Below, one piece after another: positions 1 through 64,000 of a stretch of 64,000 bases of DNA (its first letter is position 1; each line of letters starts with the position of its first letter). The DNA lies in assembly GCA_018350325.1 (NCBI GenBank), contig JAEVLN010000006.1, forward strand, positions 1,387,193 to 1,451,192. The letters are read 5' to 3'. A program made the translations under genes and the position numbers. Origin of the DNA: Globodera rostochiensis (Eukaryota; Nematoda; Chromadorea; Rhabditida; Heteroderidae). The notes beneath the pieces were generated by a model. The model saw nothing but the letters and a program-made list of their open reading frames with translations, ran no database searches and was not told the origin of the DNA.

Positions 1-55
1 GCTTAGGCCTAAGCCACCCTGGCTCGGGGCGCGTTAGGCTTAGGCCTAAGCCACT
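1..55. repeat. TTAGGC-rich palindromic dispersed repeat, copy 1
   Basis: Two blocks containing TTAGGCCTAAGCC are separated by a CCACCCTGGCTCGGGG linker. The same block-linker-block arrangement recurs at 5279-5372 and 6781-6846. TTAGGC is the nematode telomere unit, but here it is degenerate and palindromic rather than a head-to-tail array. The next 740 bases (56-800) hold AT-rich DNA in which I see no gene. Confidence 0.6.
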
Positions 56-802
56 CTTTCCTGTTTATGGCCAGCGTGGTGATGAAAAAAAAGGTAAATG
101 GAAAAATTCTGGGATGAATTTTGCCATATTTTTTCTCACGGTGAGCAATTCTCAGGTTGGTGAGCAATTCTCCGAAAATTGTTGGAGAGCAATTCTCCAG
201 TGAGCAGTTCTCCGTCCACCCATTCTCATCTTTATACTGTCCTTTTGCTTCTTTAAATTCCGAAAGAAAATCATCACGTCAACTTCTCTCAATTATTTTA
301 GTCATACTGTAGAGGACAATTTTTAATGAATTCTCAAAATATATGAAATTTTTGGGGGTCTTTGAACTTTGTAATAACTTTTTGTTCTCAGGAAAACTTC
401 AAATATAACGCTACACAATTTTAATAATCTTGAGGATTTTTGCTCTATATAAATGAGTAAAGAATCAACTCAGCTATTTTGAATTTTAATTGGGAGCCCT
501 TTTTGTTTTAGATAATTATTAAACCAATTCTAACAAATTCATGTTTTTACTTGGTTAACCAAAGCATTTTTAGAGGTGCGCATCGGCGAGAGAAGCTCAT
601 AAATATGTATCATTTATCCCGAACAATTTTTTGATTTAGCATTTGGAATGACTTTATTACGCCAATAACGAATAGTTGACATTTTTTAAATTTGACTTTG
701 TGTGCAAGTACACAAACCTTCAGAAAAGTACCGTTTTTAGGCGCCTATTTTCGAGATTTTTAGTGCTTAAAAACGCGGGCTCTATCAGCCAACAAAAAAG
801 AA

Positions 803-3397
803 ATGTTGCGCAGTCCAGTGCCATTGTTAGTTTTGTTTGCCATTGTTGTTCACATCGGCCGTTCTCTTCCGTATGCCAAGGACGGCTCGCTGTCGTCGAT
901 GACCGTAAACCCGCCCAAAGCATTGCCAAATGAGACGACCTTTTCCCCCGAGGAGATCCCAGTAAGTGTTTCTTTCCTGTCCCTGCTTCAATTTGACCCC
1001 CTCCCCCTCGGTCATTTTGGACATCCGATTTGCTTTTGTCAGTCAGTCAGGGGCATCAAATTGCTTTTGACTAGAGAAAGAACCGATCGAGATTCTCGAT
1101 CGAACGATCGCAAAAAATTTGGCTTGACCGCGAGATTCTAGATCGAACAAATTTCTTCGAGATACGAGATTTTTTGAAATTCGAGTTTTCAAGATTCTCG
1201 ATGGTAATTTCGATCGGTCCTCAAGTCCTTTTTCTACTTCTGACCCCGACCCAACCCAGTCCGGCCTTCCCCTCCCCAAAGGAACTGACCGATAATTCTA
1301 TGCCAAACTACACAAAAAGTATAATTGAATTGAATTCAGGGGCCAACTAACTTTGTGCCCAATGACATCTTCGCCTGGACAAAATGTGGGCAAGTTTTGC
1401 AACTTTTAAACAAAAATTCCCTGAAGAATGGCGGGAACCGAATCGAATATTTTTTGAAACCCACGAAGTTGGGACATGAATGTTCGATTTTCACCCAACA
1501 AAAGCTCTTCACATTCCAATTTTAAATCCAGTATTTAAAAACAAATTAAGTTGTGCTAATGACAGCTCGATTTGGACCATCATCGGAGCAACGGCTTTTC
1601 TGTTCTTTTCATTGTTGGGGGCACTGTGTGTTGAATCGAACGAGAAACCGGGGCTAAATTATGGATATGCGGCACTTATGCTTTTTGGATATGTTGGCAT
1701 TTTTGCCTTGATTGGCGTTGTGGACGGCATTTTTGCTCTGTTTGGCGTTGTGATCAGACAGTAAGTGTTGTTGTTGTGGGGGCATAATTTCAAGATGCAA
1801 AAACTGACGCCCATTTTCAATTGGGCCTCAATTTGTTTGGCAGGGGCACGTGTCAAGAACGGATCCGGACAGTTTGACGCTGTTCGTTTTGGCGCACTCA
1901 GTTATAACTTAGTTATTAGGAAAAGCAAATCAAATCGATATTATCCAGAAGATCTCAGTTAAGATGGACATTTTGTTCAAGCGAAGGCTAAGCGCATCGG
2001 TTTTTCTCAAAACAAAACGTGTGAAAATTGCCATTTTTTCGTCCCAACTTGTCGCGCTGACAAATGGTTTTGTTTAAGTCGAGTGGCCTAGCTCTTTTTT
2101 ATTATAGCATCTACACTTAGTGATTTTGATTTGAACGGGGACCCCTTGCTGTAAAAACTAAGCTATTGGCCAAATCTCAAAAAGGTTATGGCCATATAAC
2201 GCTTTTTTTGGTCACAATTTTTTTGAGAATTGTGCAAACGCTTAGCTTTTCTGGTTGATAGTTTCTACTAACTGTAAGCTTCGAATGATATCGAAAATGT
2301 TTTTGGTTAGCTTTGAAAGAAGTTATAACGAAAAAACTTTAAAAAGGAACGAATCGTCTCTTTTTACCGTACCCGACCGTGTCAAGCAGGGGTCAGCCGA
2401 TTCCGAAATCGTTGGGGGCTCAAATTCCGGTTTCCAATTTGGTCTGAACAGGAAAAGAGCTTAATAAATCAAGCATATTTTTAAAATTTTTAGCGGTTTC
2501 ACTTTACCCCCCCCCCCCTCCCCCTCTCCACCACAGATCGATTTGGAGCACCATTGGCGGATTCGTGATTCTGGCCTTTATTATAGCGCTTTCTGTGATC
2601 TTTTGGCGTCGTAAAGAGCTGCTGCTACCGAACGCGGCGATCGCTTTCCTTCACATCTTATCTGGTTATGTGGCACTTTTGTTTGTTGGCATTGCGTCTT
2701 ATCATGGAGCCGCTTGCTTCAACGGGTGAGGAACCAATAAACTGATGAGGTGGCCATAATTGTTTGTGCCAAAGTTAGAGTTCATCCCTCCCTTATCCTC
2801 GGGGGGGGGGGCATTTTGGCTATGAAGGCCACCAAAAAATCTCAGGGAGTTTGGCCTGGCCTTTTTGGAGGGATATGTCGGACTTCGTCAGGGACAAAAT
2901 TTCAAAAAATCCCCGATCGGCACCGTCGAAGTCCCACCCCCTCCTCTCACCCCTCCTCTCCTCCAGAAGTTCTCAAAAAGAACTTGTATTTTTTTTTAAA
3001 ATTCGAAAATCGGCACAATTTTCGAAATTTATGGGCAACTTCTTTGTTTCGTATTTTTTGGTTTGACACAGCGTTCTGATCGAGAAGTTCTCTCGCTAAT
3101 TTAATGACACCTTTCCAATTTTGCAGCCATGATCGGTTTATTCTTGGCGGTGCGTTTGTGTGCTTCGCCGGAATGGTGGTTTTTTCGGCCGCCATCGCGG
3201 AGATTCCACAATCATTTAATATAAGAAAGCATTTGCTGCCGGGTTTGTTGGGTTTTGTTATGATATACGGCTATGTGCTGATTGTGTACCTTGGCGCTGT
3301 TGGCAATTTGTCCTTGGTCGGCATTGATGGCCTATACGCAGCGGTTCTTTCTGTCATTTTTGTTCTTTTTTGCTTTGTAATTTCATCACGGAAGTAG
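803..3397 (+). CDS. Multi-membrane-span protein with N-terminal signal peptide and exon-triplicated 2-TM repeats
   Basis: Five exons read cleanly: 803-961, 1340-1389, 1566-1760, 2537-2725 and 3127-3397, giving 287 residues and a TAG stop. Phases agree at every junction, but intron 2 needs a GC donor (GCAAGT at 1390). Residues 1-21 form a signal peptide (LLVLFAIVV core, likely cleaved after GRS). Residues about 22-70 are a short luminal or extracellular stretch with one NET glycosylation site. Exons 3, 4 and 5 each begin with a related motif (SIWTIIGA, SIWSTIGG, RFILGGA) and each encode two or three hydrophobic spans, about seven in total. The protein therefore looks built from three duplicated exon units. 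I recognise no family; a nematode-specific membrane protein is the best description. The intervening introns hold low-complexity C/G runs (near 2510 and 2803) and AT-rich DNA. Confidence 0.72.
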
Positions 3398-3971
3398 AGA
3401 AAGGATGATCGGGTTTTTCGTCAAAATTTGTTTTTCGAAATTTCGATCAAAATTTCGATCGACGAAATTTTATTGAGACATTTCAAGCTTTTTCGCACAT
3501 GTCCTCTCTTTTCTCCGAACCATGGTTTTTCACTGGCTGATTTATTGAACGATTACTCGATCTATTAACAACGTTGTGTCCCTTCGCATTATTCATTTTT
3601 TTGTTTTGAGTAAATTCGACATAACCCTTTTTTTAACCTTGTCTTTCCTCCCTTTTGGACATTTTTGACAGTAACCATAAATCTGAAAAAATTCAAATCC
3701 AAAATTTCCCGCTCTTTTGGAGCTGTTCGGCTCTTTCAATGTCCGCCTCTGTTTTTGTCCACAGCTTTTAATAAACACTATAACTTGACGAAGGAAATAG
3801 CAATTAAATATGGCATTGAGCGTTTGGCAACATACAATACTTGTCTATAATACTGAGCATAAATTAAATTGACACCGGCTTACAAAAATTTTTAATTTAG
3901 CAAGAGAAAAATTAAGAAAGAATTAAAGTATAATTAAAAAAACTAAAGATTTGTTGCGAGAGAGGGTAGAA
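3398..3971. other. Intergenic, no gene seen
   Basis: AT-rich sequence with AATTTCGATC-type simple repeats near 3430-3465. I see no convincing exon or RNA gene. Confidence 0.5.
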
Positions 3972-3979
3972 CATTAAAC

Positions 3980-4686
3980 CAGGGCTGCCAACAAAAATTT
4001 TTCAAAATCAGTACATTGGAATCAAATTATCAGATTTTGGGGTCAAGAATCAGTACATTTAAAAAATGTCTCAAAATATAATAAATCATTAATTTTTCGC
4101 ATGAAATGTGCGTTTTTAACCATATTTCACTCCTCCAACAATTTTTCTCAACAATTCGGGGTTGGAAATTGCAGCTTTTCACATGGATTTTTGAGTTGGT
4201 GGGTCCGACGGCGCTGACAGGTGCCGTCGGGAAAAGTTTTTATTTTATAACGTTTTTTTGTTAAGAAATTGTGCAACATTTCGAAAACCTTGCCGATTTT
4301 CGTTTTTTCAAAAAAGCAATTTTTTTTGTGAAATCTGCTTTAGTGGGGGGGGGGGGGGGGTCGGCGGTGCCGATAGGCGCCGCCTAGAAAATTTTTGGAT
4401 TTTTGACGCAATTTGTTGAGATTTGCAACCAAAATTTTAAAAATATGGTAATTTTTTGAACGTTTTTTAAGAATAGAAGGGGTCCGGCGGGTAAATTTTT
4501 GGATTTTCGACTCAATTTGTTAACAAAATTGGTCCAAAAATGCGAATTATCCTGAAAATCAGTACAAAATCAGTACACCGAGCTAAAATCAGTACATTTC
4601 TGACAAATCAGTACATTTTTAATTTGTCAGATTCTGCCTTCTAATATCAGTACATTTCTGATAAATAAGTACAAATGGCACCCCTG
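3980..4686. mobile_element. Non-autonomous hAT-like element (MITE) with 8-bp TSD
   Basis: The element starts CAGGGCTGCCA and ends TGGCACCCCTG, imperfect terminal inverted repeats. It is flanked on both sides by the identical octamer CATTAAAC (3972-3979 and 4687-4694). An 8-bp duplication with CAGGG-type ends is typical of hAT elements. Inside are many TCAGTACATT repeats and two copies of the dispersed GGCGCC-core palindrome (about 4187-4230 and 4346-4386, the second after a G run). There is no coding capacity. Confidence 0.85.
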
Positions 4687-4694
4687 CATTAAAC

Positions 4695-4748
4695 CCAGAA
4701 TAGATTCGATTTGAGCGTTCAACCACTCAGCCATTGATTGTGCTGGTG
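4695..4748 (-). repeat. tRNA-like (SINE head) fragment
   Basis: On the minus strand the sequence contains TGGCTGAGTGGTTGAACGC, a good Pol III A box as in Leu/Ser tRNAs. It is followed by a weak B-box-like GGGTTTAATG that is split by the MITE insertion at 4686. There is no complete tRNA fold, so I read it as a decayed tRNA-derived repeat rather than a functional tRNA. Confidence 0.35.
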
Positions 4749-4974
4749 CATTAGGGATAAAAGTGAAGGAAATATGGCGTCAATAAATTTTCCTTTAGCA
4801 GTCAAAAAATAACGGATACGTCGGTTAACCGCGGTTTTAGTGGTCATAACCGTTAACCGACCGTAACCCCCCGTCCTCAAAATCTCATAATCGTTAACCG
4901 CGGTTACGGGTAACCGTGTCCACGCCTGGCCAAAACGGCGTGCGGAAAATGCGTCAGAGATTATTAAAAGTTGA

Positions 4975-5125
4975 TAAAAAAAGTGTTTCTATGGGATTCA
5001 AGGGCGTAGCCTACGATTCTAACATCCATTCTACCGGTTTCGAACCCCGGACCGAATTTGAACAATTTTTCATAAGTTTCAAATTTAAAAAAACTTTTGG
5101 TCTCAAAATCATTCAAATGTATGAA
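4975..5125. repeat. Dispersed repeat related to the foldback at 22.4 kb
   Basis: The stretch with CAAGGGCGTAG, a TTCGAACCC-type block and CTCAAAATCATTC matches, with divergence, 22370-22510 and its inverted copy at 22520-22620. It is non-coding; the 73-codon open frame across it has no supporting features. Confidence 0.5.
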
Positions 5126-5278
5126 TTCGATTATTAAATCGTTGTAATATTGTGCTTTTTGAAAATTTTGATGCCAAACTCGCTTCCGGTCCGAAGCCCA
5201 CGCGTCCGAATCCCACTCCAGCCAAAACTGTCTCGAATCCCGCCCAATCCAAAACTTCCCGAATCCACTGCACGTCTT

Positions 5279-5372
5279 AGTCTACCTAACGCTTAGGCTA
5301 GCGTAGGCTTAGGCCTAAGCCTAACAAACCCCAAGCCAGGGTGACTTAGGCCTAAGCTAGGCTTAATTTTAG
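5279..5372. repeat. TTAGGC-rich palindromic dispersed repeat, copy 2
   Basis: GCTTAGGCTAGCGTAGGCTTAG and GACTTAGGCCTAAGC blocks flank an AAACCCCAAGCCAGGGTG linker, which is the reverse complement of the linker in copies 1 and 3. Confidence 0.6.
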
Positions 5373-5814
5373 GAGGTCAAGATCGGATTCTTTAACCACA
5401 AAAACCTTCAGAAACATGTTTTACATGATAATCACTGACGCATTTTCCACTGACGCATTTTTTACTGACGCATTTTCAGGGAGCCGGCAAAACGAAGTAA
5501 ACGTGGGTTTATATATTTTTTAGAATTTTTAAAGCTATCTTTTTTAATCGTCCATAACTGTTTTGTCGAAAAATCGGTGAACTTCATTCTTACAGTCTAG
5601 CGGGTTTGAACCTTAGGCTCAGACAAAAAATGCACTGTTTGTGTTGTATAAATACAGTATGCCAACATTTTTTGAAATCCACTTCACCACGCGGGGGTAA
5701 ACCCAACTCATCCATACCCATCTCATCCATAGAGCATAACTTGCTTCAATCTTGACCGATTTAGAAATTCTTAACGGCAATCGATAGATCTCGAAGAGTT
5801 GAAGCTAGCATTAA

Positions 5815-5945
5815 GTTAAAGCTTTGCGATTGGACAAGTTTCAAAAAAGTTATGGCCAAAAAACTTTAAAAATCGTTATTTTTGAACTTTTTCAAGTTTT
5901 TTTGGCCATAACTTTTTTGAGACTTGTCAAATCGCAAACTTTAGC
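5815..5945. repeat. Long hairpin (inverted repeat, arms about 55 bp)
   Basis: AAAGTTATGGCCAAAAAACTT at about 5845 pairs with AAGTTTTTTTGGCCATAACTT at about 5895, and the pairing continues outward through GACAAGTTTC / GAGACTTGTC to AGCTTTGCGATT / AATCGCAAACTTTAGCT. A related sequence lies near 2160-2250. It is probably a foldback-type repeat. Confidence 0.6.
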
Positions 5946-6271
5946 TATTTGGGCTGCACGCCGCTTTCTTTTGGAGTTTTTGTTATCGATTATTTGAATA
6001 CATTTTGCATTGTTTGTGGGCAGTTTCTATGCCATCAACACATCATTCATTCCCTCTTTGACTATTTTACAAAAAAAGGTCAATTTTTTCTTCCCCCCCA
6101 TTCACTTTCACTGATTTTTAACCTCCGACTGGGCTACTCGAAATGTGCTTTTTAAAGAAATTTTCTGGAGCTCAGAGGAGATCTACTTTTGAAGCGTACG
6201 TGGACAAAAGGTCCGGTCGCTTGGAAAATGACAAAATCTCCGGTAGGCCAAAATCGGACAAAAGGTTCGGT

Positions 6272-6535
6272 AGGGGACGACTGAGTCTAGCCGACTGAGT
6301 CTGGGCTAACTGACTCTGGCCGACTGAGTCTGGCCGAGAGTCTGGCCGACTGAGTCTGGCCGACTGAGTCTGGCCAACTGAGTCTGGCCGACTGAGTCTG
6401 CCAACTGAGTCTGGTGGCCAACTGAGTTTGGGCAACTGAGTCTAGCCGACTGAGTCTGGGCTAACTGACTCTGGCCGACTGAGTCTGGCCAACTGAGTAT
6501 GGTGGCCAACTGAGTCTGGGCAACTGAGTCTGGTT
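6272..6535. repeat. Minisatellite of about 14 bp, CTGGCCGACTGAGT unit
   Basis: About 18 imperfect units of CTGGC(C/T)(G/A)ACTGAGT. The long open frames on both strands through this block are products of the repeat period, not genes. A second array of the same unit in the opposite orientation lies at 7113-7240. Confidence 0.85.
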
Positions 6536-6780
6536 GACAGGAAAAATTTTTAAACTTAAATCTTGTAAAATAAAAAGTCAAGCAATCTAAAAATATAAAA
6601 CTTTCTTAAACAAAAATTATAACTTATCCAACAACATAAACTAAATAAAACAATCATTGATTCAATTCTTCATGTGATAATTTTTGGAAATTCCGGCAAG
6701 AAAATCGGTTCGGTTATTCTTTGGGGGTTTTGATTCTGCATGGCATAGGTATTGATGGTCGCCCAAAAAATGGTAGTTGG

Positions 6781-6846
6781 GGTTCGTTAGGCTTAAGCCT
6801 AAGCCACCCTGGCTTGGGGTTTGTTAGGCTTAGGCCCTAAGCCTAT
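6781..6846. repeat. TTAGGC-rich palindromic dispersed repeat, copy 3
   Basis: GTTAGGCTTAAGCCTAAGCC, then CCACCCTGGCTTGGGG, then GTTAGGCTTAGGCCCTAAGCC. It closely matches 1-55. Confidence 0.6.
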
Positions 6847-7112
6847 TAATGTAAAAACGGATAACAAATAGAAAAATTTTTCAAAAAATCATGAATGTTG
6901 AAATCATAGATTGGATGATTGATTAATCTGATGTCATATTCGTGATCAGCGACCTCGATAACCCCGGAGTACTTCGCAGAATTACATAAAACTGATTTTT
7001 TTTTTTTTAAATTCGGGGAGCTATATAAGACACCATTACCATTTTTTGTTTAAGAAAGATATTTTTTTTGGGATATGTTTCTTGATTTTTTATTTTAAAA
7101 GATTTAAGTTTA

Positions 7113-7240
7113 AACCAACCTGGCCAGACTCAGTTGGCCACCAGACTCAGTTGGCCAGACTCAGTCGGCCAGACTCAGTTGGCCAGACTCAGTTGGCCAG
7201 ACTCAGTTGGCCAGACTCAGTTGGCCAGACTCAGTTGGGC
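7113..7240. repeat. Minisatellite, inverted array of the 6.3-kb unit
   Basis: About 9 units of GGCCAGACTCAGTT, the reverse complement of the array at 6272-6535. The two arrays face each other within repeat R1, so this segment can fold back on itself. Confidence 0.85.
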
Positions 7241-7668
7241 CGTTCCCCAAAAGGTTCGGTCGCTTGGAAAAGCCGGGACCGGGACAGGGATTCAGAAAAG
7301 CGGGAATTTCCCGACCGGTCCCAGTCGGGATCCCGGTCCCGACCTAGCCGCCTAATATCAAAAAAAATTGAGTTTTAAAGAGCTTTTCGAATCAAACGGT
7401 CAGACTCCACCCACTGGCCCAACTCAACAGTCCCGCTGTCATAAAATCGAGTCGGGTGACGTTTGCCAGGCTAAAACCGGTCAACTGGATCAAAAAACAG
7501 ATGGAAAATACTCTAATTGCCCGTATATTTTTGTGTTCTTTAAATCTTTAGGGCTTAGTTTTGGATTTTAAAATTGGTTTTTAGCGGTGCATTTTTGGGT
7601 TTTATTGCATTTCTTCAGGCTAATTTCTTCAGGCTAAAAATTAATTTCTATAATATTTTTTTTGTGAA

Positions 7669-10600
7669 ATGCCAAAACCAAACTCTTTGGTCGGCCGTAT
7701 TAAGCATTTGCTGGACACCGGCAATGGGGCGGACGTTCACTTTTTGGTGGGGGAAGGAACCGAAAAGGAGGCAAGTTCTGAAAAATAGTGAAACACTTAC
7801 ATTAATTACTTTTATTAATAATAGTATTACAATTACGTTAATTAATAATCAACTTTTTTAATTTTGTTAAGATTCTGCCAGCACATAAACTGATTCTGAC
7901 GGCGGCCTCCGACGTTTTTGAGGCAATGTTCCGTTTTGATGCCCAAAATGCAAAGAACGCCGCCGCCGCTGGGACCGGTGCAAATTTTGATTTTTAGTGG
8001 GGAGAATAAAGCGAAAAAAATCAATTAACATTTTTTGATATCGATTTTTTAGCCCTTTCGGAAGAGATTAAGCCCGTGGAGGTGCCCGACGTGGAGGTGG
8101 AGGCGTTCAAGGCGATGCTCAGCTTCATTTACGCGGACGATGTGAGCGGACTGAACGGGGACAACGCAATTGCTGTGCTTTACGCGGGTCAGGAAATTTT
8201 TAAATGGATTTTTTTCAGTTCAAATTTTTAATTTTAAGCTAAAAAATATGACCTTGCTGAACTTGTCGTTTCGTGTGTGAACTTTCTTCCCATATGGAAG
8301 CTGAGAAATGTTTTCCTCGCGTTTGACCAAGCTCGCTTCCTTGGAGAAAAGGTGGAGCGGGCAACTTTCAAAAAATACTTTCTATGGTTCGGATTCGTTC
8401 CTTTTGTTTCAAATCTCTTACAAATTAGCAAATTTTTGAGCGTCCTTGGATTTCGGCAAATTTTTCTGTTATGTCCTTGGAAATCAATATGTCTGTCCTT
8501 GGAAATTGACTTTACCCGATCCGAACCCTGTTCTAATGAATTAACTGCATATTAAATATAATTTTTAATTAATTTCGGGACTTTGCTCAACGCTGTTTGG
8601 ATTACATCGATCAGAAGGCAAACATTTTGCTTCGCTCAGAAGCGTTTTTGAACATTGGCCAAAAATTGTTGTGTGAGATTCTGGACCGTGACGAGTTGAT
8701 GATCCGCAAAGAACTTACAATTTGGAATGCCGTAAAACATTTTTGGCATTTTTAGCCAATTTGAGCAAAATAATTTTTTTTTTAAATTATAAAACATTAT
8801 TAAGAATATTTAATTTATTTTCTTTAATTGAATGCCGTAAAACAACTTTGAATTTTGGGAATTAAATATTTCATTTTCATTTGGACAAAAAGAAACGCTT
8901 TTTTGGCATTTTTAGCCAAATCTTTGAGCAAAATAAATGTTTTTTTTAAATTATAAAACATTATTAAGAATATTTAATTTATTTTCTTTAATTAGGCGCT
9001 TCACTGGGCGGACGAAAAGTGCTGTCAAAATGGGAAAGAGCGGTCAGGGGAAAATAGACGCGCGATGCTCGGCTCGGCACTGTTCAAAATTCGTTTTCCC
9101 CTCATCTCGCAGGGCGATTTTTCTGATAATATTGGTAGCGCATCCATTTTGGAGATTGACAATTTTAAATTTAAAAATGCCAAATCTAATTAGATAAGTT
9201 GCCCATTTTGGAGATTGACAATTTTAAATTTAAAAATGCCAAATCTAATTAGATAAGTTGCCCATTTTGGAGATTGACAATTTTAAATTTAAAAATGCCA
9301 AATCTAATTAGATAAGTTCCGTAATTCCGACTTCAAGACCCGCCGGTTGGACCCCCACTTTTTTGACAGTTCCGTCCGGAGTGTTGACACGGGACGAGCT
9401 GAACAGCGTGTATCTGCACCATTCTCATCCTGACGCCGCTCTGTCCGAGCTTTACTCGCTGCAATTCCCAACTAATGGACGTATCGTGACCAAATCGGAC
9501 GATGATGGTAAGCTCTGTATTTTAGAAGCCTATGTGCTTAAAAGGCGCCTTCAGATCCGTTTAAACTCGAAGGGAATATTATGCTGAAACTTGAAAAAGT
9601 GTCTGAATTTGCGCGAGCGGATGGGAACAGTCGCCGACTCAGCGATGCCGTGTACATCCGAGGCCTTCCATGGAAAATATTAGCGATTCCGCGAACTCTA
9701 GCCCGTTCACCAATAAAACATTTGGGCTTTTTCCTCCAGTGCAACGGAGAGAACACTGGTGGGCGGGCAGGAATGGGGCGGGTTGAGAAAAATCGGGTTG
9801 AAAATTTTTTTTTCTTCAAAATAAAACCAAACATCAAAATCAATATGTTAAATCATAAATTGGTAAATTATGATGCAAAAAAACAATTTTTCCATTTGCT
9901 GTTAAAGCAGGGTACCCAAATAAAAGGTTTGAAAAGCCTGATTAGGCAGGCAAAAAATCTCATTTTGCTAAATCTTAAAAATGTAATGAATGTTGTTAAG
10001 AAAATTTGTGCAAACTTTGCAAAAAACAAAATTTTTAAGTGGGGTTCAGTTTAGTGAAGGAAAGAAGGCCTGAAGCCGTAAAAATTTTTCATTTCATTAT
10101 ACCGAGCCGGAATTAGTGCCGTGGTTCGGGCAGAGACTGAGACTTGACCCCGAGTCCGGGAACAGAGACCAGAAGACAACAAAAAATCGAGACTTTTTTC
10201 TTGAGTCCAGACACGGGACCGATCCCCAATAACGTTTTCTGTTAGCAATTTTACTCGCTTAGGGCTTTTAGTGGTGGCTCGGCAAGAAAATTTTTCGTAT
10301 TTAACTTAAAAATCGAATATTTTTGATTGATTGCGAGTCCTGGGGCGCCGGTTGCGAGAATCTACGAGATTTGATCAGACACTACTAAAATATGATTAAA
10401 AAAAACCGCTCTTAAAATCTGATATCAATTTTTATCATTTAATTATTAAGATCCCAGTTGGAGCTGTGCCGGTTCGGCAACATTAAGAATTGTTTCACAA
10501 AACGAGGACCACACTGGGAAGTTCTTGAGTCACATTTTTCACTCGGAGGAGAACGATTGGGGATATGCTTTCATGACGTTTGAGGTGTCCATGTGATCAA

Positions 10601-10734
10601 AATCTTTGCCTGGCTTTACAAAAAGAGTGATTTAGGATTTGATGGCCCCGGACAACGGGTGTTACGACGCAAAGAACGACACAGTGATTTTAGAAGCCGA
10701 AGTGACTGCTGATGAACCGATCGGAGTCGAGTGA
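7669..10734 (+). CDS. BTB-BACK-MATH domain protein gene, probably damaged
   Basis: Exons read by eye: 7669-7770 (starts [18 protein letters not shown]), 7872-7977, 8053-8187, 8239-8351, about 8578-8731, 8996-9134, 9370-9507, 9554-9758, about 10457-10584 and 10636-10734 (TGA). The first three exons give a BTB/POZ domain ([39 protein letters not shown]). The next two give a BACK-like region ([26 protein letters not shown]). Then come ALHWADEKC and HHSHPDA, and finally a MATH domain ([28 protein letters not shown]-like [12 protein letters not shown]). Such proteins typically act as CUL3 ubiquitin-ligase substrate adaptors, and the family is expanded in cyst nematodes. Intron 1 has a GC donor (GCAAGT). 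Exon 5 lacks an AG acceptor (TTTCGG before GACTTTGC), and the expected MATH exon between 9758 and 10457 was not found, so this is either a pseudogene or a diverged copy. Confidence 0.75.
9143..9318. repeat. 59-bp tandem repeat, 3 copies, inside a BTB-gene intron
   Basis: Three near-identical units with CCATTTTGGAGATTGAC and CCAAATCTAATTAGATAAG, starting near 9144, 9203 and 9262. The block lies wholly within the intron between exons 6 and 7. Confidence 0.9.
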
Positions 10735-10884
10735 TACGGAATTTGTATTGTTGTTTAAATGTAACGAAAATATGGGGACGACTGAAATGAACGGGAAAAT
10801 ATTGTTACACATTTTGGGGATTTTGTTTTGCATTTTCATTTTTGGAGCGATTTTCTTAACAAATCTTGTTAAGTTTTTTTTAAA

Positions 10885-11060
10885 AATTCTTCCGGCGGCG
10901 CCTATCGGCGCCGCCGGACCCTTACCACTCCTAATAAGCTTCAAAAATTGCAGAATTTTTTAAAATTTTGGTTGCAAATCCTTAACAAATTGAGTCGAAA
11001 ATTTCAAAATTTTCTCCGGCGGCGCCTATCGGCACCGCCGACCCCCCCCCCCCGCACCCA
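10885..11060. repeat. Dispersed GGCGCC-core palindrome family, two copies
   Basis: CGGCGGCGCCTATCGGCGCC at about 10893 and CGGCGGCGCCTATCGGCACC at about 11016, the second followed by a C run. The flank AACAAATTGAGTCGAAAATT is shared with other copies. Relatives occur at about 4346, 11539, 12481, 16278, 34702, 41497, 55090, 57563, 60067, 63661 and 63969. Confidence 0.75.
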
Positions 11061-11640
11061 AAAGCTTAAAATAGATTTAGAAGGCCGCTGAAAAAAAAGA
11101 CATCCTTCAAAATTTAAAAAAATAATTACTGTTAATATTTCAAAAAATATTTATTAAATAAATTATTTTAAAGAAAAAAAAATTTTTTTATTTTATTTGA
11201 AAATTTTTCCGTTTTCCGTCTTTCCGTTGTTTTTGGCCCTTTTTTCCGTTTTACGTTTTCCGTTAAAAAAATATTTCCGTTTTTTGAAAATAAATTTCCG
11301 CCCATCCCTGACAAGGAGCCAGCGAAGGACATATAGAATTTCATTTTCAAAAGACGTAACAATTTCTTAAAAAATTTCACGAAAAAAAGATCAAAGAACA
11401 ACGGAATATGAACAGCAGTTCCTGCTTTTTCACTTTGGCTTGTTTTTTGCCTGCTTTTTAATTTTTTTTTTAAATTCTCGCTTAAAAATGACTAAATTTC
11501 TAAAATGGTAGAGCAATTTTAATATTCAAAAATTTTCCCGGCGGCGCCTATCGGCACCGCCGACCCCCCCCCCCCCCACCTCTAGTTAAGCAGAATTCCA
11601 AAAAAATATCGCAAAATTTCCTGCTTTTTCATCTGCTAAT
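11061..11640. other. Intergenic repeat-rich DNA
   Basis: Contains a TTTCCGTTTT-rich stretch (11200-11300) ending GCCCATCCCTG, which resembles the end of a hAT-like MITE, and another GGCGCC-core copy with C run at 11539-11580. I see no gene. Confidence 0.45.
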
Positions 11641-11873
11641 GTGTTTGAGAAAAAGTGTTTGTAATGAGAATTTTTTGCACTGTCCTCCGCTTAATAAATG
11701 AATATACATTTCAGATGCAATTGTGGGTTGAGATTTTTAACACAGAAATTGTCAACACAAAAGCTAGACGAACTGCTGAAGAAATAGTACATAAACTGTT
11801 GTGAGAAAAGAAGCGAGAGAGCAAAGAGAGAGAGAGTGTAATCTCCAACACATTTTCTCTGCCCCCCTTTGCT

Positions 11874-11893
11874 CCCCATCGGACATTTGCCTG
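11874..11893 (+). promoter_or_regulatory. Candidate PSE of the U1 gene
   Basis: CCCATCGGACATTTGC lies about 40-55 bases upstream of the U1 start. It matches CCCATCGAACATTTGC at the same relative place upstream of U3 (12893-12908), within a longer shared context TTTGC..CCCATCG.ACATTTGC.TGCC. The position fits the proximal sequence element of Pol II snRNA genes. Both genes also carry GAGAGAGA-rich DNA further upstream. Confidence 0.6.
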
Positions 11894-11929
11894 CCGCTTT
11901 GCTTGTCCATGGGCTGTACGACCCTCCAT

Positions 11930-12101
11930 AAACTTACCTGTCTGGGGAGTTCCTGCGATCACTGATTTGTGAGGCAGGACTCCTGTGGCGAGGCTCCACC
12001 ATTGCACTTTCCGTTGGGGCTGACCCGCAGGGCGGTCCCGAACTGGGATAGGCCCACAGCTAAATTTTTGAGTGCGGGGGACCGCGTTCGCGCCTCCCCT
12101 T
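11930..12101 (+). ncRNA. U1 spliceosomal snRNA
   Basis: U1 recognises 5' splice sites in the nucleus. The 5' end AAACTTACCTG is the splice-site pairing sequence. Next come stem-loop I with the GCGATCACTGAT loop (U1-70K site), CCATTGCACTTTCC (U1A-type loop II), GGGCTGACC..GGGCGGTCCCGAACTGGGA (stem-loop III region), the Sm site AATTTTTGAG at about 12063, and the terminal stem-loop GGGGGACCGCG..CGCGCCTCCCC. At about 170 nt the length agrees with metazoan U1. The order and spacing match nematode U1, so the identification is firm. Whether the gene is expressed depends on the promoter, which looks intact. Open frames across it on both strands are spurious. Confidence 0.93.
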
Positions 12102-12109
12102 TAAATTGT
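12100..12109 (+). terminator. Candidate snRNA 3' box of U1
   Basis: TTTAAATTGT directly follows the last U1 stem. The identical decamer follows the U3 gene at 13163-13172. A shared motif immediately 3' of two unrelated Pol II small-RNA genes suggests a 3'-end formation signal, though this is inferred from two genes only. Confidence 0.45.
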
Positions 12110-12133
12110 TGGCTGCTCACTTCAATTGTTCCA

Positions 12134-12173
12134 CCCAGTGGGGCGGCGGTTCCACCCAGTGGGGCGGCGGCAT
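12134..12173. repeat. 21-bp tandem duplication downstream of U1
   Basis: TTCCACCCAGTGGGGCGGCGG occurs twice in tandem. No function is apparent. The following 700 bases (12180-12890) are AT-rich with one degenerate GGCGCC-core relative at 12481 and hold no gene I can see. Confidence 0.7.
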
Positions 12174-12890
12174 TCGTGTTTGATTTTTGATAAAACATCT
12201 TCCATTTGATCGCAATTTAATGAATTGATATTAAAAATTTGTAAAAATTTCGCCAATTTTGGACTAACTTGTAAAAATATGCAAAGTCCAAAATCAGAAA
12301 AAGACAAAAAAATCTACACCATTTGTCCATTTTTATTGTACTCAACTTTGACTTCATACCGATAAGCATTGAAATTGAAGTGCCCAGTGATTGCTTTTCC
12401 GAAATTCAAATGAAAGGGAAACAACAAATTTTACAAAGGCAAAATGCTTAAAGAGAAGCATTTTATTTTTCAACAATTTTCCCGGACGGCATCTGTCGAC
12501 ATCGCCGGACCTAACCTAAAACATAAAATCAAATTAAGTTTTTTAGGACCTAAAACGAAATGTTTTTTTATTATAATTTGAGAATTCCTTAATTTTTTTT
12601 TTTGTCGATTGGCCGATATTTGCGAAGAAGACGCCCGTTTAATGCATCTGATTTTGTGTGAACTGAAGAAACATTCGTTTTGCCTTCACTCTTTTGGCCA
12701 TCTTTCTCTCGACGTCAATGGTTTGGGCAGACACATTTCTCTTAATAGGCATCACTAATGCAACGACAGAAGAGAAGAGAGAGAGAACGCCGAAAAGAGT
12801 GTAGAGAAACAGATGGTTAGACACAAAGGCAAAGATGTTAGAGTAAGCGAGAGAGTACGCAATTTCCATCCCTCTCCTTCCTCTGTTTGC

Positions 12891-12910
12891 AACCCATCGA
12901 ACATTTGCAT
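12891..12910 (+). promoter_or_regulatory. Candidate PSE of the U3 gene
   Basis: CCCATCGAACATTTGC, one mismatch from the U1 element at 11876, ends about 43 bases before the U3 start. See the U1 PSE entry. Confidence 0.6.
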
Positions 12911-12951
12911 TGCCCTGCCCATTCATAGACTGCCAAACACAGCCAATGTTG

Positions 12952-13162
12952 AGACTGTACTTCTCAGGATCATTTCTGTAGTACGGTTTCCCGGTGGGGG
13001 TTCCACCTTGCTCGCCAAAGCACCCGCGATGAAGAGCAAAAGCGTTGTCCCCCGAGCGTGAAGCTCGCCGGGCGCGTCGCCAGTTTTGGTGATCGCCCGG
13101 CGTTGAGGACCGTCGGCTGGCCCCCCAGGGGTCGGCCGCGGGGGCGACGCTCTCTGAGCGGG
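12952..13162 (+). ncRNA. U3 small nucleolar RNA (box C/D, pre-rRNA processing)
   Basis: U3 guides early cleavage and folding of pre-18S rRNA in the nucleolus. The 5' end AGACTGTACTTCTCAGG and box A GGATCATTTCTGTAGT match the universally conserved U3 5' domain. GATGAAGAG fits box C', GAGCGTGAAGC fits box B, GTTGAGGACCG fits box C and CTCTGAGCGGG fits box D, in the right order. The length of about 211 nt is normal for metazoan U3. The GC-rich central hairpins (GGGCGCGTCGCC, CGCGGGGGCGACG) explain the open frames seen here, which are not proteins. Confidence 0.93.
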
Positions 13163-13172
13163 TTTAAATTGT
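13163..13172 (+). terminator. Candidate snRNA 3' box of U3
   Basis: TTTAAATTGT, identical to the decamer after U1 at 12100. Confidence 0.45.
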
Positions 13173-13239
13173 GCGACAAGACTCCAACAAAGGGCAAATA
13201 CCCTGAAACGACTTTTTCATTATTTTACGGTTTGGTACA

Positions 13240-13410
13240 CATCAGGGATGGGAGTCGCGTCTGAAAAAAAGCGAACGGCGATCGCAGATTTTTTAATGCG
13301 AATGGCGATCCGCGATCGGCGATATCAAATTTTTTTAATGCGAACGGCGATCTGCCCCAAAAAGGCGATAATTGCGATCACGATCACGCGATCATTTATT
13401 TTGCAAAAAA
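13240..13410. repeat. GCGATC-rich repeat
   Basis: Begins CATCAGGGATGGGAGTCGCG and carries repeated GCGAACGGCGATC / CGATCGGCGATA units. The CAGGGATG start resembles a hAT MITE end, but I could not find the other end. The rest up to 14240 is AT-rich, with ATGTGCATATTTT repeats at 13540-13620 and no gene seen. Confidence 0.45.
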
Positions 13411-14247
13411 TTAGTCACAAAAGCTCAAAAAAGTCGCCAAAACACTTGAAAATTTGGTAATGTATCTCATTAGCAATTTTAACCAGTGTTGAATGAATTT
13501 GAAGAATTTTGGGGGTTTTATATTGAATTTGAAAATGTGCATATTTTTCATTTTATGTGCATATTTTGCAATTTTTGGTGCATATTTTATGCGTATATTT
13601 CAAGATTTTATGTGCATATTTTGTTACACCCTAGTGATCTTCATACAAATCGATTACTCGTCAATCATATCCGCTTGAGTATGTGATCTTGACCTTGCAC
13701 TCAGTATTCCTGTGCAGCTCAGCGAGTGGCTGACAATGATGAGATTTATTTTATTGATTTCTATTTTTATTTATTTATTCAAATTTTAGGTGTTTCCATT
13801 TTGGCCATTTTAATGTCAAGCTTTTTTGAATTTTTGAATGCCAATTGCAGGCGTTTTGAGGATTAATCACTTCTTTTATTTCCGTTTGTTTCTGACAAAC
13901 GCTTTTTTAAAAGCAATTTTATGAAGGAGTCATACAAAAATGACTGATCAGCGCTGATCACTCTTTCATTTGTTAAATTGCCTTAAAATCTTAGCTTAAA
14001 AATAAATTTATGGCAGGCTTCCCGACAAAATTTTCATCATTTAAAATTAAGCAGAAAACATTTTCTTCATTAATGCACGGAAATCATTTGCTTAATCTTG
14101 TGACCTTGTGTTCAGTTTTTCCCGTTGAACACTGCTACAGATGATAATAATGACAATAGCGCATACGTACAACATATGCATTTAATTTAATTAATTAATT
14201 TGTTTTAATTCCACAAATTCAAAAAGCGACTTCAAATTCTTTTCAGA

Positions 14248-15609
14248 ATGAATTACTTTATAATATTGCTAATTTTACTCTCCATCACATTCCAATGTTT
14301 TCTTAAAGCAAAAATTCTTCATAAAACTGACGAAAAAGATGGTTAGCTATATGATAAAAGTGCAAAAACTCGGTGCCGACAAATTTGAATTATTATTTTG
14401 GACCAATTTTGTTTGAGTTGTTGATTCAAATTAAGCTGTAATTTTTCCAGGCGCCGAGTTGTGTTGTTATGTGCAAAAATTAAATTGCATTAATAAGTTT
14501 CGGTTTAGTGGCTCATATTGGTCATCACCATTTGCTGGAAGGCCCTCAACTGCTCATTCATCAACTGTCCTCGGCAATCCATTCGCACTACAAAGCTGCG
14601 CAAGAGCTCAAAACTCTTCGAGATCTTCTGTGAGTGTTAATGGCAAAACTGAACATTTTTTATGTGATATATGATTAGTTCTTTGATTTTATCAAGATAA
14701 AATTGTTCTTTGTTGAAACTTTGGCATTTTTGAATTTGTGCACCTATTTTAGCTTTTTTGGATTTTTAAAGGAACAAAATAGGTAATTAATAGGGATGTT
14801 CGAGATTCTCGGTCTCGGTTCTCGGTAAATTTCAAGTCTCGAACATCCCTAGTAATTAAACAAGGAACAGCTCGTCCCTCTCTTCCCCCCCCCCCCCCCC
14901 CAAAGCGAGTTTCGAACACTCATAACTCCACAAAGCCACCTTAAAACTAAGAACAAGAATTTTAGCAGCAATTATGTCAGCTCTAATTATTATTAATTCT
15001 TTCATTTTAAGTAAGAAGGGATTTGATAGGCGCGCCACCTTTCGTGATGATGACCCAAGTGGTGATGTCAACTCCTTGCTGAGTGTTCTGGCAAAAATTT
15101 CTTCGGGTTGTTCATGCAACGCCAGCATAACGGTGATGCAAAAGGTAAACGTTGACAATGAAAATTATAAATGATTTTAAAAATAATACAAATTTTTATT
15201 CGTATAAATAGCAAAAATGTTTTTTTAATGTTTATATTTTACAAATTCGTATCCTTCTACTTTAATTTAGAAAAAAATGTTTCTTAATATAAATGATTGT
15301 TTTAACTATTATTTTTATTTATATTTAGCAAAAAAGTTTGTTTTATTTTAAAATTGAATATTATACAAATTCTTTTCCTTCTATTTCAACTTATAGACCA
15401 TCGATACCAGTTTTTCTGCCTTAATTGGCTCCGAGCATTTGCTATGCGCTGCCTTATCGGATCAGTCTGCTTTCAAGACTGAGGAATGTGTTTTTGTAAC
15501 CAAACTTTTATTTAAAAACTCGTTGAACGTAACTGTCGAATTAATTTCGGAGGACCTTTTATGTGAAACGTCAACTGATAATTGGTTGTTTAAATGCAGA
15601 ATATTTTGA
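14248..15609 (+). CDS. Secreted six-cysteine protein (186 aa), family unknown
   Basis: Four exons with consistent phases: 14248-14341, 14509-14629, 15012-15144 and 15397-15609 (TGA). Residues 1-21 are a textbook signal peptide (MNYFIILLILLSITF, cleavage near FLKA). The mature part has a His-rich helix-like segment (AHIGHHHLLEG), a charged region (RRATFRDDDPSGD) and six cysteines (GCSC, HLLC, EEC, LLC and FKC). N-glycosylation sites are CNAS and LNVT. All donors are GT and acceptors AG. No transmembrane segment follows, so export is expected. I recognise no family. In a plant-parasitic nematode such proteins are effector candidates, but that is inference. Intron 2 holds a 61-bp MITE and a tRNA-like fragment. 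Confidence 0.68.
14791..14851. mobile_element. 61-bp micro-MITE with perfect 8-bp TSD
   Basis: Fifteen-base perfect terminal inverted repeats (TAGGGATGTTCGAGA) enclose only about 31 bp. Both sides carry the octamer GTAATTAA (14783-14790, 14852-14859). TIR type and TSD length place it with hAT elements. It sits in an intron of the secreted-protein gene. Confidence 0.9.
14880..14945 (-). repeat. tRNA-like fragment next to a poly-C tract
   Basis: On the minus strand GGTGGCTTTGTGGAGT (A-box-like) is followed by GTGTTCGAAACTCG (B-box-like) at shorter than tRNA spacing, then a G run. It is probably a decayed tRNA-derived SINE. Confidence 0.3.
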
Positions 15610-15745
15610 TTAGAGATTGTTTTGGTAGATTTGTTCAAAATTTTGATTTTTTTTTTGATGCTGTTTATCGTAAAATTCATAAAAAATTTATGCTTATTTA
15701 TAGATCAAAAAATTTTTGATTTCTAAAACTCTATTTAATTACCGT

Positions 15746-15968
15746 TATTTATTGCTAGTGAAAAGAACCGTGGCGCTTTGGGCAAAAATCAAGTTATCTC
15801 CTGCAAATTCTGTGAAATGCTACATGCCAAAGCCTTTAAGGTTTTAATTAGGGTGCTGAGCAGGACTGAGGCTTTTGAAAAACCCGGGGAAAAAGGGAAC
15901 AATGCAAAATTCAGTGTAGCCAAGTGTCCTGATTTTTCGATTTGTTTGGTCTGGAAGGGTCCTACCTG
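15746..15968 (+). pseudogene. Exon-like fragment with CKFC motif
   Basis: After an AG acceptor (TTGCTAG) an open frame runs about 70 codons (NRGALGKNQVISCKFCEM, later FSVAKCPDFSICLVWKG). It could be a lost or alternative last exon of the upstream secreted-protein gene, but I found no donor before that gene's stop that joins it cleanly. It ends 36 bases before the hAT insertion. Confidence 0.35.
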
Positions 15969-16003
15969 AAAATTGGCAAAAATCTGAATTTTGAGGTCAA
16001 AAT

Positions 16004-17813
16004 TAGAGCCCGGCGGGAACGGGATTCCCGCGGGAAAAGTACGGGAATCCCGGTCCCGTTCCCGTCTTTTTTGCCCAGCGGGATTTTTTACGGGAACGGG
16101 AAAAAGACGGGATTCCCGTTCGGGATTCCCGCCCCGTTCTTTTTGAAAACCCCGTTCCCGTTCCCGGAAATTTTTTTCAGTCTTTTTCCCGTTCCCGTTC
16201 TTTTTTCTTGGCGAAATGTTTTCAAAAATTGTAACAATTTTGGACCAATTTTCATCACAAAACGCAAAAAATTTTGACGGCGGCGGCTATTGCAACCGCC
16301 AAAGCCCCCCCAAAATGCGCCATATTCTGTTCTTTTATTTATTAATCAAGGTTTATTTATTATTTCTAATGTCACGGGTGCATCCAATTTGGAAAATTGG
16401 ACTTTTTGAACGAAACAGTAAAAATAAGGAGATGGCAGAATGTTTGGAATGCAAGGCAAAAAAGGAGGGCAAATACCAATTCAAACTTTCGGACGGCAGT
16501 ATTTCCTCTTTGATTGGACATTTGAGGAGTGAAAAGCACAAGAATTCGGAATATAAAACAAAATTTGACGAAATGACGAAAAATTTAGAGAAGTCGGTTG
16601 TCAAGTGCCGGAAAGCCGGAGGAATCGAAAATTTCGTTGTGAGGAGCAGTGGTTAGTTACATAACTCGATTCTGTTTTGTTATTTAAAAGTAATTAAGGA
16701 AATATGACGCGACAAATTGCGCCGCACATTTGTTGGACCGTTCGGTGAAGAACAGTTTTGGAAGTAAGCAAGGAGCAATTTCAGAACTATTCGGTAAGGT
16801 CTGTTTTGTCTTTAGAAAGTATTATAATTTAAGCAAATTGTCGTCGGATTGTTTCGAGGGTGAAACATTCGATCAAAGCTTTGGATGAGTTAAAAGAGGT
16901 ACAAGAACTAGAAGGTTTGCCACAACACAAACTCCTGCAGGTACAAATAAACTATTGATGATTTAAGTTATAGGAAATGGCTGTTCGTTGGAACTCTTCT
17001 TTGATAATGATCAGACGTTTGTTGGAACAGAGGGCCGCAATTGACCTAATTTCATTTGAACATCGAAATTTTGAATTGACGATGCAAGACGGGGAGTGGA
17101 AATTGCTTGAGTTGCTTCAACGCCTTCTAACACCATTGGAGGAAGCATCACTTTTCTTCTGCAAATCACCGCTTTCGACCAAAATTCCATTCGCAAGAGC
17201 ATTGCTTTCACAAATTCGCCAATTGGATCTTCGACTGAACGGCGAAAATGATATTTTACAGGGAATTGTCGAGGTGGAAGAAATGCGAACAAAGCTTCTT
17301 ACAGGGATTGAAGAACGATTTTCGCATTTGGAAAACGAAAAGTTTCTTAATTTAAAAAAAATGTCTCAATTAATTTTAAGGCTTCATGCTGTTTCGACAT
17401 TCCTTGACCCTCGGTTCAAAGTATTTTTTGCGGCTGATAAGGATTTGTTCACAATGCAGTGATAAAACATTTGGTTTTATTTAATTTTCTGCTTCCGAAA
17501 TTAAGTGTAAAATGTTAATTTTCTTAAACAAATCGATCCCAAAAATTCAATTCTATTAATATTTTTCATGTTTATGTTGTTATTTATTGTGTTATACGCG
17601 AAATTACCGTATAGTGCGTCTAAAAAATGTTAGAAAATTGTTTGCTTAATTTTTCAAAATTTTTCCCGTTCCCGCGGGATTCCCGTTAAAAATTGAACGG
17701 GATTTTTACGGGAACGGGAAAAAGACGGGATTCCCGTTCGGGATTCCCGTCCCGTTCTTTTTGAAAACCCCGTTCCCGTTCCCGTTCCCGGAAATTTTTT
17801 TTACCGGGCTCTA
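16004..17813 (+). mobile_element. hAT transposon, complete ends, internally deleted transposase
   Basis: Starts TAGAGCCCGG and ends CCGGGCTCTA, flanked by the perfect octamer GTCAAAAT on both sides (15996-16003, 17814-17821). Subterminal regions are built of GGGATTCCCG / GGGAACGGG repeats. A stretch of about 90 bp, ending TTCCCGTTCCCGGAAATTTT, is present in direct orientation near both ends (about 16090-16180 and 17709-17800), which suggests the right end of a small MITE was duplicated at the left. The total length of 1.8 kb is short for an autonomous hAT. Confidence 0.92.
16369..17462 (+). pseudogene. hAT-family transposase remnant (BED finger plus C-terminal half)
   Basis: Exons 16369-16651, 16699-16793, 16834-16940 and 16974-17462 stay in frame. 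Exon 1 encodes a BED zinc finger (CLECKAKKEGKYQF, then HLRSEKH). Exon 2 begins with the conserved NCAAHLLDRSVK motif, exon 3 gives CRRIVSRVKHS and LPQHKLLQ, and exon 4 gives AVRWNSSLIMIRRLLEQ and the helical region up to FLDPRFKVFFA. This order is that of ZBED/hAT transposases, but the section between the finger and NCAAH, which normally holds the first catalytic Asp and part of the insertion domain, is absent. The protein also stops before the C-terminal dimerisation motif. It is therefore non-functional as a transposase unless a short derivative has been retained. Confidence 0.8.
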
Positions 17814-17924
17814 GTCAAAATCTTAATTTTTAGGCGGGTTGTCCTGGACTCTTCAATATCCTGATTTCGCTTAATTAATTACTTATATTAATGAAAAAAT
17901 TGTTTTTTCTTTTAAGACGTCAGT

Positions 17925-18127
17925 TTCAATGGGCGAAACGTCCGTTTTTCGTTACTGGGCGAAATGTCCATGGGCGAAATGGCCAATGGGCGAAATGTCC
18001 ATCGGCGAAATGTCCAATGGGCGAAATGTCCAATGGGCAAAATGTCCAATGGGCGAAATGTCCAACGGGCGAAATGTCCAATTGGCGAAATGTCCATTTG
18101 GCGAAATGTCCAATGGGCGAAATGTCA
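17925..18127. repeat. 16-17-bp minisatellite, GGGCGAAATGTCCAAT unit
   Basis: About 12 imperfect copies. Open frames in all directions here are products of the repeat period. The array abuts dispersed repeat R1 copy 2. Confidence 0.9.
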
Positions 18128-18129
18128 GA

Positions 18130-19565
18130 TAGTTTGAATACATTTTGCATTGTTTGTGGTCAGTTTCTAATAGAGAACGGAAACTCAGACCAAAATATTT
18201 GTACAACTTTTTTTGGGTTTTTTTGGCTTGACAAACCCCAAAAATTTTGTACAAAACCCAAAAAATTTTAGAAAACATTAATAAAAGCCCTAAATTTCCG
18301 ATTTTTTTTCAATAAAATTTTATTCAACGCATTTTCTGACCAGTCACCACAAATTCATGAATTATTAATATCAGGGTAGCCACCTGTCAAACCGAAAATT
18401 AAGGAATACCGGCTGAAAAATCAGAAAAAAATCAGGAATATTTTTTAGATGTGTAAATAAATATATGAATTTAATGCAAAAACTCAATAATGGAGGAAGA
18501 GAGTATGTGAGCAGAGGAAAAATGATAAATAAGTGCTCACACTAAGGCAGATTAGAACCCAACACATAACGTAAGAGTTATCGAAAAGACAAACCACTAA
18601 GCCATCAATTACTTAAAAGATTCTTGTAAAAAAGATTGAAAAATCACTCGATGATGCCATCTTTAGGGGTGTTAATTCAACCGGGCAACACCCAAAACTT
18701 TTGTACAAAAAAGGGCATGTACCCAAAACCCAAAAATTTTTTGGTCCAATTTTTTGTACAAAAAACCCAACAAAAATTTTGGGTTTGGGTTTTGGGTCCG
18801 GACTCTACTTCTTAGTAAAAAGACAATTTCTAAATTGTTTTTAAATATTTAGATTTTTACAATACTAAGTACGTTGGACCAAACAAATATTTGTACAATA
18901 TTTTTTGGGTTTTGGTTTTTTTGGGTTGAGCCCCAATTTGAACAAACAAAAACAAAAATTTTTGGATCCAATTTTTTGTACAAATATTTGGGTTTTTTTG
19001 TACAATTATTTGTTTGGTCCATACTCTAGTTTAACATCATTCATTCCCCTCTTCGACTATTTTACACAAAAAATTCTTCCTCCCATTCACATTCACTGAT
19101 TTTTAACCTCCGACTGTCTACTCAAAATGTACCTTTTTTTAAAAGAAATATACTGTTTTCTGCTCGATGTACTTTTTTTTGTACGGATTTGTGGAGCTCA
19201 GAGGAGATTTTTGCTCGGATGCATGGTTGCTTGGAAAAGGACAAAAGGACCGACGGACAAAATATCCGCTAGGCCAAAAGCGGACAAAAAGTTATTTTTT
19301 GCAATTTTGGGATTTTCCCACCTATTTTCCGGTTTTTACCTATTTTGTGGCACTTCTTTCACCTATTTTAGGTATCTATTTCGAGATTTTTCAAGCCTAA
19401 AAGTTATCATCCCTGCGATAGCGTATTCTTTAATATAAAATAAAAATTGGTTTTAAAGCAGCTGGAAAATACTCTAATTCCCCGTAAATTTTTGTTTTCT
19501 TTAAATCTAGGGCTTACTTTTGGATTTTAAAAATTGGTTTTTAGCGGTGCATTTTCGGGTTTCAA
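18130..19565. repeat. Dispersed repeat R1 (copy 2)
   Basis: Shares ordered blocks with 5980-7620 (see that entry). It is interrupted at about 18175-19025 by sequence rich in ACAAATATTTGTACAA and AACCCAAAAAATTTT motifs, probably a second nested element bounded by GGTCC-ACTCTA-type ends. No gene seen. Confidence 0.55.
18540..18612 (-). repeat. tRNA-like (SINE head) sequence
   Basis: On the minus strand TGGCTTAGTGGTTTG (A box) and GGGTTCTAATC (B box) are about 43 bases apart, as in a real tRNA, with an anticodon-stem-like ATAAC..GTTAT between. The acceptor arms do not pair, so it is more likely a tRNA-derived SINE than a tRNA gene. Confidence 0.4.
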
Positions 19566-19896
19566 CAATGAAAAAACTAAGTGAAGCTATGCTTGACTCG
19601 ACTCTAAAAGATGCTATCAAAAGGATTTGAAGAGGATAATGAGAAGTTATTAAGTCTGTGTGTTGCCAGCCTAAGCATACGGGATCCCCTGACAGGCCCG
19701 AAAACACATTAATCATTTTAACACCTAACGCCCCTCCCCCACACCTCCCCCTAATCCCTTTGTGAGGCCGCAACCCTCCAAGGGCCCAAAGGCACCGACT
19801 CCCGCACAAACCAGTGCCATAGGCATCGGTTTGTGCGCGAAACCTTCGCGCACTTTCACACCTTCTAACGGTCACGATTATCGAACTACTAAACAG
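19566..19896. other. Intergenic, no gene seen
   Basis: Moderately GC-rich block (19640-19890) with ACACCTCCCCCTAATCCC and a GCGCGAAACCTTCGCGC hairpin. The 130-codon minus-strand frame here lacks any recognisable domain. Confidence 0.35.
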
Positions 19897-20072
19897 CATT
19901 TTGGAATTTTAATGTAGAATTTATCTTTTGCATTGTGTAACATTCAAATCATAAATTAGTGGTGATTTTATCAAAATTTTCAAAATCTATCTATATTTCA
20001 GTATAAAAAAGGAAAAAATGAACATTGATAATTAAAAATAAAATCCGTGTCTTGTGCAGTGTGACACTCATC

Positions 20073-23000
20073 TCAAAGAAGCATGTGCACATGAAAAATT
20101 TCTGCATCCGCAAACCGTGGGTTCTTTATAACATCGAAACCCTGTTGGGTTTTGACCGCATTGATTTCTGTTTCAGTAATACCTGTTAAAATTAAATTTA
20201 AAAATTTAAATTAAATTGTTTTTTTGCACCCAAAGTAATTTTGGCGTCGACTTCGCTCCACATCCAATTTCGTATCAAAACCAAATGAGCATAAAGTTCA
20301 GGGTCACATAGTCCCTTAAACCATTTTTTCATTTCCAATGCGAGTCCAATGAGCGGGTTTGGCTTATTGTGTGCCCACCATTTGCTAGTTAAGATAAATT
20401 GATATATTTTAAGTAAAAATTGAACATCTATCTAGTGGGTTTTGGAAATTGTTTAAAAACTATATACCCACAAAAATTTAAAGGATGAAAATCAAATTTT
20501 AAACATAAAAACAATTTTTGGGGTGTTTTTAAACATACTGAGGCAAGAACCAAAAAATGACCAATTATCAAAGGCAAAATTTTGTAGCGCATTAATAGTC
20601 AAAGCTTCTTACATTATGATTCTATGCATATCTGATTTCATCATTGGGGTGAACCACTGCCAAGCGCGTTGTTCCCTGTCGTGTTGGTCGTATTCGTAAC
20701 GGACAACGATCACATTGATTTCATTTAAATCGTACAAAGTGAAGCAGAAAGTTGATGGACAAATGGTAGCCACCTGCCGTTTGTCTGTCCAATGAGGAAA
20801 AACAATGACCGTGTGTTTATACCTGAATTTTTGTAAATGCTTATCGTACAAAGGATAAAACAAAAGGAACAAACTGTCTTATGAAAACACTTTTAAATTT
20901 TTTCATAGGGTGGAAGATAAAAAGAGGTTATATATGGTATGCCATGTCCTCCCATTTTACTTACTTTTCTTCGCCCATTTCGTCGAGCACAAGCTTTAAA
21001 GCTTTCGCTACCCTTTCATACTCTTCTTTGCTCTCGATGATTGGTGATTTACCTTTTGCTATTGTTTGTGCATAAGCGCTTGAAATTGTTGGCCAAGTCA
21101 TTGCCTGAATTAAACAGATATAACAAAAAATAAATGAACTTCCCAGATAATTCTAAAGCAAAAAATTAGCCAAAATGGGGTCCGATTTTTCAAAAGAGTA
21201 ATTCATCCCAGATAAAAGCAAAAATCATAACTAGGGTTGGCAGAAATATTGCCTAAAAAGACGAAATATTGCCTTACCGAAAATAATGATTAAAATCCCT
21301 AATCAATATTGATTTATTTTTTATTAAAACATTTTTCTGAGCAAATAATCAGCAAAAATCAATTTAATTGAGACAATAACCAATTAAAACATTTTTAAGT
21401 GATACGCCAAAAAATACTTTTGAGCCAAAAAATTTGCCAACATATGGATTTTTGGAGGAAAACAAAATTTTTCGAATAAATGTGTTCTAGGGTTGGCAGA
21501 AATATTGACTAAAAAAGACAAAATATAATCTTATAATATTGAATAAAAAATCCGGAAAATAATGATTAAAAAAAATCCTTAAAAAATGACCAATAAAAAA
21601 GAAAATTTGAAAAAGGGAAATCTAAACTGTTATTTATAGAACGATTGGCAAGAGTAAATTTTAAATAAAATTGTAAAAATTCTGTATTTTTAAGCTAATG
21701 ACAAAAAGACATGGTATTCCTTTGATTTGCTTAACTTACCAGTCTTGTGCTTATCCAGTCAGCCACATGTGCGGCAATTTCTTTCAATAACAATCCAATT
21801 TTTCTGTTTTCTATTTCAATTGTTTCGCCAGTATAAGAAAATTCGTTACAATGTGCCGCGATTAAAACCTAAATTGACAAAATAACAATATGATTGTTAG
21901 AAATATTGACGAAAAAAGGCGAAATATTGACTTATAATATTGACTAAAAACCCCCAAAATTTTGACCAATAACCCGAAAAATTGACCAAATATTGATTTA
22001 TTTTATGAAAAAAATAATTTTTTATGAGCAAATATTCAACAAAAAAATTTAATCCGATTGAGCACAATAACAAATTACCGCATATCCTCTTTTTATTGTG
22101 GACACTTTCCAATAAAAATAATACGCCACCCTCCAATTATTAACCATGACAAATAATTGTAATTTTTTGGAAAAATTTGAATTTGGCGCCAAAAATTTTG
22201 AATTTAGCGCCAAAAATTTTGAATTTAATGCCAAAAAAATTGAATTTTGGGTTAAAAATTTCGCTGCCCCACAAAACACCGAAGCCACGAAATACCGAAG
22301 CCACGAAACACCGACTAAGCCAAAAAACAACTAAACACCGAAAAAATAAAAATAAAAAATTTTAAAAGTCGATAAAAAGTTTTTTTAGGGGTATACAAGG
22401 GCGTAGAATCCGAATCTGACCTCCATTTCGTCCAATTCTGAATCCCGAACCCGGGTTCGAACATTTTTGAAAATTTAAAAAATTTCTAAAATCAATTTTG
22501 GGGCTCAAAATCGTTCTCAAAAAGCATGCATCGGGTCCGGGATTCAGAATTGGACGAAATGGAGGTCAGATTCGGATTCTACGCCAATGTATACCCCTAA
22601 AAAAATTTTTATCGACTTTTAAAATATTTATTTTTATTTTTTCGGTATTTCGTGGTTTTTTGGCTTAGTCGGTGTTTCGTGGCTTCGGTATTTCGTGGCT
22701 TCGGTGTTTTGTTGGCGCGCCAAAAATTTGAATTTAGCGCCAAAAATTTGAATTTAGCGCCAAAATTTTGAATTTTGGGTCAAAAATTTTAAAAAATTTT
22801 GAATTTTGAGCCAATAATTAGCTAAAATATGGATTTTTGAATGAAAAATGGCGAAATATAGATTTTTTTCCAAAAACCCAAAACTATGGATTTATATGGA
22901 CTAATAACTCGTTCTAAATCAAAAAATTTGCGAAATAAATGTGTTTTTTGGACTTCCACACTAAAAGCTATCTGCAAAAAAACATGTTACAACATGTTTT

Positions 23001-25108
23001 TGTCAGCCCTACTGATTATGTATTGAATTTTTCAAACTTTAATTTTTAATCACTTCTAAAAACGTACAGCTTTCATTAATTCCAAGCGGATTATTTCAGC
23101 AAAGTGCAACAGTGGATCTCTTAACCAACTGTTCCCCTCAGCAATTGTTTTTAACCAGCATCTGAATATTTAATTTTTTAAGAGTTTACGGAAACGCACA
23201 CAAAATGCGCCCAAAAAATCAACAACAAATAAATCACAGCTATTAGTATTGATTTTTGCCGATTATTAATTAAATTGTTTTTTAATAAAAATAACAATAA
23301 ACACTACGGTGGAACTTATAGTGAAAGCAATCCATGTACATACCTGTTACGCGATTCTCCCGTTTTTTGTAAATGCGAGTTCAATTTTCTTAGAGCTTCT
23401 CCGACCACTATACAGTTTCCGGCACGTAGAACTAAAACAAAATGTGTTTAAATTGAGTTAGTTACATTTTTGAATATATTATTTGCACTATTTAAGTCGG
23501 CAAGTGAAGGTGAAATTTCCAAATGAAATTTGGTGGGTGGGTATATCACCCCAGGGCTTTATTGTAAAATTTCAAAGAATTTTGCGGAATGAACTTGTGT
23601 GCCAAGTTATGACGTGCCAATAAAATTTTTTCACTTGCCGATCCCTCTTTTGTAAATATTGGATTATTATTATATCTAAATTTTTTAATGTTTTTTAGTA
23701 AAATTTACTTTTTTTTAATTCATTTTGCATGTCTGGCCACGATGCTTTAGCCAATAGTGCTATAAATTTTTTTGTTAATAATATTTTTATTTTAATATTT
23801 TTACAGCTTTTTATGAATTCGTATTCTTCCATCGGCATGGTCAAGTTTTGAAGATGTTGCTGTTCGATCTTTTGAAAAAGCTCGATAACAGCTACATAAC
23901 CTTCCGTCTCTTCGTTTGATTTCAAATTGCAATTGGTTATTAGGCTTTTTTTTAATTGCTGTAATATAATATTTTATGTTTTAATAAATATCAGGTTTTC
24001 CATCAAAAACCATGTCCCGACATTTGCGGCCTAGCCTTTGCGTATCCAAATTCAAAAAATACTTTATACCTGAGGTCAACTAGACTAAATAAATACCATT
24101 TTAAATTATTTATCTAAATTTCTCGTTTTGAACAAAAAGAAATGATCTGCTTAGAGTGGTACGCATTTGGCGGTACTTACCAAGCCATTACCTTTAATGG
24201 GGTCCGACTTAACCCACCCGGATGAAATGTATGACGTATTATTATACACTTTGCAATAAGTGAGGAATCAAATTCTGAAAATAGTTTTCACCTATATAGA
24301 CATTGCCTGTAGAGATACAGACCAATTCTTTAAAAAAATCAAAATGGCGGATTTTAAGAAACGATCTAGCACCACCAAAATCTTCAACAAAAAATCCTGA
24401 TTACTCACAATCAGAACACCACTCGGAGACGTTATAGGCCTTTCACAGTAAGCAATGAATTTTTTTTGATATTGAGACCTATCTCTGAGCGGATTCGTTA
24501 TTTCAATGTAGAATCCCTCAATGTTCATCAACGGTATTATGATTTTCTGAAAATAAATAAATATGAAAATACATTCCATACTTAAATAAAGTAGCTTTAT
24601 TTTTAACGTTTACAATACCTCTTCAAATTCCTGATCAACTAAATAAAATTTTATTGATGATGTTTCTTTTTGTATTTCTTGTGAGATCGCATCAAGCTGG
24701 GTTTTTACAAAGTCATGCAATGTTTTAATGGATTTTTGCTCTTCTGATTCCGGCTTAAAATTTAAATATATGCAAATGAAATAAGGAGTAAATAAATAAA
24801 ATTTGCAAACATTTTTACTTCAAATGCGATTTTGGCTGCTGTCGCAATAAAGGCGCCCACTGGACTTGCGATGCGAACGAAATTCAAGGCGTTCTCACTT
24901 ACAAATTTCAATTTTGCAACGATGTCGTATGTTGAGGCCGTTAGCGACGAAAATTGATCTGCCATATCCTTCACATTCCCAGGGTCTTAATGATAATAAA
25001 TTTGTGTAAATAATAGAGAAAGGCGCTTAGACACCGACCGATTGCTAATGCTTTTGGCCATAAAAGAACCAGGCCCAAAAAGCTGACCTTTAAAAGAAAG
25101 TTTGACAT
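20073..25108 (-). CDS. Predicted secreted, diversifying multi-exon protein, left copy
   Basis: The start at 25108 gives a strong signal peptide (MSNFLLKVSFLGLVLLW, cleavage after KALA); an upstream in-frame ATG at 25171 would only lengthen it. About 12 exons follow on the minus strand, mirroring the right copy: FSSLTASTYD exon near 24824-24984, KTLHDFVKTQLDA exon near 24620-24755, IEGFYIEITNPL exon near 24410-24545, NLTMPMEEYEFIKSC exon near 23715-23955, LRAGNCIVVGEALRK near 23342-23430, CWLKTIAEGNSW near 23090-23160, VLIAAHCNEFSY near 21745-21870, MTWPTISSAYAQ near 20965-21105, VIVFPHWTDKRQVA near 20615-20865, WWAHNKPNPLIGLALEM near 20245-20385, and a last exon ending at TGA 20073. All exons are open in phase where I checked them. 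Predicted size is about 575-580 aa, mostly helical. No family recognised. Confidence 0.68.
22150..22850. repeat. Foldback repeat present only in the left arm
   Basis: Arms of about 250-280 bp pair around 22510-22520. AAGTCGATAAAAA..GGGGTATAC pairs with GTATACCCC..TTTTTATCGACTT, and further out CACCGAAGCCACGAAATACC pairs with GGTATTTCGTGGCTTCGG. Outside lie repeated TTTGAATTTAGCGCCAAAAA units. The corresponding intron position in the right arm lacks it. Confidence 0.8.
23494..23643. mobile_element. 150-bp MITE with CGGCAAGTGAA ends (left arm)
   Basis: Terminal inverted repeats CGGCAAGTGAA / TTCACTTGCCG. The same element lies at the mirrored intron position in the right arm, so it was inserted before the inverted duplication. 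Confidence 0.65.
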
Positions 25109-25724
25109 AATTATGCACAAATAAGGGGCAAAGAATCGAATAATTAATACCAAGTTCACGATCTTGGCCATTGTTTCAATGGGGTGACAAATGTGGGAGT
25201 TTCGCTGAGGTGACGAGTTGAGGTGTGTGATTAGTTGTCGCGCTACGAAATTTTTTTCACGCAAATAACACCAGAAAATGTGAAATTGATTCTTAAATAA
25301 GCAAAAAATGTAGTTGAATATTTTTTTGAATTTTTCTCAAAATAATATTTTTTAATTGCTTTTACACACTTTTATGGGGCTAATTACAAAATTTTGTTAC
25401 ATTTAGAGACCGGACTTGGGCTTCGAGACAAGAATCGAGACGAGATTCTAGTCTCGTCTCCAAAAATCTTGACATCTCGATCTAATGTTGTCAAGACGAG
25501 AATTATAATAAATAATAATGAGCCACATTAATGTGCTTGGTATTAAATAATGAGCCACTTTATTTGCTAACTTTGCAAATAGCGCCAATATTTTTCTATC
25601 CGATGCACAATTTATTTATACAATTTTATATGCGAATAAAGTCAATAAATTGATTGGCAATATTTCAATAATTGCGCAAATATTACATTTACGTCAGTGT
25701 CCATTTCGGCCGAGAGTGTTTTCG

Positions 25725-25963
25725 TAAGTGGTTATTTGCCACCGGTTAAATAAATATCCACATATTAAAATTGAATATTTTGTTTTTTTAAATAATTATA
25801 GCATTTCCGATTAATTTCGAGGAGTGTTTTCGTAAGTGGTTATTTGCCACCGGTTAAATAAATATGCCACATATTAAAATTGAATATTTTTTTAAAATAA
25901 TTATAGCATTTCCGATTAATTTCGAGGAGTGTTTTCGTAAGTGGTTATTTGCCACCGGTTAAA
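25725..25963. repeat. 108-bp minisatellite, left arm
   Basis: Three partial units with TGGTTATTTGCCACCGGTTAAA and AGGAGTGTTTTCGTAAG, mirroring four units at 30211-30560. Confidence 0.85.
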
Positions 25964-26656
25964 TACAGGGTGACAAGAAAGTTCCCGGACACTTTATTTT
26001 TATCGTAACTTTTTTGAAACACAACCAAATGCGATCAAAATACAATCAAAATCAATGGGCCCAGAAAAATGTGCAAAATTGGTTTTGCCACAAAATTTTA
26101 TCGGAGATTAAAAATAATGAACAAAAATGGGGAAAAGAAAAACATGTTTTTTTTAGTGGTTGTTATGCTACTTTTCGACTTATTAAAGCCTATTTTCTAG
26201 GTTTTTATTTTTAAAACTTAAAAACCTAAAAAAACCTATTTTGGAGTTTTGCCTAAAATTTATCAATAAAATGCAATAAAAAGGAGAAATTTGTTAAAAA
26301 AATTTAAATGAGTGCAAAAATTTTTTTAAGTTTAAATTTGGCTTAAAATTTTTTTGTAAATTTAAATTTGGCGCAAAATTTTGTTTGAAAATTTAAATTT
26401 GGCGCAAAAAATTTTTGAAAATTTAAATTTGGCGCCAAAAATTTTGCGTATATTCAAAATTTTTTTACAATTTTTCAACTTAAACCTTAAATTTGCAACT
26501 TTTTAGGAATAATTTTGCTCATTTTTAGCACCTATTTAGCCTTTTTAAGCACCTAAAATCGCATCCCTAATATTTATTACAAAATAAAAAATAGCTTGCG
26601 GCCAAGGGGTCGTGACGGCCCCTTGTGCTCGTGCTCTCCATGGCACGCAGTCGCGT

Positions 26657-26690
26657 GCGTGTGTGTGTGTGTGTGGGTGTGTGTGTGTCT
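26657..26690. repeat. (GT)n microsatellite
   Basis: GCGTGCGTGTGTGTGTGTG continuing for about 34 bases just inside the transposon. Confidence 0.95.
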
Positions 26691-26753
26691 ATATTTTTTT
26701 TCCCTGCCCTGCACTTTTTTGCTTGGTAAGGGAAAAAAGGGTTTAAACTTTTT

Positions 26754-28640
26754 ATGGACAAATTCATTGATCAGATTTTAGGCATTGAATCGGTTCAACA
26801 CCTATGCAGAGCGTTGAATGCGGCAAATAGGAAAATCGCAACACTCCAACGTCAGCTTCAGGCGAAGGAAGAGGAGCTGTCGCTGATCAGCTACCGACCG
26901 ACGACACGAACGAAGCCCACGGCTAGGAGAGCTCTGTCTTTGGACCAACTAACGCCGAACAGCAAGACATGCCGAGTCAAGGAAATTGCGGACAAGCTGC
27001 AACAGTGCTTCCGTCCAAGCTTGTCAGCTTTAATTTTTGGCAATCTGAGTATTTTTAGAATCACCTCTCGACGAAGTTAACAAATTTCTTCGACTTGCAC
27101 GGCATCAGGCAGACTTCAAGTCGCCCAAAAAGGCAGCTGAGAAGAGGACGAAAAAAGGACGGACGAGACCCACTGAAAAAGCGACTGGTGAGCCATGCAC
27201 GTTTTGAGGTGCGGAAAGATTTCGGAGGCCGTGAAACGTTTCTCTGCATGAACGTGAAAGACGTGCTTACGCACCGTGTCGAAACACTGTGGAAGAACGG
27301 TAAATTTTTGTTTTTTTTTTAACTAAACTCTCAGTTACAGGCAAGCTGAACAATAAATTCGACGGCAAATTTCTGATCGCTCTCCTGGGGGATCGCGGGG
27401 GCGGTTCTGTCAAAATAGGCCTGCAAATTGGCAACCTTCAATGTGACGTGAATTCGCCAAAAAACTTTACCCTGATCGCTTTCTGGGAAGGCTCTGAGAC
27501 GCGATCAAAGATGGAGCTTCGACTTGGGCCGGTTCTGGAGCAGTTGGCACAGCTTAGGGAACTGACGCTGGAGGAAGCGGGCACAAAGTTGCCAATCGAG
27601 TGGTGGGAATTAATTAAATGCGGGGTTAAATGAGTCTTCAGGTTCCTCTGCGGCGATATGTCCTTTATATGCGCATGGTAAGGCCACATGGGTCCTGTTG
27701 CCGCCTTTCCGTGTGCCCTTTGTCGCGTTCCGTCCCACAATCACGGAAAAACAATCATCGGACAACGAACGGTCCAATCAATGGAACGGGGCGCCTTGAT
27801 CTTCAGTCGAAGGACAGCTGGCAGCAGCAAACACACAACAGCAGATTCAATTGCTTCTGGAAGCCAGAAGGCTCGTCCGCTTTTTCCAGTGCCGCCTGTA
27901 AACGTTATACCATCTCCGTTCCACACACTGCACAGTGCGGGGCGCAAATGCATTGACTTTTTTGAAATGCATGCAAAGCTGGCTCAAATAATGGCAAAAA
28001 GTGGAGTTATTCGACATGCCAAGACTCAGGAATACACAAGTCATGCATATTTTCGTTACTATTTTACTACCGAAACTTAGGACACATCATGAAACGGCTT
28101 TTGTGTGCATCGGCTGAAATCAGATCGATCGGGTCGCAGTTTGCACAGGACACGGCCGACTTACTTGATGACATTAGCGAGCTGCACCAGTACGGACAGG
28201 CCACGATAATGATGCCGGAACAGATCAGCACGTTTGGTGCAAAATGTTTTGCCATCTCAAGCTATTTTCGGGTCGAACATTGATGTCGAAAACAATTTAA
28301 ATTGTGCTTTAGACTCTACGCGCATGTCATCACGGCTCCGAACGCGTCGGCAACATTTTCACACCGAAACTGCATTGGCTTCTGGGCCACGGACCTGACT
28401 TCGCAAGGCGCTGGGGCTGGTTCGGGTGGCTGTCTGAGCAAGGCATTGAACACTTACACCACGTCTTGAACAAACAGGTTGAGTGTTTTGGGGTGGAGGA
28501 GATTTAGCGGATAATAGGAATTTTAGGCCGAACGCTTCAAGCACTTCAAAGGCGATCAACTTTTGCTGAAGATAGGGCAGAATCAAACACTCCTTAACGA
28601 AGTGTTCGATCGGCGTTGTCTGTTAGCGTGCTTTTGGGGG
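26754..28640 (+). pseudogene. GDKGG / CGDM / EQGxExxH family protein, decayed, inside the transposon
   Basis: Segments in order: a coiled-coil start (MDKFIDQILGIESVQHLCRA), KFLRLARHQADFKSPKKAA near 27075, VKDVLTHRVETLWKNG near 27260, then 27344-28080 with LLGDRGGGSVKIGLQIGN, NSPKNFTLIAFWEGSE, FLCGDMSFICA, HMGPVAAFPCALCRVPS and a Cys/His-containing stretch. After that come an exon from 28315 with FTPKLHWLLGHGPDFARR and LSEQGIEHLHHVLN, and a short last exon from about 28528. This motif order occurs in uncharacterised metazoan proteins that I associate with mobile elements. Frame breaks near 27180 and in-frame stops TGA (27631-27633) and TAA (27685-27687) show it is broken. Its position between transposon ends makes it the candidate transposase. 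Confidence 0.65.
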
Positions 28641-28739
28641 CGGGTTGAAATATTTTTGAAATTAGTGTATTTTTTATTTATTTTTCTTTTCGCGTCGAAA
28701 CTCTTGGCGAAAGGGTTCAGCGGTAATAATATGCAAAAA

Positions 28740-29076
28740 TGAAACGCTGTGCTCCTTCCTTTTGCATTTCTACCCGTCTAACACCTGCATTTCAACTTTC
28801 CATTCATTTGTTTTGCTTAATTCTGCTTTACATTATATCTGATTGGTGCACCTGCCGTTTTTTCCCCGACTTTCGGTGGGTCGGGTTTTTCCCCGGCGGG
28901 CTGTCCCTACCCCTCTTTTTCCTCTCAATCTTCCCCCCCCCCTCTTTTTGTGTCACTTTTTCCCTTTTCCATTCCAATTTCATTGCTTTCTCCACTCGAT
29001 TCTTTTGCCTTCATCATTTTTCCAACTTTTCCAATTTTGCTCATATTTTCCATCAATTTATTTTGCATTGCCTTTT
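28740..29076. other. Pyrimidine-rich internal transposon DNA
   Basis: TTTTCC/CCCCTCTTTT-rich sequence between the pseudogene and the expanded right TIR. The 120-codon frame here is compositional, Phe/Leu/Ser-rich, without supporting features. Confidence 0.4.
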
Positions 29077-30045
29077 CCCCATTTTTGTTCATTATTTTTA
29101 ATCTCCTATAAAATTTTGTGGCAAAACCAATTTTGCACATTTTTCTGGGCCCATTGATTTTGATTGTATTTTGATCGCATTTGGTTGTGTTTCAAAAAAG
29201 TTACGATAAAAATAAAGTGTATTGTAAAAAAATTTTGAATATACGCAAAATTTTTGGCGCCAAATTTAAATTTTCAAAAATTTTTTGCGCCAAATTTAAA
29301 TTTTCAAACAAAATTTTGCGCCAAATTTAAATTTACAAAAAAATTTTAAGCCAAATTTAAACTTAAAAAAATTTTTGCACTCATTTAAATTTTTTTAACA
29401 AATTTCTCCTTTTTATTGCATTTTATTGATAAATTTTAGGCAAAACTCCAAAATAGGTTTTTTTAGGTTTTTAAGTTTTAAAAATAAAAACCTAGAAAAT
29501 AGGTTTTAATAAGTCGAAAAGTAGCATAACAACCACTAAAAAAACATGTTTTTCTTTTCCCCATTTTTGTTCATTATTTTTAATCTCCTATAAAATTTTG
29601 TGGCAAAACCAATTTTGCACATTTTTCTGGGCCCATTGATTTTGATTGTATTTTGATCGCATTTGGTTGTGTTTCAAAAAAGTTACGATAAAAATAAAGT
29701 GTATTGTAAAAAAATTTTGAATATACGCAAAATTTTTGGCGCCAAATTTAAATTTTCAAAAATTTTTTGCGCCAAATTTAAATTTTCAAACAAAATTTTG
29801 CGCCAAATTTAAATTTACAAAAAAATTTTAAGCCAAATTTAAACTTAAAAAAATTTTTGCACTCATTTAAATTTTTTTAACAAATTTCTCCTTTTTATTG
29901 CATTTTATTGATAAATTTTAGGCAAAACTCCAAAATAGGTTTTTTTAGGTTTTTAAGTTTTAAAAATAAAAACCTAGAAAATAGGTTTTAATAAGTCGAA
30001 AAGTAGCATAACAACCACTAAAAAAAACATGTTTTTCTTTTCCCC
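29077..30045. repeat. 482-bp tandem duplication of the transposon right TIR
   Basis: The segment with CCCCATTTTTGTTCATTATT starts at about 29077, 29559 and 30042, so the right terminal repeat is present two-plus times in tandem while the left end has a single copy. Confidence 0.88.
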
Positions 30046-30210
30046 ATTTTTGTTCATTATTTTTAATCTCCGATAAAATTTTGTGGCAAAACCAATTTTG
30101 CACATTTTTCTGGGCCCATTGATTTTGATTGTATTTTGATCGCATTTGGTTGTGTTTCAAAAAAGTTACGATAAAAATAAAGTGTCCGGGAACTTTCTTG
30201 TCACCCTGTA

Positions 30211-30570
30211 TTTAACCGGTGGCAAATAACCACTTACGAAAACACTCCTCGAAATTAATCGGAAATGCTATAATTATTTAAAAAAACAAAATATTCAATT
30301 TTAATATGTGGCATATTTATTTAACCGGTGGCAAATAACCACTTACGAAAGCACTCCTCGAAATTAATCGGAAATGCTATAATTATTTTTAAAAAAAATA
30401 TTCAATTTTAATATGTGGCATATTTATTTAACCGGTGGCAAATAACCACTTACGAAAGCACTCCTCGAAATTAATCGGAAATGCTATAATTATTTAAAAA
30501 AACAAAATATTCAATTTTAATATGTGGATATTTATTTAACCGGTGGCAAATAACCACTTACGAAAGCACT
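30211..30570. repeat. 108-bp minisatellite, right arm
   Basis: Four units beginning AACCGGTGGCAAATAACCAC at about 30214, 30323, 30430 and 30538. Confidence 0.9.
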
Positions 30571-31049
30571 CTCTGCCGAAATGGACACTGACGTAAATGT
30601 AATATTTGCGCAATTATTGAAATATTGCCAATCAATTTATTGACTTTATTCGCATATAAAATTGTATAAATAAATTGTGCATCGGATAGAAAAATATTGG
30701 CGCTATTTGCAAAGTTAGCAAATAAAGTGGCTCATTATTTTAATACCAAGCACATTAATGTGGCTCATTATTATTTATTATAATTCTAGTCTTGACAACC
30801 CCATAAAAGTGTCTAAAAGCAATTAAAAAATATTATTTTGAGAAAAATTCAAAATATATTCAACTACATTTTTTGCTTATTTAAGAATCAATTTCACATT
30901 TTTTGGTGTTATTTACGTGAAAATAAATTCGTAGCGCGACAACTAATCACACACCTCAACTCGTCACCTCAGCGAAACTCCCAACAATGGCCAAGATCGT
31001 GAACTTGGTATTAATTATTCGATTGTTTGCCCCTTATTTGTGCATAACT

Positions 31050-42929: not shown

Positions 42930-43358
42930 TGTCGGAACTCACGTCCGATGCTCAAATAATTTGATCATTGGGCGGGAAAATTGATCGGGAAGCAATGTGA
43001 TCGGGACGGTTCCACTGTCACCCCCCCCCATTTGTTCGCCCGATTTGCGGTTGGTGTTAACAGCCACACCCAATTCTCCCCACAATTTGCGCACAATTCG
43101 CCTAATCGCCCCCATCAATCACATTTAACTGTTGCGAATGCGCAACATTTGCCCCAAAAACCTGTCCTCCCCCCGTCATCACCCGACCTTTAGGACCATT
43201 TCAAGACTATTTAAGCGTTCGCCCTACCCCCCATTTTGGTTCCTTTTGTCCCCAAATTTCCCCGTGAATAAACCTTTGTCTATTCAAGTGCCCAACAGCC
43301 AGTCAATCCCCCTGCCCCGCATTCACCCCAAACTCCCATCTGTGGCCCAGCTCCCACA
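42930..43358 (+). repeat. BEL 5' LTR (429 bp)
   Basis: TGTCGGAACTCACGTCC to GCTCCCACA. Contains a TATTTAAG TATA-like box at about 43209 and an AATAAA signal at about 43266, as expected for transcription start and polyadenylation within an LTR. Confidence 0.9.
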
Positions 43359-43367
43359 GAAGAAAAG

Positions 43368-43384
43368 TGGCGACCCTGAGCACA
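43368..43384 (+). other. Putative primer-binding site
   Basis: TGGCGACCCTGAGCACA begins with TGG (complement of tRNA CCA) 9 bases after the LTR. The cognate tRNA was not determined. Confidence 0.5.
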
Positions 43385-43509
43385 GGACCGAGCCGAAACG
43401 CAGTGACCGACAACAGCCTCAGTCAAAGCCGTGAACCGGACGCTGACCATCATCTCGGCTGTCTGGTGGATTTTTTGTAAAGGAAAAGTGGAAAAAAAGA
43501 CTGGGGTAA

Positions 43510-43740
43510 TTGTCCTACGTGGCAGTTACACCAGCTCAAAAAGTCGAGAACCGTGCGGGATTGTCCTACGTGGCATTCACGCTCGGGCAAAAAACCAGGG
43601 GGCTTACGTTGTCGTTCTAAGTGACGATAACGTAAGAGGGCAAAGGGAAAAAGTGAACGCGGGGTAGGAGCGGTTGAACAGAGTTCTAAGTGACTCTGTT
43701 CTTCCAAGTGGGCTGTTCGTCCTACGTGACGGGCAGTACA
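43510..43740 (+). repeat. Leader with five spaced GTYCTAMGTGRC motifs
   Basis: GTCCTACGTGGCA (about 43512), GTCCTACGTGGCA (43562), GTTCTAAGTGACG (43613), GTTCTAAGTGACT (43681) and GTCCTACGTGACG (43720) recur between the 5' LTR and gag. They could be packaging or RNA-structure elements of the genomic RNA. Confidence 0.6.
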
Positions 43741-43785
43741 TAACATAATCCGGAACGTCCGGAGCGATCGAAGCAGTGAACACCA

Positions 43786-44015
43786 AGTTCAAGCAGTTCA
43801 TCAAGCAGCAAAACTCTTGGACACCAAGTTCAAGCAGTTCATCAAGCAGCAAAACTCTTGGACACCAAGTTCAAGCAGTTCATCGAGCAGCAAAACTCTT
43901 GGACACCAAGTTCAAGCAGTTAATCGAGCAGCAAAACTCTTGGACACCAAGTTCAAGCAGTTCATCAAGCAGCAAAACCCTTGGACACCAAGTTCAAGCA
44001 GTTTAACGACCAGGA
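43786..44015 (+). repeat. 41-bp tandem repeat in the BEL leader
   Basis: About 5.5 units of ACTCTTGGACACCAAGTTC + AAGCAGTTCATCAAGCAGC. Frames through it encode WTPSSSS or FKQFIKQQ repeats, but the gag ATG lies downstream. Confidence 0.9.
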
Positions 44016-44091
44016 AGACTCTTGAACATCGAGTTCAAGCAGTACAACAAGCAGAAAAGTCTTGTGGACCAAGTTCCGCGGCCAAACGACA

Positions 44092-44970
44092 ATGTCGGGT
44101 CCCATACAACAGAAAATGGGAGCCGCACTCAAGGTTATTTCGCGCGTCCGCACCGCGGGCGATCTCAACTGGCAGCCGGACAAGAACCTGTCCAACCTTG
44201 AAAACGCCTTACATCTGGAGTCGCAACTGGAAAGGGTCCAGAAAGAAGGAAGAACGCTAGAAATCTTTCTGGATGACATCCGAGAGTCTTCCTCAGCCTG
44301 GACAGACCTTCTCCGGAAACTCACCACAACGGAAAGAGATGCAGGAGAAGCAGACTTCGTAGCATTTGATAAAAAGGAAAGGATTAACGACAAGGTCGAG
44401 GCCGCCGACACCAAACTCCGTGACCTCCGAGATTTGGCCGGGAAACTGACCGTCCAGGCCAAACTCTACCGCAGCCGAGCAAACAATGATGACCGGGACG
44501 CGCAAGCAGCACACGAGAAAGCTCGGCACCAAAATACAACTGCACCACGCAGCAATGCAATGCCATTTACGGCACCGCTCTACCAACTTCAGCCAATACA
44601 GCTTGAGAAGTTTGCCGGTCACAAGCGCCAGTGGCCGGAGTTTTACGAGTCATACAAGTCGGCCATCGGAAGCCAGACCATCTCCAAGGCAGAGAAATTC
44701 AACTTTCTGCGCAACATGCTGGCAGGCGAAGCCCGAGATCTCGTCGCTGGATTTCGTTTGGAAGACAACAATTACGATGTTGCACTCCAACTGCTCAAGG
44801 ACACGTACGGTGCTCCGGAAGAGCACATCCGCGCACTGCACTTCGAGCTTGCCAACTTGAAATCCTGCAGAACATTGCGCGACACCAAGGAGTTTCTGCT
44901 GCAACTCGAAAGGCTCACGAGAGAGCTCAACAACGCGGGGGAAGACATCGAGGGTCCTCCAACATTTTAG
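44092..44970 (+). CDS. gag: BEL gag (N-terminal part, ended by TAG)
   Basis: Starts MSGPIQQKMGAALKVISR. Helical N-terminal region, then the DUF1759-type gag core: LEKFAGHKRQWPEFYESY, FNFLRNMLAGEARDLVAGF and the VALQLLKDTYGAPEEHI helix. Gag forms the particle and binds RNA. The frame is closed by TAG at 44968-44970 and continues in the same frame with [15 protein letters not shown], so a single nonsense codon splits a longer gag(-pol) ORF. It may be a mutation or a readthrough site; the sequence alone cannot decide. Confidence 0.85.
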   Translation: MSGPIQQKMGAALKVISRVRTAGDLNWQPDKNLSNLENALHLESQLERVQKEGRTLEIFLDDIRESSSAWTDLLRKLTTTERDAGEADFVAFDKKERINDKVEAADTKLRDLRDLAGKLTVQAKLYRSRANNDDRDAQAAHEKARHQNTTAPRSNAMPFTAPLYQLQPIQLEKFAGHKRQWPEFYESYKSAIGSQTISKAEKFNFLRNMLAGEARDLVAGFRLEDNNYDVALQLLKDTYGAPEEHIRALHFELANLKSCRTLRDTKEFLLQLERLTRELNNAGEDIEGPPTF

Positions 44971-46536
44971 ATGCTGGAGAAGAAGCTGCCCCCAGGGTTT
45001 CTCCGCACAATCCTCACCAAGAAGGCGGAGGATCCCGCGCACTGGAACACCACCAAGTTCCGGGACACACTCAGCGTGGCCGTCCGGAAAGAGACGCAAA
45101 TCCAAGAAGTTATGGGCGAATATGGACACCCATCGCAATTCGGCACAACCACGCAGCCAAGCACGCAAGCCCATCGGCCAAGGGCACGCTTGCAACAAGT
45201 AACGGCCTTTCGAAGCCGGCATCGAAGTCCTCCGCCACGGGAACGGACTTTCATTTCATCAGCGGTAGACGAGTCACACAAACGATTGGACAATAGGCCT
45301 ATGCCAAGAAAGCCCCAGCCCACTGAGCAACGGACGGGTCAGCAACCATATCAGCAAAAAAGTTGGACGACGGCCCCAACTCACCGAAAACCACAGCCAA
45401 CTGGGCAACCGGCGGTCAAGCAACCGCACCATCCGCAACAAAAGAGACCGGTGCAACCGGAACATCCTCCGGGATCCGGAAGATTCAACCAACGCGAGCC
45501 ACCGTCACCTTGCATTTTTTGTGGCCACAGCCACTGGAACGAAGAGTGCAGCAAATTCGGCACACTCCAGCAGCGAACCGCAGTAATCCGCGAGAAAAGA
45601 CTGTGCTTCAAGTGTCTAAACTCTACGCATCGCTCATTCGACTGCCCAAAGCCGAAACGATGCTTCAGATGTGGCCAACCACATCCGACAGCGCTTTGCC
45701 CCAATGGCAACAGCGGATCAATGCAAATCGCCGCAGCAACAATTGGTCCAATCGAGGACGAGAACGGACCACCCTCAACAGAGGTAACCGGAACGGAATA
45801 CGAGCCACAACAAAGCGCTGTGGTCAGGGACAACGAAACCAGGGCCTTGCTAATGACCACGACTACCACGGTCTTCAATCCAGCGCAGCCTCATCTCAGC
45901 ATATCCGCTGCAATCTTCCTTGATCCAGGAAGTCACCGCTCCTTCATCTCAAATCGAGCAGCTCAACAATTAAACCTACCGGTGGTCCACCGGGAGGAAT
46001 GTCATCTGACCAGCTTCGGCGATCGGAAGCCGAAGAAATACGTTAGTGATTTGGTCCAGATCGGCCTCCTCGGGACAGGTGGAGAGAAGCTCATTTACCG
46101 CCTCAACGCGCTGAACTTCATGGTATCAGAGATGCCAATTATCAAACTGTCAGGATTGGACACCTCACAGCTTCAGCAACGGAAGCTAGCATTGCCGCAC
46201 GAAAATACGCAACCAGATATCATGCTCGGAATTAATATCTGGCACGAACTCAACGTTCAACCGATTGAACGACTGCCCAGTGGATTTACTCTTTGCCAAT
46301 CGAAAATTGGAAAAATCCTCAGCGGGTCAGGTCGCATCGCGCTAGGCAAATCAGCGAACATCACCTTCGTCCTCTCCGTGCAGAACGAAGCTGCAGAGGA
46401 ACCAGATCAAGACGCCCAGGTCGAATCAAACAGCGACGATAAAGAGATCTTCACCACGGAAGATGATCTGAGAAGGGACGATCAACTCAACGCCTTTTTC
46501 GGCCTGCACCTTATTGGCCCCCGATCATCGATCTGA
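44971..46536 (+). CDS. BEL gag C-terminus (zinc knuckles) and aspartic protease
   Basis: Same frame as gag after the TAG. Contains a Gln/Pro-rich linker, three CCHC-type knuckles ([40 protein letters not shown]) and a retroviral-type protease with catalytic [19 protein letters not shown] (D-x-G variant DPGS as in BEL/Pao) and flap-side [10 protein letters not shown]. It ends in [13 protein letters not shown], the stretch that normally precedes reverse transcriptase, then a stop. The reading frame changes here, marking the internal deletion. Confidence 0.85.
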
Positions 46537-46538
46537 GC

Positions 46539-49500
46539 ATGGCCAAACACGAAGCCCAAGCAAAGGCACTTCGACCATCAATCCAGGTCGAACGGTTCTC
46601 CAACTGGAATCGAGTCAAAGCTACGGCGGCATATGCCCTACGCTTCATCATGACGTTAATCCTGGCCACGAACTTCAAGGCCAAAAATTACCCACTTTAC
46701 CGGCTCTCCCGCGATGACGCCGTAAAGAATCTTCGGAAAAAGCCACCAACGGGTCCGTTGACTCCCAACGAACTTGAACGGGCCGAGGAATGGCTATTAC
46801 AGGAGATGCACCTTGCATATCTTCCGACGCGAACACTCATCAGAGACCTCCGCCTCTTTCATGGAAATGGGGTATGGAGATGCGGAGGCAGAATCGGCCA
46901 AGCGGAACAACTCGACTACGAAGTCAAATTTCCGGTCTACCTTCCGCCAGAAAGCTGGCTCACGAAGTTAATCGTCCGGCATTACGACCGAGTGCTTCAT
47001 CACTGCGGTCCGAAAACGCTGCTTTCCAAGATTCGCGAGAAATATTGGATCCCTCGAGGCAGAAAAATCGTCAAGCAGATCCTCTACTCTCCAGACTACG
47101 GCTGTTTGGCGTGTCGACGAGAGCGTCTGCGGCCATACGCGTACCCAAGGCCACCGCATCTACCCGAGGAACGGGTCAACGAAGCACGGCCCTTCAGTCA
47201 AACCGGCGTCGACTACTTCGGACCGCTCAAAGTTCGACGAGGAACCGACACGGTAAAGATCTACGTGGCATTGTTCACCTGCCTGGTCGTCCGCGCAATT
47301 CATCTGGAAGTCGCTGAGGATTACTCTGCGGAAGCCTTCCTTCGAGCATTTCGTCGATTCGTCGCCCGACGCGGAACCCCAACCCTGATCAGATCTGATC
47401 AGGGTACAAACTTCGTGGCAGGAGCAAAGGTCATCAAAGAAAAATGGACAGACACTCTGCTGCCGGCCCGAGTTCAACAACAGTTGGCACATCAAGGTGT
47501 CAATTGGTTTTTCAATACGGCCAAGGCCCCGTGGAGGGGCGGATCATGGGAGAGATTGGTCGGAATCACCAAAAACGCGCTACGCAGAAGCGTTGGTCGA
47601 AATCTCTTGACCATGGACGAATTCAGCACATTAATCAGCGAAATCGAAGCGATCGTCAACCAACGTCCATTGACCTTCGAATCCGACGAAGAACCCGGCT
47701 CAATTCTTCGCCCAGTCCATTTCCTTATCCCATACGGACAGGCGGAAACCAACTTTCCGCTCATCGAGGAAGACCAAAGCGACCCGGATTATAACCCGTC
47801 CAGCCGCGACAAATTGCACTCGATGCTACGGCACGCCGATTCCCGGCTTAACAAGTTTTGGCACGTGTGGAAATCCGATTATCTCCTCTCACTTCGAGAG
47901 CGTGACCGTGGCACCGCTGAAATCGACGAACAACACCCAACAGAGGGAGATGTGGTGATCGTACAAGACGACCACCATCCGAGATCGCTCTGGACGTTGG
48001 CCCGGGTCCTTCAAGTCCAAAAGGGAAGGGACGGGACAGCCCGCACCGCCCTGATTAACATAAACGGGAAAGAAAAATCTCGATCAATTAATCAATTGTT
48101 CAACCTGGAAATTGGTACCTCTTTTCCAGTAGAACAGGTCATCAGCACCATGGACCGCGAGCCGGACTCCATCTCTCTCGCTGGAAGCGACGAAGAACGC
48201 GATATGGACCAATCCGGTCCGGCAAAGAGCGGCTACAAAATCCCGCGGAAGACAGACATCGTCTTCAAAAAGCAGCGACATTTCCTTGGACGTAATCGAG
48301 GCCTGAACGAAGTCCAACAAAAACCGTCCGACCACGATCCCGTCATGGGACTACTCTACGCTCCTCGACCTAAGGGAAAGAAGTTGTTCTTCCAAAACGG
48401 CAGTCTGAAGCGCCTGCTGGAACTGACCACACTCTTCCGCCGCGGAAAAGGGGTCCAAATCGCAAAGGAACTGCTCGATCAACACGGCCAGATACCCATG
48501 AAAGATTGGGCGGCTAAGGAGCAACACATCACGGCCGAACTGCTCGAACAAGAAGAGAAGCGACAAGACAAATCCAAGGAAAGAAAGCAACAAAAACCAA
48601 AACAATCAGAAACGGAGCGGCAGATGCTTCAAACCCTCTTTGGAGACTCACCGGAACTAACTCCGGAGCAGACGGCAGACCATGAAGCGAAAGACAAGGA
48701 AAGCCGCTTGCAACAAAACGAAAAACGAATCAAATGGCACCATCACCGAAAGGCCGCCGTCGATGAACTCCGGAGAAAAATAAAGCTCAAGAAGAGACTG
48801 CAGCCGCCAGCCGCAATCGAAGAAGACATCGACGACCCCCGAACAGAGGATGAACCACACCTTCAAAAGCTGATCAAAGACGGAAGCAAGGAAGCCCAAC
48901 GAGCCTTGGAAGCAGCAAAGCAGCTAACACTTCGGCAACAATCGCAACAACTGCTGCACCATAAACCCCAACGCCCCGCATCCGACCTTCCAAAGAACGG
49001 CGAGAAGCTGATCGATTTTTGCAGGCGGCTGTACGGTGACCACCTCGAATCAGCCTGGAAACGACAACGAGCCTTCAAGGAAATGCAAGAGATCCTGGCG
49101 ACTGGTAACTTCAAGCTCTACCATGTGAACGGACAGCAAGCGTACATTAAATGTTTCCTTGCTAATCGACATGGGCTCGGCGGTCTGTTCATCATTAACA
49201 AGATCGAGTCGTTCGGCCATCCTGACGAATTCGAATTTCGAACGACACCTACGGCACCAACAGGAGCTATAGAGAGGCCAGAATCCCCGGAAATTCTGAT
49301 CATCTCAGCCCCGGAATACACAGATACCAGCCAACTCCCTACGAGGACTGGCAACTTCATGAGGACTATGCCATTCTCGACGGGTCCATACAGCGAGAAG
49401 CAGCCGAACACTTCTGGAGACACCAAGTGGTCAACCAAAAGCGGCCTTTGTTCAAACCGGCAACACTCATCGCCACCATCGGTCATTGGCGCCAGTCGTG

Positions 49501-49643
49501 TGATCACTTCGCTGAATTGTTCCAAACCCCATCGATGGCTCCGATCCGATTCCAGCCAATCCACGAAATCCAAACAGCCAATCCATTCCAAAATTGGCTG
49601 GAAGAAATCAACACGCACGCCAGCGACAAAGCGTCACAGATGA
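46539..49643 (+). CDS. BEL integrase with DUF5641-type tail and a long basic C-terminal extension
   Basis: 1034 codons. Begins in the pre-integrase linker (RFSNWNRVKATAAYALRFI). The zinc-binding HHCC is visible (RHYDRVLHHCG, CLACRRE), then the catalytic core with D in TGVDYFGPL, D in IRSDQGTNF and E in GGSWERLVG, then ALRRSVGRNLLTMDEFSTLI and the DUF5641-like GDVVIVQDDHHPRSLWTLARV. Residues about 520-1034 are an unusual extension rich in Lys, Gln and Glu (coiled-coil-like NEKRIKWHHHRKAAVDEL), ending in a Ser/Lys-rich tail that overlaps the env-like start. Integrase inserts the cDNA, but without RT in this copy the element could only move in trans. Confidence 0.88.
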   Translation: MAKHEAQAKALRPSIQVERFSNWNRVKATAAYALRFIMTLILATNFKAKNYPLYRLSRDDAVKNLRKKPPTGPLTPNELERAEEWLLQEMHLAYLPTRTLIRDLRLFHGNGVWRCGGRIGQAEQLDYEVKFPVYLPPESWLTKLIVRHYDRVLHHCGPKTLLSKIREKYWIPRGRKIVKQILYSPDYGCLACRRERLRPYAYPRPPHLPEERVNEARPFSQTGVDYFGPLKVRRGTDTVKIYVALFTCLVVRAIHLEVAEDYSAEAFLRAFRRFVARRGTPTLIRSDQGTNFVAGAKVIKEKWTDTLLPARVQQQLAHQGVNWFFNTAKAPWRGGSWERLVGITKNALRRSVGRNLLTMDEFSTLISEIEAIVNQRPLTFESDEEPGSILRPVHFLIPYGQAETNFPLIEEDQSDPDYNPSSRDKLHSMLRHADSRLNKFWHVWKSDYLLSLRERDRGTAEIDEQHPTEGDVVIVQDDHHPRSLWTLARVLQVQKGRDGTARTALININGKEKSRSINQLFNLEIGTSFPVEQVISTMDREPDSISLAGSDEERDMDQSGPAKSGYKIPRKTDIVFKKQRHFLGRNRGLNEVQQKPSDHDPVMGLLYAPRPKGKKLFFQNGSLKRLLELTTLFRRGKGVQIAKELLDQHGQIPMKDWAAKEQHITAELLEQEEKRQDKSKERKQQKPKQSETERQMLQTLFGDSPELTPEQTADHEAKDKESRLQQNEKRIKWHHHRKAAVDELRRKIKLKKRLQPPAAIEEDIDDPRTEDEPHLQKLIKDGSKEAQRALEAAKQLTLRQQSQQLLHHKPQRPASDLPKNGEKLIDFCRRLYGDHLESAWKRQRAFKEMQEILATGNFKLYHVNGQQAYIKCFLANRHGLGGLFIINKIESFGHPDEFEFRTTPTAPTGAIERPESPEILIISAPEYTDTSQLPTRTGNFMRTMPFSTGPYSEKQPNTSGDTKWSTKSGLCSNRQHSSPPSVIGASRVITSLNCSKPHRWLRSDSSQSTKSKQPIHSKIGWKKSTRTPATKRHR

Positions 49644-52314
49644 AGGCGAAATTGCACTCCGCGTCTTCTTCGGTCCGAAAATCCGACGGCTGGTCTTCGC
49701 CTATGATGCGGATATCAAAAACATCGTCAAGTACCTGGCTCCAATCGTCTTCCCGTTGACCAAAACGGACATCGAACTTAACATCATACTCGGAAAGGAC
49801 GACAACTTGGAATGGCTGGAAAACAAGAAAAACGTTCCCGGCTTTGCCCAACTCTTTAAAATCGGCTTTTTCGTGTTCAATGGAAGGCCCGGCGAAATCT
49901 CTGCCATTTCCGAGCGAATCCAAGGACAGCAAGTCGAAGACATGGAATTGGACCCAACGCCCTCAACTTCCGCAGCACCAAGATCGAACAAATTAGGGAG
50001 TCGGGACATCATCAACACCGCCATGTTGATAAGCTTGTGTTGCTTACTCGCCATCCAACCGGCCGGCGGCCAAGCGGTCCGTCAAAAACGCTTTGGCGGA
50101 GTAGGCATCTGGCCCGGCAACGATTTCCTAAACTTTCTCTGGAGTCGAGAACGGCGAACCCCAGCTTTAACGCCAGCAGGAGAACGTTATGTGGAGAAAG
50201 TCCGAGCCTTCTACGCAACCTCCATCCCACCAATTACGTTCGCGCCCAGAACGACCCTTACAACTCAACCAGGCTGGACGACCATTCTACCGACAACCAC
50301 GGACCCACCTACCACACAGACCGTCAAACCAACTCAGCCAACGTGGACAACGACCAGGCCAACTACGACCACGCGCAAAAAATGGATCCAGACTACCCAA
50401 ACAATTCCTACAACGACGCGCCAAAAATGGATCCAGAACACCCAAACAATTCCGACATCAACGCGCAGAAAATGGATCCAAACGACCCAGACAATTCCTA
50501 CTACAACAAGGAGCCCGTCGTGGACAACCACACGGCCGACTCCGTCGCCGACCTATCACCGTGCTCGGCCAACTGTCCAACCGGCGGCAACGCCCACGAA
50601 GAGCTACTACGCCCTGCCGTTGAAGCGAGAACAAACGGCAGAGTCAGCAAATCCGACACCATCTGATCGCCGAATCATCAACGCAAACGGAGACAACATC
50701 TTCTGGTGCACAGACCGCGGCAGCTCCATTTGGGAATTAAAGGGGACGGACAGCTCCCCATTCTGTCGGCCACCACCCAGTCTGAATGCGCAGTGGCATC
50801 CCTTACAAGTCGACCTCTACGTGAGGATCACCAAACCGGAAGAAATCGCCTCTGCCTGGCATTGCGCCATCAAACGCACCACCGAAACGTACTACACGAA
50901 TCTTTTTGGAGATCATTTCGTGGACATCGAGAAGGAATTTCCGGCAGTCAACGAACGAACCTGCGCCCTGATGGCCCGACAACAAGTATGCTCCGCAGCG
51001 AAAACAGAGATGCTGCATCAAGGCGACCAGGTGTGGACGACGTCTGACACCACAGAAGTGGAATTCCCCGGCGCGTTCGCCGGACTTTTCAAAGGACGTC
51101 AAAGCAGTTCAGCGACGAACTGTTTCGCACAGCCGGCCTCACTTTATGTGAAACGGCACAATTTGGAACTGGTGTCCCCAATTCACCAAGTGAGGAACTG
51201 CATCTACTCGTCTGGTTTCTGCCAACTTCCCGACAACACAAGTCTGATTTGGACTCCAAATTGTCCGAACCAGCACTGCGACCGCTGTGACTACGAGATG
51301 GCGGAAGGCATCGACGGAGATTTCACCCCATCGTACGGCGAGACAGCCGCGACCTGGATCTCCAAGGATCGACAAAAAGCTCTGACTTTTGCCGCGAATG
51401 CACCGGAACTTCTCGCCTGTGACGGCGCTCACATCGTCCTGTCTGAACAGAACTTCGGTATCCCGAAGAAGCTGTACGACTACATCCTCTCGACTCAGCA
51501 CGCTAAAAAGAAGAGACACGTTCAGCCCGAGCAACTCGCCGCGCAATTGTCTGCATCGCAAATCGCAACCAACATGGCCTTAGCCCAACTCTACATGCGG
51601 GAGTGCCAACGAAACATCCGCGCCGCCAACCCGACTCTCCAGGCCCGGAAATTGTTGCGACGACAGAACTTACAGGCGCGCTGGATCGGAGAGAGCACGA
51701 TTGAGGTCTTTCAATGCGTCGACATCAAACTCACGGACATCAGCTACCGACCGACCAAGACGTGCATGCGATACATCCCCATCACCGTCCATCTTCCGGA
51801 ATCAACAATGGACGCCTTCCTGGACCCTGAACTTCGAGTCATCTCCTTCGGAGCAACAGCAGTGAGCTGCACACACTTCCGGTTTCACTACCTTCAATTG
51901 CAAGCCAGCCCCAGCACTTGGCTCCAAATTGACACGCACACCGGCGTGGCCCGACGACTGGAATCAAACGTCGTTCACGACTTGTACGAGACCGTCCTCA
52001 ACCACTCCAACAACGACATGGACTTACACCCGCTGATCTTCCACCGCTGGCAACTGGACAACGAGACGGACTCTACCCGTTTCCCGCACATAAGTGAATT
52101 TGCCGAGCTGGAGAACTTCAAGGACAACCTGGACCAACACTCCTCAGCCCGAGCCGAGGCTTTGGGCGCTCTCACCGGAGGGCTCGAAGGATGGACCAAA
52201 CAATGGTTGAAAGGCATCCTCAACTCGGTCGTCGAATGGTGGATCAGAATGGCGTGCGCATATTCAACCTTCATTTTGCTGCGCGACATCGTTATTCCCT
52301 GCATACTTACCTAA
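49594..52314 (+). CDS. Env-like glycoprotein of the BEL element
   Basis: 906 codons, overlapping the integrase frame by 50 bases, so the ATG here may be bypassed or spliced. Residues about 1-140 are a pre-domain. A signal-peptide-like MLISLCCLLAIQPAGGQA at about 143-160 is followed by a basic RQKR site. Then comes a Thr-rich stalk with three KWIQTTQTIPTT repeats, a Cys-rich ectodomain (FWCTDRGSSIWEL, CPNQHCDRCDYE, CDGAHIVLSEQN) and a C-terminal hydrophobic anchor (MACAYSTFILLRDIVIP). The layout is that of the envelope genes carried by some nematode BEL/gypsy elements. No stop or frameshift is seen. Whether it ever mediates transfer is unknown. Confidence 0.8.
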   Translation: MAGRNQHARQRQSVTDEGEIALRVFFGPKIRRLVFAYDADIKNIVKYLAPIVFPLTKTDIELNIILGKDDNLEWLENKKNVPGFAQLFKIGFFVFNGRPGEISAISERIQGQQVEDMELDPTPSTSAAPRSNKLGSRDIINTAMLISLCCLLAIQPAGGQAVRQKRFGGVGIWPGNDFLNFLWSRERRTPALTPAGERYVEKVRAFYATSIPPITFAPRTTLTTQPGWTTILPTTTDPPTTQTVKPTQPTWTTTRPTTTTRKKWIQTTQTIPTTTRQKWIQNTQTIPTSTRRKWIQTTQTIPTTTRSPSWTTTRPTPSPTYHRARPTVQPAATPTKSYYALPLKREQTAESANPTPSDRRIINANGDNIFWCTDRGSSIWELKGTDSSPFCRPPPSLNAQWHPLQVDLYVRITKPEEIASAWHCAIKRTTETYYTNLFGDHFVDIEKEFPAVNERTCALMARQQVCSAAKTEMLHQGDQVWTTSDTTEVEFPGAFAGLFKGRQSSSATNCFAQPASLYVKRHNLELVSPIHQVRNCIYSSGFCQLPDNTSLIWTPNCPNQHCDRCDYEMAEGIDGDFTPSYGETAATWISKDRQKALTFAANAPELLACDGAHIVLSEQNFGIPKKLYDYILSTQHAKKKRHVQPEQLAAQLSASQIATNMALAQLYMRECQRNIRAANPTLQARKLLRRQNLQARWIGESTIEVFQCVDIKLTDISYRPTKTCMRYIPITVHLPESTMDAFLDPELRVISFGATAVSCTHFRFHYLQLQASPSTWLQIDTHTGVARRLESNVVHDLYETVLNHSNNDMDLHPLIFHRWQLDNETDSTRFPHISEFAELENFKDNLDQHSSARAEALGALTGGLEGWTKQWLKGILNSVVEWWIRMACAYSTFILLRDIVIPCILT
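50376..50510 (+). repeat. 48-bp tandem repeat in the env-like stalk
   Basis: Three units with AAAATGGATCCA and ACCCAAACAATTCC, in frame with the ORF, encoding the KWIQ(T/N)TQTIPT repeats. Confidence 0.85.
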
Positions 52315-52412
52315 CAGGGGATACTCCGTTTGGGAGAACAAGACGATTGGCGCTCGACGACTGACGGCCCGATGGACGAACGGGATGAGCCCACACCACG
52401 CGGAGGAGCCTG

Positions 52413-52422
52413 CCGTGGGGAA
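52413..52422 (+). other. Polypurine tract before the 3' LTR
   Basis: CGTGGGGAA directly precedes TGTCGG of the 3' LTR, the expected site for plus-strand priming. Confidence 0.5.
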
Positions 52423-53105
52423 TGTCGGAACTCACGTCCGATGCTCAAATAATTTGATCATTGGGCGGGAAAATTGATCGGGGAAGCAATGTGATCGGGA
52501 CGGTTCCACTGTCACCCCCCCCATTTGTTCGCCCGATTTGCGGTTGGCGTTAACAGCCACACCCAATTCTCCCCACAATTTGCGCACAATTCGCCTAATC
52601 GCCCCCATCAATCACATTTAACTGTTGCGAATGCGCAACATTTGCCCCAAAAACCTGTCCTCCCCCCGTCATCACCCGACCTTTAGGACCATTTCAAGAC
52701 TATTTAAGCGTTCGCCCTACCCCCCATTTTGGTTCCTTTTGTCCCCAAATTTCCCCGTGAATAAACCTTTGTCTATTCAAGTGCCCAACAGCCAGTCAAT
52801 CCCCCTGCCCCGCATTCCACCAATCCGTGAATTCTTTTGCATCAGTTACTATTAATTAATTCGAATTGAGACTCAACCGAGGTCGAGCCAATTCAAAATT
52901 TATATAATTTATATTCGAAAACACAAAAATACAATTTTGGCCATTTTTGACAATTCTGTAAAATGATCAGTTTTGATCCGAATTTTTTGATTTTGACATT
53001 TTTGAAATCAGCTCGTCGAGCCGAGTCGAAATATATATAGTTTGTTGAGGAAAACACAAAAACACAAAATCACCCCAAACTCCCATCTGTGGCCCAGCTC
53101 CCACA
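52423..53105 (+). repeat. BEL 3' LTR, interrupted by a 254-bp insert
   Basis: Matches the 5' LTR up to CCGCATT (52816) and resumes with CACCCCAAACTCCC at 53071, ending CCCACA. The insert is described separately. Confidence 0.9.
52817..53070. mobile_element. 254-bp insert in the 3' LTR
   Basis: AT-rich, with two imperfect internal repeats (GGTCGAGCCAATTC..AAACACAAAAATACA and CGTCGAGCCGAGTCG..AAACACAAAAACACA). No clear terminal repeats or target duplication. It is absent from the 5' LTR, so it arrived after or during integration. Confidence 0.75.
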
Positions 53106-53162
53106 GCTGAATTGATGTTTTTGATGAAAAAGCATCCAACGGCGTTCAGCCCACACAAAATC

Positions 53163-53498
53163 TCGGCCTCCGGGATCGGCAAATGTTGAGGTCCGAAAGG
53201 CAATCTCGAAATGCATGTTTTTGCGCATGTTCTCGATCTCTTCTTCCTTTTCCTCCGCCTCTTTTAGCGCTGTTTGCGGTTTACGGATCTCGCCCGCCAG
53301 ACGCGCATTCTGCAATGCAACAAATACAAACACTTGGCAATTATTTGCCAGCTTCGCTTGCACCTCTAGGTCCAACTCGTGCAGTTTGCGGGTTGCGTCA
53401 GCAAGCGCGGCCTTGGTCTCGTGCAGGTCGTCCTGCAACTTTTTGTTCTCGCGCGCACGTATCTCCTGCTCGACGGCCTTCTCGTAAAGATGCTTCAT
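53163..53498 (-). pseudogene. Intermediate-filament-like coiled-coil fragment, left arm
   Basis: Mirror of 61683-62018. On this side the [10 protein letters not shown] sequence follows directly, without the 125-bp segment present in the right arm. Confidence 0.5.
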
Positions 53499-53499
53499 T

Positions 53500-53965
53500 T
53501 TCTGAAGCTTGACGAGTGCGCTGCCTAGCTCACTTTAACGATATGATATGAATATTATGAAATGAATTTAACCAAAAATAATGATGCCACCTCATTGACG
53601 GCGATTTGTATAGAGCCCCGCCATGCGTGCTGGTGTTACGGTACAAAATGTTGATGTTGCTCATCACGACGGAGGAGTGGAAGTATGGGACAGAAAACTA
53701 AAAGCAGACGCGCTTCACAGAACCGAAAATGTTTCAAAATTAGCGCATGTATCTATACACAGAAAGGGGTAAAATTTGTTTGACACAGCCCCTCTCCCAA
53801 ATAATGTCATTTTGTAAATAAGAAATACAGGTTCTGATAAATAGGCTTAAAGACAACAGACAAAATCTCGACAACAATCTATGTCAAAAATTCCGAAGGG
53901 AAGAGCTTTGATTATGATCGAATCGGTTGTGATCCAGTATTTATAAGGTTTCTGTTTTGCTTAGT
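53500..53965. other. Left flank of the unit array
   Basis: Includes spacer sequence C (CAGACGCGCTTCACAGAACC to TTTGCTTAGT), which also separates the units at 56204-56472 and 58707-58975 and lies inverted at 61216-61490. It contains a TATTTATAAGG TATA-like motif about 30 bases before AGTCAGT. Confidence 0.6.
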
Positions 53966-56203
53966 CTTGAGCAGTCAGTGAGTGATTCACAGCACACATT
54001 TCTGGTAAGAGGGGGAAGGGCTGGTCTGAGAGCTGGCGGAAACGTAAAGACAAAAATAAACATGTCGCCGCGTTGGGTGGGAGGGGGGGGCAAACTGAGG
54101 ATCCCGGGCGAGCAGGAAAAAAAGACAGATGCTTCTTCTCCCTCCCCGTTAATTTGCTTTTGCTTTTCCCGTCCAATTCTTAGGGGGGACGAAAAGCCTC
54201 ATAGATTGTTTTTAATTTTCTGGGTTTTCAATATGTTTTGAGCGTCAGTGATTCACAGCACGCATTTCTGGAAAGTGGGGGGAAGGGCTTGTCTGAGAGT
54301 GGGCGGAATCGTGAAGATAAAATGAACCCATCGCCGTCAGGGAAAAAGAGAAGGGCTGAGAGCCGCCATTTGGGCGTTTACTAGCCCCATCGGCGGGGGC
54401 GTAAACGCCCTCCACCTTTTCTCGTGAAAATTCGCCGTCCCAGACTCCAAACCATACACAATTCATTTGCTTTCGTAATTTTAAATCATATTATTTTTTA
54501 TTAAAAATCCAAATTTTAAATTTTTTCATTTAAGTAATTTGCTTTTAAAATAAATCAATAAAATTTGAACAAAAATTCAACAAAATTAAGGAAAAATTTT
54601 AATAACATTTTTTTAGGTAAATATTTGCTTTCACAATTTTAAAACAATTATTTTTTATTAAAAATCCAAATTTTTAAATTTTTCATTTAAGTAATTTGCT
54701 TTTAAAATAAATAATTCTTTAAATCATATACCATTCGACTCAGCTAGGACTCTGGTCCTTTGAACAAAGCTGATGATATATTATTGGATCAAATAAAAAT
54801 TTGAACAAAAATTCAACCAAATTACAAAATTCAGGAAAAATTTTAATGAAATTTTTTTAGGTAATATTTGCTTTCATTATTTTAAAACATAATTATTTTT
54901 TATTAAATATCCAAAAATTTTAAATTTTTTCATTTAAGTAATTTGCTTTTAAAATAAATAATTATTTTTTGACCAATTTAAACTGGACATGGTTGCGTTT
55001 AAAATAGCAACCTTTTGAAAATAAATTGGTCCCAATTTTGTTTTGACGGAAAGCCTAAGAATACTGCTTTGCTAAGGGTGGGGGTAGGGGTCGGCGGTGA
55101 CGATAGGCGCATCCGAGTAAATGTTAATTTTTGATTCAATTTGTTGAAAGCTTAACAAACAAAAGCTTTTTTGCCAACTGAAGAGAGCAGCAGTAAACGA
55201 GTGGAATAAAAAGAGTGCACCAAGTATGAAGTACTCGCATAGTTTTGCTGGTTTCATTTGCTTTGCCGGTTTCATTAGCTTTGCTCATTGGATTCAGACT
55301 CCAAATCGTACATAAATCATATACCAATCGACGCCCGCGTTAAGGGTTTGTCAACTTTGGAGGGCTATAACATTTTTAGTAGATTCTTGCGCGCTAAAAA
55401 AATTCAGCATCGTGCTCTAGAGTCCTAGCTGAGTCGAATGGTATATGATTTAAAAGAATTATTTATTTTAAAAGCAAATTACTTAAATGAAAAATTTAAA
55501 AATTTTGATTTTTAATAAAAAATAATTGTTTTAAAATTGTGAAAGCAAATATTTACCTAAAAAAATGTTATTAAAATTTTTCCTTAATTTTGTTGAATTT
55601 TTGTTCAAATTTTTATTGATTTATTTTAAAAGCAAATTACTTAAATGAAAAAATTTAAAATTTGGATTTTTAATAAAAAATAATATGATTTAAAATTACG
55701 AAAGCAAATGAATTGTGTATGGTTTGGAGTCTGGGACGGCGAATTTTCACGAGAAAAGGTGGAGGGCGTTTACGCCCCCGCCGATGGGGCTAGTAAACGC
55801 CCAAATGGCGGCTTTCAGCCCTTCTCTTTTTCCCTGACGGCGATGGGTTTATTTTATCTTCACGATTCCGCCCACTCTCAGACAAGCCCTTCCCCCCACT
55901 TTCCAGAAATGCGTGCTGTGAATCACTGACGCTCAAAACATAATTGAAAACCCAGAAAATTAAAAACAATCTATGAGGCTTTTCCCTAAGAATTGGACGG
56001 GAAAAGCAAAAGCAAATTAACGGGGAGGGAGAAGAAGCATCTGTCTTTTTTTCCTGCTCGCCCGGGATCCTCAGTTTGCCCCCCCCCTCCCACCCAACGC
56101 GGCGACATGTTTATTTTTGTCTTTACGTTTCCGCCAGCCTTAGACCAGCCCTTCCCCCTCTTACCAGAAATGTGTGCTGTGAATCACTCACTGACTGCTC
56201 AAG
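53966..56203. repeat. Foldback unit 1 (inverted arms, interior flipped)
   Basis: Arms of about 785 bp (53966-54753 and 55419-56203) are reverse complements. The 665-bp interior (54754-55418) runs opposite to the interiors of units 2 and 3. Both interior borders carry AGAGTCCTAGCTGAGTC in inverted orientation. The arms contain a 10-bp perfect stem GGGCGTTTAC / GTAAACGCCC. Open frames here repeat in every unit and have no domain. Confidence 0.88.
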
Positions 56204-56472
56204 AACTAAAAGCAGACGCGCTTCACAGAACCGAAAATGTTTCAAAATTAGCGCATGTATCTATACACAGAAAGGGGTAAAATTTGTTTGCACAGCCCCT
56301 CTCCCAAATAATGTCATTTTGTAAATAAGAAATACAGGTTCTGATAAATAGGCTTAAAGACAACAGACAAAATCTCGACAACAATCTATGTCAAAAATTC
56401 CGAAGGGAAGAGCTTTGATTATGATCGAATCGGTTGTGATCCAGTATTTATAAGGTTTCTGTTTTGCTTAGT

Positions 56473-58706
56473 CTTGAGCAGTCAGTGAGTGATTCACAGC
56501 ACACATTTCTGGTAAGAGGGGGAAGGGCTGGTCTAAGGCTGGCGGAAACGTAAAGACAAAAATAAACATGTCGCCGCGTTGGGTGGGAGGGGGGGGGGCA
56601 AACTGAGGATCCCGGGCGAGCAGGAAAAAAAGACAGATGCTTCTTCTCCCTCCCCGTTAATTTGCTTTTGCTTTTCCCGTCCAATTCTTAGGGAAAAGCC
56701 TCATAGATTGTTTTTAATTTTCTGGGTTTTCAATTATGTTTTGAGCGTCAGTGATTCACAGCACGCATTTCTGGAAAGTGGGGGGAAGGGCTTGTCTGAG
56801 AGTGGGCGGAATCGTGAAGATAAAATAAACCCATCGCCGTCAGGGAAAAAGAGAAGGGCTGAAAGCCGCCATTTGGGCGTTTACTAGCCCCATCGGCGGG
56901 GGCGTAAACGCCCTCCACCTTTTCTCGTGAAAATTCGCCGTCCCAGACTCCAAACCATACACAATTCATTTGCTTTCGTAATTTTAAATCATATTATTTT
57001 TTATTAAAAATCCAAATTTTAAATTTTTTCATTTAAGTAATTTGCTTTTAAAATAAATCAATAAAAATTTGAACAAAAATTCAACAAAATTAAGGAAAAA
57101 TTTTAATAACATTTTTTTAGGTAAATATTTGCTTTCACAATTTTAAAACAATTATTTTTTATTAAAAATCAAAATTTTTAAATTTTTCATTTAAGTAATT
57201 TGCTTTTAAAATAAATAATTCTTTTAAATCATATACCATTCGACTCAGCTAGGACTCTAGAGCACGATGCTGAATTTTTTTAGCGCGCAAGAATCTACTA
57301 AAAATGTTATAGCCCTCCAAAGTTGACAAACCCTTAACGCGGGCGTCGATTGGTATATGATTTATGTACGATTTGGAGTCTGAATCCAATGAGCAAAGCT
57401 AATGAAACCGGCAAAGCAAATGAAACCAGCAAAACTATGCGAGTACTTCATACTTGGTGCACTCTTTTTATTCCACTCGTTTACTGCTGCTCTCTTCAGT
57501 TGGCAAAAAAGCTTTTGTTTGTTAAGCTTTCAACAAATTGAATCAAAAATTAACATTTACTCGGATGCGCCTATCGTCACCGCCGACCCCTACCCCCACC
57601 CTTAGCAAAGCAGTATTCTTAGGCTTTCCGTCAAAACAAAATTGGGACCAATTTATTTTCAAAAGGTTGCTATTTTAAACGCAACCATGTCCAGTTTAAA
57701 TTGGTCAAAAAATAATTATTTATTTTAAAAGCAAATTACTTAAATGAAAAAATTTAAAATTTTTGGATATTTAATAAAAAATAATTATGTTTTAAAATAA
57801 TGAAAGCAAATATTACCTAAAAAAATTTCATTAAAATTTTTCCTGAATTTTGTAATTTGGTTGAATTTTTGTTCAAATTTTTATTTGATCCAATAATATA
57901 TCATCAGCTTTGTTCAAAGGACCAGAGTCCTAGCTGAGTCGAATGGTATATGATTTAAAGAATTATTTATTTTAAAAGCAAATTACTTAAATGAAAAATT
58001 TAAAAATTTGGATTTTTAATAAAAAATAATTGTTTTAAAATTGTGAAAGCAAATATTTACCTAAAAAAATGTTATTAAAATTTTTCCTTAATTTTGTTGA
58101 ATTTTTGTTCAAATTTTATTGATTTATTTTAAAAGCAAATTACTTAAATGAAAAAATTTAAAATTTGGATTTTTAATAAAAAATAATATGATTTAAAATT
58201 ACGAAAGCAAATGAATTGTGTATGGTTTGGAGTCTGGGACGGCGAATTTTCACGAGAAAAGGTGGAGGGCGTTTACGCCCCCGCCGATGGGGCTAGTAAA
58301 CGCCCAAATGGCGGCTCTCAGCCCTTCTCTTTTTCCCTGACGGCGATGGGTTCATTTTATCTTCACGATTCCGCCCACTCTCAGACAAGCCCTTCCCCCC
58401 ACTTTCCAGAAATGCGTGCTGTGAATCACTGACGCTCAAAACATAATTGAAAACCCAGAAAATTAAAAACAATCTATGAGGCTTTTCCCTAAGAATTGGA
58501 CGGGAAAAGCAAAAGCAAATTAACGGGGAGGGAGAAGAAGCATCTGTCTTTTTTTCCTGCTCGCCCGGGATCCTCAGTTTGCCCCCCCCCTCCCACCCAA
58601 CGCGGCGACATGTTTATTTTTGTCTTTACGTTTCCGCCAGCCTTAGACCAGCCCTTCCCCCTCTTACCAGAAATGTGTGCTGTGAATCACTCACTGACTG
58701 CTCAAG
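56473..58706. repeat. Foldback unit 2
   Basis: Same arms as unit 1, with the interior at 57259-57923 in forward orientation. The whole palindrome 2 is symmetric about 57590, inside this interior. The period to unit 3 is about 2503-2504 bp with very few differences. Confidence 0.88.
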
Positions 58707-58975
58707 AACTAAAAGCAGACGCGCTTCACAGAACCGAAAATGTTTCAAAATTAGCGCATGTATCTATACACAGAAAGGGGTAAAATTTGTTTGCACAGCC
58801 CCTCTCCCAAATAATGTCATTTTGTAAATAAGAAATACAGGTTCTGATAAATAGGCTTAAAGACAACAGACAAAATCTCGACAACAATCTATGTCAAAAA
58901 TTCCGAAGGGAAGAGCTTTGATTATGATCGAATCGGTTGTGATCCAGTATTTATAAGGTTTCTGTTTTGCTTAGT

Positions 58976-61215
58976 CTTGAGCAGTCAGTGAGTGATTCAC
59001 AGCACACATTTCTGGTAAGAGGGGGAAGGGCTGGTCTAAGGCTGGCGGAAACGTAAAGACAAAAATAAACATGTCGCCGCGTTGGGTGGGAGGGGGGGGG
59101 GGCAAACTGAGGATCCCGGGCGAGCAGGAAAAAAAGACAGATGCTTCTTCTCCCTCCCCGTTAATTTGCTTTTGCTTTTCCCGTCCAATTCTTAGGGAAA
59201 AGCCTCATAGATTGTTTTTAATTTTCTGGGTTTTCAATTATGTTTTGAGCGTCAGTGATTCACAGCACGCATTTCTGGAAAGTGGGGGGAAGGGCTTGTC
59301 TGAGAGTGGGCGGAATCGTGAAGATAAAATAAACCCATCGCCGTCAGGGAAAAAGAGAAGGGCTGAAAGCCGCCATTTGGGCGTTTACTAGCCCCATCGG
59401 CGGGGGCGTAAACGCCCTCCACCTTTTCTCGTGAAAATTCGCCGTCCCAGACTCCAAACCATACACAATTCATTTGCTTTCGTAATTTTAAATCATATTA
59501 TTTTTTATTAAAAATCCAAATTTTAAATTTTTTCATTTAAGTAATTTGCTTTTAAAATAAATCAATAAAAATTTGAACAAAAATTCAACAAAATTAAGGA
59601 AAAATTTTAATAACATTTTTTTAGGTAAATATTTGCTTTCACAATTTTAAAACAATTATTTTTTATTAAAAATCAAAATTTTTAAATTTTTCATTTAAGT
59701 AATTTGCTTTTAAAATAAATAATTCTTTTAAATCATATACCATTCGACTCAGCTAGGACTCTAGAGCACGATGCTGAATTTTTTTAGCGCGCAAGAATCT
59801 ACTAAAAATGTTATAGCCCTCCAAAGTTGACAAACCCTTAACGCGGGCGTCGATTGGTATATGATTTATGTACGATTTGGAGTCTGAATCCAATGAGCAA
59901 AGCTAATGAAACCGGCAAAGCAAATGAAACCAGCAAAACTATGCGAGTACTTCATACTTGGTGCACTCTTTTTATTCCACTCGTTTACTGCTGCTCTCTT
60001 CAGTTGGCAAAAAAGCTTTTGTTTGTTAAGCTTTCAACAAATTGAATCAAAAATTAACATTTACTCGGATGCGCCTATCGTCACCGCCGACCCCTACCCC
60101 CACCCTTAGCAAAGCAGTATTCTTAGGCTTTCCGTCAAAACAAAATTGGGACCAATTTATTTTCAAAAGGTTGCTATTTTAAACGCAACCATGTCCAGTT
60201 TAAATTGGTCAAAAAATAATTATTTATTTTAAAAGCAAATTACTTAAATGAAAAAATTTAAAATTTTTGGATATTTAATAAAAAATAATTATGTTTTAAA
60301 ATAATGAAAGCAAATATTACCTAAAAAAATTTCATTAAAATTTTTCCTGAATTTTGTAATTTGGTTGAATTTTTGTTCAAATTTTTATTTGATCCAATAA
60401 TATATCATCAGCTTTGTTCAAAGGACCAGAGTCCTAGCTGAGTCGAATGGTATATGATTTAAAGAATTATTTATTTTAAAAGCAAATTACTTAAATGAAA
60501 AATTTAAAAATTTGGATTTTTAATAAAAAATAATTGTTTTAAAATTGTGAAAGCAAATATTTACCTAAAAAAATGTTATTAAAATTTTTCCTTAATTTTG
60601 TTGAATTTTTGTTCAAATTTTATTGATTTATTTTAAAAGCAAATTACTTAAATGAAAAAATTTAAAATTTGGATTTTTAATAAAAAATAATATGATTTAA
60701 AATTACGAAAGCAAATGAATTGTGTATGGTTTGGAGTCTGGGACGGCGAATTTTCACGAGAAAAGGTGGAGGGCGTTTACGCCCCCGCCGATGGGGCTAG
60801 TAAACGCCCAAATGGCGGCTCTCAGCCCTTCTCTTTTTCCCTGACGGCGATGGGTTCATTTTATCTTCACGATTCCGCCCACTCTCAGACAAGCCCTTCC
60901 CCCCACTTTCCAGAAATGCGTGCTGTGAATCACTGACGCTCAAAACATATTGAAAACCCAGAAAATTAAAAACAATCTATGAGGCTTTTCGTCCCCCCTA
61001 AGAATTGGACGGGAAAAGCAAAAGCAAATTAACGGGGAGGGGGAAGAAGCATCTGTCTTTTTTTCCTGCTCGCCCGGGATCCTCAGTTTGCCCCCCCCTC
61101 CCACCCAACGCGGCGACATGTTTATTTTTGTCTTTACGTTTCCGCCAGCTCTCAGACCAGCCCTTCCCCCTCTTACCAGAAATGTGTGCTGTGAATCACT
61201 CACTGACTGCTCAAG
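58976..61215. repeat. Foldback unit 3
   Basis: Direct repeat of unit 2 (interior 59763-60427 forward) and exact mirror of unit 1. It shares with unit 1 the small variant CGTCCCCCCTAAGAATTGG in the outer arm (60990-61008), where units 1 and 2 inner arms have CCCTAAGAATTGG. Confidence 0.88.
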
Positions 61216-61682
61216 ACTAAGCAAAACAGAAACCTTATAAATACTGGATCACAACCGATTCGATCATAATCAAAGCTCTTCCCTTCGGAATTTTTGACAT
61301 AGATTGTTGTCGAGATTTTGTCTGTTGTCTTTAAGCCTATTTATCAGAACCTGTATTTCTTATTTACAAAATGACATTATTTGGGAGAGGGGCTGTGTCA
61401 AACAAATTTTACCCCTTTCTGTGTATAGATACATGCGCTAATTTTGAAACATTTTCGGTTCTGTGAAGCGCGTCTGCTTTTAGTTTTCTGTCCCATACTT
61501 CCACTCCTCCGTCGTGATGAGCAACATCAACATTTTGTACCGTAACACCAGCACGCATGGCGGGGCTCTATACAAATCGCCGTCAATGAGGTGGCATCAT
61601 TATTTTTGGTTAAATTCATTTCATAATATTCATATCATATCGTTAAAGTGAGCTAGGCAGCGCACTCGTCAAGCTTCAAAAA

Positions 61683-62018
61683 ATGAAGCATCTTTACGAG
61701 AAGGCCGTCGAGCAGGAGATACGTGCGCGCGAGAACAAAAAGTTGCAGGACGACCTGCACGAGACCAAGGCCGCGCTTGCTGACGCAACCCGCAAACTGC
61801 ACGAGTTGGACCTAGAGGTGCAAGCGAAGCTGGCAAATAATTGCCAAGTGTTTGTATTTGTTGCATTGCAGAATGCGCGTCTGGCGGGCGAGATCCGTAA
61901 ACCGCAAACAGCGCTAAAAGAGGCGGAGGAAAAGGAAGAAGAGATCGAGAACATGCGCAAAAACATGCATTTCGAGATTGCCTTTCGGACCTCAACATTT
62001 GCCGATCCCGGTATATAG
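61683..62018 (+). pseudogene. Intermediate-filament/lamin-like coiled-coil fragment
   Basis: Reads [18 protein letters not shown], then a heptad-rich helix ([20 protein letters not shown]), LEVQAKLAN, a short Phe/Val-rich stretch that looks like a retained mini-intron ending GCATTGCAG, then [17 protein letters not shown] and [12 protein letters not shown]. The pattern fits coil segments of nematode lamins or intermediate filaments, but head and tail are missing. It is probably a captured gene fragment. Both arms carry it. Confidence 0.45.
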
Positions 62019-62144
62019 TAGTGTCAAAGGATTTGATCTGATTAGATTTGAGGAGGGGCTGATTAGAGCAGATCTTTTTGGCCTCGGAGCCCTTAAGGGG
62101 ACGATGACAAAACAGTATTTTTGTACATTCCACAGATGCCCGAA

Positions 62145-62277
62145 TGAAGGCCGAGATTTTGTGTGGGCTGAACGCCGTTGGATGCTTTTTCATCAAAAAC
62201 ATCAATTCAGCTATTAATAACAATGTTTCTAAATCAGCTTTGAACAGTGGCTTGGCACCAGTGTACTTGACGGCTAA
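62145..62277 (-). pseudogene. Exon-like fragment, intact in right arm, split by BEL in left arm
   Basis: On the minus strand, after a TTTTTAG acceptor, it reads AVKYTGAKPLFKADLETL and then [19 protein letters not shown]. The left-arm copy (42864-42929 plus 53106-53175, plus strand) is interrupted by the retrotransposon. Product unknown. Confidence 0.4.
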
Positions 62278-62367
62278 AAATTGAATCAATTTATTTCTCT
62301 ATTTGATTTCTTTATGAGGCTAATTTTATATTTAAAGTTCTTTCTTCAATTTTCTCATTCCTTACAG

Positions 62368-62521
62368 GTCAGCACGGAGTTACTGATCAATGATGAGGCA
62401 ATCACGGCGCGTTCCCAGCCGCAGGTCAGCATACAGGGCATGTTCAAGGCGCCGTTGTTGTGGTCACTTGTGTTGGGAGTGTCCATGATGCTGTCTCAGC
62501 AATTGAGCAAAATCAGCACGA
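62368..62521 (+). pseudogene. Sugar-transporter (MFS/GLUT-like) exon, right arm
   Basis: After CTTACAG the exon reads VSTELLINDEAITARSQPQ, then SIQGMFKAPLLWSL and VSMMLSQQLSKIST, and ends at a GTGAGT donor. This matches the GLUT segment between the intracellular loop and TM7 (PLL..SMQLSGIN-type motif; here the normally Gly position is Lys). Only this exon is recognisable, so it is a gene fragment. Confidence 0.6.
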
Positions 62522-62796
62522 GTGAGTATTGCTTTAAAGATCATGTAAATGTTTGGCATTTCATTTAGGGCCCAACTATCTGTCGTGCTACAGGGCCAGG
62601 TGGATAATTTTGGGGGAGAGGCTAGGTCCTTGGTTGCAGCGGGTTGAGGGGGGGTCTAACCTTCATAGATTTGATGACACCTTTTAACACCAGCAAACAT
62701 GGAAAGTTGTTTTTGCACAATAATTTACAAACACGGATTCGACCTTTTCTTAATTACAGTACGCGCCGTTGTGGGAGCACTAAAATAAAAGTCACC

Positions 62797-62991
62797 ATGG
62801 TGTTTCTTTTGTGCTTGCTCACTTCGCTACCCATGATTGAAGGAGTAAAGAGCAGAGTAAAAGCCGCCGCACAGAAAATTCGCAAAAATCCAAAAATGAC
62901 AGCAGCTGGTAGCATTTCAGCGGCAGTTCTGTCCCATAAACTCGCGCAAGCACTGGGCTCTGTGCTGGAAAAAAATGAAGGTGCTTCTTAA
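62797..62991 (+). CDS. Small secreted cationic peptide (64 aa), first exon or whole gene
   Basis: MVFLLCLLTSLPMIEG is a signal peptide. The mature part begins VKSRVKAAAQKIRKNPK, strongly basic, then a small-residue helix (AAGSISAAVLSHKLAQ) and ends KNEGAS. No cysteine follows the signal peptide. The mature 48 residues have the charge and helix pattern of linear membrane-active peptides, but no homology is claimed. A GTGCTT donor at GAAG|GT and an exon-like continuation at 63026-63178 (DKEAVFDKSNFEGSKVFEF) suggest a longer product with a possible frame problem at CATGGTGATAAG. Confidence 0.5.
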   Translation: MVFLLCLLTSLPMIEGVKSRVKAAAQKIRKNPKMTAAGSISAAVLSHKLAQALGSVLEKNEGAS

Positions 62992-63539
62992 TTATTGGCA
63001 TTATTTTAAATTTATTGTGTTCTAGAAGATAAATTCATTGACGTGTTTTTTCCCCACCTCTTTGACGCATGGTGATAAGGAGGCAGTTTTTGATAAATCC
63101 AACTTCGAAGGTTCCAAAGTATTTGAGTTTATGAAAAGAGCAGCGAACCGCCAGGTACTAGAGAACATCTGCTTTTTTGGTAAGAAACCAATTGTTTCAA
63201 TTTAAAAAAACAAAATTTAGCAAGAGATGGTGAAAGAAAATCGGTAAGCAACTCAAAAGAGGATATGATGCTTCTTCTCGTGCACAGCCTGGGAACAGGG
63301 CGAAAGATGGAATTGGACACATGTGACAAATGAGAAGAGCTAATTGCCCAAAGAAATAGGAATTTTTGATATAAACATTAATAGTATTAGATAAAACGAT
63401 TCTTTGAATTTTTTTGCAGATAACAAATTTTTATTGCAGTTATTGTTTGCATAATTAAAGCTTTTTAATTTTTTGTGATAGTTATTGGACAATATTTTTT
63501 GAAAAAAACATACATACTCGGTTTCTCTTATCAAGCTAT

Positions 63540-63680
63540 GCGAGTACTTCATACTTGTCCACTCTTTTTATTGCACTTGTTTACTGCTGCTCTCTTCAGT
63601 TAAGTAAAAAAGCTTTGGTTTGTTAAGCTTTCAACAAATTGAATCAAAAATTAACATTTACTCGGAGGCGCCTATCGTCA
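63540..63680. repeat. Palindrome boundary repeat (GGCGCC-core family)
   Basis: ATGCGAGTACTTCATACTT through AACATTTACTCGGAGGCGCC, also at 41512-41690 inverted and inside every unit interior (for example 57435-57590). Palindrome homology stops inside this repeat (CTATCGTCA). Confidence 0.75.
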
Positions 63681-64000
63681 TAACTAACCGGGCAAACATC
63701 GCTCACGATTGGAATCACAGGCGTAATAAATCTGAATTTGTTTTATACCTAACAACAGAGAAGCCCTTCCAGGCACGTATTTAGGGGGGGGGGGGGGGAG
63801 GTACCCGAGGGCACGTACTCCCCCCCCCCCCTTCCCCAAGGGAAAAATTTGCAAAATTCGTAATTTTTGGACCAATTTTCTTTACAATATCGTTAAAAAC
63901 TTCAAAATTTTTTAAAATTTTGGTTACAAATCTTTCAACAAATTGAGCAAAATTCTAAATTTTCTCAGCCAGCCGACTATTGGCATCGCCGACCCACCCA
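63681..64000. other. Repeat-rich end of window
   Basis: G- and C-runs (63784-63800, 63821-63832) bracket GGTACCCGAGGGCACGTAC. A final GGCGCC-core relative with the AACAAATTGAGCAAAATT flank lies at 63940-64000. No gene seen. Confidence 0.4.

What the first reader, a model, noticed from the sequence alone, without database searches (positions are those of the whole stretch)
20073..36659. Two inverted copies of a secreted-protein gene whose exons diverged far more than their introns
Comparing the copies by eye: exon 2 (31174-31325) has 19 residue changes in 49 compared codons against 4 synonymous codons. Exon 3 has 22 changes in 45 against 1 synonymous. Exon 4 has 18 in 45 against about 4. The 72-bp intron between exons 3 and 4 differs at one base, and the signal peptide at one residue. 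Exon 5 and exons 9-12 are mostly conserved. Conserved signal peptide, conserved introns and hypervariable mature segments are the signature of strong diversifying selection, as in effectors, venoms or host-interaction proteins. Gene conversion of patches from other paralogs is an alternative.
Basis: partly seen in the sequence, partly recalled or inferred. Interest (0 to 1): 0.92.

Follow-up and report, generated by a model that had tools for sequence, protein, structure and literature searches.

The report
Twin nematode genes with divergent exons
Two mirror-image copies of a probably secreted potato-cyst-nematode protein gene differ strongly in some exons but hardly in the short introns between them, most likely because DNA exchange keeps evening out the copies while selection has long kept two protein versions apart.

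Summary
The genome is taken as Globodera rostochiensis. Copies A (25171-20073, minus) and B (30987-36658, plus) read as 14-exon genes for 546- and 543-residue proteins.

Reading this as ongoing hypervariability is not supported. Globodera pallida has both versions. Exons 3-5, 9 and 10 differ at 87/216 residues between A and B, but between orthologues at only 11/221 and 13/218, no faster than the rest. Silent sites in these exons are also more diverged than introns (13/145 against 31/856, p=0.007). Noncoding segments give conflicting copy relationships, and pseudogene C has a half-A, half-B exon 9. Best explanation: old paralogues partly homogenised by gene conversion, with exon islands kept distinct by selection, as in primate L/M opsins and Hessian fly SSSGP genes. 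dN/dS above 1 (2.48 in exons 3-5, p=0.007) is compatible with positive selection but confounded by conversion. Effector status is unproven. G. pallida intron DNA would decide.

The parts
20073..25171 (-). Copy A, 14-exon gene, 546-residue protein; exons (5' to 3') 25171-25151, 25087-25039, 24985-24819, 24753-24619, 24546-24409, 23958-23805, 23759-23709, 23431-23344, 23161-23068, 21868-21740, 21104-20965, 20822-20613, 20384-20230, 20182-20073
   Evidence: Open frame with GT-AG splice sites; 29/546 residue differences from G. pallida P0001. No transcript seen.
30987..36658 (+). Copy B, 14-exon gene, 543-residue protein; exons 30987-31007, 31071-31119, 31174-31325, 31391-31525, 31598-31735, 31877-32030, 32076-32126, 32403-32490, 32674-32767, 32872-33006, 34371-34510, 35197-35406, 36348-36502, 36549-36658
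   Evidence: residues 23-543 match G. rostochiensis UniProt A0A914HJ96 (P0010) with 1 mismatch and one 20-residue gap, in exon 12
31174..31735 (+). Divergence island 1 in B (exons 3-5 with introns 3 and 4 between them)
   Evidence: Exons 89/423 differences to A; introns 3 and 4 6/65 and 1/72
24409..24985 (-). Divergence island 1 in A (exons 3-5)
32674..33006 (+). Divergence island 2 in B (exons 9 and 10)
   Evidence: 19/94 and 26/129 differences to A
21740..23161 (-). Divergence island 2 in A (exons 9 and 10, with the 1199-nt intron 9)
   Evidence: intron length
31526..31597 (+). 72-bp intron 4 of B, 1 difference to A, between exons differing by more than 20%
25888..26471 (-). Upstream arm of the palindrome next to A, 584 nt identical to 29703-30286 in inverted orientation
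   Evidence: Inverted repeat I1, 100%
29703..30286 (+). Upstream arm of the palindrome next to B
   Evidence: Inverted repeat I1, 100%
26584..28622 (+). Spacer between the arms: stretch matching residues 15-517 of P0010, including a DUF1280 domain; probably a separate gene fused to B in that database model
   Evidence: tblastn; Pfam DUF1280 E 6.9e-12

Best explanation
A and B are old paralogues of a cyst-nematode protein with a probable signal peptide, arranged head to head as a palindrome with a spacer of roughly 3 kb. They split before G. rostochiensis and G. pallida did. Gene conversion between the copies has since evened out the promoter side, the 5' introns and several exons. In exons 3-5 and 9-10 the two protein versions were kept apart, most likely because conversion that mixed them was selected against. 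Shown: two versions in both species (protein level); raised silent divergence in the islands; conflicting copy relationships along the locus; a mosaic third copy. Inferred: gene conversion as the process, selection as the cause of the islands, and two distinct functions. A likely schedule is that conversion was frequent while the exons were still similar and later became confined to short tracts.
For: (1) G. pallida P0001 matches A and P0002 matches B; 68 of 216 island residues are fixed by version in both species, against 3 of 123 elsewhere where all four proteins align (sums). (2) Islands show no acceleration between species (Fisher p 0.85 and 0.65). (3) Silent divergence is patchy: ML dS 0.177 in islands against 0.029 in the rest, shared-dS test p=4.7e-5; fixing island dS at 0.037 (31/856, distance-corrected by hand) is rejected, p=1e-6. 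Counting only codons with one difference: 13/145 silent sites in islands against 31/856 in introns 1-8 (p=0.007), 125/3147 in aligned noncoding sequence (p=0.009) and 4/206 in other exons (p=0.004). (4) Noncoding relationships conflict: upstream private sites A3 B7 C29, other noncoding A12 B53 C27, p=3e-6. (5) On the same 615 upstream columns A-B differ at 10 and A-C at 32 (sums), although A and C share the A version of exons 3-5 (16/440 differences). (6) C exon 9 is A-like in its 5' half and B-like in its 3' half, the B likeness running into intron 9. (7) One codon, in non-island exon 8, is shared within species rather than within version.
Against: Introns of 65 and 72 bp between exons over 19% diverged are poor substrates for conversion (general knowledge). 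For exons 3-5 alone the silent excess is modest: against neutral values of 0.06 and 0.08, p=0.054 and 0.20, and exon 4 has dS only 0.02. Model-based dS may be swollen by codons with several changes (33 in the islands). Only one residue is shared within species. Upstream, the C-private sites could in part be extra change in C. No G. pallida DNA was available, so clustering of introns by species, the central prediction, is untested.
Confidence: 0.6

Rival explanations
1. Positive selection alone: a burst of adaptive residue changes in exons 3-5, 9 and 10 soon after duplication and before the species split, with introns showing the true neutral age and no homogenisation.
For: dN/dS 2.48 in exons 3-5 (p=0.007), 17 in exon 4 (p=0.009), no silent change in exons 13-14 (p=0.0014), uncorrected for 16 tests. 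Explains the sharp exon edges simply. A-B noncoding divergence overall is about that of A-C (125/3147 and 131/2949, sums).
Against: Silent sites in islands exceed introns and other exons; exons 9-10 have dN/dS 0.76; noncoding relationships conflict. Type-diagnostic sites match Heterodera as B 34, A 22, neither 11, tie 4, so both copies changed. The burst would have to fit into little neutral time and then stop (inference).
Confidence: 0.25
2. Exon replacement: the divergent exons were pasted into one copy from a more distant paralogue, perhaps through a spliced cDNA, which would spare the introns.
For: Islands run on in the spliced message: exons 3-5 plus the first 26 nt of exon 6 (4 of its 5 differences), and the 3' part of exon 8 through exon 10. 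Edges coincide with splice sites.
Against: No donor was found: the own-genome protein search returned 43 matches from 40 scored candidates, lying in A, B, C, a paralogue on C2 (29-53% identity by piece) and one weak match on C21; the list is a lower bound. The one visible mosaic, in C, crosses an exon-intron border, so it looks like a DNA-level event. A continuous island in the message also follows from selection on a protein region.
Confidence: 0.1
3. Assembly or gene-model artefact.
For: Exon limits rest on homology and splice consensus, not on transcripts.
Against: B occurs in a public G. rostochiensis protein model (whether from another assembly is not known) and both versions occur in G. 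pallida; A and B frames are open over all 14 exons.
Confidence: 0.02

Closest known systems
Catarrhine L/M opsin genes (gibbon study PMC3213168: abstract and Results section read; review PMC3924837: abstract and section 3.2 read)
   Same: Exons more diverged than introns between neighbouring paralogues; silent exon divergence above intron divergence; exon versions older than the species; conversion mostly in introns; selection thought to oppose homogenisation
   Different: Opsins are colour-vision receptors with known functional residues, and in the gibbon study dN did not significantly exceed dS; here the copies are inverted, introns inside the first island are 65-72 bp, dN exceeds dS there, and function is unknown
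Hessian fly small secreted salivary gland protein (SSSGP) genes (PMC2955719: abstract and 12 found passages read)
   Same: Plant parasite, clustered copies including an inverted one, conserved promoter, signal peptide and intron, diverged mature part, dN/dS above 1; its authors propose positive selection plus concerted homogenisation
   Different: SSSGPs are small and often hard to align in the mature part; here the protein has about 545 residues, only part of it is diverged, and the two versions are stable between species
Tigriopus GOT1p1/GOT1p2 paralogues (PMC3728101: abstract read)
   Same: Islands of divergence persisting under gene conversion; mosaic copies
   Different: Putative aspartate transaminase; compared between populations, not species
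Hyper-variable apoplastic effector gene family of potato cyst nematodes (PMC4177990: search listing only)
   Same: Variable secreted-protein family in the same genus
   Different: No relation to A or B was tested

Membership tests
Paralogues under gene conversion with selected divergence islands (opsin type) | Exon divergence above intron divergence between paralogues | tested here: met
   Exons 3-5 89/423 against introns 1-8 31/856; not in the 3' half
Paralogues under gene conversion with selected divergence islands (opsin type) | Silent exon divergence above intron divergence in the islands | tested here: met
   p=1e-6 model based; p=0.007 with single-difference codons, p=0.013 for exons 3-5 alone; model test for exons 3-5 not significant if neutral divergence is 0.06 or more
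Paralogues under gene conversion with selected divergence islands (opsin type) | Exon versions older than the species split | tested here: met
   (protein level)
Paralogues under gene conversion with selected divergence islands (opsin type) | Introns cluster by species, not by version | not testable with these tools
   No G. pallida DNA was in reach
Paralogues under gene conversion with selected divergence islands (opsin type) | Recombination between copies | tested here: met
   Conflicting noncoding private-site counts, p=3e-6; mosaic exon 9 in C. No GENECONV-type tract test was run
Hessian fly SSSGP-like genes | Small protein with nearly unalignable mature part | tested here: not met
   546 and 543 residues, 74% identity over 548 aligned columns
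Hessian fly SSSGP-like genes | dN/dS above 1 in the mature part | tested here: met
   conversion can inflate it, and exons 9-10 give 0.76
Secreted plant-parasite effector | Signal peptide | tested here: inconclusive
   By eye only: MAKIVNLVSFLGLVFLWPKALA in B; no predictor available
Secreted plant-parasite effector | Gland expression | not testable with these tools
   No expression data; 1 (A) and 2 (B) ATGCCA DOG-box motifs within 1500 bp upstream, both strands, against 44 in the 64-kb window, so no clear enrichment
Any described protein domain family | Pfam match above cut-off | tested here: not met
   No family at E 1 or better for B, first model; among 9 relatives 7 families with best E 0.0042, and P0001's one match lies below its cut-off

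The most novel reading that the evidence does not exclude
A plant parasite keeps two stable versions of a host-facing protein inside a self-converting palindrome: conversion refreshes promoter, introns and scaffold exons, while exon islands, perhaps first set by a spliced-message-templated exon exchange, are shielded with near splice-site precision.
Probability: 0.1. Interest if true: 0.75.

Novelty: new member of a known kind. Interest (0 to 1): 0.45.

Why it matters
It warns against reading 'divergent exons, conserved introns' as an arms race without orthologues. Here the divergent exons are stable between species and the low intron divergence is the likelier anomaly. It would also point to protein regions that selection keeps different in two copies of a cyst-nematode family without known function. 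One search of the held open-licence library for gene conversion together with nematode, effector, paralog and plant-parasitic listed 4 papers, none of which, by title and abstract start, describes this for nematode effectors; that is no proof that it is not in print.

Tried and rejected
Structure: AlphaFold2 on P0001 with 8 relatives gave mean pLDDT 48.2. Foldseek against the PDB gave 0 matches at E 0.001 or better. The PDB sequence search gave nothing better than E 0.06. No function is drawn from these.

DOG boxes: no clear enrichment. Neutral divergence between G. rostochiensis and G. pallida: not found in the listings of two searches or in passages of PMC4901422, PMC10946958 and PMC8359618. 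The first exon models with 12 exons gave way to 14 exons; searches used the first models, with a different start and 15 residues that are now intron. One search gave 17.3% A-B divergence for 300 bp downstream; this was a misalignment, replaced by 7/185. The cluster of C-private sites in intron 4 may be one event, so I did not use it as proof of A-B conversion. NG86 dN/dS of 1.86 for exons 3-5 was superseded by the ML fit; 16 exon groups were fitted there without correction for multiple tests. Denominators of silent sites typed by hand were checked and replaced.

Dropped before counting: gapped columns, columns outside collinear BLAST chains (parts of introns 5 and 9-12), and, in the three-way count, all of exon 10. 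In one search only P0001 covers exons 11-14 (P0002 stops after exon 10). Protein searches scored only 7999 and 7994 candidates.

Full report
What it is. The window lies in a 92.6-Mb genome of 80 contigs. Residues 23-543 of copy B match the G. rostochiensis UniProt entry A0A914HJ96 with one mismatch and one 20-residue gap, so the species is taken as Globodera rostochiensis. The relatives returned were all named Globodera or Heterodera: 9 proteins and 11, from capped candidate lists. B (first model) has no Pfam family.

Gene models. Both copies have 14 exons and open frames of 546 (A) and 543 (B) residues. No transcripts were available. The N-terminus MAKIVNLVSFLGLV(F/L)LWPKALA looks like a signal peptide by eye.

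The observation. Exons 3-5 differ at 89/423 bases, aligned introns 1-8 at 31/856. Exons 9 and 10 behave alike (19/94, 26/129). The contrast does not hold further 3' (introns 9-13 74/957, exons 11-14 44/615). The A-C pair shows no such contrast: 16/440 in exons 3-5 against 39/1191 in introns 1-8, p=0.76.

Other copies. C, on contig C18, is A-like in exons 3-5 and 10 and is a pseudogene by several lesions: one-base losses in exons 2 and 9, a stop in exon 8, a deletion of 106 nt in exon 6 and one of 94 nt in exon 12. A further paralogue on C2 matches B at 29-53% identity piece by piece.

Age of the divergence. P0001 of G. pallida pairs with A and P0002 with B. In exons 3-5, A/P0001 differ at 9/147 and B/P0002 at 6/142, but A/B at 61/142 and P0001/P0002 at 62/147 (sums). 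Islands evolve no faster than the rest between species (A/P0001 11/221 against 18/325, p=0.85; B/P0002 13/218 against 9/121, p=0.65), yet differ far more between versions (A/B 87/216 against 48/325, p=4e-11; P0001/P0002 84/221 against 11/121, p=3e-9). So these exons are not fast evolving now; they are two old, stable versions.

Selection. ML codon fits gave dN/dS 1.82 for the pair (p=0.006), 2.48 for exons 3-5 (p=0.007), 0.76 for exons 9-10 (p=0.54), 1.65 for all islands (p=0.059) and no silent change in exons 13-14 (p=0.0014). Conversion that wipes silent differences while selected residues stay apart can also push this ratio up (inference), so it does not by itself prove adaptive change.

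Homogenisation. Silent divergence is not uniform: islands 0.177, rest 0.029. The conservative count of codons with one difference gives 13/145 in islands, 4/206 in other exons and 31/856 in introns 1-8. Against that, exons 3-5 alone are not significantly above a neutral 0.06 or 0.08 in the model test (p=0.054, 0.20). Noncoding sequence gives different nearest pairs in different places: upstream of the gene A and B are closest (private sites A3 B7 C29), elsewhere B stands apart (A12 B53 C27), p=3e-6. A-B identity is highest on the side of the palindrome centre, with 584 nt identical. C exon 9 is a mosaic of both versions.

Timing. A, C and P0001 are about equally distant in exons 3-5, 10, 13 and 14 (A/C 23/275, A/P0001 14/275, C/P0001 15/275; sums), so the A-C split is probably not younger than the species split. 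A-C noncoding divergence is 131/2949 and A-B 125/3147 (sums). The exons say that A and B parted before A and C, but the noncoding sequence does not; homogenisation resolves this. Without it, most of the island changes would have to fall in a very short neutral interval. This argument rests on protein-level dating and would be firm only with G. pallida DNA.

Comparison with known cases. The pattern is that of catarrhine L/M opsins (PMC3213168, PMC3924837) and resembles the Hessian fly SSSGP genes, whose authors propose positive selection plus concerted homogenisation (PMC2955719). It is therefore filed as a new member of a known kind. Whether the proteins act on a host is unknown.

Noticed in passing
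26584-28622: The spacer between the two genes encodes a stretch with a DUF1280 domain; a public G. rostochiensis model (A0A914HJ96) fuses it with copy B, probably a gene-prediction error.
   Followed up: partly
29072-30185: 2.3 tandem copies of a 482-nt unit, 99% matches, beside B; matching sequence lies in the A arm at about 25989-26471.
   Followed up: no
30209-30571 and 25714-25965: Tandem 105-107-nt repeats upstream of both genes, 3.4 copies at B and 2.4 at A.
   Followed up: no
17956-18126: Minisatellite of a 16-nt unit, 10.8 copies.
   Followed up: no
36880-36928: A second copy, 86% alike, of 36602-36650 in the last exon of B lies 278 nt on, perhaps the relic of a partial duplication.
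   Followed up: no
L009:1-9801 with L010:1-2200 (contig C18): Pseudogene C, with an exon 9 that is A-type in its 5' half and B-type in its 3' half.
   Followed up: yes
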